Of a DNA stretch of 64,000 bases, positions 1 through 64,000 are shown piece after piece. The translations under genes were made by a program, and so were the position numbers. How positions within the stretch are numbered: position 1 is the stretch's first letter; each line of letters starts with the position of its first letter. This DNA is from Sodalis ligni (GTDB lineage Bacteria > Pseudomonadota > Gammaproteobacteria > Enterobacterales > Enterobacteriaceae). Below the pieces are notes generated by a model. That model was given only the letters and a program-made list of their open reading frames with translations, was not told where the DNA came from and made no database searches. The stretch spans positions 1,798,337 through 1,862,336 of the forward strand of contig NZ_CP075169.1 in NCBI RefSeq assembly GCF_016865525.2, in the 5' to 3' direction.

Positions 1-672
1 AGGATTCACTCCTTCGAGCTTATATTCTTCACCCATGGCTATCCATTTGTGTTTACCCAGCTCATGGTAGGGCAACAATTCGATTTTTTCGATATTGGCC
101 ATATCCTTGGTGAATTCACCCAGCATATGCACCGATTTATCATCATCCGACCAGCCGGGCACCACCACATACCGCAGCCAGGTGCGTTTGTTGATCTTTT
201 GCAGATAGCGGGCAAAATCCAGCACGCGGTGGTTGGAAACACCCACCAGGTTTTGATGGATATCGTCGTTCATTTCCTTGATATCGAGCATCACCAGGTC
301 GGTCACGTCCAGCAGTTCGTCAATGACCTCATCGTAACGCCGCACGTAGCCGTTGGTGTCAAGGCAGGTATTGATGCCTTCGGCATGGCAGGCGCGAAAC
401 CAGTCGCGCACGAATTCAGCCTGCAAAATCGCCTCGCCGCCGGACGCGGTGACGCCGCCGCCGGAAGCATTCATAAAGTGCCGGTAGGTGACCACCTCTT
501 TCATGATCTCCTCAACGGATATTTCGCGGCCGGCGTGCAAATCCCAGGTGTCGCGGTTGTGGCAATAGAGGCAACGGAGCAGGCAGCCCTGGAAGAAAAT
601 GATAAAACGAATGCCCGGACCATCGACGGTACCGCAGGATTCAAACGAATGGATGCGACCAAGTACTGACAT
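1..672 (-). CDS. pflA: pyruvate formate-lyase activating enzyme PflA (C-terminal end outside window)
   Basis: Radical-SAM enzyme that installs the glycyl radical on pyruvate formate-lyase under anaerobic conditions. The first 224 codons are present and the gene runs off the left edge; the E. coli protein has 246 residues, so about 22 are missing. The start ATG at 670-672 gives [20 protein letters not shown], which matches the family N-terminus. The cluster-binding CX3CX2C motif is seen as [12 protein letters not shown] (C30, C34, C37), followed by the SAM-binding [10 protein letters not shown] segment. The reading frame is open throughout. It lies downstream of pflB on the same strand, the usual order, separated by a terminator-like hairpin. 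Confidence 0.96.
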
Positions 673-810
673 TGCGGGGTTTTCTCCATCTTTGCAGGAA
701 GTGTGTTTTGGCTGAACGACTCTGTTTATCTGCTGCTTATCTGCTTAAAGTAGCGCTTTCAGCCAAAGCATATTCACCTGAACGTGCTGACAATCACCCG
801 GTGCAGGTGA

Positions 811-842
811 TAAAAAGGCCCCACTTTCGTGGAGCCTTTATT
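811..842 (-). terminator. pflB intrinsic terminator
   Basis: On the minus strand a 9-bp stem (AGGCTCCAC / GTGGGGCCT, one G-T pair) closes a GAAA tetraloop and is followed by TTTTT. It sits just after the pflB stop and before pflA, so it should end or attenuate focA-pflB transcripts upstream of pflA. Confidence 0.8.
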
Positions 843-869
843 TTACGCCTTTTCAGACGGTGAGGGAAA

Positions 870-3150
870 TTACATCGACGCCGTGAAGGTACGGGTGATA
901 ACGTCCTTCTGCTGTTCTTTGGTCAATGAATTGAAGCGTACCGCATAACCGGACACACGGATGGTCAGGTTCGGGTAGTCTTCCGGATGTTCCATGGCCG
1001 CCAGCAGCATTTCACGGTTCATCACGTTGACGTTCAGATGCTGACCGCCTTCCACGCCGGCTTCATGATGGAAGTAACCGTCCATCAAGCCTGCCAGGTT
1101 GGCTTTACGTACGTCGTCATCCTTGCCCAGTGCTTTAGGCACGATGGAGAAGGTATAAGAAATACCGTCTTTCGCGTAGGCAAACGGCAGTTTGGCAACG
1201 GATGTCAGAGAAGCGACAGCGCCTTTCTGGTCACGACCGTGCATCGGGTTGGCACCCGGTCCAAACGGCGCGCCTGAACGACGTCCGTCAGGAGTGTTAC
1301 CGGTCTTCTTACCGTAAACCACGTTAGAGGTAATGGTAAGAATGGACTGAGTCGGTACAGCGCCACGGTAGGTCGGCAGCTTCTGAATTTTCTTCATGAA
1401 ACGTTCAACCAGGTCGCAAGCGATGTCATCGACGCGGGAGTCGTTGTTACCGAACTGCGGGTATTCGCCTTCGATGTCGAAATCAACGGCCATGCCATCA
1501 GCATCACGTACCGGTTTGACCTTGGCGTACTTGATGGCGGACAGGGAGTCGGCGGCGACGGACAGACCGGCGATGCCGCAAGCCATGGTGCGATAGACAT
1601 CACGGTCATGCAGGGCCATCAGCGATGCTTCGTAGCTGTATTTATCATGCATATAGTGGATGATGTTCAGCGCGGTGACATACTGCTTGGCCAGCCAATC
1701 CATGAAGTGATCCATGCTGTTTAGCACGGTATCGTAATCCAGGACTGCGTCGGCAATCGGCGCGGTTTTCGGACCGACCTGGATTTTGGCTTTTTCGTCC
1801 ATGCCGCCGTTGATTGCGTACAGAACCATTTTAGCCAGGTTGGCGCGGGCGCCGAAGAACTGCATTTGTTTGCCGACAACCATCGGGCTTACGCAACAGG
1901 CAATGGCGTAATCGTCATTGTTGAAATCGGGACGCATCAGGTCGTCGTTTTCATACTGTACGGAAGAGGTATCGATGGAAACCTTGGCGGTAAATTTCTT
2001 CCAGCTGATCGGCAATTTTTCCGACCACAGAATGGTCATGTTCGGTTCCGGAGCCGGCCCCATGGTGTACAGGGTGTTCAGGAAGCGGAAGCTGTTTTTG
2101 GTAACCAGGGTTCGGCCGTCAACGCCCATGCCGCCCAGTGATTCAGTGGCCCAAATCGGGTCGCCGGAGAACAGTTCGTCATATTCAGGAGTACGCAGGA
2201 AACGGACCATACGCAGTTTCATGACCAGATGGTCAATCAGTTCCTGAGCCTGTTCTTCAGTGATTTTGCCGGCTTTCAAATCGCGTTCGATGAAGATATC
2301 CAGGAACGTAGAAGTACGGCCGAAGGACATTGCAGCGCCGTTCTGGGATTTAACCGCGGCCAGGTAGCCGAAGTAGGTCCATTGAACAGCTTCTTGAGCG
2401 GTGGTGGCCGGGCCGGAAATATCGCAGCCGTATTTGGCGGCCATTTCTTTGATTTGACCCAAAGCGCGATGCTGGTCGGCGATTTCTTCACGCAGACGGA
2501 TGGTGGCTTCCAGGTCTTCGCCGTTTTCCAGTTTGCTTTGCAAAGAGGTGAACTGGGCGAATTTGTCTTTCATCAGGTAGTCGATACCGTACAGCGCGAT
2601 GCGACGGTAATCGCCAATGATGCGGCCACGGCCGTAGGCGTCGGGCAGGCCGGTCAACGCACCGGTCTTACGGCATTTCAGAATGTCGGGAGTATAGACA
2701 TCGAATACGCCCTGGTTATGGGTTTTACGGTATTCGGTGAAGATTTTTTTCAGCTGCGGGTCCAGCTCGCGATCGTAGGCTTTGCAGGAGCTTTCAACCA
2801 TCTTGATGCCGCCGAACGGGATAATAGCGCGTTTCAACGGTGCATCAGTTTGCAGGCCGACGATTTTTTCCTGGCTTTTATTGATATAGCCGGCGTCATG
2901 GGACGTAATGGTAGCCGCAACATCGGTATCGAAATCCACCGGCGCATGGGTGCGGTTTTCGGTTTTGATGCCTTCCATTACCTTCGCCCACAGGGCGGTA
3001 GTGGCGGGAGTCGCACCGGCCAGGAAGGCTTCGTTGCCTTCATAAGGAGTATAGTTTTTGGATAAAGTCACGAACATTGACTTCATTCTGCCAGTCGCCT
3101 TTGCTGAAACCTTCCCAAGCAGTGGCTAGTTTTGTGTTCAGATCGGTCAT
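870..3150 (-). pseudogene. pflB: pyruvate formate-lyase PflB, frameshifted near codon 33 as sequenced
   Basis: Glycyl-radical enzyme converting pyruvate and CoA to acetyl-CoA and formate in anaerobic growth. The native start is the ATG at 3148-3150, preceded by AAGGTAGG and encoding [15 protein letters not shown], as in E. coli. That frame runs to RDFIQK and is then lost at a run of five A (about 3053-3057). The remaining 727 or so codons continue in another frame without interruption to 870. The adjacent catalytic cysteines (IACCVSP) and the radical glycine in RVSGYAVRF are intact. A net two-base loss, or one extra base, explains the break. The alternative open frame from 3086 (MKSMFVTL) has no ribosome site and a non-homologous start. 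Either a sequencing indel or a fresh mutation is possible. Confidence 0.85.
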
Positions 3151-3206
3151 TTTATACCTACCTTCTAATGTGGATTTCTTAAAACCCGGCTTCACGGCGG
3201 ACCAAA

Positions 3207-4064
3207 TTAATGGTTATTTCCACCGCGCAGATAAATTACCCAATACGTTAACCCTACCAGTAACCCCCCGCCGATGATGTTGCCAATCGTTACCGGAATC
3301 AGGTTGTCGATAATAAAGTTACTTACGGTAAGATGTGAAAACTGGTCGGGCGCCATGTTAATGGCTTGCCAGAACTCCGGACCAGCAAAATTCTTGATCA
3401 CAATACCCATTGGGATCATAAACATATTGGCGATGCTGTGTTCAAAACCGCTGGAAACAAACATCGCGACAGGGAATATCATGGCGAACATTTTGTCCAT
3501 CAGGCTGCGGCCGGAATAACTCATCCATACCGCCAGACAGACCAGCAAATTCGCCAGAATCCCAAGACACACCGCCTCGATAAAAGTGTGATGCACTTTA
3601 TGGTCGGCAGTCTGCAAAACGTTCAGGCCCCAGCCGCCGTTGGCGACCATATGCTCCCCGGAAAACCAGATAAGCGCCACGAAGAACAACGCGCCGATAA
3701 AGTTGCCGATGTAAACGTTGATCCAATTACGCGCCAACTGCCCCCATGTGATGCGTCCGCTGGCCTTGGCGACCATAATCAGCACTGTGGAAGTGAACAG
3801 GTCCGCGCCGCAAACCACCACCAGCATCAGGCCTAACGAGAAACATACCCCGCCCACCAGTTTGGCAATGCCGTAAGGCATTGCGGTGGTACCCGTGGTG
3901 GCGGTGATATAAAAAGCGAAAGCGATGGAGATGAACACGCCTGCGGTTATCGCCAGGAAAAACGTTTTTGCCGGTTGTTTGGTTGCTTTATAAACGCCGG
4001 CTTCTTCAGCGACTTTTGCCATGGCGGCAGGCAAGAGTAAATCAAATGGGTTGTCAGCTTTCAC
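3207..4064 (-). CDS. focA: formate channel FocA
   Basis: Pentameric formate/nitrite-family channel of the inner membrane that passes formate made by PflB. 285 residues, the usual length, beginning [20 protein letters not shown]. Six membrane segments can be seen between about residues 30 and 280, and the gating histidine context [10 protein letters not shown] is present. It is the promoter-proximal gene of the focA-pflB operon, with a 56-base gap to the native pflB start, close to the arrangement in E. coli. Confidence 0.97.
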
Positions 4065-4125
4065 ACTAACTCTCTCGGTGAATAATTAAACGTTGTAATT
4101 CTAACAAAGCAGTATAGTGCAAAAA

Positions 4126-4139
4126 TTGACTTGGATCAT
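4126..4139 (-). promoter_or_regulatory. FNR box of the focA-pfl promoter
   Basis: On the minus strand ATGAT-CCAA-GTCAA matches the FNR consensus (TTGAT-N4-ATCAA) with one change per half. A -10-like TAGAAT lies at 4098-4103, so a start near 4091 would place the box at -41.5, the class II activator position. Confidence 0.55.
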
Positions 4140-4192
4140 AATGGGCCGAACTTAACGGCCTTTTGGGTAGGGGAAATGGGGTAAATTAATTA

Positions 4193-4205
4193 TAAGATGT
4201 TGATT
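4193..4205 (-). promoter_or_regulatory. IHF site upstream of focA
   Basis: AATCAACATCTTA on the minus strand fits the IHF core WATCAA-N4-TTR exactly. It is about 108 bases upstream of the inferred start, consistent with the IHF-dependent architecture known for the E. coli pfl promoter. Confidence 0.45.
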
Positions 4206-4501
4206 TTTAAGTTAAAAATAAAGTTTAATAATTACACAAAGATTTGAAAACGGCATTTTTTGCACTTTTATGAACGTTATGAAATGGCATCGCATATAGC
4301 CGCAATGTTTCATCAAGGCAATAAAACAGCCAAATTTCACTTCACGATAACAATAAACTATTTATTGGAACCTTGGCGAGCATTATATTTCGCCAAACGC
4401 CCGGCGATAATGCTCAATGTCATCGGAGCTAAATAAAGCCATGATTTATGTAGGGTTATTACTCCCGCTCGCCGTAACGACGGATAAATTTATTTTATCC
4501 T

Positions 4502-4525
4502 CCCCGCCGGGCCGTAACGGCGGGG
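4502..4525 (-). terminator. GC-rich hairpin after ycaO
   Basis: CCCCGCCG / CGGCGGGG stem with an 8-base loop lies just beyond the ycaO stop. On the minus strand it is followed by AGGATAAAATAAATTT rather than a clean T-run, so it is only a possible weak terminator. Confidence 0.35.
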
Positions 4526-4562
4526 AAAAGAGCGTAGCGCTTATCTTTCCGGCTCCGGGATC

Positions 4563-6320
4563 CTACCGCCAGTAGCGGCGTTTTGCCAACTGCAATTTTT
4601 CATAGGCGGCCAGTAGGGCGCGATGGGCCGGCAGCGCGTGTAGATCGCCGTCGATGGTAAACAGGCCGGCAAAGCACTGCTTGCCCCGCAGTGCGGCGGT
4701 AGCGCTGGCGAGCGTGGCGGCACCGTACATGCGTTCGAACGCGGTGTGGTACTGCGCCGGATCCCGGCCGGACTCCTGGGCGAGCAGAAGGAGGGTTTGC
4801 AAACAGCGGTAATAATTTTCACGCTGCGGCGAAAAAACCGAACTATTGAAATCCAGGGTCCATTCGGTCCAGATCAACGCCTGTTCGAGGTCGCCTCCCG
4901 CGAGCGCCAGCATGGCTTTCAACTCTCCCACCCGCAGGGTGAACCAACCGTTGTCCCGGCCGGTGGCCAGGCCCAGCAGCTCACGCACCCGGGTGAAATC
5001 GTCCAGCCCTTCATCATCAAGCCGCTCGATAAGTGCCAGATACCGCTCCGGGGGCCACTGGCTTTCCGGCAGGCTTAGCAGCTCGTCGCGCAAATGGGCG
5101 GCCATGGTGTTATTGGCGAACAATAAATCCTCCGCCGGATAGATATCGGACATGCCCGGCACCAGTATACGGCAGGCATAAACGCCCAAATGCTCGTAGT
5201 CCGCGATATAGACCTCTGCCTCCTTTCGCCGGAAAATCTCCATCATGGCGGCGAATTCCGCGCCGGTGGTGCCGCTGAAATTCCAATCCACAAAGGGATA
5301 ATCGGCATCCTCTTTAAACAGATCCCAGGAGATAAGCCCGCTGGAGTCAATAAAATGCGTTTCCAGGTTGGTTTGCTCCGCCACTTCCTCGTCGTCAAAG
5401 GTAGGCGGGGTAAAGACATCCAGATCTTTCAGGCTGCGGCCCTGCAACAGCTCGGTCACGGTGCGCTCCAGCGCCACGCCGAAATCCGGATGCGCGCCGA
5501 AAGAAGCAAAACAGGTGCCGTTGGCGGGATTGAACAGCACGACGCAGATAACCGGGTATTCACCGCCAAGGGACGCGTCATAGGCGAAAATGGGAAAGCC
5601 TTCCTCTTCCAGCCGGCTAATGGCCGCCAAAACGCCGGGATAGCGGTCCAGTACCGTTTGGGGTATGAGCGGCAGACTGATGGATTCGGCGATGATGCGG
5701 TTTTTGATATGGCGTTCAAACACTTCGGACAACGCCTGTACCCGCGCTTCATTGGCGGTATTGCCCGCCGACATGCCATTGGATACATAGAGATTGCCGA
5801 TGATATTCATCGGGATATAGATAACCGCCTGGTCCGATTGCCGGGTAAACGGCAGGGCGCAGATGCCGCGCTCTTTATTGCCGGATTGCAAATCCACCAG
5901 CGCGCCGGCCCGCAGCGCCCCGTCGGGATCGTAAAAATTCCGCAGCCGATCGTCCAGGATGCCGTGCGGCAACGTATCATCCGCCGTCAGGGGAAACCAC
6001 TTTTCGTTGGGATAGTGCACAAAATCGCCCTGGGCGATGCTGTGGCCGAGATAAAAATCGGCAAAGAAATAATTGGTGGAAAGCCGCTCGAAATACTCCC
6101 CCAGAGCAGAGGCCAGCGCGGCCTTTTTGCTGGCGCCCTTGCCGTTGGTGAAACACAGGGGGCAGTCGCGATCGCGGATATGCACTGACCAGACATGGGG
6201 AACCGGGTTGAGCCAGGAGGCCTCTTCAATATTAAAACCCAGCGCCGACAATTGTTGATAAAATCGCTGGATGGAGTCTTCGAGGGCGGCGTCTTTACCG
6301 GGGATAAATGTCTGGGTCAT
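4563..6320 (-). CDS. ycaO: YcaO, cyclodehydratase-family protein linked to ribosomal S12 methylthiolation
   Basis: YcaO enzymes use ATP to activate amide backbones; the E. coli protein enhances RimO-dependent beta-methylthiolation of ribosomal protein S12. The ATG at 6318-6320 gives MTQTFIPGKDAALEDSI, the family start, and 585 residues (E. coli 586). An in-frame GTG nine bases upstream is possible but has no better ribosome site. Strong local conservation is seen at NGKGASKKAALASALGEYFERL, ALERTVTELLQGR and the C-terminal helical-repeat part (NYYRCLQTLLLLAQ). It is upstream of focA in the standard order. The E. coli neighbour ycaP is absent here. Confidence 0.94.
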   Translation of the reverse strand: MTQTFIPGKDAALEDSIQRFYQQLSALGFNIEEASWLNPVPHVWSVHIRDRDCPLCFTNGKGASKKAALASALGEYFERLSTNYFFADFYLGHSIAQGDFVHYPNEKWFPLTADDTLPHGILDDRLRNFYDPDGALRAGALVDLQSGNKERGICALPFTRQSDQAVIYIPMNIIGNLYVSNGMSAGNTANEARVQALSEVFERHIKNRIIAESISLPLIPQTVLDRYPGVLAAISRLEEEGFPIFAYDASLGGEYPVICVVLFNPANGTCFASFGAHPDFGVALERTVTELLQGRSLKDLDVFTPPTFDDEEVAEQTNLETHFIDSSGLISWDLFKEDADYPFVDWNFSGTTGAEFAAMMEIFRRKEAEVYIADYEHLGVYACRILVPGMSDIYPAEDLLFANNTMAAHLRDELLSLPESQWPPERYLALIERLDDEGLDDFTRVRELLGLATGRDNGWFTLRVGELKAMLALAGGDLEQALIWTEWTLDFNSSVFSPQRENYYRCLQTLLLLAQESGRDPAQYHTAFERMYGAATLASATAALRGKQCFAGLFTIDGDLHALPAHRALLAAYEKLQLAKRRYWR

Positions 6321-6570
6321 AAGGCTCACTTTATTATCGTCGCTAAACCGGCATAATACGGTGTTTTGCCTTCAGGCTCCACGTATTCTCTGTAAAGACC
6401 GCCGCCGGACGTAACAGCCTCATGAATGGTATGGTTGATATTCCGGCCGCGAATGCGTCGATGGCTAAAATGCGCAAGAGAGTCAATAAACGTTGCGACG
6501 TCCGAATGCGAGTGATAAAAACGATGGCATCGGATGTTCAAACGGTTTTCGGTCAATGTGGTGAGGGGAA

Positions 6571-7656
6571 ATGAATCAGGTCTTTAATTTTAGCGCCGGC
6601 CCGGCAATGATTCCGGCGGAAGTATTGCAGCGCGCGCAGCAGGAATTATGCGATTGGCATGGACTGGGTACGTCGGTCATGGAAATCAGCCACCGCAGCA
6701 AGGAATTTATCGAGGTGGCGAAGGAATCCGAACAGGATTTGCGCGAACTGTTGAGTATCCCCGATAACTATAAAGTGCTGTTCAGCCACGGCGGCGCCCG
6801 CGCGCAATTCGCCGCGGTGCCGTTGAATCTGCTGGGGGAAGGCGCCGGCGCCGATTATATCGACGGCGGCTATTGGGCCCACAGCGCCGTGGCCGAAGCC
6901 CGCAAGTATTGCGATCCCCGGGTTATTGACGTGAAGACCCGCCTTGACGGCATGCGTGCCATCAAGCCCATGGGCGAATGGACGCTCTCCACAGACAGCG
7001 CGTATGTGCATTACTGCCCCAATGAAACCATCGACGGGCTGGCCATCGACGAATTACCCGATTTCGGCGACAAGGTGGTGGTGGCGGACTATTCTTCCAC
7101 CATTCTTTCCCGCCCGCTGGATGTCAGCCGGTTCGGCGTGATTTATGCCGGAGCGCAGAAAAACATCGGTCCGGCCGGGCTGACGCTGGTTATCGTGCGC
7201 GAAGATCTGCTGGGCAAGGCCCGGCGCGAAACCCCTTCGGTCCTGGATTACCAGGTGCTGGCGGAAAACGACTCCATGTTCAATACCCCGCCCACCTTTG
7301 CCTGGTATCTTTCCGGCCTGGTATTTAAATGGCTCAAAGCGCAGGGCGGCCTGGCGGCAATGGATCAGCGCAACCAGGCGAAAGCCGATCTGCTGTACCG
7401 GTTTATCGACCGCAGCGAATTTTACCGTAACGATGTGGCGCCGGCTAACCGTTCACGCATGAATGTTCCCTTCCTGCTGGCGGATGCGGAGTTGGACAAG
7501 CTGTTCCTGGAAGAATCCGTTGCCGCCGGTTTGCATGCCCTGAAAGGTCACCGCGTGGTGGGCGGAATGCGCGCGTCGCTCTATAATGCCATGCCGCTGG
7601 CGGGCGTTGAGGCCCTGGTGGCGTTCATGACCGAATTCGCCCGGCGGCACGGCTGA
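6571..7656 (+). CDS. serC: phosphoserine/phosphohydroxythreonine aminotransferase SerC
   Basis: PLP-dependent aminotransferase of serine and pyridoxal-phosphate biosynthesis, cytoplasmic. 361 residues from [19 protein letters not shown], full length. The PLP lysine is in [11 protein letters not shown] at about residue 198, and the phosphate-binding HGGARAQF motif is present. GAGGGG lies directly upstream of the ATG. It is the first gene of a serC-aroA unit, with a hairpin and T-run between the two genes. The 250 bases upstream, shared with divergent ycaO, hold no convincing gene. Confidence 0.97.
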
Positions 7657-7697
7657 TCTTTCGCGGCCTCCGCTGTACGAATAGAATGAAATAACCT

Positions 7698-7734
7698 GCG
7701 ACCCCGACCTTACCGCCGGGGTCGCTGATTTTTT
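7698..7734 (+). terminator. serC-aroA intercistronic terminator/attenuator
   Basis: GCGACCCCG / CGGGGTCGC nine-base perfect stem, 10-base loop, then TGATTTTTT. It would reduce read-through from serC into aroA. Confidence 0.8.
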
Positions 7735-7757
7735 AATTGTTGGAGAACGTGTTTCAC

Positions 7758-9044
7758 ATGCAGGAATCCCTGACCCTACAACCGGTGGCGCACATCAACG
7801 GCATCGTTAACCTGCCCGGTTCGAAAAGCGTATCGAACCGTGCTTTGCTGTTGGCGGCACTGGCCCGCGGCACCACCCGGCTGACCAACCTGTTGGACAG
7901 CGACGATGTGCGTCATATGCTGGCGGCCCTGGCGGCGTTGGGCGTCACCTACCGCCTGAGCGCCGACCGTCGGCAGTGCGAGGTTGACGGGCAGGGGCAT
8001 GCCCTGACCGCCGCCGCGCCCCTGGAGCTGTTCCTGGGTAACGCCGGCACCGCCATGCGGCCGCTGGCGGCCATGTTATGCCTGGGCCGGCATGACATCC
8101 TGCTCACCGGCGAACCGCGCATGAAAGAGCGCCCCATCGGGCATTTGGTGGATGCCCTGCGCCAGGGCGGCGCCGAGGTGGAATACCTGGAACAGGAAAA
8201 TTACCCGCCGCTGCGCCTGCGGGGCGGTTTCCGCGGCGGCGAGATCGAGGTGGACGGCACTGTATCCAGCCAGTTTCTCACCGCCCTGCTGATGGCGGCG
8301 CCGCTGGCGGCGGAAGATACGGTAATCCGCATTAAAGGGGAACTGGTCTCCCGGCCCTATATAGACATCACCCTGACCCTCATGGAAACTTTCGGCATCC
8401 GGGTTCGCCACGAAAATTACCGGGTTTTTTACCTCAAAGGCAATGAATGCTATCGCTCACCGGGGCATTATCTGGTGGAAGGGGATGCCTCTTCGGCGTC
8501 CTATTTTCTGGCGGCGGCGGCTATTCGCGGCGGCACCGTCCGGGTGACCGGCATCGGTAAAAACAGCGTGCAGGGCGATATCCGCTTTGCCGATGTGCTG
8601 GAGCGCATGGGCGCGGTTATCCGCTGGGGCGATGATTTTATCGAATGTACCCGCGGCGAGCTGCATGCGGTGGATATGGACATGAATCATATTCCCGACG
8701 CCGCCATGACCATCGCCACCACAGCGCTGTTTGCCGGCGGCACCACCCGGCTGCGCAATATTTATAATTGGCGGGTGAAAGAGACCGACCGGCTGTCGGC
8801 AATGGCCGCCGAACTGCGCAAAGTGGGCGCAGAGGTAGTGGAAGGGGAGGATTTCATCGAGATAACCCCGCCCAAGACGCTGAAGTGCGCCGAAATCGGC
8901 ACCTACAACGATCACCGGATGGCAATGTGTTTTTCATTGGTAGCCTTATCCGATACGCCGGTCACCATACTCGATCCCAAATGCACTCATAAGACTTTTC
9001 CGGATTATTTTCAGCAGCTGGCGGCCATCAGCACGCTGAAGTAG
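7758..9044 (+). CDS. aroA: 3-phosphoshikimate 1-carboxyvinyltransferase (EPSP synthase) AroA
   Basis: Joins shikimate-3-phosphate and PEP in the sixth step of the shikimate pathway. The ATG at 7758 gives [19 protein letters not shown] and 428 residues (E. coli 427), with GGAG upstream; an in-frame TTG at 7737 would add seven unlikely residues. Conserved sites seen are [10 protein letters not shown] (K23), [10 protein letters not shown] (PEP and glyphosate site, about 96-105) and the C-terminal [10 protein letters not shown]. The sequence is a class I, glyphosate-sensitive type. It follows serC as in E. coli. Confidence 0.97.
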
Positions 9045-9078
9045 ACGCCGGTCCGGCGGAAGGATGGCGGTCTTTTTT
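9043..9078 (+). terminator. aroA terminator
   Basis: AGACGCC pairs with GGCGGTCT across an internal CCGGTCCGG hairpin and is followed by TTTTTT immediately after the aroA stop codon. Confidence 0.65.
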
Positions 9079-9387
9079 CGTCCCGGGGCTCTCCCGGACG
9101 CATTGGGCCGTTAGTCGTGGAACATAATGGAAGCGGGTAGGGAAATTGTCGGATTGCCCGCGAAGCCAATCCTGTCGCCGGCTTGGCCGCTTAAGGATAT
9201 TCCTTGCCGCCAGTCCGCGCGGAAACGGCGCGGGCAGACTACAATCGAGCCAACGGACGGAAGATATTTCCTTATTGGATTAGCCGCGTGCAAGGGTAAC
9301 CTATATTCCATAATGATGCGTATAATGCCCCACAAGACGTTTCGTTATTATGGAAATGAAGTTTCCCGCTGAGAGGAGAAAACAACA
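9079..9387 (+). promoter_or_regulatory. cmk-rpsA promoter region
   Basis: 309 bases without a convincing gene. A perfect TATAAT occurs at 9321-9326, 62 bases before cmk; no good -35 is visible at 16-18 bases. The RBS is GAGAGGAGAA just before the cmk ATG. Short open frames on both strands lack homology and ribosome sites. Confidence 0.5.
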
Positions 9388-10071
9388 ATGGCAGCAGTCG
9401 TCCCGGTGATCACCATCGACGGACCGAGCGGTGCAGGGAAAGGTACGTTGTGTAAAGCATTGGCGGAAGCATTGCAGTGGCATTTGCTCGATTCCGGTGC
9501 CATTTACCGGGTTTTGGCGTTGGCGGCATTACACCATCAAGTGGATATCAGTGCCGAAGACACCCTTGTTCCTCTGGCCGCGCACCTTGATGTGCATTTC
9601 AAGGTACTGGACGGGCAGTTGGAAATCGTGCTGGAAGGGGAAGATGTCGGCCAGGAAATCCGTACTGAAACCGTTGGCAATACCGCCTCGAAAATCGCCG
9701 CTTTTCCGCGGGTCCGCGAGGCATTGCTGCGCCGCCAGCGCGCTTTTCGCGAAGCGCCGGGGCTTATCGCCGACGGCCGGGATATGGGCACGGTGGTGTT
9801 CGCCGACGCGCCGGTGAAGATTTTTCTTGACGCGTCGCCGGAAGAAAGAGCGCACCGACGCATGCGGCAGTTGCAGGAAAAGGGCTTTAGTGTTAACTTT
9901 GAACGCCTTTTATCCGAGATAAAAGAACGGGACAGCCGCGACAGGAATCGTCCGGTGGCGCCGCTGATACCGGCGCCTGACGCGCTGGTACTGGATTCCA
10001 CCAGTATGACTATCGAAGAAGTGATAGCCCAGGCGTTAAGCCATTCCCGACGGATCCTGGCGTTAGCATAG
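9388..10071 (+). CDS. cmk: cytidylate kinase Cmk
   Basis: Phosphorylates CMP and dCMP with ATP in nucleotide salvage, cytoplasmic. 227 residues, as in E. coli. The P-loop is GPSGAGKGT (about 12-20), followed by LLDSGAIYR and the [12 protein letters not shown] nucleotide-binding stretch. It precedes rpsA by 114 bases, the conserved cmk-rpsA arrangement in which S1 expression is partly driven from upstream of cmk. Confidence 0.97.
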
Positions 10072-10185
10072 CTGTGCATGAATCAAATACCCTGTTGCAA
10101 GGACCGGCAACGGGGCGTGTAAAACAACCCCATCAAGCAGGATGCCGGATGGACGTTAATCAAAAACACCTGAAGATTATCAAAT
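10072..10185 (+). promoter_or_regulatory. rpsA translation-initiation leader
   Basis: 114-base gap between cmk and rpsA with no strong Shine-Dalgarno (only GAAG before the ATG). Small GC hairpins carry GGA in unpaired context (GCAAGGACCGGC, CAGGATGCC, ATGGACG). In E. coli a folded leader with GGA loops and a degenerate SD directs S1 autoregulation; the same layout is inferred here. Confidence 0.5.
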
Positions 10186-11862
10186 ATGACAGAATCTTTT
10201 GCTCAACTCTTTGAAGAATCCCTGAAAGAAATCGAAACCCGCCCCGGTTCGATTGTACGCGGTACCGTTGTATCCATCGATAAAGATGTCGTTCTGGTTG
10301 ACGCCGGACTGAAATCCGAATCCGCCATTCCCATTGAACAGTTCAAAAATGCCCAGGGCGAACTGGAAATCAAGGTCGGCGATCAGGTTGACGTTGCGCT
10401 TGACGCAGTGGAAGACGGTTTCGGCGAGACACTGCTGTCCCGTGAAAAGGCCAAGCGCCATGAAGCCTGGCTGATGCTGGAAAAAGCCTACGAAGAAGCC
10501 GCTACCGTTACCGGCATCATCAACGGCAAGGTCAAGGGCGGCTTCACCGTCGAACTGAACGGCATCCGTGCGTTTTTGCCGGGTTCGCTGGTGGACGTGC
10601 GTCCGGTACGCGATACCCTGCATCTGGAAGGCAAAGAGCTTGAGTTTAAAGTGATCAAGCTGGACCAGAAACGCAACAATGTCGTCGTTTCCCGTCGTGC
10701 GGTCATCGAATCCGAAAACAGCGCTGAACGTGACCAACTGCTGGAAAACCTGCAGGAAGGCATGGAAGTCAAGGGTATCGTCAAGAACCTTACCGACTAC
10801 GGCGCCTTCGTTGATCTGGGCGGCGTGGACGGCCTGCTGCACATTACCGATATGGCCTGGAAACGCGTTAAGCATCCGAGCGAAATCGTCAATGTCGGCG
10901 ATGAAATCACCGTCAAGGTTCTGAAATTCGATCGCGAACGCACCCGTGTTTCCCTGGGCCTGAAACAGCTTGGCGAAGATCCGTGGGTTGCTATTGCCAA
11001 ACGTTATCCTGAAGGTACCCGCCTGACCGGCCGCGTCACCAATCTTACCGATTACGGCTGCTTCGTTGAAATCGAAGAAGGCGTTGAAGGTCTGGTGCAC
11101 GTTTCGGAAATGGATTGGACCAACAAGAACATCCATCCGTCCAAGGTTGTCAACGTGGGCGACGTGGTTGAAGTGATGGTGCTGGATATCGACGAAGAAC
11201 GCCGCCGCATTTCCCTGGGCCTGAAACAGTGCAAAGCCAACCCGTGGCAGCAGTTCGCCGAAACCCACAACAAGGGCGACCGCGTTGAGGGCAAGATCAA
11301 GTCCATTACCGATTTCGGTATCTTTATCGGCCTGGACGGCGGTATCGACGGTCTGGTCCATCTGTCCGATATTTCCTGGAACGTGGCCGGTGAAGAAGCC
11401 GTGCGCGAATACAAGAAAGGCGACGAAATTGCCGCCGTTGTGCTGCAGGTGGACGCAGAACGCGAACGTATTTCCCTCGGCGTGAAGCAGCTGGCTGAAG
11501 ACCCGTTCAATAACTATTTGTCTTTGAACAAGAAAGGCACCATTGTTACCGGTAAAGTCACTGCAGTTGACGCGAAAGGTGCTACAGTTGAATTAGCAGG
11601 CGGCGTGGAAGGATATCTGCGCGCCTCTGAAGCCTCGCGTGACCGCATTGAAGACGCTACACTGGTTCTGAACGTGGGCGACGACGTTGAAGCAAAATTC
11701 ACCGGCGTTGATCGTAAAAACCGCGTTGTGAGCCTGTCGGTACGTGCCAAGGACGAAGCTGACGAGAAAGAAGCTATCGCTACTGTGAATACCAAGCAGG
11801 AAGATACCGGCAACTTCTCCAGCGCTATGGCCGAAGCGTTCAAAGCAGCTAAAGGCGAATAA
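10186..11862 (+). CDS. rpsA: 30S ribosomal protein S1
   Basis: S1 binds mRNA on the 30S subunit and helps initiation on structured leaders. 558 residues (E. coli 557) from [20 protein letters not shown]. Six S1/OB repeats in order are visible: two divergent N-terminal ones that contact the ribosome, then four RNA-binding repeats with recurring FGxF-like cores ([30 protein letters not shown]). A long antisense open frame over the gene is a codon-bias artefact. It is followed by ihfB. Confidence 0.98.
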
Positions 11863-11868
11863 TAAGGG

Positions 11869-11890
11869 GGAGCGGTTTTATCGCCGCTCC
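11869..11890 (+). terminator. hairpin between rpsA and ihfB
   Basis: GGAGCGG / CCGCTCC seven-base stem with an 8-base loop just after the rpsA stop. There is no T-run, so it may be an RNA-stability hairpin rather than a strong terminator. Confidence 0.4.
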
Positions 11891-11955
11891 TGGACGGTAG
11901 CTAAGTGAGTCGCGCGCCGCTTTGATGATGGTGGGTGCGCGAACTTGGAGGAACT

Positions 11956-12243
11956 ATGACCAAGTCTGAACTTATTGAAAGACTTGCTGGCCAGCACGCT
12001 CATATACCGGCTAAAGTTGTTGAGGATGCGGTGAAAGAGATGCTTGAACATATGGCGACTACCCTCGCCAGCGGTGAGCGCATCGAAATCCGTGGTTTCG
12101 GCAGTTTTTCGCTTCACTACCGTGCACCGCGAGTCGGACGTAACCCGAAAACCGGGGATAAAGTGGAATTGGAAGGCAAATACGTCCCCCATTTCAAACC
12201 CGGCAAGGAATTACGCGACCGCGCCAATATTTATGGTTCATAA
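11956..12243 (+). CDS. ihfB: integration host factor subunit beta
   Basis: DNA-bending nucleoid protein that pairs with IhfA. The ATG at 11956 follows TTGGAGGAACT and gives [20 protein letters not shown], 95 residues (E. coli 94). The DNA-arm signature [20 protein letters not shown] is intact. An in-frame GTG at 11935 is disfavoured because the SD lies downstream of it. It is placed directly after rpsA as in E. coli. The window also contains a likely IHF target upstream of focA. Confidence 0.98.
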
Positions 12244-12286
12244 CGCAAAGATCATGCTATAAGCGCGTTTGAAAACCTCGCATATA

Positions 12287-12311
12287 AGACACCTTCGGGT
12301 GTCTTTTTTTT
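12287..12311 (+). terminator. ihfB terminator
   Basis: AGACACC-TTCG-GGTGTCT stem with a UUCG-type tetraloop followed by seven T; a textbook intrinsic terminator. Confidence 0.95.
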
Positions 12312-12517
12312 GTTTTCGCGGTAGGGATAACGTCCTAAGCGGTAAGAAAATGCACGTGAATACGCATCATTAGCTGTATCGCTGCAATCACAGCACTCTT
12401 TGCCGAACGGGCCGCGATAACTGATCATAGGGCGATGGCGCCGCCCGTCAGGCTATTCCACAATCGGTTGATACTCCCCTCCCGGGGCCTGCTGATTCAT
12501 TTCCTGACGGATCATGG

Positions 12518-14787
12518 ATGCCGATATCTCTTAATCACCTTGCCCTGTCCGCCATTCTCGGCGTGCTGCCGCTGACCTTGCTGCCGCAATTGCCCGGCAC
12601 GGCGACGCTTTACGGCATTATGGCCGCAGCCTGGCTGCTGGTCATGAGCCGGGCATATTTCCCGCTGCTGGCGGCCGTTGCCTTGGCGAGCTTTGTCTGG
12701 GGATGCTGGTGCGCCGGGCATCTATTACAGCAAACCTCGCAACTGTCCAGGCCCATAATCACCGTACAGGCTACCATCGCCAGCATCTCTTATACTGAGC
12801 ATCCCCGCTCAAGGGCGCTAATAAAAATTACCCACGCCGGCGTCCGGCGGGTCTTCCCGCCGGTTTATGCCTCGGTAGGCTGGGCGTCGTTGCCGTCGCC
12901 GTGGTGCGCCGGCCAGCAATGGCGGATGACCTTGAAACTGCGGCCACAGCACAGCCGCCTGAATGAGGGCGGTTTCGACAGCCAGCGCTGGGGCATCGCC
13001 AATCATCAGCCGCTGGTGGGACGAGTCATCAAGGCCAGGGTTATAGATGTCCGCTGCAACCTGCGCCAGCGGCTGATAGATAATTCATATCGGCATATCA
13101 AGGGGCTTGACTGGCCGTCAATCCTGCTGGCGCTGGCTTTCGGCGAGGGTAAAACCATGCCGGAGAATATCCGATTGGCACTGCAGCAAACCGGCACCGC
13201 CCATTTGATGGCCATCTCCGGCCTACACATCTCCCTTGCGGCCATGTTCGGCTGGCTGGTGGGGCGGGGCGGGCAGTTTTTCCTGCCGATGCGCTGGATA
13301 AGCCCGGCCATGCCTTTGGCGGTGAGCTGGCTGACCGCCGCGGGCTACGTCTGGATCTCCGGCGTCAATTTTCCGGCGGTCCGGGCCCTGATTGCGCTGT
13401 CCTTGTGGATCCTGCTGCGTATACGCGGAGCCCATTGCAGCGCCTGGCAAGTCTGGCTGTGGTGCGTCGCCCTGATACTGGTTACCGACCCTCTTAGCGT
13501 GCTGTCCACCAGTCTGTGGTTATCCTGCCTGGCGGTATCGGCACTCATTATCTGGTTTCAATGGGCGCCGCTGCCGGTTGGCTGCCAATCCGGCAAGCGA
13601 TGGCTCGTCCTGCGCTGGCTGCATCTGCAAACCGGCATGACCCTGTTGCTGCTGCCGCTGCAATGGGGTCTGTTCCACGGCGCCAATCCCTGGTCCTTAC
13701 CCGCCAATCTCTGGGCGGTGCCGCTGGTTTCATTCATCACCACCCCGCTGATTCTTTCGGCCCTGTGTTTTACCCTGCAGCCGCAGGTGGGCGCGTTATT
13801 ATGGCGTTTGGCAGACTACTCCCTAGACTGGGTGTTCATGCCATTGCCCAGATTGCAGCGAGGCTGGTTTGAGCTGGCGGAAACCGGCATGGCTTTCAGT
13901 ATCGGCGGCTGGCTGGCGGTGGTTATCTGGCGCTTCGGCTGGTGGAAAACCTATGGGTTGAACATGGCGGTGATAAGCGCTCTGCTGTTGCAGCCCAAGG
14001 AAAACCAGCGTCCACGCTGGCGGCTGGATATGCTGGATGTGGGCCACGGCCTGGCGGTGGCCGTGGAACGCAACGGCCGGGTGTTTTATACGATACCGGC
14101 GTCAGCTGGAAAGGCGGCGACATCGGCAAAGCTGAAATCGTGCCTTATTTCATCTGGCGCGGCCTGGCGCCGGAGGCCATCTGGCTGAGCCACAGCCATC
14201 AGGATCATATCGGCGGTTTGGATACCCTTAAGAAGGTCTATCCCCGTGTCCCGGTGGCCAGCTCCTATCGCGCCGACGATCACCGGCCCTGTCTCAAGGG
14301 ACAGCGCTGGGTCTGGCAGGGGTTGCGCTTTGAGGTGCTGTGGCCGCCCAAGCAGGTGGCGAAAGCCAATAATAATGATTCGTGCGTGATTCGAATCGAT
14401 GACGGCAAGTATCGGGTGCTGCTGACCGGCGATATCGAAGCGCCGGCTGAGCGAGCCCTTATCCGCGCCGGCCGCGGTTTATTGCGGGCGGATATTTTGC
14501 AAGTGCCGCACCATGGCAGCAAAACTTCGTCCACCAGACCGTTTTTGAGAGCGGTGCGGCCCAAGGCCGCCCTGGCATCGGCGGCGCGTTTCAACCAGTG
14601 GCGTCTGCCGGCGGAAAAGATCCGTCTTCGATACCGTCAAGAGGGCATTCCCTGGCACGATACCGGACGATCGGGACAGATCAGCGTGCGGTTTTACGAT
14701 GATAAATGGGTGATAAAAGATTATCGGGAACAAATAATGCCCCGATGGTATCACCAGTGGTTTGGCGTCCAGGCGGATAATGGGTAG
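12518..14787 (+). pseudogene. ycaI: YcaI, ComEC/Rec2-family DNA-uptake membrane protein, frameshifted
   Basis: ComEC/Rec2 proteins form the inner-membrane channel for DNA uptake. The N-terminal part (12518 to about 14086) carries the OB-like segment, the competence domain with MAISGLHISLAA, and several membrane helices, ending at LDMLDVGHGLAVAVERNGRV. There the frame is lost: GTG TTT TAT ACG replaces the expected GTG TTT TTA TAC GAT, a one-T deletion at about 14083-14086. The next frame continues YDTGVSWKGGDIG through the metallo-beta-lactamase-like domain (LSHSHQDHIGGL, LLTGDIEAPAE, VPHHGSKTSS) to PRWYHQWFGVQADNG at 14787, matching the E. coli C-terminus. Only one base separates it from an intact gene. 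It lies just upstream of msbA. Confidence 0.88.
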
Positions 14788-14824
14788 AATGGTCGGCTAT
14801 TTAGTCTAAGCGCTGGTTAATTAA

Positions 14825-16576
14825 ATGCTAAATGATAAAGATCTCTCCACGTGGCAGACGTTTCGTCGCCTCTGGCCGATGATCTCCCCTTTTAAGACCG
14901 GCTTGATCGCCGCGTCTATTGCGGTGATTCTTAATGCTGCCAGCGATACGTTAATGTTATCTCTGCTTAAGCCTCTTTTGGATGATGGCTTTGGTAAAAC
15001 CAACAGCCGAATCCTGGTCTGGATGCCTCTGGTGGTCATCGGTTTGATGATAGTGCGCGGGGTGACCGGATTTGTCTCAAGCTACTGCGTGGCATGGGTA
15101 TCCGGCAAGGTGGTGATGCAGATGCGCCGTCGGCTGTTCAGCCATATGATGGGCATGCCGGTATCCTTTTTCGATCAGCAATCCACCGGCACGCTCCTGT
15201 CGCGCATCACCTATGACTCGGAGCAGGTGGCTTCGTCGTCGTCCGGCGCGCTGATAACCGTCATCCGTGAAAGCGCCTCGATTATCGGCCTGTTTGTCAT
15301 GATGTTCTATTACAGCTGGCAGCTCTCCTTGATCCTGGTGGTTATCGCGCCCATCGTCTCCGTGTCTATCCGTCAGGTGTCCAAGCGTTTTCGCAATATC
15401 AGTAAAACCATGCAGAATACCATGGGCCAGGTCACCACCAGCGCCGAACAAATGCTCAAGGGACACAAAGAAGTATTGATTTTCGGCGGCCAGAAGGTGG
15501 AAAGCGAACGCTTCGACCATGTCAGTAACCGGATGCGGCAGCAGGGCATGAAAATGGTGTCCGCCGCGTCGGTATCCGACCCGGTGATCCAGTTTATCGC
15601 TTCCCTGGCACTGGCCTTTGTGCTGTATGCCGCCAGTTTCCCAAGCGTTATGCAAAACCTGACCGCCGGGACCATCACGGTAGTGTTTTCATCCATGATT
15701 GCCCTGATGCGGCCGCTGAAATCCCTCACTAACGTCAACGCGCAGTTTCAGCGCGGCATGGCGGCCTGCCAGACCCTATTCGCCATTTTGGATATGGAAA
15801 AGGAAAAGGATGAAGGCACGCGGGTTGTCGAGCGCGCCGAAGGAAATATTGAATTCCGTCACGTGACCTTCTCTTACCCGGGCTCCGATGTACCCTCGCT
15901 GCGGGATATCAATCTGACCATCCCAGCGGGTAAAACCGTGGCGCTGGTGGGACGTTCGGGTTCCGGAAAATCCACTATCGCCAATCTGCTGACCCGTTTT
16001 TATGACGTGCAGGAAGGACAGGTGCTGCTGGACGGCTATGATCTGCGGGAATATACCCTGCCGTCGCTGCGGGATCAGGTGGCGCTGGTGTCACAAAATG
16101 TGCATCTTTTCAATGACACCATTGCCAATAATATTGCCTATGCCCGCAAGGACCGGTTCACCGCGGCGGAAATCGAGAATGCGGCCCGCATGGCTTACGC
16201 CATGGACTTTATTGAAAAAATGGAGCACGGGCTGGATACGGTAATCGGCGAGAACGGCGTATTGCTCTCGGGGGGACAGCGCCAGCGCATCGCGATTGCC
16301 CGTGCGCTGCTGCGCGACTGTCCGGTGTTGATTCTTGATGAAGCTACTTCGGCGCTGGATACCGAATCGGAACGCGCCATACAGAAAGCGCTGGACGAAC
16401 TGCAGAAAAACCGCACCTCGCTGGTGATTGCCCATCGGCTGTCAACCATCGAAAAAGCGGATGAAATCCTGGTGGTGGAAGACGGCAGAATCGTTGAGCG
16501 CGGCTCGCACGGAGAGCTATTGGCTAAAAAAGGCGCCTATGCCCAACTCTACCGGCTGCAGTTCGGCAATGATTGA
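14825..16576 (+). CDS. msbA: lipid A core ABC flippase MsbA
   Basis: Homodimeric half-transporter that flips lipid A-core across the inner membrane using ATP. 583 residues (E. coli 582). Six membrane helices span about residues 20-310. The ATPase domain has Walker [10 protein letters not shown] (about 377), signature [16 protein letters not shown] (about 480), Walker [13 protein letters not shown] (about 500) and the H-loop IAHRLST. Its stop overlaps the lpxK start, so the two lipid A genes are translationally coupled. Confidence 0.98.
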
Positions 16577-17576
16577 TCGCATCTGGTTCGGCGGAACGCG
16601 GTGGTATTGGCTTTTACTGCCCTTTTCCTGGCTGTACGGACTGGTGAGCGCCCTGATTAAAGCCAGCTACCGGCGGGGCTGGCGCAAAACCTCGCGTTTC
16701 CCGTTGCCGGTGGTGGTGGTGGGAAATCTGACGGCGGGGGGCAATGGAAAAACGCCGGTGGTATTGTGGCTGGTGACGCATTTGCAGCAGAGGGGATGGC
16801 GGGTCGGCGTCGTTTCCCGCGGCTATGGCGGCCGGGCCGAACGGTATCCGCTGCTGCTGGACGACAAAACCCATCCCCGGCAGGCCGGGGATGAGCCGGT
16901 GCTGATTTTTCAGCGCACCGGCGCACCGGTGGCGGTCTCCCCCAGCCGCGTCGACGCGGTGAAGGCCTTGCTGAAACAGCAGCCCCTGGATGTGGTGATT
17001 ACCGACGACGGATTGCAGCATTATGCGCTGGCCCGCGATATCGAATGGGTGGTGATAGACGGCGAGCGGCGGTTCGGCAACGGTTGGTGGCTGCCGGCCG
17101 GCCCGATGCGCGAGCGTGCCTATCGGCTAAAAAGCGTCAGCGCAATCATCACCAACGGCGGCTGTGCGCTGCCGGGGGAGGTGCCGATGCGGCTGCTGGC
17201 GGGGGAGGCCGTTAATCTTGTCAGCGGACAGACCCGGCAAGTGGAAAGCCTTTCCCAGGTGGTGGCAATGGCGGGCATCGGCCATCCGCCACGCTTTTTT
17301 GCCACGCGGCGCGCACAGGGCGTCGAGCCGGTACGGGAAGTCTCCTTCGCCGATCATCAGTCCTATCGGCGCGAACAGCTGTCTGTCCTGACCTCACCGG
17401 GACAGGTCCTGGTAATGACGGAGAAAGACGCGGTTAAATGCAGGGAGTTCGCGCAGGAGAACTGGTGGTATATCCCGGTAAATGCCCGATTGCCGGAGGG
17501 GGATGAAGAATCGTTGCTAGCACCCATTGAACAACTTATCCGGCGCTATCGCCAAGGAACCGCGCCTTCGAATTGA
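16569..17576 (+). CDS. lpxK: tetraacyldisaccharide 4'-kinase LpxK
   Basis: Phosphorylates the 4' position of the lipid A disaccharide at the inner membrane. The ATG at 16569 overlaps the last 8 bases of msbA and gives [20 protein letters not shown], 335 residues (E. coli 328). An N-terminal membrane-associated helix is followed by the P-loop-like [15 protein letters not shown] (about 47-61), TDDGLQHY and [10 protein letters not shown]. The longer upstream open frame is msbA sequence read out of frame. In E. coli ycaQ follows; here a convergent small gene and ycaR follow instead. Confidence 0.96.
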
Positions 17577-17583
17577 CCAGCCC

Positions 17584-17622
17584 AAAAAAACAATCGGCCC
17601 GATGGGGATACCATCAGGCCGA
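17584..17622 (-). terminator. terminator of the leftward small gene between lpxK and ycaR
   Basis: On the minus strand TCGGCC-T-GATGG / CCATC-G-GGCCGA (11 paired bases, one mismatch) closes a 5-base loop and is followed by TTGTTTTTTT. It is oriented to end leftward transcripts and lies convergent to lpxK. Confidence 0.8.
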
Positions 17623-17642
17623 GAGAGCGATGTATTTCTTGC

Positions 17643-17693
17643 TTAGCGGCTAAAATTAGCGAACATAGCAATGATTTTATTTACTGTTTTCAT
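17643..17693 (-). CDS. 16-residue small protein inside the candidate CRP-controlled RNA
   Basis: Sequence MKTVNKIIAMFANFSR. ATG at 17691-17693, TAA at 17643-17645, with AAGAGA nine bases upstream. Two basic residues flank a hydrophobic stretch, so a short amphipathic helix is plausible. The lysine-rich start and KI..MF.N pattern loosely resemble the beginning of E. coli AzuC (MKLRKILKSMFNNYCK). It is too short for a statistical call; the support is its position between a promoter and a terminator. Confidence 0.4.
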   Translation of the reverse strand: MKTVNKIIAMFANFSR

Positions 17694-17720
17694 GGCAGGT
17701 TGTCTCTTAAATTCCGAAAC

Positions 17721-17736
17721 TGTGATGTGGCTCACA
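17721..17736. promoter_or_regulatory. CRP binding site
   Basis: TGTGA-TGTGGC-TCACA matches both CRP half-sites perfectly with the canonical six-base spacing. It overlaps the predicted start of the leftward small gene, a position expected to repress. It is 218 bases upstream of ycaR and poorly placed to activate that gene. Confidence 0.7.
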
Positions 17737-17740
17737 AAAA

Positions 17741-17769
17741 ATACTACGCTTTTAACAGCTCGAGATCAA
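17741..17769 (-). promoter_or_regulatory. sigma-70 promoter of the leftward small gene
   Basis: TTGATC, 17 bases, TAGTAT on the minus strand (five of six and four of six consensus bases). The start expected near 17734 lies inside the CRP dyad. Confidence 0.5.
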
Positions 17770-17953
17770 TCACCTTTGTACAAAATTTGATAGTTATGGC
17801 CTCCTGTTGCGATAGGCAGGGGGTGGCGATGTTCTCAGGCACTCTTCTGGCTCCTCACACACTATTGCGGCACTCTTCCATTCCCGCCCGGCAGCGCAAT
17901 ATGCTATCCTCAGGGCCATCAACCCATGGCGGGATATGTAGGCTGGAGGAAAC

Positions 17954-18136
17954 ATGGATCATCGTTTACTGGAAATCGTAGCGTGCCCGGTATGTAATGG
18001 GAAACTTTATTTTAACAAAGAAAAACAAGAGCTTATTTGCAAGTCAGACGCCTTGGCTTACCCGGTTCGCGACGGTATCCCGGTCCTGCTGGAAAGCGAG
18101 GCCCGCGCAATGACCCTGGACGAGACAAATCAATGA
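17954..18136 (+). CDS. ycaR: YcaR, UPF0434/Trm112-like zinc-finger-type small protein
   Basis: 60-residue protein starting [20 protein letters not shown], the length of E. coli YcaR. One CPVC pair and a later single cysteine (LICKSD) are visible, as in the Trm112/UPF0434 family; the function is not established. The SD GGAGGAAAC precedes the ATG. The stop overlaps the kdsB start as ATGA, so the two genes are translationally coupled. Confidence 0.95.
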
Positions 18137-18885
18137 GTTTTGTTGCTATTATTCCCGCACGGTTCGCATCCAGCCGTTTGCCGGGCAAACCGCTGGCGGA
18201 TATCAATGGTAAGCCGATGGTGGTGCATGTGATGGAGCGGGCCCGTGAGTCCGGGGCGGATCGTGTCATTGTGGCCACCGATCATGCCGGCGTGGTGGAC
18301 GCGGTCAGGCAGGCGGGCGGTGAGGTCTGCCTCACGCGGGCCGACCATCACTCCGGTACCGAACGCCTGGCGGAAGTGATTGAACGCTATCAATTCAAAG
18401 ATTCCCAAATCGTGGTGAATGTGCAGGGCGACGAGCCCCTTATCCCGCCGTCGATTATCCGTCAGGTCGCGGATAACCTGGCGAACTGCGAGGCGGGCAT
18501 GGCTACCCTGGCGGTGCCGATCCGCACGGCGGAGGAAGCCTTTAACCCGAATGCGGTTAAGGTGGTCATGGATGCCAAAGGGTTCGCGCTCTACTTTTCA
18601 CGGGCGCCGATTCCCTGGGATCGTGGGCGTTTTCCCCATCCCCGGGAACGGATTGGCGATCCCTTCCTGCGGCATATCGGCATATATCCCTATCGGGCCG
18701 GTTTTATCCGCCGCTACGTCGATTGGTCCCCCAGCCGCCTGGAGCAAATCGAAATGCTCGAACAGCTCAGAGTGCTCTGGTACGGTGAAAAAATCCACGT
18801 GGCGGTGGCCAGGGAAGTGCCGGGTCTCGGCGTGGATACTCAGGAAGAATTGAACCTGGTCCGCCAGCTGTTGCAACAGCCGTAA
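18133..18885 (+). CDS. kdsB: 3-deoxy-manno-octulosonate cytidylyltransferase KdsB
   Basis: Activates Kdo with CTP for lipopolysaccharide inner-core assembly. The ATG at 18133 gives [21 protein letters not shown] and 250 residues (E. coli 248). The nucleotide-binding motif [14 protein letters not shown] (about 8-21), VVNVQGDEP (magnesium site) and the C-terminal [10 protein letters not shown] are present. The longer open frame from 18037 reads ycaR in another frame. It is grouped with msbA and lpxK in envelope lipid biosynthesis. Confidence 0.97.
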
Positions 18886-18903
18886 TGCCAATACATTAAG
18901 ATT

Positions 18904-18934
18904 GATACCGGATAAGCGGCGCTAATCCGGTATC
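18904..18934 (+). terminator. hairpin after kdsB
   Basis: GATACCGGAT / ATCCGGTATC ten-base perfect arms that extend inward through AGCG/CGCT. No T-run follows, so termination is uncertain. Confidence 0.45.
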
Positions 18935-19062
18935 ATTGCCTCGATTACCGGTCTTTTCCGCTAAAGCTTGATCTGAAACGAGGAATTTTCCTGACGATGC
19001 CAGCATCATGACAAGTGTATATTATTCATTCTTTATTATTACTGGTTAAGGTTCTATCTGTC

Positions 19063-19956
19063 ATGGAACAGTTGAAAGCGGAGTTAAGCGCTGTATTGGG
19101 CGAGCCTTTAAGCCGTCTCGAACGGATTAGCGAACAGCCCTACGCACACCTTTACGCCATGTACGATAAGGAAGGAAATCCGCTGTCTTTGCTGGCGAAA
19201 AGTTACGTCTGCCAGGGTATCGCCCAGCAGGAAGCCTACAAACTCTCCATGCTGGCCCGTGAGGGGGACGTGCGGTTGCCGACGGTATACGGACTGGTGG
19301 TCACCCAGCAAGCGCCTTATAAAGAGCTGTTGCTGATGGAACGCCTGCGCGGAGTTTCGGTGGAAGCGCCCACCCGGACGCCCCAGCGCTGGGCGCTGCT
19401 GAAAGATCATATCGTCGAATGCGTGCTGGCCTGGCATCGCATCGATAGCCATGGCTTAGTGGGCACGGTGGACAGTACCCAGGATAATACCTGGTCGAAA
19501 TGGTACGCGCAGCGTATGGAAGTGATCTGGTCAACCCTGCTGAAAGTTTCGGCCCCGCTGTTGACCTATGAAGATCGAAGCTTATTGTTCCGCACCCGCC
19601 AAAGCAGGGAAAAGCTGTTCGCGGAAGACCCTGAAAACTGCGTGCTGGTGCACGGCAATCTTACCTTGCGCAGCATGCTGAAAGATTCCCGCACCGACCA
19701 GTTGCTGGCGATGCTCAACCCCGGCCCGATGTTATGGGCGCCAAGGGAATATGATCTGTTCCGGCTGTGCGAGGACGGCATGGCGAAAGAGCTATTGTAC
19801 CATTACCTCAGCAAGGCGCCGGTATCGGAAGCCTTTCTTTACCGCCGCTGGATTTACGCTATCTGGGAGGCGGCGGCCCGCTATATCCACACCGGTTTTC
19901 TGGATCGCGGCGTGTTCCAACAGGCCGGTCCCGAGCTGCGGCCCTGGCTGGATTGA
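19063..19956 (+). CDS. ycbJ: YcbJ, phosphotransferase-like protein of unknown function
   Basis: 297 residues, the same length as E. coli YcbJ, from MEQLKAELSAVLGEPLSRLE. An aminoglycoside-phosphotransferase-like core is suggested by LVHGNLTLRSMLKD (a catalytic-loop-like HGN, about 213-226). The enzyme activity is unknown. An upstream in-frame ATG at 19015 would add 16 residues not shared with the family. Convergent elyC lies only 13 bases away. Confidence 0.9.
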   Translation: MEQLKAELSAVLGEPLSRLERISEQPYAHLYAMYDKEGNPLSLLAKSYVCQGIAQQEAYKLSMLAREGDVRLPTVYGLVVTQQAPYKELLLMERLRGVSVEAPTRTPQRWALLKDHIVECVLAWHRIDSHGLVGTVDSTQDNTWSKWYAQRMEVIWSTLLKVSAPLLTYEDRSLLFRTRQSREKLFAEDPENCVLVHGNLTLRSMLKDSRTDQLLAMLNPGPMLWAPREYDLFRLCEDGMAKELLYHYLSKAPVSEAFLYRRWIYAIWEAAARYIHTGFLDRGVFQQAGPELRPWLD

Positions 19957-19969
19957 CCCGCCCCTGAAC

Positions 19970-20740
19970 TCAGGTGGCGGAATCGCCGGTCATCCTCTGC
20001 CAAAGTCCGCCGAGAGTCTCATACCAGGCGCGTTCCGTATGTCCCAGCCAGAGCGCCGAGGGATAGATCCGTTCCCAGAAATTCAACGCACTGGTCACTG
20101 CCAGCTGATTGGCCGGCACCGGAATCGGCGATAGGCCCGAGGCCTGGAAGAAACGCATTGCCCGCGGCAAATGATTGGCCGACGTCACCAGAAGAAACGG
20201 TGCCCGGCCCACCAGGGCTGCGACGCCGGCGGCTTCCTGCCCGGTATCGCGGGGCTTTTCCAGCTTGATGATATCCCCGGCCGGGACCCCGAGGCTTTCC
20301 GCTACCCGCGCGGCGGTTTCAGCGCTGCTGACCGGATTGTCCGCCGCCGCGCCGCCGGTGAAGACCATTTTGGACCCGGGATGGTTTCGGTACTGTCTGA
20401 TACCTTCCACCACCCGCGGCAGGCTATTATTGACCAGGTTAGAGCTCGGCGCCCAATGGGGATTAAAGGTATACCCGCCCCCCAGCACCACCACATAAGC
20501 GATGCTGGTCCCGGTATCGTCATAAGTGGGATAGGCCGCTTCCAAGGGAGCGAGCAGCCTGTCCGCAATGGGTTGCAGGCTTAACAGCAGCAGGGTAAGC
20601 CAGCTTAGGGATACCAGGATTCTGCCGGTTATCTGCCGGCGGCTGAACCAAAGCAGAATAAGGCCCGCCGCCATCAGCAGCATAAGCAGCGGTAAAGGCG
20701 ACAGCAGGCCGCCGACTATTTTTTTAAGCGCAAAAAGCAT
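19970..20740 (-). CDS. elyC: ElyC, DUF218 envelope-biogenesis factor
   Basis: Inner-membrane protein required for peptidoglycan assembly at low temperature in E. coli. 256 residues from the ATG at 20738-20740, which follows TAGGAGCG; the preceding in-frame TTG is not needed. Two N-terminal membrane helices (about 8-60) lead into a DUF218 domain with VVVLGGGYTFNPHWAPSSNL and LLVTSANHLPRAMRFF. It is convergent with ycbJ and divergent from cmoM. Confidence 0.93.
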   Translation of the reverse strand: MLFALKKIVGGLLSPLPLLMLLMAAGLILLWFSRRQITGRILVSLSWLTLLLLSLQPIADRLLAPLEAAYPTYDDTGTSIAYVVVLGGGYTFNPHWAPSSNLVNNSLPRVVEGIRQYRNHPGSKMVFTGGAAADNPVSSAETAARVAESLGVPAGDIIKLEKPRDTGQEAAGVAALVGRAPFLLVTSANHLPRAMRFFQASGLSPIPVPANQLAVTSALNFWERIYPSALWLGHTERAWYETLGGLWQRMTGDSAT

Positions 20741-20893
20741 CAAAAAACGCTCCTATTGGGTGAAATCTAAGCAACCAGGCACGATCCGGCGCCATAAAGA
20801 TCCATTCTAAGTCAGCCTGTGACAAAATAGTTTATTCACGGCGGGTTTATGGTAAAAACGCCTGTAGCGAACGCCATGCCCGGAGCATCTATC

Positions 20894-21679
20894 ATGCAGG
20901 ACCGCAATTTTGATGATATCGCCGAAAAATTCGTGGGTAATATTTACGGCACCACCAAGGGCCTGATCCGCCAGGCGGTGGTATGGCAGGATTTGCAGGA
21001 ACTGTTGACCAGGTTGCCCTCGCGCCCGCTCTACATTCTCGACGCCGGCGGCGGAGAGGGGCGCATGGCCTGCCAACTGGCGGCCCTCGGTCATCGGGTA
21101 TTGCTGTGCGATGTATCCGCCGACATGTTAGCGCGGGCGCGGCAACTGGCAAGTCTCCAAGGTGTGATGGATTACATGCAATTTGTACAAAGCGCCGCGC
21201 AGACCGTTGCCCCCCATTTGGAAAGGCCGGTTGATCTGATATTGTTGCATGCGGTCCTGGAGTGGGTAGCCGAGCCCAGGGAGCTATTGTACAAACTTTA
21301 TGAATATCTGGCCCCGGCTGGCGCTCTGTCATTAATGTTTTACAATAAGCACGGTCTAGTTATGCGTAATATGATCCTGGGCAATATCGAATTTGTGAAA
21401 TCAGGCATGCCGAAACGGAAAAAACGCTCGTTAATGCCGGATCATCCCTGCGATCCCGAACAGGTCTACGGCTGGCTGGCCGATATGGGGATGACCGTCA
21501 GCGGCAAAAGCGGTGTCCGGGTGTTTCATGACTACCTGCAAAACAAGCAGCAGCAACAGGATGATTTTCCGGCATTATTGGCGATGGAGCAGCGGTATTG
21601 CCGGCAGGAACCCTTTATCGGCATGGGACGCTACATCCACGTCATGGCGCATAAACTTCCCCTGAAGGATGGATTATGA
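20894..21679 (+). CDS. cmoM: tRNA 5-carboxymethoxyuridine methyltransferase CmoM (SmtA)
   Basis: SAM-dependent enzyme that methylates cmo5U34 to mcmo5U34 in tRNA. Start [13 protein letters not shown] at 20894 gives 261 residues, exactly the E. coli length. The SAM motif [11 protein letters not shown] (about 48-58) and [12 protein letters not shown] are visible. An upstream extension to 20849 is not conserved. Its stop overlaps the mukF ATG as ATGA, the conserved coupling to the muk operon. Confidence 0.95.
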
Positions 21680-22998
21680 GTGAATTTTCCCAGACTGTAC
21701 CCGAACTGGTGGCCTGGGCGCGTAAGAATGATTTCTCTTTGTCGCTGCCCATTGAGCGACTGGCTTTTGTGTTGGCCATCGCCACCCTCAACAGCGAGCG
21801 GATGGACGGCGAAATGACCGAAGGGGAACTGGTGGACGCGTTCCGCCACGTCAGCAAGGGCTTTGAACAAACCCATGAAACGGTGACGCTGCGCGCCAAT
21901 AATGCCATTAATGACCTGGTGCGCCAGCGATTGCTCAACCGCTTCATCAGCGAGCAGGTGGAAGGCAATGCCATCTACCGTCTGACGCCGCTGGGCATCG
22001 GCATCAGCGACTACTATATCCGCCAGCGCGAATTTTCCACCCTGCGCCTGTCTGTGCAATTGTCCATCGTCGCCCAGGAACTTCAGCGGGCGGCCGAAGC
22101 GGCCGAAGAAGACGGCGATGAATTTCACTGGCACCGCAATGTGTTCGCGCCCTTGAAATATTCGGTGGCGGAAATATTCGATAGTATCGATATGACGCAG
22201 CGCATCATGGATGAACAGCAGCAATCGGTGAAAGACGACATCGCCGAACTGTTGAACCAGGACTGGCGCGCCGCCATCGCCAGCTGCGAATCCCTGCTGT
22301 CGGAAACCTCAGGCACCCTGCGGGAACTGCAGGATACCCTGGAAGCGGCGGGGGACAAGCTGCAGGCCAACCTGCTGCGCATTCAGGATGCGACGCTGGG
22401 ACACCAGCATCTCGTCTTTATCGATAAGCTGGTGCTTGACCTGCAGAACAAGCTGGATCGCATTACCAGCTGGGGCCAGCAGGCCATCGATCTCTGGATT
22501 GGTTATGACAGGCATGTGCACCGGTTTATCCGCACCGCCATCGATATGGATAAAAACCGGGTATTCGCCCAGCGTCTGCGGCAATCGGTACAGCACTATT
22601 TCGAACAGCCCTGGACGCTGACCTTTGCCAATGCCGATCGGTTGCTGGATATGCGCGATGAAGAATTGATGCTGCGTACCGAAGAAGTCACCGGCGAATT
22701 GCCGCCGGATATGGAGTACGAAGAATTCAATGAAATCCGCGAGCAGCTGGCCGCCATGGTGGAAAACGCCCTGGCGGTGTATAAGCAGCAGCGGTTGCCC
22801 CTGGATCTCGGCCGGGTGATGCGCGATTACCTGATACGCTTCCCGCGCGCGCGGCAGTTCGACGTTGCGCGCATTTTGGTTGATCAGGCCGTACGTCTGG
22901 GTGTGGCCGAATCAGATTTTTCCGGATTACCGCCGCAGTGGCAGGCAATCAACGATTACGGTGCTAAGGTACAGGCCCATGTCATCGATAAGTACTGA
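21676..22998 (+). CDS. mukF: condensin kleisin subunit MukF
   Basis: Kleisin of the MukBEF chromosome-organising complex. 440 residues as in E. coli. An N-terminal winged-helix dimerisation domain, a helical middle and a C-terminal winged helix that caps the MukB heads are expected for the family; the sequence is collinear with it from [20 protein letters not shown]. It overlaps cmoM by 4 bases and mukE by 20 bases, giving a tightly coupled cmoM-mukF-mukE-mukB operon. Confidence 0.97.
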
Positions 22999-23716
22999 AG
23001 AAAACATGCCGGTTAAGCTGGCGAAAGCGCTGTGTAACGCGCTGTTCCCGGCGCTGGACAGCCAGCTGCGTTCCGGTCGGCATATCGGCGTCGAAGAGCT
23101 GGACAATCACGCTTTCCTGATGGATTTCCAGGAGGAGCTTGAGGGCTTCTATCGCCGCTATAACGTGGAACTGGTCCGCGCGCCGGAGGGCTTTTTCTAT
23201 CTTCGCCCGCGGTCTACGACGCTTATTCCTCGTTCGGTATTGTCCGAGCTGGATATGATGGTGGGCAAGATACTCTGCTACCTCTATCTCAGTCCCGAGC
23301 GCCTGGCCCATGAAGGGATTTTCACCCAGCAGGAGCTTTACGACGAACTGCTCAGCCTGGCGGATGAAAACAAACTGCTTAAACTGGTGAATCAGCGTTC
23401 CACCGGCTCGGATTTCGACCGGCAAAAGCTGCAGGAAAAGGTCCGTACCTCCCTCAATCGTCTGCGGCGGTTAGGCATGGTGTGGTTTATGGGCAACGAT
23501 GCCGCCAAATTCCGTATCACAGAAGCGGTGTTTCGTTTCGGTGCCGATGTGCGCAGCGGCGACGACCCGCGCGAGGCCCAGTTGCGTATGATACGCGATG
23601 GCGAAGCGATGCCTATCGAGCAGGCATTATCCCTGAATGACGAGCAGGACGATAATGACGCAAACGGCATGATGAATGACGGAGAGTCAGATAGCGCCGA
23701 GGATGAACAGGCATGA
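22979..23716 (+). CDS. mukE: condensin subunit MukE
   Basis: Winged-helix partner of MukF and MukB. The ATG at 22979 gives [20 protein letters not shown] and 245 residues (E. coli 234); the extra length is an acidic C-terminal tail ([20 protein letters not shown]). The core shares the family block [20 protein letters not shown]. The longer open frame from 22865 reads the mukF tail. It overlaps mukF and, as ATGA, mukB. Confidence 0.96.
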
Positions 23717-26700
23717 TTGAACGTGGTAAATTTCGCTCATTGACACTGGTTAACTGGAACGGATTCTTCGCCCGTACTTTCGATCTGGACGGGTTGGTCA
23801 CCACCCTGTCCGGCGGTAACGGCGCGGGAAAATCCACCACCATGGCCGCCTTTATCACCGCGCTTATTCCGGACTTGACCTTACTGCATTTTCGTAACAC
23901 CACGGAAGCCGGGGCCACCAGCGGATCGCGGGACAAAGGCCTGCACGGGAAACTGCGCGCCGGGGTCTGCTATGCCGCCCTTGACGTGATCAACTCCCGC
24001 CATCAGCGGGTGCTGGTGGGTGTGCGGCTGCAGCAAATCGCCGGACGCGATCGCAAGGTGGATATCAAGCCCTTCATGATCCAGGGCCTGCCCGTCGCGG
24101 TGCAGCCCACGGAGATCCTGACGCAAATCGTCGGCGATCGCCAGGCGCGCGTGCTGAGCCTGCAGGAAGTCAAGGAACGGGTGGAAGAGCATGAAGAGGT
24201 GCAGTTTAAAATCTTCAATTCCATCACCGATTACCATTCCCTGATGTTCGACCTGGGGGTTATTCCCCGCCGTCTGCGCTCCGCCGCCGATCGCAGCAAG
24301 TATTACCGGCTGATTGAAGCGTCGCTGTACGGCGGCATCTCCAGCGCCATTACCCGATCCCTGCGGGATTACCTGCTGCCGGAAAACAGCGGCGTACGCA
24401 AGGCATTCCAGGATATGGAAGCCGCCCTGCGGGAAAACCGCATGACGCTGGAGGCCATTAGGGTCACCCAATCGGACCGCGATCTTTTCAAGCATCTGAT
24501 TTCCGAGGCCACCTCTTATGTGGCGGCGGACTATATGCGCCACGCCAATGAGCGGCGCCTGCATCTTGATCAGGCGCTTTCCCTCCGGCGCGATCTCTTC
24601 AGCAGCCGCAAACAGCTGGCGGCCGAGCAGTACCGTCATGTGGACATGGCGCGTGAGCTGGCGGAAGTGATGGGCAGCGAGTCGGATCTGGAAACCGACT
24701 ACCAGGCGGCCAGCGATCATTTGAATCTGGTGCAAACGGCCATGCGCCAGCAGGAGAAGGTTAACCGCTATCGCGACGACATCGATGAGCTGACCTTCCG
24801 CCTGGAAGAGCAGACCGAAGTGGTGGCGGAGGCCAGCGGGATCCAGCAGGATAATGAGGCCCGCCTGGAGGCCGCCGAGCTTGAGGTGGACGAACTTAAA
24901 AGCCAGCTCGCCGATTACCAGCAGGCCTTGGATGTGCAGCAAACCCGCGCCATTCAATACCAGCAGGCATTGCAAGCGCTGGAGCGCGCCCGCGAGCTCT
25001 GCCGGGCGCCGGATCTGACCGCCGACAGCGCCGAGCGTGAACTGGCGCTGTTCCAAGACAAGGAACAGGAAGCCACCGAAGCCCTGCTGCAACTGGAACA
25101 AAAGCTGAGCGTCGCCCAGGCGGCTCACAGCCAGTTTGAGCAAGCCTACGGGCTGGTGGAACGGATTGCCGGAGCTACGCCCCGCGGCGAAGCCTGGCAG
25201 GCGGCCCGTGAGCTGTTGCGCGACGCGGCCTCGCTGCGGCATCAGGCCGAACGGTTGCATCCGCTGCGCGGCCAGTTGAACGAACTGGAACAGCGTCTGC
25301 GTGAACAGCAGGACGCACAGCGTCTCCTGGCGGATTTCAGCAAACGTCTGGGGACCGATTACCAGCCGGAAGAGCTGGACGCGGCGCAGCAAGAGCTGGA
25401 GGCACAGGTTGAAACGCTGTCGGTTTCGGTGTCCGAGGCCGGCGAGCGCCGCATGGGGCTGCGGCAGGAATTTGACCAGCTTGCGCAGCGGCTGCAAATG
25501 CTGACCCAGCGTGCCCCGGCATGGCTGGCGGCGCAGGACGCGTTGACCGCGCTCGAAGAGCAGAGCGGCGAGCGCCTTGAAAGCGGCTCCCTGGTTACCG
25601 AGTATATGCAGCAACTGCTGGAACGCGAACGCGAGACCACGGTGGAGCGTGATGAAGTGGCCGGCGTCAAGCGGGGCATCGAGGAGCAAATTGAACGCCT
25701 GAGCCATCCGGGGGGCAGCGAGGACCTGCGTCTGGCTACCCTGGCGGAACGTTTCGGCGGCGTATTGCTCTCGGAAATCTACGATGATGTCACGTTTGAC
25801 GATGCGCCATACTTCTCCGCACTGTACGGACCCTCGCGCCATGCCATCGTCGTGCCGGATTTATCCCGCATACGCGACCAGTTGGACGGCCTGGATGACT
25901 GCCCGGACGATCTCTATCTGATTGAGGGGGATCCGCAGTCCTTCGATGACAGCGTTTTCGGCATCGAAGAACTGGAAAAAGCGGTGCTGGTGAAAGTCGC
26001 CGATCGGCAATGGCGCTATTCCCGCTTCCCGGCGGTGCCGCTGTTCGGCCGCGCCGCCCGTGAAAACCGCTTGGAAAGCCTCAATGCCGAGCGCGACGCC
26101 CTGGCTGAACGTTATGCCACCCTCTCATTTGATGTGCAAAAGCTGCAGCGGCTGCATCAGGCTTTCGGCCGTTTTGTCGGCAGCCACCTAGGGGTAGCGT
26201 TCGAAAGCGATCCGGAAGCGGAGATCCGTGCGTTGACCAGCCGCCGCGGCGAGCTTGAACGGCTGCTGAGCGATCATGAAAACCAGCACCAGCAGCAGCG
26301 CCAGCAGTACGAATCGGCGCGGGAAGGACTCAGCCTGCTCAATCGGCTCATCCCCCGCATAAGTGTCCTGCTGGACGACACTCTGGCGGATCGACTCGAG
26401 ACCATCCAGGGGGAGTGGGAAGAGGCACAGGATGCGGTGCGCTATCTGCAAACCCACGGCGCCGCCCTGGAGCAGTTGGAACCGCTGGCGGCGGTGCTGC
26501 AAAACGACCCCGAGCAGCATGAGCAGCTGCAGGCGGATTACCTGCAGGCGCAGCAAACGCAGCGCCTGGCCAAGCAACAGGCTTTCGCCTTGACGGAAGT
26601 GGTGCAGCGCCGCGCCCATTTCGGTTATTCCGATTCAGCCGGCATGCTGACGGAAAACTCGGACCTCAACGATAAGCTGCGCCAACGGCTGGAGCAGGCA

Positions 26701-28164
26701 GAAGCCGAACGCGGCCGGGCCCGGGACGCCTTGCGCCAGCATCAGGCCCGGCTCACCCAGCTGAATCAGGTGCTGGCGTCGCTGAAAAGCGCCTTCGACG
26801 CCAAACGGGACATGTACCAGGAGCTGACGCAGGAGTTGCAGGATATCGGAGTGCAGGCCGATGCCGAGGCGGAAGTGCGCGCCCGGGAGCGGCGTGATCA
26901 GCTGCATGCCTCCCTCGGCCAGAACCGCAGCCGCCGCAATCAGCTGGAAAAACAGATCACGTTCTGCGAGGCGGAAATGGACGGCCTGCAGAAAAAGCTG
27001 AACAAGCTGGAGCGGGATTACCACCAGATGCGCGAGCAGGTGGTGACGGCCAAGGCCGGCTGGTGCGCCGTGATGCGCCTGGTGAAGGACAACGGCGTCG
27101 AGCGGCGGCTGCATCGCCGTGAACTGGCGTACATGGAGGCGGACGATCTGCGTTCCATGTCCGACAAGGCCTTGGGCGCCCTGCGCCTGGCAGTGGCCGA
27201 CAACGAGCATCTGCGGGATGTGCTGCGTTTATCGGAAGACCCGAAGCGGCCGGAGCGTAAAATCCAGTTCTTCATCGCCGTCTATCAGCATTTGCGCGAG
27301 CGTATCCGGCAGGATATCATCCGCACCGATGATCCGGTGGACGCCATTGAGCAAATGGAGATCGAACTGAGCCGGCTGACCGAAGAGCTCACCGCCCGCG
27401 AGCAAAAACTTGCCATCAGCTCCCGCAGCGTGGCCAATATCATCCGTAAAACCATTCAGCGCGAGCAAAACCGTATCCGTATGCTGAACCAGGGTTTGCA
27501 GGCGGTTAGCTTCGGCCAGGTGAAAAGCGTGCGGCTCAATGTCAACGTACGCGAGGCCCATGCCACCTTGCTGAGCGTGCTCAGCGAGCAGCAGGAGCAG
27601 CATCAGGATTTGTTCAGCAGTAACCGGCTGACCTTCTCCGAAGCCCTGGCGAAATTATACCAGCGGCTCAACCCGCAAATCGATATGGGGCAGCGGACGC
27701 CGCAGACCATCGGTGAAGAGCTGCTGGATTACCGCAACTACCTGGAAATGGAAGTGGAGGTCAACCGCGGTGCGGACGGCTGGCTGCGGGCGGAGAGCGG
27801 GGCGCTTTCCACCGGTGAGGCCATCGGTACCGGCATGTCGATATTGGTGATGGTGGTGCAAAGTTGGGAAGAGGAATCAAGCCGGCTGCGGGGTAAGGAT
27901 ATTTCGCCGTGCCGCCTGCTGTTCCTTGATGAAGCGGCGCGCCTGGACGCCAAATCCATCGCCACGCTGTTTGAGCTGTGCGACCGCCTGCAGATGCAGC
28001 TGATTATCGCCGCGCCGGAAAATATCAGCCCGGAAAAAGGCACCACCTATAAGCTGGTGAGAAAGGTCTTCAATAATCAGGAACACGTACATGTCGTGGG
28101 CCTGCGCGGCTTCGCCAACGAACTGCCCGCGCCGGCGCCCGTCGCGGCGCAGGAAGCATCCTAG
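23713..28164 (+). CDS. mukB: chromosome partition ATPase MukB
   Basis: SMC-like ATPase of MukBEF. 1483 residues (E. coli 1486). The N-terminal head has Walker [11 protein letters not shown] (about 34-43). Long coiled coils (about 280-645 and 800-1100) flank the hinge near residues 650-790, which binds ParC in E. coli. The C-terminal head has the ABC-type signature [12 protein letters not shown] (about 1365) and Walker [13 protein letters not shown] (about 1401). The frame is uninterrupted over 4.4 kb, in contrast with nearby frameshifted genes. An antisense open frame of 653 codons over it is a bias artefact. Confidence 0.98.
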
Positions 28165-28166
28165 CT

Positions 28167-28304
28167 TGGTCGGGACAGGCTGCCTGATCGTAAACACGCC
28201 GTGAACCCGTCCCTGGGGGCTCGATCCGCGCCGTCCCTGGCGCGGACGGTTTACTCTTCTGGCAGCCTGCCCCTCCCCATTAGCTCCGAGTATGCTTGTC
28301 AGCT
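28167..28304 (-). repeat. palindromic interspersed repeat, copy 1 (inverted, end-truncated)
   Basis: Core at 28172-28273, bounded by GGGACAGGCTGCCTG and CTGGCAGCCTGCCCC, in reverse orientation relative to copies at 31810-31911 and 40570-40671; all three cores are 102 bp. Shared inner blocks are GTAAAC, CCGTCCGCGCC, CGATCCGCG and ACGGCGTGTTTACGAT. It lies directly between the mukB stop and the mukB terminator. The outer arm found in the other copies (gggcactttgtca side) is missing here, and no terminator duplication is seen. Confidence 0.85.
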
Positions 28305-28309
28305 GTGTG

Positions 28310-28331
28310 AGCCCCGCGAGGCGGCTTTTTT
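28310..28331 (+). terminator. probable mukB terminator
   Basis: AGCC(CC)GC / GCGGCT imperfect stem with a GAG loop followed by six T, immediately beyond repeat copy 1. Any mukB transcript must cross the repeat before reaching it. Confidence 0.5.
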
Positions 28332-28477
28332 CCTCCTGTTTCGCTCCGTTGAAAAGTTTGTTAATTTCTTCGCAATTTCAGTAACGCATATTTGGCTTTC
28401 TGCTTATATACTAAGGAAAAGTCCCATGCGAAAATAGGACGATAATAATTAACAATTCAGCATACAGGGGACAAAGG
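28332..28477 (+). promoter_or_regulatory. ldtD promoter region
   Basis: A good TATACT -10 is at 28407-28412, about 66 bases before ldtD; the -35 (around TTTGGC) is weak. The ldtD SD is AGGGGA. With copy 1 of the repeat and the mukB terminator, this completes the 313-base mukB-ldtD gap. Confidence 0.45.
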
Positions 28478-30277
28478 ATGTTACTGACAAGTACCGTGGT
28501 ATGGCGACGTACGGTGACCGGCTGCCTGCTGGCTTCGTGCCTGTTTCCGCTGTTTGCTCCCAGGGCGCAGGTGGCCACCGCCCCGATATTGCCTGAGACC
28601 CATACCTTGGGTCACAGCGCTGCGGCGCTGGCGGCAGTGATGCCCGCCGGCATCAAACCCTTTTATGCCGGCCAGCTGGCGCTGATTTATTCCGCTCACC
28701 ATAACCAGCCGCTGTGGCAAGATCGCGACGCGGTGCAGCAGTTCCAGCAGCAGCTGGCGGAGTTGGCGTTATCCGGCGTCCAGCCTCAGTTTATTGTCTG
28801 GACGCAGTGGTTAACCGATCCGCGCGTCAATGCGATGGCGCGGGATGTCATTCTCTCCGATGCGATGCTGGGATATTTGCAGTTTGTCTCCGGCGTCGAT
28901 CAAAACGGCGAAAAATGGCTGTTCAACGATGGCCCGTACGTGCTTACCCCACCGCCGGAGCTGGCGGTTCAACACTGGCTGCATGCGGTGCATGACGGCA
29001 GCATCGGCCGGTTCGTCGCCGGCCTCGCGCCGCAGAACCCTCAATATCTGAAAATGCACCAGGCGTTGAAAACCATGTTGTCCGACACCCACCCCTGGCC
29101 GCGGCTGAACGGCCAGGAAAGCCTGCGGCCGGGGCAAATCAGCGATGATATTCCGGCCCTGAGGGAAATATTGCTGCGTAGCGGCATGCTGGCCGCGGCG
29201 CAGCCGGCGCCGGTGCCCACCGCGGATAATGCCCCCGCCGATGCCCGCGCGCCGGCGCCGGTGACCGACGCGCAGCAGTCGGTGGTGGTCAGCCCGGCCG
29301 CCGATTCCCCCAAACCCTCCGCTTCCACATCGGATCCTTCAGTCATCGCCACCGTCGATCCCCAGGACAAGGTTTTCACACCTGAGCTGGTGGATGGCGT
29401 CAAGCGTTTTCAAAGCTGGCAGGGACTGAACCCTGACGGGGTTATCGGCCGCCAGACCCGCGAATGGCTCAATGTCTCGCCTCAGGTCCGGGTCACCCTG
29501 CTGGCGCTGAATATCCAGCGCCTGCGGCTGCTGAATAAACAATTTAACACCTTCATCCAGGTGAATATTCCCAACTATTCGCTGGTGTACTATCACCAGG
29601 GCACCGAAGTGTTGTCATCAAGGGTCATCGTCGGCCGCCCAAGCCGCAAAACGCCGCTGATGCGCAGCGCGCTCAGCAGCGTGGTGCTGAATCCGCCGTG
29701 GAATGTTCCCACCTCGCTGGTTCAGAAAGATATCGTGCCGAAGGCTATGCGCGATCCGGGCTACCTGCAGCGCAACGGTTTTACCCTGCTATCCGGTTGG
29801 AGCAGCGATGCGGAAGTGGTGGATCCCGCCACTCTCGACTGGAATATGATATCGCCTGCCCATTTCCCTTACCGCCTGCGCCAGGTGCCGGGCGCCAATA
29901 ACGCCCTGGGGCGCTACAAATTCAATATGCCCAGTTCCGATGCGATTTATCTGCATGATACGCCGAACCATAATCTGTTCCTGAGCGATATGCGCGCGCT
30001 CAGTTCAGGCTGTGTCAGGGTGAACAAGGCCTCGGATTTGGCCAACATGCTGCTGCAGGACGCAGGCTGGGGCGATGCGCGGGTCAGCGCCACGCTCAAA
30101 CAGGGCAATACCACCTACGTCTCCATTCGCCATCAGATACCGGTAAATCTGTTTTACCTCACCGCGTGGGTGGCGGAAGATGGTAAACCGCAGTTCCGCA
30201 CAGATATTTACAATTATGATAGCGCCGTTAAAATCGGTGTAAAAAGCCTGCCCAATGCGGAACGGCTACTGCAATAA
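28478..30277 (+). CDS. ldtD: L,D-transpeptidase LdtD (YcbB)
   Basis: Periplasmic enzyme forming 3-3 meso-DAP crosslinks in peptidoglycan; in E. coli it gives beta-lactam bypass and envelope-stress repair. 599 residues with an N-terminal export signal (about 1-32). A low-complexity Ala/Pro linker (about 240-290) precedes a peptidoglycan-binding domain (VKRFQSWQGLNPDGVIGRQT, about 308-327) and the YkuD catalytic domain. The catalytic Cys is at about 512 in SSGCVRV, and the upstream histidine is in YLHDTPNHNLF. mepK follows, as in E. coli. Confidence 0.95.
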   Translation: MLLTSTVVWRRTVTGCLLASCLFPLFAPRAQVATAPILPETHTLGHSAAALAAVMPAGIKPFYAGQLALIYSAHHNQPLWQDRDAVQQFQQQLAELALSGVQPQFIVWTQWLTDPRVNAMARDVILSDAMLGYLQFVSGVDQNGEKWLFNDGPYVLTPPPELAVQHWLHAVHDGSIGRFVAGLAPQNPQYLKMHQALKTMLSDTHPWPRLNGQESLRPGQISDDIPALREILLRSGMLAAAQPAPVPTADNAPADARAPAPVTDAQQSVVVSPAADSPKPSASTSDPSVIATVDPQDKVFTPELVDGVKRFQSWQGLNPDGVIGRQTREWLNVSPQVRVTLLALNIQRLRLLNKQFNTFIQVNIPNYSLVYYHQGTEVLSSRVIVGRPSRKTPLMRSALSSVVLNPPWNVPTSLVQKDIVPKAMRDPGYLQRNGFTLLSGWSSDAEVVDPATLDWNMISPAHFPYRLRQVPGANNALGRYKFNMPSSDAIYLHDTPNHNLFLSDMRALSSGCVRVNKASDLANMLLQDAGWGDARVSATLKQGNTTYVSIRHQIPVNLFYLTAWVAEDGKPQFRTDIYNYDSAVKIGVKSLPNAERLLQ

Positions 30278-30303
30278 CCAGCTGAAGAAATGAGAATTGT
30301 TCT

Positions 30304-30328
30304 GGTCGGGGAGCGTTGGGCCCCGACC
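30304..30328 (+). terminator. hairpin after ldtD
   Basis: GGTCGGGG / CCCCGACC eight-base perfect stem with a 9-base loop, followed by GGTCATTTTG. It is a moderate terminator candidate between ldtD and mepK. Confidence 0.5.
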
Positions 30329-30459
30329 GGTCATTTTGTGAGCCTTTGCAAACCTTGACAAACCGTGGGTTGACTGCTTCATTTTCAGCGGTTATGGTTC
30401 CGGACGGTGCGCTAATGTGCTATTCGTCCGTTTCCTTATGCCAACTGGTTATTTTGCTC

Positions 30460-31005
30460 ATGGATCCTATAAATCAACATCGCCGAAAATTATTGGCGCT
30501 AAGCTGCGCAACGATGGGCATCGCCCTCCTTCCCAATGCCTCGTTCGCCATGCTTTCCACACCTCGTCCACGTATCCTTCATCTCAATAATCTCAATACC
30601 GGTGAAATCTTAAAGACCGAATTTTTAACGGTAAAGGATATAATCAGGCGGAATTGTCCCGCTTGAATCATTTTTCCGGGATTACCGGGCCAATAAGATA
30701 ACCAGCATTGACCCGCGCTTGTTCGATCATATCTATCGGCTGCAAATGATGCTGGACACCAGCAAGCCGGTACAATTGATTTCTGGTTATCGTTCCCGCG
30801 AACGAACAATGAGCTGCGCGAACACAGCTCGGGTGTGGCAAAACACAGCTATCATACCTTGGGTAAAGCCATGGACTTTCATATTGAGGGCGTTCAGCTC
30901 AGCAATATCCGAAAAGCGGCTATGAAAATGCGTATGGGCGGAGTAGGTTATTACCCAAGCAGTAACTTTGTGCATATTGATACCGGTCCGGTAAGAGCCT
31001 GGTAG
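30460..31005 (+). pseudogene. mepK: murein endopeptidase MepK (YcbK), three single-base deletions
   Basis: Zinc endopeptidase that cuts 3-3 peptidoglycan crosslinks, the counterpart of LdtD. It starts MDPINQHRRKLLALS with a twin-arginine-type signal as in E. coli YcbK. The protein is collinear with E. coli MepK only if three bases are restored: one T after AAGACCGAATTTTT (about 30625), one T in CATTTTT (about 30675) and one A in CGCGAACG (about 30801). The restored length is 182 residues, identical to E. coli, and the zinc-site segments SYHTLGKAMDFH and FVHIDTGP are intact. All three losses are in homopolymers and sum to one codon, so the C-terminus returns to the original frame. Confidence 0.88.
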
Positions 31006-31089
31006 GATGACAGCGCTGCTATTCGCCTATACCCTTGTCCGGGCCGTAACCCGTTGGCGGCGGGCGTTTAATCGCATTTTCGGAGAGTT

Positions 31090-31716
31090 ATGAAATACCA
31101 TATTGTACCGGTGACGGCGTTTAGCCAAAATTGTTCGCTGATCTGGTGTGAAAAAACCGGGGACGCGGCGCTGGTGGATCCCGGTGGCGAGGCGGCAAAG
31201 CTGATGGCGGAAGTTTCCGCCAGGGCCGTGGCGGTAAAACAGATTCTGCTGACCCACGGCCACTTGGATCATGTGGGCGCCGCGGCTGAGTTGGCGGCTC
31301 ATTATGGCGTACCCATTGTCGGCCCGCAGAGCGAAGATCGCTTTCTGCTGGATGCGCTGCCGGAGCAAAGCCAGATGTTCGGTTTGGATGAGTGCCTGCC
31401 CCTCACCCCCGATCAATGGCTTGAGGAAGGGGAGGAAGTACGCGTTGGGGAAGAGCGGTTCGAGATATTGCACTGCCCCGGCCACACGCCCGGACATATC
31501 GTATTTTATAATCGCGACGCGCATATCATTCTGATGGGCGACGTGCTGTTCAAAGGCGGCGTGGGCCGCAGCGATTTTCCACGCGGCAGCCATCAGGCCT
31601 TGATTAATTCAATCCGCACCAAGCTGTTGCCGTTGGGGGACGATATTGCGTTTATTCCCGGCCATGGCGCCATGTCAACGCTGGGCCATGAGCGCCTGAC
31701 CAACCCTTTTTTATAA
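31090..31716 (+). CDS. gloC: type II hydroxyacylglutathione hydrolase GloC (YcbL)
   Basis: Metallo-beta-lactamase-fold glyoxalase II that hydrolyses S-lactoylglutathione in methylglyoxal detoxification. 208 residues (E. coli 215). The metal motif [11 protein letters not shown] (about 54-64), HCPGHTPGH and MGDVLF are all present, with a late histidine in IPGHGAMS. It sits after mepK as in E. coli and is convergent with aspC across repeat copy 2. Confidence 0.95.
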
Positions 31717-31742
31717 TGCCGGCCTAAAAGAGCTGCGCCCGA

Positions 31743-31772
31743 CCCAAAAAAAACCGTCTTTAGCAAGACGGT
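31743..31772 (-). terminator. left terminator hairpin at the gloC-aspC junction (ends aspC)
   Basis: The hairpin ACCGTCTT / AAGACGGT at 31753-31772 is preceded on the plus strand by a run of eight A, giving a T-run on the minus strand suited to end aspC. The 22-base hairpin unit at 31751-31772 recurs identically at 31936-31957. Confidence 0.8.
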
Positions 31773-31935
31773 TTCAGACTGCTGACAACGTACTCGGAGC
31801 TAATAAGAAGGGACAGGCTGCCAGAAGAGTAAACCGTCCGCGCCAGGGATGGCGCGGATCGAGCCTCCAGGGAGGGATTCACGGCGTGTTTACGATCTGG
31901 CAGCCTGTCCCGACCGGGCACTTTGTCAAAAGCTC
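31773..31935 (+). repeat. palindromic interspersed repeat, copy 2, between duplicated terminator hairpins
   Basis: 163-bp element with a 102-bp palindromic core at 31810-31911 (arms GGGACAGGCTGCCAG / CTGGCAGCCTGTCCC). Outer inverted blocks are ctgacaa and tttgtca. It is flanked by two exact copies of the 22-base local terminator hairpin (31751-31772 and 31936-31957), as expected if insertion duplicated the hairpin. The same 163-bp length recurs at 40534-40696 beside a different hairpin. Confidence 0.85.
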
Positions 31936-31969
31936 AAACCGTCTTTAGCAAGACGGTATTCTTATTTTA
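31936..31969 (+). terminator. right terminator hairpin at the gloC-aspC junction (ends gloC)
   Basis: Second copy of the ACCGTCTT / AAGACGGT hairpin, followed on the plus strand by ATTCTTATTTT, suited to end gloC transcripts. Confidence 0.7.
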
Positions 31970-31982
31970 GCGTGGGACCGGC

Positions 31983-33173
31983 TTACAGCACGGCAACAAT
32001 GGCTTCGCACAGCTGCGCCATATTGTCCGTGGTCATGCCCGCCACATTCACCCGGCCGGAATTGACCGCGTAAACGCCGAACTCATCCCGCAGCCGCAGC
32101 ACTTGCTCCTTGGTTAATCCGCTGAACGAGAACATGCCGTTTTGCTGATTGATAAACTCGAAATCCTGTTGCGCGCCTTTTTCCCGCAGCGTACTGACGA
32201 ACAGCTGACGCATGCGTTTAATCCGTTCACGCATACCGGTCAATTCCTGCTCCCACAAGGTACGTAGCGCATCATTGCCCAGAATGGTCGCCACAATGGC
32301 GGCGCCATGGGACGGCGGGTTGGAATAGTTGGCGCGGATACAGGATTTCAGCTGGCTCAAAACGCGGTCTGCGGCTTCGGCATCCGCCGCCACCAGGGTG
32401 CATGCCCCCACCCGTTCGTTATACAGGCCGAAGTTCTTGGAATAGGAGCTGGCGATAATCATTTCGCTGTGGTTTTCAGTGAAAATCCGCAGGCCCTGGG
32501 CATCTTCTTCCAAACCGCGGGCAAAACCCTGGTAGGCAAAATCAAACAGCGGCAGCCAGCCCTTTTCACGGGATAAATCCGCCAGAATGCGCCACTGGGC
32601 CTCGGTAGGATCGATGCCGGTGGGATTATGGCAACAGCCGTGGAAAAGCACCACATCGCCGGCCTGGGCATTTTGCAGGCCCTGCAGCATGCCCTCAAAA
32701 TCCAGCGTATGGTTTGCCGCGTCATAATAGGCATATTCAGCAGTGCCCAGGCCGGCGGAGGCGAACACGCCTTTATGGTTCGGCCAGGAGGGTTGGCTTA
32801 TCCATACGCGCTTTACGGCGGTATTTTTCGCCAGGAAATCGGCGGCCACCCGCAGCCCGCCTGTGCCCCCCGGAGTTTGCGCGGTGCGGGCGCGTTTAGC
32901 GGCAATTATCGGACTGTCTGCGCCGAACAGCAGAACCTGGGTACATTGCCCGAAGGCGGCCAGGCCGTCGATGCCAAGATAGTTTTTGGTGATTTCGCTT
33001 TCCAGCAATATTTGTTCGGCTTTTTTTACGCTGGTGAGCACCGGGGTTTGGCCGGTTTCATCTTTATAGACGCCGATGCCCAGGTTGATTTTGTTCGGAC
33101 GCGGGTCAGCACGGAAAAGATCAAGCAGGCCGAGAATGGGATCGGCAGGAGCTAACGGAATATTTTCAAACAT
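31983..33173 (-). CDS. aspC: aspartate aminotransferase AspC
   Basis: PLP enzyme interconverting aspartate/2-oxoglutarate and oxaloacetate/glutamate, cytoplasmic. The ATG at 33171-33173 gives [20 protein letters not shown] and 396 residues, the E. coli length; an upstream in-frame extension to 33209 is not conserved. The PLP lysine is in [15 protein letters not shown] (about 246), with [13 protein letters not shown] and the C-terminal substrate arginine in [16 protein letters not shown] at 33290-33295 (minus strand) is a likely promoter element. The ompF terminator lies just upstream. Confidence 0.96.
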
Positions 33174-33289
33174 TTTGAAGGGTTCCAGGGGAAAATGAAC
33201 AGTGAGCACAACGTGCTTTCAGGTTACCCAGAAAACCCCTTTGCCAACAGTTTGGATAAAAAATCCCCCCGTTTATCCCCGGTATAGCG

Positions 33290-33295
33290 ATTATA
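33290..33295 (-). promoter_or_regulatory. aspC -10 element
   Basis: TATAAT on the minus strand, about 115 bases upstream of the aspC ATG and immediately after the ompF terminator. No clear -35 is visible. Confidence 0.4.
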
Positions 33296-33299
33296 TGAT

Positions 33300-33331
33300 A
33301 AAAAAAGAAGGCAGGGGAAAACCCTGCCTTC
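33300..33331 (-). terminator. ompF terminator
   Basis: Ten-base perfect stem GAAGGCAGGG / CCCTGCCTTC followed by seven T on the minus strand, 50 bases downstream of the porin stop. Confidence 0.92.
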
Positions 33332-33379
33332 AATATCTCAGCTCAGGACATCAAGTGCCCATGAGAAGTTGACGTCAAC

Positions 33380-34474
33380 TTAGAACTGGTACACTACGCC
33401 CAGGGCAACGGTGTCGCCGGTGGAGTAGCCCAGTTTGTTGTTGTCATTAAGGTCATTAATGATGTAGTCAACATAAGTGGACATGTTTTTGTTGAAGTAG
33501 TAAGTCGCGCCGACTTCGTAGTATTTGATCAGATCAACGTCGCCGATACCTTCAACATCTTTCGCTTTGGACTGGCCGTAAGCGATGGACGGGCGCAGAC
33601 CGAAATCAAACTGGTACTGGGCCACGATCAGGATGTCCTGGGTTTTGTTGGCAAAACCCGTATTGGTATTCAGATTGCTTGACATCCAGGTGGCATTACG
33701 GGTTTCGCCGTAAGTGGCAGCCAGATATACGTTGTTAGCATCATATTTCAGAGAGGTCGCCCACTGTTCGGCACGGTCGCCGCCACCGAAAGCAAGGTTT
33801 TGCTGCGCGTTGGTACGATCTGAGGAAGCATAAGCACCTACGATACCCACGCCGATGGGGGAAACGTAAGAGACTGAACCGCCGTAACCGTCGCCATTAG
33901 AGCGATGCGGGTCAGTTGAACGGTCGTTTTTACCCTGGTATTGCAGGGCAAAATCCAGGCCGTCAGCCAGACCGAAGAAGTTGGTGTTACGATAGGTAGC
34001 CACACCGGTGGTACGGCCGACCATGAAGTTATCGGTGTAAGCGGTATCCCCACCGAATTCCGGCAACATATCGGTCCAGCCCAGTGCGTCGTAAACAACA
34101 CCGTAGTTACGGCCGTAATCGATTGAACCCGCGTCGGCAAATTTCAAACCGGCAAAGCCCAAACGAGTCTTGGTACCGTCATTGTGGTCAGCGCCGCCTT
34201 CAGTGTCGTTTGCAGCGATTTGGTATTCCCATTGGCCGTAACCGGTCAATTGGTCGTTAATTTGGGTTTCGCCTTTGAAGCCGAGACGAGCATAAGACTC
34301 ATCGCCGTCGCCCGCGAAACCGCCATCGTTGTCGCTGGAGAAGTAATGCAGGCCGTCCAAACGTCCGTAAAGGTCCAGTTTGTTGCCATCTTTGTTATAG
34401 ATTTCGGCCGCGTTTACAGCACCCGCAGCCAACAAGGCCGGAATTACAAATGCAAGAATAGTGCGCTTCATCAT
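33380..34474 (-). CDS. ompF: OmpF-type general porin
   Basis: Trimeric outer-membrane porin for small hydrophilic solutes. The start [22 protein letters not shown] at 34472-34474 supplies a signal peptide cut before [15 protein letters not shown]; the preprotein has 364 residues (E. coli OmpF 362). The GAGGGTAAT ribosome site and leader are nearly those of E. coli ompF. The constriction-loop motif PEFGGDTAY is present, and the protein ends in a C-terminal aromatic (GVVYQF) needed for assembly. The position between asnS and aspC is that of ompF rather than of ompC. Confidence 0.95.
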
Positions 34475-34734
34475 TATTACCCTCATTGGTTTTATTTGGA
34501 CACCTGCCACTGCCGCTAATAATTTCTTACAGAAGTCATAGTTTCGACATGAACTATAAATTCTAATGAAACATTAATGAGAGTTTGGTGTCTTTCTGTG
34601 TCTGCACGCAGTGTTCCATTCACAGACATGTTAATCCACACAGAAAATGCTACAAAGGTCGCAATAATGTTTCAGAGGGAAACAGAGTATTGCAAAATGT
34701 AAATATGAGGGAACTTTGTGAGAGAACTCAAACT
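34475..34734 (-). promoter_or_regulatory. ompF promoter with OmpR boxes and conserved leader
   Basis: On the minus strand three consecutive OmpR-type boxes can be aligned to E. coli F1-F3: TTTACATTTTGCAATACTC (about 34683-34703), then about 34662-34682 and 34643-34661. A -10 (AACACT, 34610-34615) and the conserved leader starting GCAGACACA follow, with the block GGCAGTGGCAGGTGTC retained before the ribosome site. The leader is the region paired by MicF in E. coli. This fills most of the 334-base gap between ompF and asnS. Confidence 0.7.
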
Positions 34735-34765
34735 TTAAAATAATAAAGGCCAGCAATGCTGGCCT
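34735..34765 (-). terminator. asnS terminator
   Basis: AGGCCAGC / GCTGGCCT eight-base stem with a 3-base loop, followed on the minus strand by TTTATTATTTT. Confidence 0.8.
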
Positions 34766-34808
34766 AAAGAGTTTATATATATGTTTTTCTTATATTTAAT
34801 GAAGAATT

Positions 34809-36209
34809 TTAGAAGTTCGCATTGCGCGGACTGCGGGGGAAGGGGATCACATCACGAATATTTTGCATTCCTGTGACATAAACCACCAATCGTTCAAAAC
34901 CTAACCCAAAACCAGAATGCGGAACGGTGCCGTAACGGCGGAGATCACGATACCACCAATAATCTTCTTTATTCAATCCCATTTCAGTCAAACGCTGGTC
35001 CAGACGATCAAGGCGCTCTTCGCGCTGCGAACCGCCGATAATTTCACCGATACCCGGTGCCAGCACATCCATGGCGGCTACCGTCTTGCCATCGTCGTTC
35101 ATACGCATGTAAAAGGCTTTGATATCTTTGGGATAGTTCTTTACCACCACCGGCGCATGGAAATGTTTTTCCGCCAGATAGCGTTCATGTTCCGAGGAAA
35201 GATCGATGCCCCAGGAGACCGGGTTTTCAAAGTTCTGCCCGGAAGCCTGCAGGATGTTAACCGCCTCGGTATAATCTACCTGGGCAAAATCAGAGGCGAT
35301 AAACTGTTCAAGACGGGTGATGGCTTCTTTGTCCACGCGCTCGGCGAAAAACTTCATATCGTCGGCCCTTTCGGTCAGCACAGCGTTGAAGACATATTTC
35401 AGCAGGTCTTCAGCCAACGCCGCGATATCATTGAGGTCAGCGAAGGCCACTTCCGGTTCCATCATCCAGAATTCTGCCAGGTGCCGGGTGGTATTGGAGT
35501 TTTCCGCCCGGAAAGTCGGACCAAAAGTGTAAACCTTGGATAATGCGCAGGCATAGGTTTCGGCATTCAATTGGCCGGAAACCGTCAGAAAGGCTTCTTT
35601 GCCAAAAAAATCCTCATCAAAATTGACTTTTCCCTGGGCATCCCGCGGCAGGTTTTCGACATCCAGAGTGGAAACGCGGAACATTTCCCCCGCGCCTTCA
35701 GCATCCGAGGCTGTGATAAGGGGAGTGGATACCCAGAAGAAGCCCCGCTCGTGCATAAAGCGGTGAATGGCTTGAGCCAGGGTATTGCGTACCCGGGCCA
35801 CGGCCCCGATCATATTGGTGCGGGGACGCAGATGCGCCACTTCGCGCAGGTATTCAACGCTATGGCGTTTCGCCGCCATCGGATAGGTATCGGGATCATC
35901 CACCCAGCCCAGCACGTCGACTTTTTCCGCCTGGATTTCAAAACGCTGTCCGCCGCCCAGGGATTCAACCACCCGGCCGGTTACCGCCACCGAGCAGCCG
36001 GTGGTCAGACGCAAAACATCGTCTTTATAATTCGGCAAAGTATTATTTATGACCGCCTGTAATGGATCAAAGCAGGAACCGTCGTAGACGGCAAGAAAGG
36101 AGATACCGGCTTTTGAATCTCTCCGGGTACGCACCCAACCCTGTACAGTGACTTCACTGTCAGCTGGCATGCGCCCATGCAGTACGTCGACTACAGGCAC
36201 TACGCTCAT
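34809..36209 (-). CDS. asnS: asparaginyl-tRNA synthetase
   Basis: Class IIb aminoacyl-tRNA synthetase charging tRNA-Asn. 466 residues, the same as E. coli. An N-terminal OB anticodon-binding domain (about 1-110, [12 protein letters not shown]) precedes the catalytic core with motif 2 ([20 protein letters not shown]) and motif 3 ([15 protein letters not shown]). It is followed by its own terminator and then ompF, as in E. coli. Confidence 0.97.
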
Positions 36210-36377
36210 AAAATACTCTCTTAACTCAGGTTGATTTGAAATAGGGCTTTATCGCCGATGCGAAGGGTTAATATGTTACTTGGCGGGCGGAAGGACACAA
36301 GCAAAAAACACCGTTTTGCCCAGAGAATTTGAATCTCGGCATTCGGCTCGCGCCGGAAATAATTCCGGCGCAATCAT

Positions 36378-37583
36378 TCAGCTGGCTTTTTTGACCTGGG
36401 GTAAATCGAACGCTTTGCGCAGCGCCCTGACAAAGGCTTTATCGTGGCACATGGTCTTGCCGGGGCTATCGGAGAGTTTTGCGACAGGTTTGCCGTTGCA
36501 CTCCACCAGCTTGATCACGATATTCAATGGCTTGACGCCGGGGATGTCGCAGGTAAGACGGGTGCCGATACCAAACACCAAATTCACGCGCTGCCAGAAA
36601 TGGCGGTATAACTTCAGCGCCTGATCAAAATCAAGGCTGTCGGAGAAGACCAGCGTTTTGGTCAGCGGATCGATGCCCAGCTTCTGGTAGTGAACGATGG
36701 CTTTTTCTCCCCATTCCACCGGATCGCCCGAGTCATGGCGAAGCCCTTGGTAGCGCTTGGCGAAGTCCGCGCCGAAATCGCGCAGAAATGCGTCCATGGT
36801 AATGCAATCGGTTAGCGCGATACCCAATTGGTCAGGATATTCATCCAGCCAGGCCTGCAATGCGGCGCGTTGACTGGTGGCCAGCTCCGGACTGATCTGC
36901 TGGTGGGCCTGGAACCATTCATGGGCCTGCGTTCCCACCGGCGTCAGGGAAAGCTCCCTGGCCATATCGTAATTGCTGGTGCCGATCAGATAGGGAAAAT
37001 CTTGTTTCAGTTCGGCGACCACATCATATTGCACCTGGCGTGAAAAGCGCCGGCGGGTGCCGAAATCCATCAGCTTGAAATGGGAAATATCCACATCCCG
37101 GCTGGCTTCCCGGAAATGCTGGAGTTTTTGCCGCAGTTGCGCCAGCGCCATGTCGCGAAGATTGCAGGGGGAACGATGGTGGTGGACCACTTCGCTTATT
37201 ACCGCCAGCAGCGGCACCTCCCATAAAATCACTTCCCGCCAGGGGCCGGTAATGCGGATATCCAGTTTGCCGTGATGATTGCGCACACTCACCTGCCGGG
37301 GATCGAAACGGAACGACCGCAGCCAAGTCAGGTAATCCTGCCGGAAGAACGGCAGTCCGGCCAGATAACCCATCTCCTGGTCGGTCAGGGCAAGATCGCG
37401 CATCATTTCAATCTGTGCGCTGATATCGCCGGCATACTCACCCAGTAAATCGTCGCCGCGGCAACGGAATTCAGCGGCGACGGTGACGTCGTGGTATCGG
37501 TGATATACCGCCTGCTGCATATGCAGCTTATAGGCATCGGTATCGAGTATCGACGATAAAATCGGCTTAGTGGCTAAATTCAT
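36378..37583 (-). CDS. pncB: nicotinate phosphoribosyltransferase PncB
   Basis: Converts nicotinate and PRPP to nicotinate mononucleotide in NAD salvage. 401 residues (E. coli 400) from [20 protein letters not shown]. Conserved blocks are [17 protein letters not shown], the phosphorylated-histidine region GTQAHEWF (about 219) and GIGTRLTCD. It is oriented leftward, divergent from pepN, as in E. coli. Confidence 0.96.
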
Positions 37584-37887
37584 GGCGCGTTACAGCATCC
37601 TCTTACGACGCAAAATCACAGTCGGCAAATGGCGAAACGACTGAAGTCTTTCCGGGCTTTCTTATAAGTGTAGTCACATCAAATCATAGATTGCGTAATA
37701 ACGTCGAGGCTTAAACGTGCCGTTCTGCCGGATTAAGCCGGTATGAAAAACGCCAAAGCCCATGGTATTGCTTCATTTTTATCCGATCCGAAGCATTTTA
37801 AGAAATGCATTCGTTTACAATGGCAACATAGCCTTAACAGGAATAGACTTATTCCGAGAAATCTATGACGATGCCAAAAGGTTAATT
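37584..37887. promoter_or_regulatory. pncB-pepN divergent promoter region
   Basis: 304 bases between divergent genes. A TACAAT -10 candidate for pepN is at 37816-37821. No clear operator for a known regulator such as NadR is seen. A 134-codon open frame that begins here is the pepN N-terminus with a spurious upstream extension. Confidence 0.35.
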
Positions 37888-40508
37888 ATGACTCAGCAGC
37901 CGCAAGCAAAATACCGCCATGATTATCGTGCGCCGGATTATACCATCACCGATATCAGCCTGGAATTTGATCTCAATGCCGAAACCACCACGGTGACGGC
38001 GGTCAGCAAAGTAGTCCGCCACGGTCAGCCAGGGGCGCCTTTGTTGTTGAACGGAGAGGATCTCCAATTACTCGTGATCCGTGTCGATGGCCGGGAGTGG
38101 TCGCACTACCGCCAGGAAGCCCTGGGCTGGTCATTGAACAGTTGCCGGAGGCGTTTACATTGACCATTGTCAATGTGATTCATCCGGCGGAAAACTCCGC
38201 CCTGGAAGGGCTGTATCTCTCCGGCGATGCCTTGTGCACACAGTGCGAAGCGGAAGGTTTCCGCCATATTACCTATTATCTCGATCGTCCCGACGTCCTG
38301 GCGCGTTTTACCACGCGGATCACCGCGGACAAAGACCGCTATCCCTTTTTGTTGTCCAACGGCAACCTGATTGATAAAGGCGACAACGAGGATGGCCGCC
38401 ATTGGGTGGTCTGGCAAGATCCTTTCCCCAAACCCTGCTATCTGTTTGCCCTGGTGGCCGGCGATTTTGACGTTTTGCGCGACTCTTTTACCATCCAATC
38501 GGGGCGGGAAGTGGCGCTGGAGCTGTTTGTGGACCGCGGCAACCTGGATCGCGCCGGCTGGGCCATGACCTCGCTGAAAAACGCCATGCGCTGGGACGAA
38601 ACCCGCTTCGGCCTGGAATACGACCTTGACATCTATATGGTTGTGGCCGTGGATTTCTTCAATATGGGGGCGATGGAAAATAAAGGCCTGAACGTATTCA
38701 ACTCCAAATATGTTCTGGCGAGGGCACAGACCGCTACCGATAACGATTATCTCAATATAGAACGGGTCATCGGCCACGAGTATTTTCATAACTGGACCGG
38801 CAATCGCATTACCTGTCGCGACTGGTTCCAGCTCAGCCTGAAAGAGGGACTGACCGTTTTTCGCGATCAGGAGTTCAGTGCCGATCTGGGTTCGCGCGCG
38901 GTGAATCGCATCGGCAATGTCCGGGTCATGCGCGGCTCCCAGTTTGCCGAGGACGCCAGCCCGATGGCTCATCCGATTCGTCCTGATATGGTTATCGAGA
39001 TGAATAACTTCTATACCCTCACCGTATATGAGAAGGGTGCGGAAGTGATTCGCATGATGCATACGCTGCTGGGTGAGGAGAAATTCCAGGCGGGGATGCG
39101 GCTTTATGTCAAACGCCATGACGGCAGCGCCGCCACCTGCGATGATTTCGTCAATGCCATGGAGCAGGCATCCGGCGTTGATCTGACGTTGTTCCGCCGG
39201 TGGTACGGTCAATCCGGCACACCGGTACTTACGATCCGGGACGATTACAATCCCGAGCTGCGTCAATATCAACTGCACGTGAGCCAGATGACGCCGCCCA
39301 CCGCTGGGCAAAAGGAGAAGCTGCCGTTACATATCCCCCTGAATATTGAATTGTATGATGTGGAAGGCCAGGTTATTCCGCTGCAGCGGGAGGGCAGGCC
39401 GGTGAATAATGTGCTGAACGTTACCGAAGCGGTGCAGACCTTTATTTTCGACGACGTGCCGTCATTGCCGATTCCTTCGCTGTTGCGCGGCTTTTCGGCG
39501 CCGGTGAAGCTTGATTACCCTTACGGCGATCAGCAACTGGTATCGCTGATGCGTTTTGCCACCGACGAGTTTTCCCGTTGGGACGCGGCGCAAAGCCTGC
39601 TTTCCATTTATATCCGCCTGAGCGTGGCGCGCTTTCGCCAAGGACAGCCCCTGACGCTGCCCCTGCATGTGGCCGATGCCTTCCGGGGCATATTGCTCGA
39701 TCCCGGCCTTGATCCGGCCTTGGCCGCGCAAATCCTGACCCTGCCCGGTGAAAACGAAATGGCGGAGCTGTTTGAGAAAATTGATCCCGCCGCCATCCAC
39801 GCGGTGCACGAGGCCTTGATTCGATGTCTGGCGACGGAGCTTGGGGATGAACTGCTGGCGGTTTACCATGCCAACAAAACGCCGCTATACCGGGTGGAGC
39901 AACAGGACATCGGCAAGCGCGCCTTGCGGAATATCTGCCTGTTCTATCTGGCGTTCGGCGAACACGATCAGGCGGTGGCGCTGACCACGCAACAGTATCA
40001 CCAGGCGGATAATATGACCGACATGCTGGCTGCCCTCGGCGCCGCCGTAGCGGCTCAACTGCCTTGCCAGGCGACCCTGCTGGCGGATTTCGACGAGCAT
40101 TGGCATCACGACGGACTGGTAATGGACAAGTGGTTTACCCTACAGGCCACCAGCCCGGCCACCGATGCCCTGAGCCAGGTCAAGATTCTTTTGACGCATC
40201 GTTCATTCAGCCTGAACAATCCCAATCGCATCCGCGCGTTAATCGGCGCCTTCACCGCCGGCAATCCCTCGGCGTTCCATGCCGCCGACGGCAGCGGTTA
40301 CCGCTTCCTTGCGGAAATCCTCGTTGAGCTCAATACCCGCAATCCCCAGGTGGCTTCCCGGCTTATCGAACCGCTGATCCGTTTGCAGCGTTACGACGAT
40401 TCGCGCCAGGCGCTAATGCGCCAGGCGCTGACAACGCTGCAGGCCTTGCCGAACTTGTCCGGCGATCTCTATGAGAAAATCACCAAGGCGCTGGCTACGG
40501 AACAATAA
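37888..40508 (+). pseudogene. pepN: aminopeptidase N, one-base frameshift near codon 83
   Basis: M1-family zinc aminopeptidase of the cytoplasm. The ATG at 37888 follows AAAGG and gives MTQQPQAKYRHDYRAPDYT, as in E. coli. The frame runs to YRQEALG and is then lost; the expected CTG GGG CTG GTC ATT GAA is seen with one G fewer (about 38124-38128). The rest ([12 protein letters not shown] onward) is open to 40508. Restored length is 873 residues (E. coli 870). The catalytic parts MGAMENKGL and HEYFHNW with its downstream glutamate are intact. A protein of about 800 residues lacking the N-terminal strands could start at 38097 but has no ribosome site. Confidence 0.88.
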
Positions 40509-40513
40509 GACGC

Positions 40514-40533
40514 AGGCCAGCATAGGCCGGCCG
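40514..40533 (+). repeat. left copy of the pepN terminator hairpin
   Basis: AGGCCAGCATAGGCCGGCCG, one mismatch from the copy at 40697-40716. It has lost its T-run because repeat copy 3 lies directly against it. Confidence 0.75.
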
Positions 40534-40696
40534 CAGACTGCTGACAAACGCACTCGGAGTCAATAAGGTGGGACAGGCTGCCAGAAGAGTAAACCGTCCG
40601 CGCCATGGATGGCGCGGATCGAGCCTACAAGGATGTATTCACGGCGTGTTTACGATCTGGCAGCCTGTTCCGACCGGGCACTTTGTCAATAAGCTC
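40534..40696 (+). repeat. palindromic interspersed repeat, copy 3, between duplicated terminator hairpins
   Basis: 163-bp element collinear with copy 2; the 102-bp core at 40570-40671 has arms GGGACAGGCTGCCAG / CTGGCAGCCTGTTCC. It is flanked by 20-base copies of the pepN terminator stem at 40514-40533 and 40697-40716. The flanking duplication differs in sequence from that at copy 2, so it comes from the locus and not from the element. Confidence 0.85.
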
Positions 40697-40725
40697 AGGC
40701 CGGCATAGGCCGGCCGTTTTTTTTT
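40697..40725 (+). terminator. pepN terminator (right hairpin copy)
   Basis: GGCCGGC-ATAG-GCCGGCC stem followed by nine T; the functional copy of the duplicated hairpin. Confidence 0.9.
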
Positions 40726-40880
40726 GCGCGGCCTCTCTGATATTCCGCAACCCTTTTTGCCTCGCGGCGCTACTTTCCCCCATGATACAAAAACGGGGCC
40801 GGCCCGGTATGCATTTCGCTTATTGCACATGTTTGCGTGCATGAGCGGGGGAAAGTTTCATTGCGTAAATGGGGGGAAGC
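40726..40880. other. pepN-ecsC-family gap
   Basis: Remaining upstream sequence of the EcsC-family gene. No convincing promoter is visible beyond AT-poor -35/-10 candidates near 40800-40835. Short open frames are not supported. Confidence 0.3.
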
Positions 40881-41735
40881 ATGATGATCCCGGATCATTA
40901 TGAACGACAGGCCATGCTCGAAATACAGCATTGGAAAAATCCGCGGGCCGGCGGTTCACTCAGGGCATTTAAAGTGATTAATAAGCCGCTGGACTCACTT
41001 GGGAACGCCATTTTACAGGCGCCAGGCATCGGCGGGATTTTGCAGGGCGTGATCATCGCCCTTACCGGTGTTTGCAATGATTTGGCGCAATTAAGCGTCA
41101 GGCCACAGGCCATCTTCGAGGAGTTCCGCCGTGACGGGTGGAGCGGCGTGGCGTCCCTTGGTGATATCGGCGCCTTGTCTCTGGCCGGCATCGATAAAAC
41201 GGTAGGATCCCTGTCGGCCAAATATAAAGGACTGGCGCTGGCGGAAGGCATGGGGGCGGGGCTTACGGGCATCGCCGGGCTGGCGCTGGATATTCCGTCG
41301 CTGATTACGCTCAATTTGCGGGCCGTCGGCGAATATGCCACCTATTACGGCTTCGATATCAATAAACAGGAAGAAAAACTCTTTGCCCTACAAATTATGG
41401 GCCTGGTTTCTTCCCCCTCCGACGCCGCAAAAAATATCGCCATGGCGCAGTTGGCTGCCATAGCCCGGGATACGGCCAAAAAAAGAACTTGGCAACAATT
41501 GGAAAAACATGCCCTGGTGAAAATTATCCAGGAAATAGCTAAAACGCTGGGTATCCGTTTAACCAAGGCCAAACTGGCGCAAACCTTGCCGATTGTCGGG
41601 GCGGTAGTAGGCGGCGGTTACAACGTCTATTTCACCACTCAGGTGTGTGATGCCGCCTATTATTTATACCGGGAACGTTTTCTATCAATGAGATTCGGGC
41701 CGCAGGTAACCGCTGTCGCCGTCAGGCCGGCCTAA
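40881..41735 (+). CDS. EcsC-family protein
   Basis: 284 residues from the ATG at 40881 (a second ATG follows at once); GGGGGGAA lies just upstream, so either may be used, and an ATG at 40869 is inside that SD. The family (EcsC, after a B. subtilis ABC-locus protein) has no assigned activity. Visible features are an amphipathic N-terminus, glycine-rich hydrophobic stretches (about 40-65, 115-140 and 240-260, e.g. LPIVGAVVGGGYNVYFT), and no signal peptide. Isolated rightward gene, convergent with the ABC operon. It marks the left border of the accessory block between pepN and pyrD. Confidence 0.8.
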   Translation: MMIPDHYERQAMLEIQHWKNPRAGGSLRAFKVINKPLDSLGNAILQAPGIGGILQGVIIALTGVCNDLAQLSVRPQAIFEEFRRDGWSGVASLGDIGALSLAGIDKTVGSLSAKYKGLALAEGMGAGLTGIAGLALDIPSLITLNLRAVGEYATYYGFDINKQEEKLFALQIMGLVSSPSDAAKNIAMAQLAAIARDTAKKRTWQQLEKHALVKIIQEIAKTLGIRLTKAKLAQTLPIVGAVVGGGYNVYFTTQVCDAAYYLYRERFLSMRFGPQVTAVAVRPA

Positions 41736-41873
41736 GCGACGCGCCGGTCCCGCACCGCGCCAGTGTGCAGGACCATAAAGTCGTAGGGCATATTATGCCG
41801 TTGGGCGCCGCGAAAGCTGATACCCTGCGTGGCGGAAAAGGAGCGGTCATCGGCAGCCGGTACCGGGGCTGTG

Positions 41874-43397
41874 CTAGGACGCCGCCAGGTTGCCGGTCAT
41901 CAGCCCGACCATGTGGCCTTCGTCCAGCGACCGGCGCGGGATATCCGCCACCACGCCGCCCTGGTACATAACCAGGCACCTGTCTACCAGCACAAAGAGT
42001 TCGGCCAAATCGGTGGAGTACACCAGTACCGATCCGCCGGCGGCGGCGTAGGTATGGATAGCCTGATAAATGATCTCCTTGGTGCCGACATCCACGCCGC
42101 GGGTCGGATCGAACAGCAGCAGCGTTCTGGCCCCGGTTATCAGTGCGCGCGCAATAAGCGCCTTCTGTTGATTACCGCCGGAGAGACTGGTGATTTTAAA
42201 GTTAAGATAACGGTCGCTCAGCTCCACCTGCGGCGACACATTAGCGACGGCACGTCTTTCACCGCGGCGGTTTATGCCGCCCGCCACGCTGAACCGGCGC
42301 AAAATCGACTGGGTAATATTGGCGGCGGTGGACAGCGTGGGGAAAATGCCCTCGCTTTTACGATCCTCCGGCACAAAAGCGATGCCGCCGGATTTAAACA
42401 GCGCATCGCGGGGATTACGCAGCCTGACTTCCTGACCCTGCATCACGATTTGCCCGCCGCTGGGCGGCATCAGTCCGGCCAGGGTGCGGAATAGTTCGCG
42501 CTGGCCCTGTCCCTCCAGGCCGGCGACGCCGACGATTTCCCCGGCTCGCAGCTCAAAGGAGACCGAATCAAAATTTTGCCCGCACAGATCGTTAGCCATC
42601 AGCAACGGCTGGGAGTTTGCGCCTGGATCCGTGCCGGCCGGCGGCCGGTGTTCTCCCCGCGCTCGCCGGCCCACCATCATTTCAAAAATATCCCCATCGC
42701 CCACGTCCTCCAGACGGACGGTGGCGATGGAGCGGCCGCTGCGTAGCACTGTGGCATGAGAAGCGATTTCACGGATTTCGGCCAGACGATGGGAAATAAA
42801 CAAGACCGACGCACCCTGCGCCGTCAGGCGACGGACCAGCGTAAACAGCCAGTCGACGTCCGCCAGGGCGCCGGTGGGTTCGTCCAGTATCAATAACCGG
42901 GGCCGGCGGTGCAGGGCGCGGACGATTTCCACCCGTTGGCGGGCGGCGATGGACAGGTCATCCACCATGGCCCAGGGGGAGATATCATGGACATCATGTT
43001 CGGCCAGGATGGCATCCGCCAGGCGGGCCATCTGCCGGGGGGCGATAAGGCCTCCGGCGCCTTTGGCTGAGCGCGGCAAAAAGAAATTTTGCGCCACCGA
43101 CAGGTTGGGCAGCAGGCTCAGTTCCTGGAAAGCGGTGCAAACCCCCGCCTGGCGGGCATGTAAAGGTGAACGTGGGGCATAATCGTTTTCGTCCAGCGTC
43201 ATCGTTCCGTTATTGGGCGCGACGACCCCCGACAGAATTTTCACCAGCGTGGATTTACCCGCGCCATTCTCCCCTAACAGTGCCTGTACCTGGCCGGGAT
43301 TAAGCGTCATTGAGACGCTTTCCAGCGCCACGGTGGCACCGTAGGCTTTCGATACCGATGTCAGGGTCATGCCCTGGGATAGGTTTTGTACCATCAT
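41874..43397 (-). CDS. CUT2-type sugar ABC transporter, duplicated ATPase (RbsA/MglA-like)
   Basis: Energises the neighbouring permeases. 507 residues with two fused ATPase domains, the hallmark of the ribose/galactose (CUT2) class. The first has Walker A LLGENGAGKSTL (about 39-50) and Walker B LLILDEPTGAL. The second has a degenerate P-loop GLEGQGQRELF, as is normal for RbsA, the signature LSGGNQQKALIARAL (about 410) and a Walker B LLLFDPTRGVDVGTKE in which Asp-Pro replaces Asp-Glu-Pro. It is the last gene of the leftward island, 56 bases after the binding-protein gene. The substrate is unknown. Confidence 0.92.
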   Translation of the reverse strand: MMVQNLSQGMTLTSVSKAYGATVALESVSMTLNPGQVQALLGENGAGKSTLVKILSGVVAPNNGTMTLDENDYAPRSPLHARQAGVCTAFQELSLLPNLSVAQNFFLPRSAKGAGGLIAPRQMARLADAILAEHDVHDISPWAMVDDLSIAARQRVEIVRALHRRPRLLILDEPTGALADVDWLFTLVRRLTAQGASVLFISHRLAEIREIASHATVLRSGRSIATVRLEDVGDGDIFEMMVGRRARGEHRPPAGTDPGANSQPLLMANDLCGQNFDSVSFELRAGEIVGVAGLEGQGQRELFRTLAGLMPPSGGQIVMQGQEVRLRNPRDALFKSGGIAFVPEDRKSEGIFPTLSTAANITQSILRRFSVAGGINRRGERRAVANVSPQVELSDRYLNFKITSLSGGNQQKALIARALITGARTLLLFDPTRGVDVGTKEIIYQAIHTYAAAGGSVLVYSTDLAELFVLVDRCLVMYQGGVVADIPRRSLDEGHMVGLMTGNLAAS

Positions 43398-43453
43398 TTC
43401 GTTCGCCTTTTGAAAAGCCGCCGGCGCCAGAGCCCCGACGGCGCGCCGGTGGA

Positions 43454-44686
43454 TTAAGGTTGAACCGTCGCCGTGACTTTGGTGAGCCTGTATTGGTCAA
43501 CCGGCGGCTGGCAGTGTTCGCAATTGATACCCGGTTCGTCGGGGGCTTTCACAATCGCTGCCGGCAGCGGCTGGATGGTCATCCCCGGCGTTGGAGTGCC
43601 TTTGAGCGCCGAGTCCAGCGTCACTTCCGGTAACAATGTCGGGTTATAAATCTCGGTGGAGAATCCTTCGGGTACCAGATTACCGGCAAAAACGTTACAG
43701 CCGTCGGCAATGGTGCTGCCTTTGCACAGCTTAATCTGGTCTGCCGTCGCCCAGGGCAGCGGATATTCCACGTTGGTCGGTTCCAGTTTGCGTTTGCCGG
43801 TCAGCACTTCCATCATCAATTTAAAGGCGTAGCCCGCCGTTGCCGGCGGTGAACCGGCGGAAACCCCGGTCAGCCCGCGTTTGCGATAGTCGTCGTTGAT
43901 AAATCCGAGACGGAATCCGTTCATATTTTCCCCGGTAATCGGCATCATTTTTCCTTTACGGTCGGCGACGGCGTTTAATACCCCGGCTTCACCCAATTCC
44001 GACCAAATACCGTCTACGTCCGGGTGTGCCGCCAGCGCCTTGGCAGTTTCACGCTGGCTGATACGATCGTCCCAATAGCCGTAATATTCAGAGACCACTT
44101 TGATATTCGGATATTGGGAAAATATATGCATTGCGCCGTCATAATGCCGTTTATCCACCGAGGTGCCGGGCACGCCGCGATTCATAAATATCTTTCCTTT
44201 ACCGCCAAGCGTATTAACCAGAAATTGGGCCATATTCTCACCGGCGCCGGCGGTAATATAACTGATGTTATAAGCGCATTTTTCCGTTACGGTAGAATCA
44301 AACATAAAAAACTTCACGCCTTGGCTGCATCCGCGCCGGACTACCCGATTTAACGCCGTGGGAGAAATGGGAAAGCTGATAATGCCGTCGGCCTTGGTGG
44401 CAATCATGCTTTCATAAGCCGATATTTGCGCCTGCGGGTCGGTACCGGAGATTACCTCCTCCAAATCGACCATTTTGTCGTAGGGCGGTGTTTTTGCAAG
44501 CGATTTGATAATATTGGCTGTTTCGCTCATCCAGTTATTTCCGCTATAACTCAGGCTAAGAAATATTTTGTATTTTTTAGCAGGCGGCGGCGTATCGGCG
44601 GCAAGGGCGTAATTCATTACGCCGCATAATAACAACGCCGAGGCGGCAAGAGACGCATATCTCTTGAGATATCTATTTAAAGACAT
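43454..44686 (-). CDS. periplasmic sugar-type substrate-binding protein of ABC importer
   Basis: 410 residues with a clear signal peptide (about 1-29, cut after NYALA). A periplasmic-binding type I fold is indicated by IISFPISPTALNRVVRRGC, the ribose-binding class pattern. Two cysteine pairs (about 139/153 and two near residues 330-340, LCKGSTIADGC) may form disulphides, and the C-terminal tail (INCEHCQPP) has two more. It follows the permease genes by 79 bases. The ligand cannot be predicted; genomic context suggests a nitrile-bearing or glycosylated compound, which is inference only. Confidence 0.88.
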   Translation of the reverse strand: MSLNRYLKRYASLAASALLLCGVMNYALAADTPPPAKKYKIFLSLSYSGNNWMSETANIIKSLAKTPPYDKMVDLEEVISGTDPQAQISAYESMIATKADGIISFPISPTALNRVVRRGCSQGVKFFMFDSTVTEKCAYNISYITAGAGENMAQFLVNTLGGKGKIFMNRGVPGTSVDKRHYDGAMHIFSQYPNIKVVSEYYGYWDDRISQRETAKALAAHPDVDGIWSELGEAGVLNAVADRKGKMMPITGENMNGFRLGFINDDYRKRGLTGVSAGSPPATAGYAFKLMMEVLTGKRKLEPTNVEYPLPWATADQIKLCKGSTIADGCNVFAGNLVPEGFSTEIYNPTLLPEVTLDSALKGTPTPGMTIQPLPAAIVKAPDEPGINCEHCQPPVDQYRLTKVTATVQP

Positions 44687-44765
44687 ATTAACTCCTGAAT
44701 AGTTATTGAAGGTTTATACCCTGCATCTTTCAATTTGCAGGTCTGACGGTTTTCTTACTCACCCG

Positions 44766-45803
44766 TTATTTCTTGAATAATTTGGCACAATTTTCCAGCC
44801 AGACGGCCAACGCATTATCCGAACCGGATTGAAATAATAGCGCCAGGGTTATTACGACACCTGATACTATTTGTCGCCAGCCCTGGCTCAGCCCGGTCGC
44901 GGCGATAACCGAATCGAGGGTGACCAAGAATAGACATCCGACAATGGTGCCGACAAAAGTGCCTTTACCGCCCAGGATAGATGAACCGCCCACCACCACG
45001 GCGGCAATCGACGGCAGCAGATAAGGATCGCCCATGCGCAACGTCGCCCCGTCGGAATAGCCGGTCAGAAGCGCCCCGCCGGCGGCGGCGCTCAGGCCGC
45101 TGAGCGCATAGGCGGCGATGGTGACGCTGGTGACGGGCAGGCCGCTGACGCGCGCCGCTCCAAGGCTACCGCCGATCGCATACAGATTGCGGCCGAACAC
45201 CGTGCTCTTCTGGATAAATATCCCCAGCAGGCAAAACAGGATAAAGAACACCAGGATGCAAGGCATGCCGGCTATCGATCCTTTTACCAGCGCCGACAAC
45301 AGCGGCGGCGACGCGCCCAGGGTACTGCCGCCGCTGGCGCCCAGCGCCAGCGAGGCGACGATAATGCCGGTGCCCATCGTCATGATAAAAGGCGGGATGC
45401 CGAGTAGGGCGATGCCGATGCCGCTAAAGGCGCCAATCGCCGCCGCACCCAGCAAAATCAGCGGCAGCATGTAGGCGACATTGCCGCCGTCTGCGCCGAT
45501 GGCCCCGGCGGACATGACGCCGCCGAACATAAACAGCGAGGCGACCGACAGGTCCATACCGCCGCTCAGGATCACCAATCCCTGGCCGAACGACACCAAC
45601 AGTAAAAATGTGCTCAGGGTTACTATCATCAGCATCTGAGACCATGAGCCTAGGGCCGGGCTGATCAACCGGGAAGCGAAAATCATCAGCACTGTCAGCA
45701 GGAGCAGCATCAGCGGCGCAATATACTCCCCATTGATGCGCGATCCTGTCCGTTGATCGCGCCGTGGGGAGGCGCTCGGGTTAACCGGTGTAGACGTATT
45801 CAT
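44766..45803 (-). CDS. CUT2-type ABC transporter permease 1
   Basis: 345 residues with eight to ten membrane helices. The CUT2 permease signatures GQGLVILSGGMDLSVAS (about 68-84) and VVVGGSSILGGKGTFVGTI (about 266-284) are present. Its start overlaps the end of permease 2 by four bases. It pairs with the RbsA-like ATPase and the binding protein downstream. Confidence 0.92.
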   Translation of the reverse strand: MNTSTPVNPSASPRRDQRTGSRINGEYIAPLMLLLLTVLMIFASRLISPALGSWSQMLMIVTLSTFLLLVSFGQGLVILSGGMDLSVASLFMFGGVMSAGAIGADGGNVAYMLPLILLGAAAIGAFSGIGIALLGIPPFIMTMGTGIIVASLALGASGGSTLGASPPLLSALVKGSIAGMPCILVFFILFCLLGIFIQKSTVFGRNLYAIGGSLGAARVSGLPVTSVTIAAYALSGLSAAAGGALLTGYSDGATLRMGDPYLLPSIAAVVVGGSSILGGKGTFVGTIVGCLFLVTLDSVIAATGLSQGWRQIVSGVVITLALLFQSGSDNALAVWLENCAKLFKK

Positions 45804-46810
45804 CTGGCCGTACCTCCTGCGCGGGGGCGATTAATCACCCGGCCGCACACAATGGCTAAAATCAGTAATACCCCTTGGAAAAAACCGATATAAAACGACG
45901 CGACGCCCAGGGCAAACAGCATTTTCTGCATCAAGAGCAGCACCGCCGCGCCCACCATTGAGCCAAAGGCGCCGCCGTGCCCGCCGCTGAGGCTGGTGCC
46001 CCCGAGGGCGACCGCGGCGAACGACAGCAATAAGAAAGGCAGGCCTGCATTAGGGTCGCCGGTGGCGGTCTGGGCGCTCAGCATAAAACCCGCAGCGCCG
46101 TAAAAGCAGCCCGCCAGGATGAAGGCTTTGCAACGGGTCCATTTCACCGGTATGCCCGACAGGGCGGCGGCATTGTCATCCGCGCCGACGGCGTAAAAGG
46201 CAATACCGGTATCGGTATTTTTCAGCCCCAGCCACAGCAGGGCAAAAAAGCCGACGATCAACGCTGAAACGGGCACGGTGTTCCAGAGCATATCGGTCAG
46301 GGTATCGCTGACAAACGGGGCCACCGAACCGCCGGGCACCGGCAATAGCAGCAGCGCAATACCCTGGCTGATAATCATCGTGCCGAGCGTGGCCGCAATG
46401 GTCTGGATACCCCGATAGGCCACCAGATAACCGTTTACCGCCCCGACCACCGCCCCGGCCGCCATGGACAGCGCCAGGCTGAACAGCGCGCCCAGCGGCC
46501 CGTCGAAGGGAGCAATCGCTGTCAGCACATTGGCTATGGAAATAACCCCCGCCAGGGATAAATCGAATCCGCGGCTCAGGATCACCAACGTTTGGCCGGC
46601 GGCGGCCAGCGCCAGCGGCGCGGCGTTATTGAAAAGATTGGCTATGGAATACGCGCTGAACGCGTCCGGTTCGGCCAGCCCATACAGCACGTACATCACC
46701 AGATAGACCAAAATCGCCAACAGAGCGCCGCGAAACAGCGGTTTGCGACCGGCTTTAGGGCGTAAGCCGCCCGCGGTATGCGTATCTATACCGTGCGATA
46801 GATGACTCAT
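45800..46810 (-). CDS. CUT2-type ABC transporter permease 2
   Basis: 336 residues, paralogous to permease 1, with GQTLVILSRGFDLSLAGVIS (about 78-97) and the loop VALGGTSLSGGHGGAFGSMV. Two different permeases in one CUT2 operon imply a heterodimeric channel. Transcription likely continues from the cobalt transporter gene, 53 bases upstream on the same strand. Confidence 0.92.
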   Translation of the reverse strand: MSHLSHGIDTHTAGGLRPKAGRKPLFRGALLAILVYLVMYVLYGLAEPDAFSAYSIANLFNNAAPLALAAAGQTLVILSRGFDLSLAGVISIANVLTAIAPFDGPLGALFSLALSMAAGAVVGAVNGYLVAYRGIQTIAATLGTMIISQGIALLLLPVPGGSVAPFVSDTLTDMLWNTVPVSALIVGFFALLWLGLKNTDTGIAFYAVGADDNAAALSGIPVKWTRCKAFILAGCFYGAAGFMLSAQTATGDPNAGLPFLLLSFAAVALGGTSLSGGHGGAFGSMVGAAVLLLMQKMLFALGVASFYIGFFQGVLLILAIVCGRVINRPRAGGTAR

Positions 46811-46863
46811 GAGAAAATGTCCTGTGAAATTAGGGATTCATTAAGTGAACCAGGCCATGTCCT

Positions 46864-47913
46864 TCAACTTTGTTCAAACTTGACATCGATGTCGTCGAAA
46901 TTGCGCAGGCGGTAGATCATCATCGAGATGCCCCAGCAGCCGATAAACAAGGCGATGACGATATAACCCAATAGATTGAAATGGGCGGTCAGGTTCTGGA
47001 TAACGTCCCACGCGCTTCCTTGCAGGGACAGTTTGTCGGATAGCAGCGCCAGCACTTCGATACCGCCGATAAAAAACGCCACCATTACCGACAGCAAAGT
47101 GATGGTCATGTTGTAGTAGATTTTTCGGATGGGACGAACAAAGGCCCAGCGGTAAGCGCCGACCATCAGCATGCCGTCCAGGGTATCAATCAGCAGCATG
47201 CCGGCGGTGAACAATGCGGGCATTACCATGATGCTCAGCAAGGAGAGTCCGCCGTGGGCCTGGGTGGAAGACAGTCCGAACAGCGCCACCTCGGTGGCGG
47301 TATCAAAGCCGATTCCGAACAGAAAGCCAATGGGGAATAAATGCCAGCTTTTTGACACCAGCGCAAACAGCGGGCGAAAGATCCTGGCAAAAAATCCCCG
47401 GCGGCTGAGGAGTAAATCCAGGTCTTCTTCAATGATTTCCTCGCCCCGGCGCACGGCGCGGAACGATTTAAACACCGACAGGAAAATCAGAAAATTGATC
47501 GCGGCGAGAAACAGCAGGAAAGATGCGGAGGCGATGGTACTGATAATGCCGCCGATGGCCTTCATATTGCCCATGTAATTTTGGATAGCAACCGAGGCCG
47601 CCACCACGCCGGCACACACCAATATAACCACGGACGCGTGGCCGAGTGAGAAGAAAAAACCGGCGCTGCTGGCCGTTTTGCCTTCCTGCATCAGCTTTCG
47701 CGTGGCGTTATCAATGGCTGCGATATGATCGGCATCCACAGCGTGGCGCAGGCCGAAGGTGTAGGCCAGCAATGACGTACCCAGGAGTGTGGGTTGATCG
47801 TGGAATAATAACAGCGCCCATGCCCAGGCAACGACGTTAAGAATCACAATGGCCCAACGGAGAAAACGGGTGTGCTCGTCGCCTTTAATAAACTGTTGTA
47901 AAACATCTTTCAT
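46864..47913 (-). CDS. HoxN/NicT/NhlF-type nickel/cobalt permease
   Basis: Eight-helix inner-membrane secondary transporter for Ni2+ or Co2+. 349 residues from the ATG at 47911-47913, which follows AGGTG; an in-frame GTG lies three codons upstream. The metal signature in helix II is present as RHAVDADHIAAIDN (about 58-71), with a second motif LFGIGFDTATEVALF. It lies next to a cobalt-type nitrile hydratase, as NhlF does in Rhodococcus, so cobalt supply is the likely role. Confidence 0.93.
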   Translation of the reverse strand: MKDVLQQFIKGDEHTRFLRWAIVILNVVAWAWALLLFHDQPTLLGTSLLAYTFGLRHAVDADHIAAIDNATRKLMQEGKTASSAGFFFSLGHASVVILVCAGVVAASVAIQNYMGNMKAIGGIISTIASASFLLFLAAINFLIFLSVFKSFRAVRRGEEIIEEDLDLLLSRRGFFARIFRPLFALVSKSWHLFPIGFLFGIGFDTATEVALFGLSSTQAHGGLSLLSIMVMPALFTAGMLLIDTLDGMLMVGAYRWAFVRPIRKIYYNMTITLLSVMVAFFIGGIEVLALLSDKLSLQGSAWDVIQNLTAHFNLLGYIVIALFIGCWGISMMIYRLRNFDDIDVKFEQS

Positions 47914-47948
47914 CGTATTCACCTGTCAATAGACTGCTTAACGTTAGG

Positions 47949-47970
47949 TCCGCCGGCCGCGGCCGGCGGA
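47949..47970. repeat. perfect 22-base palindrome between accessory-protein and metal-permease genes
   Basis: TCCGCCGGCC-GC-GGCCGGCGGA, arms of ten bases. No T-run follows on the minus strand, so it is more likely an intercistronic RNA-stability or attenuation hairpin than a terminator. Confidence 0.5.
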
Positions 47971-48002
47971 TGCCGCGGGTAGATAAATCGGCGGCGTTAT
48001 TT

Positions 48003-48500
48003 TTACCGTGTCGCTGCGCGGCCCGGCGATACCGCGATGGGCGTGGGTGCCGCCGGACCCTGGGCATGATGATGGTGATGATGAGCATGGGGCGCCGGCG
48101 TGAGAGACGCCCGCTCCAGCGCGGCGCAGGGATCGGCGATTTGCTCCACCTGGTTGAGCGAGACCGGCTGGCCGTGTGGAGTATGAAGATAAGCCAAGTG
48201 CCATAAGGCCTGCCGCGTGGTCACATCTTCTTCGCGCAGCACCGCCTTGTGCTCCAGCAACCGTTCCAGCGCCGCCAGCCATTGCCGGTAGTAGGCGTCG
48301 CCGATGCTTTCATCTGCCCGCTGCGGCTGTTCGCGGATAATGGCCGAGAAAGCCTGTACCCACTCCGTCCAGCTATACAGCCCTCCGTGGGATAGCTGCA
48401 ACGCGGTGGCGAAGGCTTCCGCCTGCCAGGGTTCGCCAAACGACATCTCGGGTTCGTCCATAATGGGAATCGGCCGCTGTTCCTGTGTTGACGTGGTCAT
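48003..48500 (-). CDS. nitrile hydratase accessory (activator/subunit-swapping) protein with His-rich tail
   Basis: Cobalt-type nitrile hydratases need a small beta-like partner (P14K/NhlE) that delivers cobalt-loaded alpha subunit. The 165-residue product has the family core FGEPWQAEAFATALQLSHGG and YSWTEWVQAFSAII (about 20-55), then a second helical region (AYYRQWLAALERLL). It is longer than typical P14K (about 104 residues in strain J1) because of a C-terminal extension containing HAHHHHHH (about 137-144), a plausible cobalt-binding tail. The start is 3 bases from the beta-C stop, with GGAGGG upstream. Confidence 0.87.
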   Translation of the reverse strand: MTTSTQEQRPIPIMDEPEMSFGEPWQAEAFATALQLSHGGLYSWTEWVQAFSAIIREQPQRADESIGDAYYRQWLAALERLLEHKAVLREEDVTTRQALWHLAYLHTPHGQPVSLNQVEQIADPCAALERASLTPAPHAHHHHHHAQGPAAPTPIAVSPGRAATR

Positions 48501-48503
48501 GTA

Positions 48504-48866
48504 TTAGCCCTCCGCCGGTGCGGGGTCTATGTAGTCATCCCACAGATCGAGATAGACGGCTGACTTTCCTTCGGTCTGTGCGCCCCAAAGCGCCTGCGCC
48601 TCGAAACGCACGCTGTAGACATGCTGTGGCCGTTCCCCCTGCCCGTGGGCGGTGGTGTCGGGGAACACAAAGGCGCCCTGGTGGCGGAACACGGTGCCGG
48701 TTTTGCCGCGCACATAGCGGGGCAGGCGCGTGTGTCCCTTGGGATGAATATTTTTCGCCTGCACCCGATCCCCTGCGTTGAAACGCTGCGCACGGTCGGT
48801 AGGACGTACATATACCGGATTGGTTTTTACCGCCGCCAATACCTGATCTTTTTCCAATACCATCAT
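48504..48866 (-). CDS. cobalt nitrile hydratase, separate beta C-terminal-domain subunit
   Basis: 120 residues matching the C-terminal half of ordinary nitrile hydratase beta subunits: FNAGDRVQAKNIHPKGHTRL, PRYVRGKTGTV, VFPDTTAHGQGERPQHVYSV and a final LWDDYIDP. It starts at an ATG overlapping the stop of the upstream gene (ATGA) and has its own consensus SD AGGAGG six to nine bases upstream. It is therefore an independent gene and not a frameshift relic. Three-gene enzymes of this kind are known: thiocyanate hydrolase and toyocamycin nitrile hydratase ToyJKL. Confidence 0.88.
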   Translation of the reverse strand: MMVLEKDQVLAAVKTNPVYVRPTDRAQRFNAGDRVQAKNIHPKGHTRLPRYVRGKTGTVFRHQGAFVFPDTTAHGQGERPQHVYSVRFEAQALWGAQTEGKSAVYLDLWDDYIDPAPAEG

Positions 48867-49174
48867 GGCCGTGCCTCCTGGAGCTGTTTGATTTTGTCTG
48901 CAAGTTCTTCGGCGGTGAACAGGCCGTTATCCAGGCCCAGGGTTTCCATGGCATGGAACCAATGGACATAGTAAGGCGTGCTCAGGTACTCGGCGGGATC
49001 CATCACTTCTATGGCGTGGCGGAACTCGTCAATGGGGCACAGGCCGCCGGCAAAATAGAGGCCGATGGTGGAGAAAACCTGCTTTTCCCAGGCGGCTTTA
49101 AACACCGGTTCGTTGTGATCAGGATTGATCGGTCCCAGGTTGTGCATGCCGCCGACATCGTGAATTGAATTCAT
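48863..49174 (-). CDS. cobalt nitrile hydratase, separate beta N-terminal-domain subunit
   Basis: 103 residues matching the N-terminal half of the beta subunit: MNSIHDVGGMHNLGPINP, NEPVFKAAWE and DEFRHAIEVMDPAEYL. Arg52 falls at the position of the conserved beta arginine that contacts the oxidised cysteines of the alpha subunit. It ends at a domain boundary (QLQEARP) where ordinary beta subunits have a variable linker. The SD is CTGGAGA. It is 16 bases after the alpha gene. Confidence 0.88.
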   Translation of the reverse strand: MNSIHDVGGMHNLGPINPDHNEPVFKAAWEKQVFSTIGLYFAGGLCPIDEFRHAIEVMDPAEYLSTPYYVHWFHAMETLGLDNGLFTAEELADKIKQLQEARP

Positions 49175-49190
49175 GGCAGATTCTCCAGTT

Positions 49191-49802
49191 TCAAGGGTGG
49201 GTGACCGGCGCCAGCAGGTCGGTTCCGATCATCGAGTCACGGCTCACCAGTGACGCCAATTGTTCTTCGCTCATGTCCTCGCTGCCCGCAGGACGCTGCG
49301 GCAGCACCAGATAGCGGATTTCGGCATTGCTGTCCCAGACCCGGACCTCGACGCTATCATCAAGGGTTACCCCGAATTCGGCCAGCACGGCGCGCGGCTC
49401 GATCACCGCACGCGAGCGATACTGCGGCGCTTTGTACCAGGTGGGCGGCAGGCCGAGTGTCGGCCAGGGATAGCATGAGCACAGGGTACAAACCACCATG
49501 TTGTGCACGGCGTCGGTGTTTTCCGCGACGTACATGTGCGCGCCTTCCAGGCCGGTAAACCCCAGTTCGGCAATGGCCGCGGTTGCATCTGCGAGCAGCC
49601 GCTGTTTATAAGCGGGATCCGCCCAGGCTTTTGCCACAACCTTGGCGCCGTTTTTTGGTGCGAAACGGTGCTCGAAGATATCGATGATTTCATCGATGGC
49701 TTCCGGTTTCAGATAGCCTTTCTCAATTAATAGCGATTGAATGGCCTTGATTCGCAATGTGGGAATCGACGGCGGCGTCGTAGGTTCAAAAACGTCTTTC
49801 AT
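49191..49802 (-). CDS. nthA: cobalt-type nitrile hydratase alpha subunit
   Basis: Hydrates nitriles to amides. 203 residues. The metal site [11 protein letters not shown] (C105, C108, C110 with T106 and S109) is the cobalt version; iron enzymes have CSLCSC. The following [26 protein letters not shown] and WDSNAEIRY are family hallmarks. AGGAGATC precedes the ATG. It is the first gene of the leftward hydratase-transport operon, behind a 222-base leader with a terminator and antiterminator-type hairpin. Confidence 0.95.
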
Positions 49803-50024
49803 TACGATCTCCTGTGTTGTGACGTTATTTTTTACGCATGTGCTTTAAGAACATGGTGTCGCGGTTATGCGTAAAGCGATAAAAAAAGCCCCAGCGACTC
49901 AAACGAGTCGTTGGGGCATCTTTGCCGATTCTGCGCTGTTCAGCGACCGGTGATTTTATATTCCGGCCACATCTTTAATACCGTTAAGCATTACCCTTAT
50001 CAGCCACTCATACGGCATTCTTTG
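49803..50024 (-). promoter_or_regulatory. untranslated leader of the nitrile hydratase operon
   Basis: Predicted 222-nt leader between the sigma-54 start site (about 50024) and the nthA ATG. It contains an early stem-loop (CGC-TGAACA-GCG, 49934-49945), an ANTAR-type hexaloop hairpin and an intrinsic terminator. The tail (49803-49880) has no further strong structure. With the promoter region this accounts for the 425-base gap upstream of nthA. Confidence 0.65.
49881..49926 (-). terminator. ANTAR-type hexaloop hairpin overlapping an intrinsic terminator (NHase leader)
   Basis: Minus strand: GGC-AAAGAT-GCC (49926-49915) has a six-base loop with A at position 1 and G at position 4, as in ANTAR targets. 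Its 3' GCC is also the base of the terminator stem GCCCCAACGACTC / GAGTCGCTGGGGC (49917-49888, one mismatch), which is followed by seven T. The two folds are mutually exclusive. The same hairpin occurs in the amidase-operon leader. Confidence 0.75.
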
Positions 50025-50034
50025 CTATTAACTA

Positions 50035-50050
50035 AGCAATTAGGGTGCCA
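50035..50050 (-). promoter_or_regulatory. sigma-54 promoter of the nitrile hydratase operon
   Basis: TGGCAC-CCTAAT-TGCT on the minus strand matches the -24/-12 consensus (TGGCAC-N5-TTGCW) with GG and GC exactly 12 bases apart. Start predicted near 50024. Confidence 0.8.
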
Positions 50051-50165
50051 AAACGGCTTTTAATCAGAAATCTATATAAAACATGAGATTGTTTCAAAAA
50101 TAATCAATTTTACGCTTGGCACCAGGAAAATATGATTCATCCAGGTGCAATTTATTTGTGAAATA

Positions 50166-50181
50166 TCACCACTTTTGTGCA
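50166..50181 (-). promoter_or_regulatory. possible NtrC enhancer site
   Basis: TGCACAAAAGTGGTGA on the minus strand has GCAC-N7-GTGA, one base from the NtrC core GCAC-N7-GTGC, about 150 bases upstream of the sigma-54 start. A separate inverted pair GGCACCAGG / CCAGGTGCA lies at 50118-50149 and may bind another activator. Confidence 0.35.
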
Positions 50182-50227
50182 TAATTATCCTTGTTAGTTG
50201 TAATGGCATCCTGCTCTGGCAAAATAA

Positions 50228-50874
50228 TTAACACGCTAAGTTATTTTTATCAGGATCAAAACAGCTGCGGGATTTAATTTTCTGCAACCACTCATGGGGT
50301 CTGGCCAATAATTCAATGCTGAGTTCTTCCACGGTTGTTTGCCGCTCAGTGGCGAACCGGCGCAGTAAAATATAGGACTGCTGTTCGTCGCACTGTAATG
50401 TGTTCATTAACAAAATTTGTGCCGACAGTAAAACTTTCGCGACTTGACCCGGATCTCCAGCTTTGCGATGGTGGTTTTATCATCCTGCTTGCGCCGATAT
50501 TGGTTCATCGCCAGCAGGATGGTGGAGAATATCCCTTCTGACTTCATGGGTTTACGCAAATAGCCGTCGATATCCTGGTTGATAATCCACAGCAGGCGGG
50601 ACGGTGCTTCCGATCCCAGCAACGCGATTTTCGGGCATTCCGGCCAGGGCTGCGCTTCCAACTGCCGCAATAAGATATTATTGTCGCTGTCGAAAATAAC
50701 CATGTCATGCCCGCTGTTCAGAGTAGCGGGTTCGGGTTCGGTAAAAGGAATGCCCATGATGCCCAGGCGGCGGAACTGCTGCAATAAATGCTGTTCATCA
50801 CGCGCGTTGCAGCCTAACAGCGCAATTCGCAAGCCGCGCACCACCAATCGGTTATTTTTCACGTTATCCCTCAT
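50228..50874 (-). pseudogene. AmiR-like ANTAR antiterminator, one-base frameshift
   Basis: AmiR is a two-domain RNA-binding antiterminator: an unphosphorylated receiver-like domain, a coiled coil and a C-terminal ANTAR domain. The N-terminal part (ATG at 50872-50874, MRDNVKNNRLVVRGLRIALL) runs through KLEIRVKSRKF. The frame is then lost at about 50432-50436, and the ANTAR part continues at ILLMNTLQCDEQQSYILLRR to the TAA at 50228 (ATERQTTVEELSIELLA). One missing A in a short A-run restores a protein of about 215 residues (P. aeruginosa AmiR 196). As sequenced, the ANTAR domain is lost. It is last in the amidase-amiC-amiR unit. A GTG at 50892 is an alternative start. Confidence 0.75.
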
Positions 50875-50878
50875 CGCG

Positions 50879-52057
50879 TCAGCGTTTCGCACCGGGTTCG
50901 GGCACTCCGACCCAGGTAAGATAGGGGTCGGGCTTTACCGGTTCGGGCGCCTGCCAAAAAATATGGAATTTGCCGTCCGCGCCGCAGCGCGCCAGTTTGG
51001 GCGTTAGCCAGGCATGATTGTTATCCGCATCGATCCGGGTTGCGCCGTTGGGAGCCATGAAAACATCCTCGTAGGCCGCCTGGCGAACCAGCGCCACATC
51101 ATCGCTGCCGCAGCGCGTAATGGCATTCGCCAGCATATGGCCGCCAATCCATGCCGCCTCGGCATCTACCGACGGCGAACAGTCCTCGCCGAAACGCCGG
51201 CGATAGCGCGCCAGGAACTGTGCATTTTCCGGCGTATCTATCGATTGGAAATACACCGCGGAAACCAGGTAGCCTTCCACCGTTTCGGCGCCGACCATAT
51301 TCACTTCCGCTTCACAAAGGGTCAGGCTAAGCCGCGCGATGGGGTGTGAGCGCAAAAAAGGGTGGTCGGCCGCCATGTCATGCCAGACGCGGTAAAAGCG
51401 GTAAGCGGAAATACCTACCAGGGTAACCAACACCACCGGCGGTTTTTTAACGATGATATCCTCTATAATCGCCGCAACCTCGGTTTCCCCCAGCGGCAAC
51501 AGGCGGCTGGCGATCATGCGTCCACCCAGGGGCTCCACGGTTTCGCCCGTGATTCTGTCGATTTCCCAGGACCAGACATAATCGGAACCGATATGATAGA
51601 TATCCGGCTGGTAGTGCTCAGCGACGTATCGAATCATCGGCAGGACATGCTGGTTGGGCGCCGCGCCGAGGTAGATCACATTATTGCTGCTTTCGAACCC
51701 CTCATAGCGCGCGGTATGCCATAGCAGGGCGTTGGCCCCCTCAACCAGCGGCAGGATCTGCTTGCGCGACGCCGACGTATAACATCCGACGATATGCCTG
51801 ACGCCGTGCCGGTAAAGCAATTCATGGCAATAGTGATAATAGTTTTCCAGGTTGCAGGCCGGGTCGAAAATCACCGGCGCCAGGGTAAATGGCAAGGCGG
51901 GATTGGCGTTAACCTCTTCAATGGCCAACAGGATGCCGTTAAGCATTTCCCGTCCAATGACGCCGTACTGGCCCGAGACGGAATAAAGAATACCGACCGG
52001 AATCGGTGACTCCCGCCGGCCGCGGTATGGCCGCGGATGTATGGCCGTAGTGAGCAT
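50879..52057 (-). CDS. AmiC-like cytoplasmic ligand sensor (periplasmic-binding-protein fold)
   Basis: 392 residues, no signal peptide. It is collinear with P. aeruginosa AmiC: PVGILYSVSGQYGVIGREML, RHIVGCYTSASRKQILPLVE, LGAAPNQHVLPMI, HIGSDYVWSWE, LCEAEVNMVGAETVEGYLVS and WQAPEPVKPDPYL. In the Pseudomonas system AmiC holds AmiR inactive until an amide binds. The ATG follows AAAAGGAG. It lies between the hydrolase and the amiR-like gene with short spacing. UrtA-type urea-binding proteins are the nearest alternative but are exported. Confidence 0.88.
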   Translation of the reverse strand: MLTTAIHPRPYRGRRESPIPVGILYSVSGQYGVIGREMLNGILLAIEEVNANPALPFTLAPVIFDPACNLENYYHYCHELLYRHGVRHIVGCYTSASRKQILPLVEGANALLWHTARYEGFESSNNVIYLGAAPNQHVLPMIRYVAEHYQPDIYHIGSDYVWSWEIDRITGETVEPLGGRMIASRLLPLGETEVAAIIEDIIVKKPPVVLVTLVGISAYRFYRVWHDMAADHPFLRSHPIARLSLTLCEAEVNMVGAETVEGYLVSAVYFQSIDTPENAQFLARYRRRFGEDCSPSVDAEAAWIGGHMLANAITRCGSDDVALVRQAAYEDVFMAPNGATRIDADNNHAWLTPKLARCGADGKFHIFWQAPEPVKPDPYLTWVGVPEPGAKR

Positions 52058-52071
52058 CGCGTCTCCTTTTA

Positions 52072-53808
52072 TTATGCGGTTTCACCGGGCTGGCAACGGA
52101 TTAAATCCGGATAAAAATGCGTTTGGCGCATGGCCACCAGGTCCTTGCGCCTTACGACATTGGTGGGATAAGTACTGTCGAGATTACGGGTGTCCACATC
52201 TTCAGTGACCACGTCGCCGGCTCCCACCACCAGGGATTCGCGCCGCGGCCAGAGGAAGGTGTCCGGTCCGAAGATACCGCTGGGCAGCACCGGCAGCGAC
52301 TCGCTGCTATCCTGGGCGTTGGCGAACGCCAGATACACATTATTTTCCCCGGCCCGGACCCTGGGCAGTAGCCAATGATAGGGACTGGCGCCGGTGGCGA
52401 TGGGGTAGTTATGCGGGATACGGGTGCCGGTATGCGCTCCGGCTGCCGGGGCGTTCAGCGCTGCGGGGCAGGCGATGATATCGCAGCCGCGCAGGGCCAG
52501 TATGCGGCCGGCCTCAGGGAAATTAAGATCGTGCCCCAACAGCAGTCCGACCCGGCCGCAGGGCAGGTCTATCGCAACCCACTCGTTGCCCGCGGCGGCC
52601 CAGGCGGCGTCTTTGGCGGTTAAATGGATCTTGCGATAGCTGCCGATGACGCCCTGCGGACCGACGGCCAGCGCGGTGTTGTAAAACGCCCCTCCTTGCG
52701 AGGCCTCCACCAGCCCGGCTACCAGGGTTAAACGGTGGCTAACCGCCAGACGCATTAGCGCGAGCACCGCTTCGCCGTCCAGCGTCAGGGCAGACTGCGG
52801 GCCTCGATATTCACCGCTCAGCGCCAGCTCGGGCAGTACCAGCAGTTCTGCCCCTTGCCGGCTGGCGCGGTCGGCCAGACGGGTGATAACGGCCAGATTG
52901 CCGGCCACGTCATCGCCAGGCGCGAATTGACCGACGGCAATACGCGAGCATTTACCGGCCGGCAGGGGGCGCATGCCGTACAGTCGGAAAAAGTCCAGCG
53001 GGTTCCAGGCATAGCTGTTGTTCATCAGCTCTTTGTACAGCGCCGGCCGGCGCTGCCGGATCAACGCGCCCGGACGGGATGCGCGCCTGATGGTGCCGCT
53101 GACCAGGCCGTCGCCGCAGTCGCGCCAAGCCTGTATATGACCGTCCGGCTCGATGATGCAGCTGCCGCCGCTGAATTGCACACCCCGTTCCAGGCCCCAG
53201 CGGTTGCTCTCGATGAGATAACAGCCGTTCTCATAGGCTCGGTTAATCCAGTAAGGTGCGGGGGTACGCTCGGCCAGCCAATTGCTGATATGGCAGATGA
53301 CATCTGCGCCGTGGATTCCCGCCAAACGGGCGGTTTCAATAAAATGGATATCCATGCAGATCAGCAGCGCAATATTTCCGATCGGCGTACTGAATACCGA
53401 ATGACCCAGATCGCCGTTGGCGGCCCACTTAGGTTCGGAAATATAAGGGTGAGTTTTTCGATGTTTGCCGATGACCCCTTCAGGACCGATAAGTACCGCT
53501 GTATTGTAATAAAGCCCGTTAACGGGGTCCTCTTCCGGTAATCCGATCACCAGATAACAATCGTAGCGCCGGGCCAGTTCGGCAAAAAGGCCGGTAGTGG
53601 CGCCGGGAACGGGTTCAACATAGGGCGCCACTTCTTCGCGATCCTGCCAGCAATAGCCGGTGGTGCCCATTTCCGGCATTACCACCAGACGCGCGCCCTG
53701 TCGTGCGGCCTGTTCCGCCAGGTCCAGCAGGCGGCGGATATTCTCTTCTTTATGGAATAACCTTGGCTCAAATTGAATGGCCGCGACGGGGATTGGTTCA
53801 GTGCTCAT
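52072..53808 (-). CDS. tandem nitrilase-superfamily (carbon-nitrogen) hydrolase, likely amidase
   Basis: 578 residues with two CN-hydrolase domains. The first (about 5-270) has the full Glu-Lys-Cys triad: E46 in MPEMGTTGY, K118 in KHRKTHPY and C151 in LLICMDIHF. The second (about 288-560) keeps E327 (LPELALSGEY) and K393 (SYRKIHLT), but the nucleophile position reads GLLLGHDLNFPE, with Gly425 instead of Cys, so it should be inactive. The context (AmiC/AmiR-like genes, nitrile hydratase next door) suggests hydrolysis of the amide product to acid and ammonia; a nitrilase is the alternative. It is the first gene after the sigma-54/ANTAR leader. Confidence 0.87.
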   Translation of the reverse strand: MSTEPIPVAAIQFEPRLFHKEENIRRLLDLAEQAARQGARLVVMPEMGTTGYCWQDREEVAPYVEPVPGATTGLFAELARRYDCYLVIGLPEEDPVNGLYYNTAVLIGPEGVIGKHRKTHPYISEPKWAANGDLGHSVFSTPIGNIALLICMDIHFIETARLAGIHGADVICHISNWLAERTPAPYWINRAYENGCYLIESNRWGLERGVQFSGGSCIIEPDGHIQAWRDCGDGLVSGTIRRASRPGALIRQRRPALYKELMNNSYAWNPLDFFRLYGMRPLPAGKCSRIAVGQFAPGDDVAGNLAVITRLADRASRQGAELLVLPELALSGEYRGPQSALTLDGEAVLALMRLAVSHRLTLVAGLVEASQGGAFYNTALAVGPQGVIGSYRKIHLTAKDAAWAAAGNEWVAIDLPCGRVGLLLGHDLNFPEAGRILALRGCDIIACPAALNAPAAGAHTGTRIPHNYPIATGASPYHWLLPRVRAGENNVYLAFANAQDSSESLPVLPSGIFGPDTFLWPRRESLVVGAGDVVTEDVDTRNLDSTYPTNVVRRKDLVAMRQTHFYPDLIRCQPGETA

Positions 53809-53992
53809 AGTAAAACTCCAGGATTATCTAAAAATACTCGGCGCGTGATGTCAGCGTCCAATGGCCCCGGCAATGCGTTCAATTCCGTCAGGATAAAAAA
53901 AAGCCCCGCTAACTCAGAGAGCTAGTGGGGCATCTTTGCCGGTTCTGTTTTTTGCATGAAAAGCACGCCGTCCGCTTAACGGCTGCCGTTGA
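53809..53992 (-). promoter_or_regulatory. untranslated leader of the amidase-amiC-amiR operon
   Basis: Predicted 184-nt leader from the sigma-54 start (about 53992) to the ATG. It contains stem-loops in GCCGTTAAGCGGACGGC and TGC-TTTTCAT-GCA, then the hexaloop hairpin and the terminator described separately. Together with the promoter and pyrD upstream sequence it fills the 455-base gap before pyrD. Confidence 0.65.
53895..53940 (-). terminator. ANTAR-type hexaloop hairpin overlapping an intrinsic terminator (amidase leader)
   Basis: Minus strand: GGC-AAAGAT-GCC (53940-53929), identical to the NHase leader, with its GCC forming the base of the terminator GCCCCACTAGCTC / GAGTTAGCGGGGC (53931-53903) and eight T. 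The terminator lies inside the leader upstream of the first gene, so read-through must be regulated. The arms differ from the NHase copy while the hexaloop is conserved. Confidence 0.75.
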
Positions 53993-54002
53993 TAATGAGT
54001 TA

Positions 54003-54018
54003 AGCAGGAACTATGCCA
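54003..54018 (-). promoter_or_regulatory. sigma-54 promoter of the amidase operon
   Basis: TGGCAT-AGTTCC-TGCT on the minus strand, GG-to-GC spacing of 12 as required. Two bases differ from the best consensus. Start predicted near 53992. Confidence 0.7.
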
Positions 54019-54092
54019 AAAAAAATTATTGATATAAATCAATAAAATGTCATATGTCTATTTTGTCAATGGACCGGTATGGCGCCCTGAAA

Positions 54093-54107
54093 GCGCTTTT
54101 GCAGTGC
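54093..54107 (-). promoter_or_regulatory. possible NtrC-like enhancer site upstream of the amidase operon
   Basis: GCAC-TGCAAAA-GCGC on the minus strand is one base from GCAC-N7-GTGC and overlaps a 15-base palindrome TTTTGCAGTGCAAAA (54097-54111), about 108 bases upstream of the sigma-54 start. Confidence 0.3.
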
Positions 54108-54221
54108 AAAAATGGGCCTGTCCGCACCAAAAAAAGGCGAAGGACGCCGCCGTAATACAGCCAAGTATGGGTAAATTGCTTTTTTTTACTCCGTTCAATT
54201 TCTTTTCCGCAGGGGATGCCC

Positions 54222-54248
54222 GATAATACCGTCCCGGTTGCAACCGGG
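54222..54248 (+). promoter_or_regulatory. pyrD promoter -10 and leader hairpin
   Basis: GATAAT (54222-54227) is followed 5-11 bases later by CCGTCCCGG, and the perfect palindrome CCCGGTTG-CAACCGGG (54233-54248) lies just before the SD AGGAG. In E. coli and Salmonella pyrD, CTP level shifts the start site so that longer transcripts form a hairpin that blocks translation; the same layout is inferred. Confidence 0.5.
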
Positions 54249-54263
54249 ATATCAGGAGACCCT

Positions 54264-55274
54264 ATGTTTTATCCCCTCGTTAAACAGGCGTTATTTCAGC
54301 TCGATCCGGAACGCGCCCATGAATTCACCTTTCAGCAGCTGCGCCGAATTACCGGCACACCCTTTATGGGGCTGGTTCGCCAGTCGGTACCCGTCAAAAC
54401 GGTCAGCTGCATGGGCATAACTTTCAAGAACCCGCTGGGGCTGGCCGCCGGACTGGACAAAGACGGTGAGTGCATCGATGCCCTAGGCGCCATGGGCTTT
54501 GGGTTTATAGAAGTCGGCACGGTGACGCCGCGTCCGCAGCCCGGTAATGATAAACCGCGTCTGTTTCGTCTGGTGGCGGCCGAGGGGTTGATTAATCGGA
54601 TGGGGTTTAACAATAAGGGTGTTGACTATCTGGTTGAAAACGTTAAAAAATCTCATTATGACGGCGTATTGGGCATTAATATCGGCAAAAATAAAGCCAC
54701 GCCGGTAGAGCAGGGCAAGGATGATTATCTCTATTGCATGGAAAGAATATATCCCTACGCGGGATATATCGCGATAAATATTTCTTCACCCAACACTCCC
54801 GGGTTGCGGACGTTACAATTCGGCGAGGCGCTGGACTCACTATTGCTGGCCATAAAAAATAAACAGGCCGAATTGAACCAGTATCACCATAAATATGTCC
54901 CCGTTGCGGTGAAAATAGCCCCAGACCTGACGGATGAGGAGCTGTCCCAAGTGGCCGATAGCCTGGTGCGCCATAATATCGACGGTGTGATCGCCACCAA
55001 TACCACCACCGGACGGGAGTTGGTCCAGGGTTTGGAACATTGCAATCAAACCGGCGGCTTGAGCGGTCGCCCGCTGCAATCACGCAGCACGGAGGTGATA
55101 CGGCGTCTGTCCCTGGAATTAAACGGCAAATTACCCATCATTGGCGTGGGCGGCATTGACTCTTTGGTGGCGGCGCGGGAAAAAATAGCCGCGGGCGCAT
55201 CGCTGATTCAAATATATTCCGGGTTCATTTTTCACGGTCCGCAGCTGATTAAAGATATTCTTACTCATATTTGA
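54264..55274 (+). CDS. pyrD: dihydroorotate dehydrogenase (quinone) PyrD
   Basis: Class 2 membrane-associated flavoenzyme of pyrimidine synthesis. The ATG at 54264 follows AGGAG and gives [20 protein letters not shown], 336 residues, the E. coli length. FMN and substrate motifs [41 protein letters not shown] (catalytic Ser region) and IGVGGIDS are present. An upstream extension to 54216 would cross the promoter and hairpin. It marks the right border of the accessory island; zapC follows. Confidence 0.97.
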
Positions 55275-55430
55275 CACTTTTTTGTAATTTAATGGCCTTT
55301 GGGGTTTATTTATCCCTTAGGCTCGTTTATCTTTTATCTGGTTGCTGTTCATGGTTTGGTGGATTTTATTTCCAGGCCCCAAAGGAAGACCAGATATTGC
55401 TTAAGCGATTGCGACGTGAAAGGATTAAAT

Positions 55431-55979
55431 ATGAAATTCACACCCGGCGATAATTGGCGTTGGTTCTTCGATGCCGAACACGATCGGATGATGCTGGATC
55501 TCGCCGACGGTATGTTATTCCGTTCTCGCTTCTGCGCTAAAATGCTGATTCCCGATGCTTTCAGCGAGTCGGTTTTTTGCGTGGATGACGCCGCCTTGTA
55601 TTATACCTTCGCCGAAAAGTGCCGCGGGCTGCCGTTAAAAGAAGAGCAGCGCGCCGAATTGATTCTCAACGCGCTGACGGCGCTACGCTTCCTTAAGCCC
55701 GTCATGCCCAAGAGTTGGCATTTCCTGCCGCAGCCAACGTCGTCGGACTGGCAGCCGGTCACCGGTGATGATGTCCTGGTGCGCCTGCAGGAAAACGGCG
55801 AATACGCCCGTATGCTGGTGGCGGAAGCCGGGGATAACGCCAGTTTGTGCGTACTGGCGCAGCAGCAGCTGAGCGTTGCGTCGCGGCAGATGGTATTGGG
55901 CGATGTCATCAAGATCATGCATGACCGGCTGATGCCTTATCCCCAGCAGGATGAAATCCGCTATGCCGCGGCGGTTTAA
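55431..55979 (+). CDS. zapC: cell division protein ZapC
   Basis: FtsZ-associated protein that promotes Z-ring bundling. The ATG at 55431 follows GAAAGG and gives [20 protein letters not shown], 182 residues (E. coli 180). Conserved NWRW.(F/Y).(D).[18 protein letters not shown] and [12 protein letters not shown] are visible. The longer open frame from 55299 is non-conserved upstream sequence. Found only in enteric bacteria and relatives, it supports the taxonomic placement. Confidence 0.95.
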
Positions 55980-55999
55980 TCCGCCTGCGCCAAAGGGCT

Positions 56000-57106
56000 C
56001 TACCCCAAGCGGAGATCGGTTTTGGGCATGCAGCTGCAGGTCAGTATCTTGCCCGGTTCGCCGATCGCGCTGGCGGTCAAAGGGGTGACCTCTCCCGCCA
56101 ACAGCCGGACCTTGCATGTGCCGCACAAACCGGCCCGGCAGGAATAGGGTATGCGTATGTTCTGCTGTTCCAATTGCTCCAGTAAAACCTGCCGATTGTT
56201 GCCGGTGAAGGTTTGGCCCCGATAGTCAATGGTCACGCTGTATTCATCACCCGCCGGCGCCGCGCCGGTTTCTTCCGCCGCCGGGCTGCCCCCGTAACGG
56301 CGGGGCGTCTGTTCGGTGAGTATCTCCACCTCGGCGCCCACCCGGATAATACCGCTGCCGCGTGCCAACAGATTCTGGCCGAAGTCCACATCGCCGTTCT
56401 CGGCGGTCCGGTAGTTTTTTAACGTGCGCAGCGGTTCGGCGGCAGGATGCCTGCGGCCCTGTTCGACGCTGACGGTAGTCAATACACAGCGTCCGCAGGG
56501 TTTTACCACCTCAAACGGCACTTCGCCGATCCTGAGGGTGCGCCACCGGTCTTCGGCATAGGGCTCGGCTCCGGCCACCACCAGGTTCGGCCGGAATTGC
56601 GTAAGTTTGATGCCGGCGGGACAGCGCCGCTGTAAATCACCGAAAGAGGCTTCGTTTATCAAGAGGTAAGGATAACCGTCGGCAAACGACAGCGGAACGC
56701 GGGGATGGGCTTTCACCCGGCGATGGCTTTGGGCGCCGGTCCAGCGTAGCTGTACCGGGTGGCCTATATAGCCGCTTAGCCAGTTATTGATGGCCTCGGG
56801 GGCGATATAGGCGGTAAAATGATTGCCCCAGACCTCCGTTGGATGCGCGTCGGCGGTAAAATCCTGATAGCAGGCCATGGCGCTTTGCCCGTCCGGTGCG
56901 CTAATATGCAACCCGTTTTGTACTATCACCGGTGTGAACAGGACCATTTGCGGATATTGCCGGGCGGTAATAAAGGTGCCGTCGGTTTCGGTCAGCATGA
57001 ACGTCCGGTCCCCCGCCAGTCCTTCAGCGCGGGCCAATGCGTAAGAGAGTTGTAAACCACGCATAGATTTAACCGGATGAATATATAATCGCGATAAACT
57101 TACCAT
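56000..57106 (-). CDS. ycbX: YcbX, MOSC-domain protein with C-terminal 2Fe-2S ferredoxin
   Basis: Molybdenum-cofactor-dependent N-hydroxylated-base reductase involved in 6-N-hydroxylaminopurine detoxification in E. coli. 368 residues (E. coli 369). The N-terminal MOSC beta-barrel ([15 protein letters not shown], about 8-22) and MOSC core with [11 protein letters not shown] (about 202-212) precede a plant-type ferredoxin with [16 protein letters not shown] and a final cysteine in ILTCSC. It is convergent with zapC. Confidence 0.95.
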
Positions 57107-57145
57107 TTTTGCCTCCCTGCCGGACGACTCAGTTGGGCCAACTTT

Positions 57146-57173
57146 ATGACAACGGGTCGGGATTAGCTATAAT
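57146..57173 (+). promoter_or_regulatory. rlmKL promoter
   Basis: ATGACA (five of six to TTGACA), 16-base spacer, perfect TATAAT at 57168-57173, about 34 bases upstream of the start codon. Confidence 0.65.
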
Positions 57174-57206
57174 GCGCAACGAATTTCTTTTCAGATGATA
57201 AGCGAC

Positions 57207-59330
57207 ATGATGAATGCACTCTTTGCCAGTACGGCACAAGGTTTGGAAGAACTGTTAAAAAGCGAGCTGGAAGCACTGGGTGCCCTGGAATGCAAAATCG
57301 CCCTCGGGGGCGTGCATTTTCGCGCAGACCACCGGCTGCTTTATCGGAGCCTTCTTTGGAGCCGTCTGGCTTCGCGCATTCTATTGCCGCTTAATGAATT
57401 TGAAGTGAAAAGCGACAGCGACCTCTATAGGGGGGTACAAGAAATTGACTGGCCGGCGATTTTTCCGGTGGAGAAAAGCTTTGCGGTGCATTTCAGCGGC
57501 ACCAACGACGCTATCCGCAACAGCCAGTACGGCACGTTGAAAGTCAAAGACGCCATCGTCGATCAATTCACCGACGCGGTGCAGCGCCGGCCGGATGTGG
57601 CCAAACAGCAGCCTGATATCCGGGTACAGGTTTACCTGCATCGGGATCGCGCCGTCGTATCGCTGGAGCTCAGCGGGGGGGGACTGCATCAGCGCGGTTA
57701 TCGCGACAGCGCCGGGCAGGCGCCGCTGAAAGAGAATTTGGCCACCGCCATCGTCCTGCGTTCGGGCTGGCAAATCGGTACGCCGCTGGTGGATCCCATG
57801 TGTGGTTCCGGTACGTTGCTGATTGAGGCGGCCCTGATGGCGGCCGATCACGCGCCGGGGCTGCTGCGCCGGCAGTGGGGGTTCGACGCCTGGCTCGGCC
57901 ACGATGAAATCCTCTGGCGGACGGTACTGGAGGAGGCTCGGGAACGCGCGCGTCTCGGCCTGGCACAGGCGGTCCCGTTATTTTTCGGATCGGACAATGA
58001 TGGCCGGGTGCTTGAGAAGGCCCGCGCCAATGCCCGCCATGCCGGTATCGCCGGGCTGATTTCGTTTTCGGTCAACGACGTCGCCAATTTGGTGAACCCG
58101 CTGCCGGAAGGTCCGGTGGGTACCCTGGTGAGCAATCCGCCCTATGGCGAGCGGCTGGAGAGTGAGCCGGCGCTTATTGCCCTGTACAACCAGCTTGGCC
58201 GGGCGGCGAAAAGCCACTTCGGCGGCTGGCGCCTCTCGCTGTTCAGCGCCTCGCCGGCCTTGCTCAGCGCGCTGCAGTTACGCGCCGAGCGGACGTTTAA
58301 AGCCAGGAACGGGCCGCTGGAGTGCGAGCAGAAAAACTACCTGCTGGCTGAAGTCCCAAGCGTCATGGCTTCCCGCGGTATCGCGGAGGATTTTGCCAAC
58401 CGGCTGCGTAAAAATATCCGCAGCCTGGAAAAATGGGCCGCCCGCGAGCATCTGGATTGCTATCGGCTGTACGACGCCGATCTGCCGGAATACAACGTGG
58501 CTATCGACCGCTACAGTTCCTGGGTGGTGATTCAGGAGTACGTGGCGCCGAAAACCATCGACCCGGAGCGCGCGCGGGCGCGGTTGTACGACGCCATCTC
58601 CGCTACCCTTGCGGTAACCGGGATTCCCGCGAGCCAGCTCGTGGTGAAAGCCCGCGAACGGCAAAAAGGCAAAAACCAGTATGAGAAGCTGGCGCAAAAA
58701 GGCGAGTTCCTGCTGGTGGATGAATATGACGCCAGGCTGTGGGTGAACCTTACCGACTATCTGGATACCGGCGTCTTTCTTGACCACCGCATCGCCCGTA
58801 AAATGCTCGGCGAAATGTGCCGCGGCAAGGATTTCCTCAACCTGTTCGCCTACACCGGCACCGCCAGCGTCCATGCCGGTATCGGCGGCGCCCGCAGCAC
58901 CACCTCGGTGGATATGTCCCGCACCTATCTGGAGTGGGCGGAGAAAAATCTGCGCGGCAACGGCCTCACGGGCAAGCAGCATCGTCTGATCCAGGCGGAT
59001 TGTCTTTCCTGGCTGCAGCTTTCCCAGGAAAGCTTCGATGTGATCTTTATCGATCCGCCGACATTTTCCAACTCAAAACGCATGTCGGAGAGCTTCGACG
59101 TGCAACGTGACCACCTGCTGCTGATGCAGGATCTGAAAAGATTGCTCAGGCCGGGCGGTACGATAATGTTTTCCAACAACAAACGCGGTTTCCAATTGGA
59201 TACCGAGGGCTTACAGGCTTTGGGTCTGGCCGCGGAGTCCATTACCGAGCGTACGCGTTCGCCGGACTTTGCCCGGAATCGCCATATACATAATTGCTGG
59301 CTGATAAGCCATGCCGATCGGGATCAATAA
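57207..59330 (+). CDS. rlmL: bifunctional 23S rRNA methyltransferase RlmKL
   Basis: Makes m2G2445 (RlmL half) and m7G2069 (RlmK half) in 23S rRNA. 707 residues from the first of two adjacent ATGs ([20 protein letters not shown]); E. coli begins at the second, with 702 residues, and an ATG at 57195 lacks homology. The THUMP domain is about 45-155. The RlmL SAM domain has [14 protein letters not shown] and SNPPYGERL; the RlmK domain has [13 protein letters not shown] and [12 protein letters not shown]. It is five bases before uup. Confidence 0.96.
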
Positions 59331-59335
59331 ACGCC

Positions 59336-61249
59336 ATGTCATTAATCAGTCTTTCCGGCGCCTGGTTGTCCTTTAGCGACGCACCGCTGCTGGATAATAC
59401 CGAGCTTCATATCGAACGCAACGAACGTGTCTGCCTGGTGGGGCGCAACGGCGCCGGCAAATCCACCCTGCTGAAAATCCTCAGCCGCGAAGTGCCGCTG
59501 GACGACGGACAGCTTATTTTCGAACAGGATACGGTGGTTGCCCGCTTGCAACAGGATCCGCCGCGCAATGTCACCGGCACCGTGTATGATTTCGTGGCCG
59601 AAGGGGTGCAGGCACAGGCGGAAATTCTCAAAGCCTATCACACCATTTCCCATCTGGTGGAGCAGGATCCCAGCGACAAAAATCTAATGGAGATGGGCCG
59701 GCTGCAAGAGATGCTGGATCATCAGAATCTGTGGCATCTGGACAAACGCATCACAGAGGTGCTCGAACAGCTGGGCCTGGTCGCCGATACCGAATTATCG
59801 GCGCTCTCCGGGGGCTGGCTGCGCAAAGCGGCGCTGGGCAGGGCCCTGGTGTGCGATCCGCAAATCCTGCTGCTGGATGAGCCCACCAACCATCTGGATA
59901 TCGAAACCATCGATTGGCTGGAAACCTTTCTGAAAAGTTTCAACGGCAGCATTATCTTCATCTCCCATGACCGTTCCTTTATTCGCAGCATGGCGACGCG
60001 CATTGTCGATCTGGACCGCGGCAAGCTGGTGTCATGGCCGGGCAACTACGATAAGTATCTGGCGGGAAAAGAGGAAGAGCTGCGGGTGCAGGAACTGCAG
60101 AATGCTGAATTCGACCGCAAACTGGCGCAGGAAGAGGTCTGGATCCGCCAGGGCATCAAGGCACGCCGTACCCGCAACGAAGGCCGCGTCAGGGCGCTCA
60201 AGGCCCTGCGTCAGGAGAGGAACGAGCGTCGGGAAGTGCAGGGCACCGCGAAGATGCAGGTGGAAGAAGCCAACCGCTCCGGCAAGATCATCTTCGAGCT
60301 GGAAGATGTCAGCTACCGGCTGCAGGATAAAGTCCTGATCAGTCATTTCAGCACCCAGGTATTGCGGGGGGACAAGATTGCCCTGATCGGTCCGAACGGC
60401 TGCGGCAAAACCACCTTGCTCAAGCTGATGCTCGGCCAGCTGGAAGCTGACAGCGGCCGTATCCAGCGCGGCACCAAGCTTGAAGTGGCCTATTTCGACC
60501 AGCATCGCGCCGAGCTGGATCCCGAACGCACGGTCATGGACAATCTGGCGGAAGGTAAACAGGAAGTGATGGTTAACGGCCGTTCCCGCCACGTGCTGGG
60601 CTACCTGCAGGATTTCCTCTTTCATCCGAAACGCGCGATGACCCCGGTAAAAGCCTTGTCCGGGGGGGAGCGTAACCGCTTGTTACTGGCTAAACTCTTT
60701 TTGAACCCCAGCAATCTGCTGATTCTTGATGAACCTACCAATGACCTGGATGTGGAAACGCTTGAACTGCTGGAAGAAATGATTGACGGTTATCAGGGCA
60801 CCGTTTTACTGGTGAGCCATGACAGGCAGTTTGTGGACAATTCGGTCACCGAGTGCTGGATTTTCGAAGGCGACGGCGTGATAAGCAGCTATGTCGGCGG
60901 CTATTTCGACGCGCAGGAACAGCGCCGCAACCGGCGCGCGCTGCGCACGGCTCCGGCGCCGGCGGTGGGGAAAACCCAGGCCTCGGCCCCGAAAAACCAG
61001 GGGCCGAAACGCGTAAGCAGGTTAAGTTACAACCTGCAGCGCGAACTTGAGGCGTTGCCGCAGCACATCGAGCGTTTGGAACAGGAAGTGAGCGATTTGC
61101 AGGCACAAATAGCCAGTCCGGATTTTTTCAGCCAATCCCATGAAACGACCCAGGCGGTACTGGCCGCCGTGGCCGCCGCTGAACAGGCGCAGGAGCAGGC
61201 ATTTGCCCGTTGGGAAGAACTCGAGGCGCTGAAAAACAGCAAGGAGTAA
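59336..61249 (+). CDS. uup: ABC-F family ATPase Uup
   Basis: Cytoplasmic ABC-F ATPase that binds DNA and ribosomes; loss in E. coli raises precise excision of transposons. 637 residues (E. coli 635) from MSLISLSGAWLSFSDAPLLD. Two ATPase domains: Walker A GRNGAGKSTL (about 36) with signature LSGGWLRKAALGRAL, and GPNGCGKTTL with LSGGERNRLLLAKLF. The C-terminal coiled coil (about 565-637, LQRELEALPQHIERLEQEVS) is typical. It is likely cotranscribed with rlmKL. Confidence 0.96.
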   Translation: MSLISLSGAWLSFSDAPLLDNTELHIERNERVCLVGRNGAGKSTLLKILSREVPLDDGQLIFEQDTVVARLQQDPPRNVTGTVYDFVAEGVQAQAEILKAYHTISHLVEQDPSDKNLMEMGRLQEMLDHQNLWHLDKRITEVLEQLGLVADTELSALSGGWLRKAALGRALVCDPQILLLDEPTNHLDIETIDWLETFLKSFNGSIIFISHDRSFIRSMATRIVDLDRGKLVSWPGNYDKYLAGKEEELRVQELQNAEFDRKLAQEEVWIRQGIKARRTRNEGRVRALKALRQERNERREVQGTAKMQVEEANRSGKIIFELEDVSYRLQDKVLISHFSTQVLRGDKIALIGPNGCGKTTLLKLMLGQLEADSGRIQRGTKLEVAYFDQHRAELDPERTVMDNLAEGKQEVMVNGRSRHVLGYLQDFLFHPKRAMTPVKALSGGERNRLLLAKLFLNPSNLLILDEPTNDLDVETLELLEEMIDGYQGTVLLVSHDRQFVDNSVTECWIFEGDGVISSYVGGYFDAQEQRRNRRALRTAPAPAVGKTQASAPKNQGPKRVSRLSYNLQRELEALPQHIERLEQEVSDLQAQIASPDFFSQSHETTQAVLAAVAAAEQAQEQAFARWEELEALKNSKE

Positions 61250-61297
61250 GCGCCGCGAGCCGGGAGTGAAATCGAACAAGCCATCCAAGGGGTATGC

Positions 61298-62554
61298 ATG
61301 TGTTCTGCCGTTCATAAAACGCGATACGTACTTTGCCCGCACTGTGATTTATTGACTACGCTGCCCGTCCTGAAGGATGGGCAGAAGGGCATTTGCCCGC
61401 GCTGTAAAAATACACTGATGAGCCGCTGGGACAATCCCCGGCTGCAACCGGTGGTATTTGCCATCAGCGCCTTGATTATGCTGGTACTGGCTAACCTGTT
61501 TCCGTTTGTGAACATGAAAGTCTCAGGCCTCGGCAACCAGATCTCCCTGCCGGTCATTCCCCAGGTCATGGTGGTGGATCACTTCTCCTTCCTGGCTTTT
61601 TGTTCCTGCTTTTGTCCAGGTTATCCCCGCCCTGTGCATGGCAAGCATTATTTTATTATGCCTGCAGGTCCATATGTCTTTCAGGACGCGGGCATTTTGG
61701 CGAAAACGCTTTTGCGCTGCGCGCCTGGGGCATGGCGGAAATTTTCCTGGCGGGGTACTGGTGAGCTTCGTCAAGCTGATGGCCTATGGCGATATCGGCG
61801 TCGGGCTCAGCTTTTGCCGTTCTGTTTATTCTGCATCCTGCAGCAGCGGGCATTTCAATGCATCGACCGGCGATGGTTATGGGACAATATCATGCCGATG
61901 GATTCGCCGGTCACCGCCTTCAAAATCGGCACCAGCGGCCTGTCGCAGAATATCCGCGCCTGTTCTTGCTGCACGCTCATTCTTCCGGCCGGACAGCCTG
62001 TCTGCCCGCGCTGCCGTACCCGCGGCCGTCCGCGCCGGCGCCACAGCCTGCAGTGGACCATGGCGCTGCTGATAACCTCGCTGCTGCTCTATATTCCCGC
62101 CAATATTCTGCCCATTATGATAACCGAAGGCTTAGGCAGCCGGCTGAATTCCACGATTATCGCCGGGGTCATATTGCTGTGGGACGACGGTTCCTATCCG
62201 GTGGCGCTGGTGATTTTCATCGCCAGCATCATGGTGCCGGTACTGAAAATGATTGCGCTTTGCTGGCTATGCTGGGAAACCAAGGGAAAAGGCAAGGCCG
62301 ATAGCGAGCGGATGCATACGATTTACGAAATGGTTGAGTTTGTCGGACGCTGGTCAATGATTGACGTCTTTGTAATTGCGGTACTGTCGGGCCTGGTGAG
62401 AATGGGCCAGTTGATGAGTATCAGGCCGGGTATCGGGGTCGTGCTGTTTGCCATGGTGGTGATGATTACCATGGTGGCCGCCCATACCTTCGATCCGCGT
62501 CTGCTTTGGGACCGTGTGGAGAAAAACATGCAAAAGGAGTCTACCGTTGACTGA
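61298..62554 (+). pseudogene. pqiA: PqiA, inner-membrane component of the Pqi lipid-transport system, multiple small deletions
   Basis: Six-to-eight-helix inner-membrane protein that works with the MCE tunnel PqiB. The N-terminal zinc-ribbon-like CPHCD..CPRC (about 13-36) and helix LIMLVLANLFPFVNM fit E. coli. Between about 61585 and 61830 the homologous frame shifts repeatedly: six single-base losses, mostly in T or G runs (e.g. near 61588, 61607, 61681, 61711, 61756 and 61810). They sum to two codons, so the C-terminal half (FCLFCILQQRAFQCIDRRWL, CSCCTLILP, YEMVEFVGRWSMIDVFVIAV) returns to the starting frame. The open 418-codon frame therefore contains about 75 garbled residues. pqiB overlaps the end. 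Confidence 0.85.
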
Positions 62555-64000
62555 AAATAATTATAACGTCGCCGATATCGAAAAAATCAAACGATGGTCG
62601 CCGGTGTGGATTATCCCCATTGTGACCATCCTTATCGGTGCCTGGATCCTTTATTACCATTTCAGTCATCAAGGTAAGGTCATCACGCTTGTCACCACCA
62701 GCGCCGAAGGCATTGAAGCCGGCAAAACCGCCATCAAAAGCCGCAGCGTGGACGTGGGCATCGTGGAGAGCGTGGTGTTGAGCGATAATCTGCAGCAGGT
62801 TGAAATCAAAGCGCGCATTAACAACGGCATGGAAAAGCTGTTGCGCCGCGACTCCGCTTTCTGGGTGGTTAAACCCCAAATCGGGCGGGAAGGGGTTTCG
62901 GGGCTGGGGACGTTGTTATCAGGAGCCTATATCCAGTTGCAGCCCGGCAACGGCACGGAGAATGCCACAACCTTCACCCTGCTGGATGCTCCGCCGCTGG
63001 CCTCGCCGGATGCCAAAGGCATTCGGGTGGAATTGGACAGCCAGCAATCCGGACAGCTAAATGCCGGCGATCCGGTACTGTTCCGCGGTTTTCGCGTCGG
63101 CACGGTGCAAACCAGTTATTTTGATCCCCAAAGCCGCAAGATGCGCTATCAGCTGTTTATCGATGCGCCCTACGACAGCCTGGTGACGAATAATGTCCGT
63201 TTCTGGAAAGACAGCGGCGTGACGTTTGATATGTCGGCGCAGGGCATGCGGGTGGAAATGGGCTCCCTGACGACGCTGTTCAGCGGCGGCGTCAGTTTTG
63301 ATGTGCCCACCGGCTGGGAGCTGGGCGAAAAAGCCCACGAATATCAGGCGTACCAGTTATTTGATAACAAAAACTCCATTGCGGATTCGTTATACACCAT
63401 ACATAAAGACTACGTGCTGTTCTTCAGCGATTCCATTCGCGGGCTGCAGCCGGGGGCGCCGGTTGAATTCCGCGGCCTGCGTTTGGGCACCGTAGCCCAA
63501 GTGCCGTTTTTCACCACCGCGGTTAATCAGACCATCAATGACAACTATCTGGTGCCGGTGATGATCCGCATCGAGCCGGAACGGTTCGCCAGCAAGCTGG
63601 GGGCGAGCTTTGATATCAACGCCCGGCTGATGCAGGCGGAAGGGCGCGGTTTGCGCGCCGCGCTCAAAAGCGCCAATCTGCTCACCGGCTCGCTCTACGT
63701 GGATCTGGATTTTTATCCACAGTCGAAATCCTGGGTAGGGCCTAAAGAAGTTGAAGGCTATCCGGTTTTACCCACCACCAGCGCCGGATTAGCGCAAATT
63801 CAGCAAAAACTGATGACCACCCTGGATAAAATCAACGGCCTGCCCCTCAATCCCATGATAAACGAGGCAACCAAAACCCTGGCGCAAAGCCAGTCCACCC
63901 TGCGTGAACTGCAGCAAACGTTGAAATCGGTCAATACCCTGACCCAAAGCCCGGCGATGCAGCAGCTGCCGCAGGATATGCAGCAGACGCTGCGTGAGCT
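62547..64000 (+). CDS. pqiB: PqiB, MCE-domain lipid-transport tunnel (C-terminus outside window)
   Basis: Periplasm-spanning hexameric MCE protein anchored in the inner membrane. A TTG start at 62547 overlaps the pqiA stop and follows AAGGAG, giving LTENNYNVADIEKIKRWSPV. One membrane helix (about 16-38, WIIPIVTILIGAWILYYHF) precedes MCE domains beginning near residues 45, 160 and 285 (e.g. LNAGDPVLFRGFRVGTV, LQPGAPVEFRGLRLGTV). A C-terminal helical region (about 415 on) is coiled-coil-like. 484 codons are visible, open to the window edge; E. coli PqiB has 546. Confidence 0.94.
   Translation, partial: MTENNYNVADIEKIKRWSPVWIIPIVTILIGAWILYYHFSHQGKVITLVTTSAEGIEAGKTAIKSRSVDVGIVESVVLSDNLQQVEIKARINNGMEKLLRRDSAFWVVKPQIGREGVSGLGTLLSGAYIQLQPGNGTENATTFTLLDAPPLASPDAKGIRVELDSQQSGQLNAGDPVLFRGFRVGTVQTSYFDPQSRKMRYQLFIDAPYDSLVTNNVRFWKDSGVTFDMSAQGMRVEMGSLTTLFSGGVSFDVPTGWELGEKAHEYQAYQLFDNKNSIADSLYTIHKDYVLFFSDSIRGLQPGAPVEFRGLRLGTVAQVPFFTTAVNQTINDNYLVPVMIRIEPERFASKLGASFDINARLMQAEGRGLRAALKSANLLTGSLYVDLDFYPQSKSWVGPKEVEGYPVLPTTSAGLAQIQQKLMTTLDKINGLPLNPMINEATKTLAQSQSTLRELQQTLKSVNTLTQSPAMQQLPQDMQQTLRE

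Follow-up and report, generated by a model that had tools for sequence, protein, structure and literature searches.

The 64-kb window (the whole stretch of DNA analysed here) holds two neighbouring nitrogen-scavenging operons on its minus strand, each starting with an RNA switch that is probably flipped by a sensor-controlled protein. The first gene behind leader B encodes a two-domain carbon–nitrogen hydrolase (52072–53808; 578 aa, two stretches matching Pfam PF00795), and beyond it lie an AmiC-like sensor gene (50879–52057; 392 aa, PF13433) and amiR. Behind leader A, the gene for the nitrile hydratase alpha subunit (49191–49802; PF02979, E 4e-89) comes first, followed by the beta subunit in two ORFs (48504–49174; N-terminal 48863–49174 and C-terminal 48504–48866, PF21006 and PF02211), an NHase beta-N-like accessory protein (48003–48500; PF21006), a NicO-family Ni/Co transporter (46864–47922; PF03824) and ABC transporter genes (41874–46810) for two permeases and an ATPase, named by reading, and a binding protein, named via Peripla_BP_4. 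Separate PF21006 and PF02211 matches for the beta subunit are found in relatives as well, as are ABC permeases and a binding protein at the equivalent place. By fold, the AmiC-like sensor is a binding protein akin to the amide sensor (AmiC 1pea, E 5e-60; 1qnl, E 1e-59); its best solved match is the extracellular ligand-binding receptor 8tg1_A (E 2e-77), and urea-binding proteins likewise match it (1e-44 or better).

Between the leaders, amiR carries a frame-shift in this assembly. Its 5' piece (50407–50892; AmiR_N, PF21332, 40.6 bits), with a translation start probably near 50862, ends early, and its 3' piece (50228–50476), an 82-aa open frame containing ...RRFATERQTT, lies in another frame and matches ANTAR with 25.9 bits, below the Pfam cut-off of 27.3; together with the match of the sensor to 1pea, these pieces bear out the initial annotation, which had an AmiC-like sensor gene and an AmiR-like gene flanked by the two leaders. 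An intact amiR copy, 99% identical, exists elsewhere (6 member sequences), and the 5' piece is identical to intact P0003 at 142 of 144 residues; Acerihabitans arboris, of the same genus, likewise has an unbroken amiR. The predicted fold matches AmiR 1QO0 and comprises a pseudo-receiver domain, a coiled coil and a three-helix ANTAR domain. Unless the frame-shift is an assembly error, the switch in the sequenced strain may be stuck off. That it is dead altogether, with amiR a pseudogene, the operons off or constitutive and the leaders relics, would fit the separation of the AmiR_N and ANTAR pieces; we consider this unlikely, since the window keeps open frames for the hydrolase, AmiC and nitrile hydratase, the intact copy exists, both hairpin blocks described below agree with the consensus of relatives, and a single assembly cannot separate mutation from sequencing error.

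Upstream of each leader lies a putative sigma-54-type -24/-12 promoter: TGGCATAGTTCCTGCTT (54002–54018, minus strand) for the hydrolase–amiC–amiR operon, with transcription probably starting near 53992, and TGGCACCCTAATTGCTT (50034–50050, minus strand) for the nitrile hydratase operon, with a probable start near 50024. The -24/-12 consensus is TGGCAY-N5-YTGC, and the pattern TGGCAYNNNNNYTGCTT has two matches in the 64-kb window against 0.02 expected, one above each leader; sigma-54-type sites also occupy the equivalent place in related leaders. A putative NtrC site, an exact TGCAC-N6-GGTG, lies at 50167–50181, and sites of this kind occur throughout the window (26 when one mismatch at most is allowed, against 17.4 expected; one of 100 shuffles was as high).

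Both leaders carry GGCAAAGATGCC on the minus strand, at 49915–49926 in leader A and 53929–53940 in leader B. This sequence forms a predicted antiterminator hairpin, P2 (GGC-AAAGAT-GCC; loops at 49918–49923 and 53932–53937), the 3' GCC of which is the base of an intrinsic terminator hairpin (leader A, 49888–49917, core -21.6 kcal/mol, U tract 49881–49887; leader B, 53903–53931, core -19.3 kcal/mol, U tract 53895–53902), with 7–8 T after each terminator. The sharing of GCC between an ANTAR-type hairpin and the terminator, as first annotated, is thus seen at both places, and the conserved loop bases A1 and G4 are likewise present. Although the 12-mer GGCAAAGATGCC occurs six times in the 6.44-Mb genome, four of these lack a terminator, and the combined pattern GGCAAAGATGCC-N10-32-GGCTTTTT matches only in the two window leaders and in none of the 393 other genomes when 394 genomes of the order were sampled; this rarity implies that the overlap of hairpin and terminator is more than chance. 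A looser pattern gave 10 matches in six genus genomes: besides the two window leaders, it picked out four leaders of the corresponding operons in two relatives, and the remaining four sites do not resemble leaders. Pattern searches of the genome revealed no third convincing leader site, and since the two leaders belong to adjacent transcription units, the regulon had been called ‘dispersed’ too readily. Comparison with related genomes, as initially proposed, shows that P2 is conserved wherever this operon pair was examined, in 12/12 leaders (type I leaders) from six enterobacterial genomes, and a terminator-overlapping hairpin with a stem of at least 3 bp and A1 and G4 in the loop is found in both window leaders and in 12/12 type I leaders. 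Stem pairing was assessed by pair counts on short blocks, and two alignments of P2 blocks were built from distinct, hand-chosen blocks; the two matches from an Rfam scan of the window at gathering level both lie away from the leaders. In leader A, AAAGAT occurs once more, roughly 50 nt upstream of P2.

We suggest that both leaders act as transcription attenuators under AmiR control, downstream of sigma-54-type promoters, and that they represent a one-hairpin, perhaps closed-loop, variant of AmiC/AmiR-type antitermination leaders; we give this explanation a probability of about 0.72. The sequence itself shows the promoter match, the hairpin and its overlap with the terminator, the conservation of these leaders, the order of the operon genes, Thr172 and the lack of a recognisable second hairpin. 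By default, polymerase would halt at the terminator. Binding of a ligand, presumably amide-like, to AmiC would free AmiR, a dimer of which could then hold the emerging GGC-AAAGAT-GCC hairpin; as P2 engages the GCC together with loop bases which, in the other fold, are paired to the U tract, the terminator could not form and the operon would be read through. The loop might be closed by an A–U pair between bases 1 and 6, leaving a tetraloop (AAGA, AAGU or ACGA, with G third) to be read by the Thr172 ANTAR domain. Another account, in which the leaders hold just a terminator preceded by an A tract and no protein is involved, could draw on the pairing by RNAfold of AAAGA with the U tract in 10/12 leaders; bidirectional terminators often show an A tract facing the U tract. 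We regard it as very improbable, given that the 5' GGC, of no use to a terminator, is invariant in 12/12 leaders, that base 6 (U in 12/12) breaks the A/U pairing in those 10, and that each of the 12 has a sigma-54-type site on one side (reading AGGC in place of TGGC in one leader) and a gene start on the other.

The initial annotation had found the classical second hairpin, P1, not obvious, and this observation extends to the relatives: in none of the 12 type I leaders did an A1/G4 hexaloop hairpin score better than -1.9 kcal/mol, and no P1 candidate in these 12 fell below p 0.05 against shuffles of its own leader. In the identical scan, from which L033 was left out, P1 was strong in 7/7 leaders of sister operons (type II). 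A one-hairpin leader is unexpected because, in the accessible portions of the EutV work, P1 and P2 are both required (PMC3369931; PMC8934654). The window leaders might be classical two-hairpin targets with a P1 that escaped the scan because of an imperfect stem or an unusual loop. Most other leaders examined (sister, Burkholderiaceae, most rhizobial and the NasR-type of the same genome) do carry P1, hairpins lacking G4, such as those of L195, L196, L197 and L070, would escape an A1/G4 scan, and the additional AAAGAT of leader A lies upstream of P2. Considering the uniform result in the type I leaders, and that the RNAfold-predicted hairpins upstream of P2 differ from leader to leader, we nevertheless judge a hidden P1 distinctly unlikely. 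P1 can be missing outside the Thr172 branch too: the same scan found none in L018 (Met172, from a same-genus genome). In L195 and L197 it showed no A1/G4 P1 hairpin, and the one hairpin it gave in L222 has G1, as does the P1 of L223 (GCCGTA), a leader identified afterwards.

The loop itself had been described as a hexaloop, and six bases do separate GGC from GCC, but RNAfold indicates that bases 1 and 6 (A and U) can pair, the closed form of the window P2, ((((....)))), having a predicted energy of -3.5 kcal/mol, whereas the open hexaloop reaches -2.8. Such a 1–6 pair is predicted in 12/12 type I leaders, with GGCAAAGAUGCC closed 0.7 kcal/mol better than open. A description of the type I loops as ordinary hexaloops was dropped after base 6 had been compared between branches.

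In EutV, Met172 is obligatory for RNA binding, M172A abolished binding, and the residue has been proposed to exclude tetraloops. The AmiRs of the type I leaders, the window 3' piece included, have Thr at this position, assigned by alignment; P0003 keeps the EutV RNA contacts R142, K143, E160, Y164 and R168, and differs at 147, 149, 173, 175 and 177 besides 172. The loci compared come from a genome-contig scan (best 80 of 123 relatives) and an ANTAR set (the 30 best-scoring loci from 47 positive genomes among 143). Terminator-overlapping loops were 1–6 complementary in 33/34 Thr172 but only 10/37 Met172 cases. Residue 172 was labelled in 122 loci, as Thr in 44 and as Met in 78, although a good number of these have no leader candidate in the stretch examined; the count excludes L200 (the window itself), misses leaders about 7 kb from amiR, retains noise (L024 GTCGGC, L057 GGCGTG, L028 CTTGTG, L214 and L215 GGCGCC) and lost L188 (AATGGT, Met172, 1–6 complementary) to a stricter stem rule. 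A later test gave 3/3 Thr172 against 2/7 Met172 cases, with L231 and L232 unscored, L242 scored without annotation, L243 carrying Gln172, and L235 and L236 near-copies of each other, like L202. On a tree from which 20 near-duplicate loci and rows with a profile score below 80 were left out, Thr172 requires two changes, and since this leaves two independent contrasts only, the link between Thr172 and closed loops cannot reach significance, for which six or more contrasts in agreement would be required; both contrasts (72 rows thinned to 54) agree in direction in nearly all pairings.

We propose, tentatively, that ANTAR proteins switched loop class at least twice via Met172 to Thr, that the Thr172 branches read a 1–6-closed tetraloop (N-N-G-N) and not an open hexaloop, and that one such hairpin suffices in the enterobacterial nitrile operons. 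The chance of a mere coincidence of two lineages, without any specificity, is substantial though short of even, given the two changes on the tree, the U1–A6 hairpins adjoining the Met172 regulators L241 and L245, and several Met172 candidates that are G1–C6. What speaks for specificity, besides the agreement of the contrasts, is that one Thr172 branch has U at base 6 and the other U at base 1; that in the second branch P1 closes too (A–U or U–A) in 14/14 distinct leaders kept, the P1-plus-P2 alignment having retained 14 of 22 distinct pairs, with eight dropped as not leader and L138 also out (its P1 was missed in extraction); and that sister leaders with Met172 have AAAGAA or GAAGAA loops. Between Brenneria plus Acerihabitans and Mangrovibacter, the sister AmiRs differ, of eleven contact positions, at 172 alone, and loop base 6 is the sole difference between the P2 hairpins. 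Thr172 could also mean weak binding instead of a new specificity. In one set, leaders were sought by a pattern in which P2 had to have U1..A6 while P1 was unconstrained, and since it matched one to seven times per genome and the leader was chosen by likeness to L067, the resulting 18/18 is not unbiased; in this selected set the P1 loops were 13 AACGAT, four AACGTT and one AACGGT. At the Hansschlegelia locus L035, amiC, amiR and nitrile hydratase genes are consecutive, yet no P2-plus-terminator leader was seen there.

The genome of the window has three ANTAR loci, and their terminator-overlapping loops differ at base 6 (AAAGAU, AAAGGC and AACGAA). If the proposed specificity is true, a single residue of the protein and a single base of the RNA would insulate paralogous ANTAR circuits within a cell, which could explain how several of them coexist. 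The EutV–RNA structure left open why two hairpins are needed although a dimer occupies a single one, and whether Met172 acts as a gate against tetraloops; the nitrile-operon leaders and their sister regulators offer natural cases for both questions, in which loop recognition would be easy to test. Since published search models, as far as the available part of the source describes them, demand two hairpins with A1/G4 loops (PMC3369931), one-hairpin leaders may be missed.

Compared with the Pseudomonas aeruginosa AmiC/AmiR amidase switch (1QO0), whose AmiR aligns Met at position 172, the window system has Thr there, no recognised second hairpin, two leaders around the sensor genes, a nitrile hydratase operon and sigma-54-type promoters. 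Like the dual-hexaloop ANTAR targets of EutV/eut and NasR/nasF (PMC3369931; PMC8934654), the window leaders have an A1/G4 hairpin with its 3' arm as terminator base and serve nitrogen metabolism; unlike them, they have one hairpin, complementary bases 1 and 6 and a regulator without Met172. A search of the open-licence PMC literature found no paper on NhlC/NhlD. In Rhodococcus, these AmiC/AmiR-like genes lie beside the nitrile hydratase genes. The Klebsiella oxytoca nasF operon, which combines NtrC/sigma-54 initiation with NasR antitermination, resembles the window operons in having a sigma-54-type promoter followed by specific antitermination, and differs in that a nitrate-sensing ANTAR protein takes the place of AmiC–AmiR. 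The genome of the window has a NasR-like gene of its own, with an operon leader that carries two hexaloops.

Read leftward (minus strand) from the pyrD side, the first operon comprises a sigma-54-type promoter, leader B and genes for a two-domain carbon-nitrogen hydrolase, an AmiC-like sensor and an AmiR-like protein, and the second a sigma-54-type promoter, leader A and genes for nitrile hydratase alpha and beta, an accessory protein, a NicO transporter and an ABC transporter. The promoter pattern has two matches in 64 kb (0.02 expected), both exactly upstream of leaders A and B. Each leader carries GGC-AAAGAT-GCC (hairpin P2; 49915–49926 in leader A, 53929–53940 in leader B), and the GCC of P2 doubles as the base of an intrinsic terminator. 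We suggest, with a probability of about 0.85, that each operon has a putative AmiC/AmiR antitermination switch below its sigma-54-type promoter. AmiC/AmiR and ANTAR targets are already known, as is their link with nitrogen metabolism; our search of the open-licence literature turned up no description of antitermination leaders with a single hairpin, tetraloop-type ANTAR targets or nitrile hydratase under ANTAR control. The window also has Rfam matches to the PyrD leader (RF02373; 54198–54269, plus strand) and Yersinia sRNA 224 (RF02770; 40591–40696, minus strand).

Within the 6.44-Mb genome the exact 12-mer with a terminator is found at two places, and the other 393 genomes of the order sample contain no match. 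A looser pattern gave no further convincing leader site in the same genome; the regulon appears to consist of the two operons. Among the best 80 of 123 relatives, from a scan of genome contigs with an AmiC alignment, five share this operon pair: Brenneria alni (L024), Acerihabitans arboris (L026), a Pantoea MAG (L027), ‘Martelella alba’ (L030) and Erwinia typographi (L031). The P2 block is present in all 12 leaders expected (type I; six genomes including that of the window): 11 of its 13 columns, GGCAAAGATGCCC, are invariant and two stand at 11/12, the 20 columns upstream all stay at 9/12 or below, and downstream one terminator-arm column also reaches 12/12. The 5' GGC of P2 has no role in the terminator, and loop base 6 breaks the pairing of the A and U tracts; the simplest reading of this block is selection on the antiterminator hairpin.

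Loss of the classical upstream hairpin (P1) is unexpected, since EutV requires both hairpins and changes in linker length cut its induction drastically (PMC3369931). Between promoter and P2, the best hairpin with an A1/G4 hexaloop, compared with 60 shuffles, had only 0 to −1.9 kcal/mol in all 12 type I leaders (none with p<0.05). The sister operons (type II; L022, L023, L025, L028, L029, L032 and L034), ordered permease-hydrolase-amiC-amiR, the permease being annotated in L223 as cytosine permease, and with no nitrile hydratase gene seen in them, have P2 loops AAAGAA or GAAGAA in a leader of the same kind; here the best upstream hairpin had −9.1 to −17.3 kcal/mol in 7/7 (p 0.016–0.049). Their P1–P2 linkers of about 50–60 nt, often with another predicted hairpin in between, are longer than the 2–25 nt given in PMC8164766. 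Within 110 nt upstream of P2, 11 further leaders (L056, L067, L039, L170, L173, L179, L187, L199, L202, L241 and L245) gave −8.7 to −15.1 kcal/mol in the same scan; the hairpins of L228 (−12.5), L130 (−7.8) and L223 (−5.7) are doubtful in position. As L018, L222, L195 and L197 have no, or nearly no, A1/G4 P1 in that span, its absence is not confined to type I. In L018, from a same-genus genome, P2 of a Met172 AmiR-type locus (L018:4594–4605) has the loop AATGAA and no recognisable P1 within 110 nt; this may be another leader with one hairpin, in this case not from the Thr172 branch. A single hexaloop has been proposed as the minimal binding motif, and single-hexaloop sites raised as possible (PMC8934654). 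On balance, we lean towards a one-hairpin architecture for the type I leaders. Leader A has a second AAAGAT at about 49971–49976 (minus strand), some 50 nt upstream of P2; it lacks a good stem and may be what is left of a P1.

The window's genome has an ANTAR gene (L129:6658–8140, C1 about 2611700–2613100; 427 aa), judged NasR-like by reading and followed by a nitrite-reductase-like operon, whose leader holds a classical hexaloop pair, AATGAG and AAAGGC, 28 nt loop to loop. At a third ANTAR locus (L130:5159–6888, C1 about 2526160–2527890), with AmiC-like and AmiR-like genes, an AACGAA hairpin over a terminator lies directly upstream of the AmiC-like gene.

EutV grips the loop via Arg142, Lys149, Glu160, Tyr164, Arg168, Met172 and others, M172A abolishes binding, and the authors of the structure suggest that Met172 may exclude tetraloops (PMC8934654). 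Residue 172 is Thr in type I but Met in type II AmiRs, and is the sole difference between Brenneria (RRSQEYRTEQT) and Mangrovibacter (RRSQEYRMEQT) at eleven contact positions. Thr172 recurs in Rhizobium, Paraburkholderia and other AmiRs; 122 labelled ANTAR proteins, many of them near kin, divide into 44 with Thr172 and 78 with Met172, and all 30 best-scoring ANTAR loci of the class-wide sample have Met172. With column 172 left out of the tree building, Thr172 takes two changes, forced by well-supported branches (one-change trees, 0% of 200 bootstraps); two gains are the simplest reading, gain and loss not being separable on the tree. An AmiR-like protein of a Vibrio nigripulchritudo plasmid (L243:4968–5567) has Gln at 172, with no leader found in the stretch examined.

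Bases 1 and 6 can pair in the type I P2 loops (AAAGAT, AAAGTT or AACGAT). In a scan of terminator-overlapping hairpins blind to loop bases except G4, they were complementary on the coding strand in 33/34 Thr172 vs 10/37 Met172 hairpins (Fisher 2.6e-10, kinship uncorrected) and on the opposite strand in 1/4 vs 1/5; thinning left 18/19 vs 7/35 rows, with only two independent contrasts, so that significance is unreachable. Plasmid loci added after the hypothesis was set gave 3/3 Thr172 vs 2/7 Met172, the two being L241 and L245. Thr172 thus accompanies complementary loops in nearly every case seen; Met172 does not exclude them, given the plasmid loci and the G1..C6 loops of several Met172 candidates (L166, L209, L212, L214, L215 and L020). 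Downstream of Met172 AmiR-like genes, U1-A6 hairpins over terminators at L241:4671 (TAGGTA) and L245:4672 (TATGTA) are exceptions to the link, perhaps an intermediate stage.

Among distinct P2 loops, nine with Thr172 pair as U-A (six) or A-U (three), and pairing is possible in 7/24 with Met172. In the Thr172 leaders of rhizobia and Burkholderiaceae, P2 carries U1-A6 and P1 mostly A1-U6 (14 distinct leaders: A-U 13, U-A 1, broken 0). Set against A1..A6, a common loop type with Met172, the U stands at base 6 in one Thr172 branch and at base 1 in the other, on opposite sides of one pair. Thr172 ANTAR domains might read closed loops, an idea we hold tentatively, at somewhat under even odds. G4 is absent from some Thr172 P1 loops (AGGATT, TGGAGA and AGGAAT). 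In Hansschlegelia (L035; Met172), with amiC, amiR and nitrile hydratase in a row, no leader of P2 plus terminator was seen. In L039 and its Rhizobium relatives an extra hairpin, GAGC-AGGTTT-GCTC (GGGC-AGGTTT-GCCC in L070), lies just upstream of P1, its loop complementary at bases 1 and 6 and without G4.
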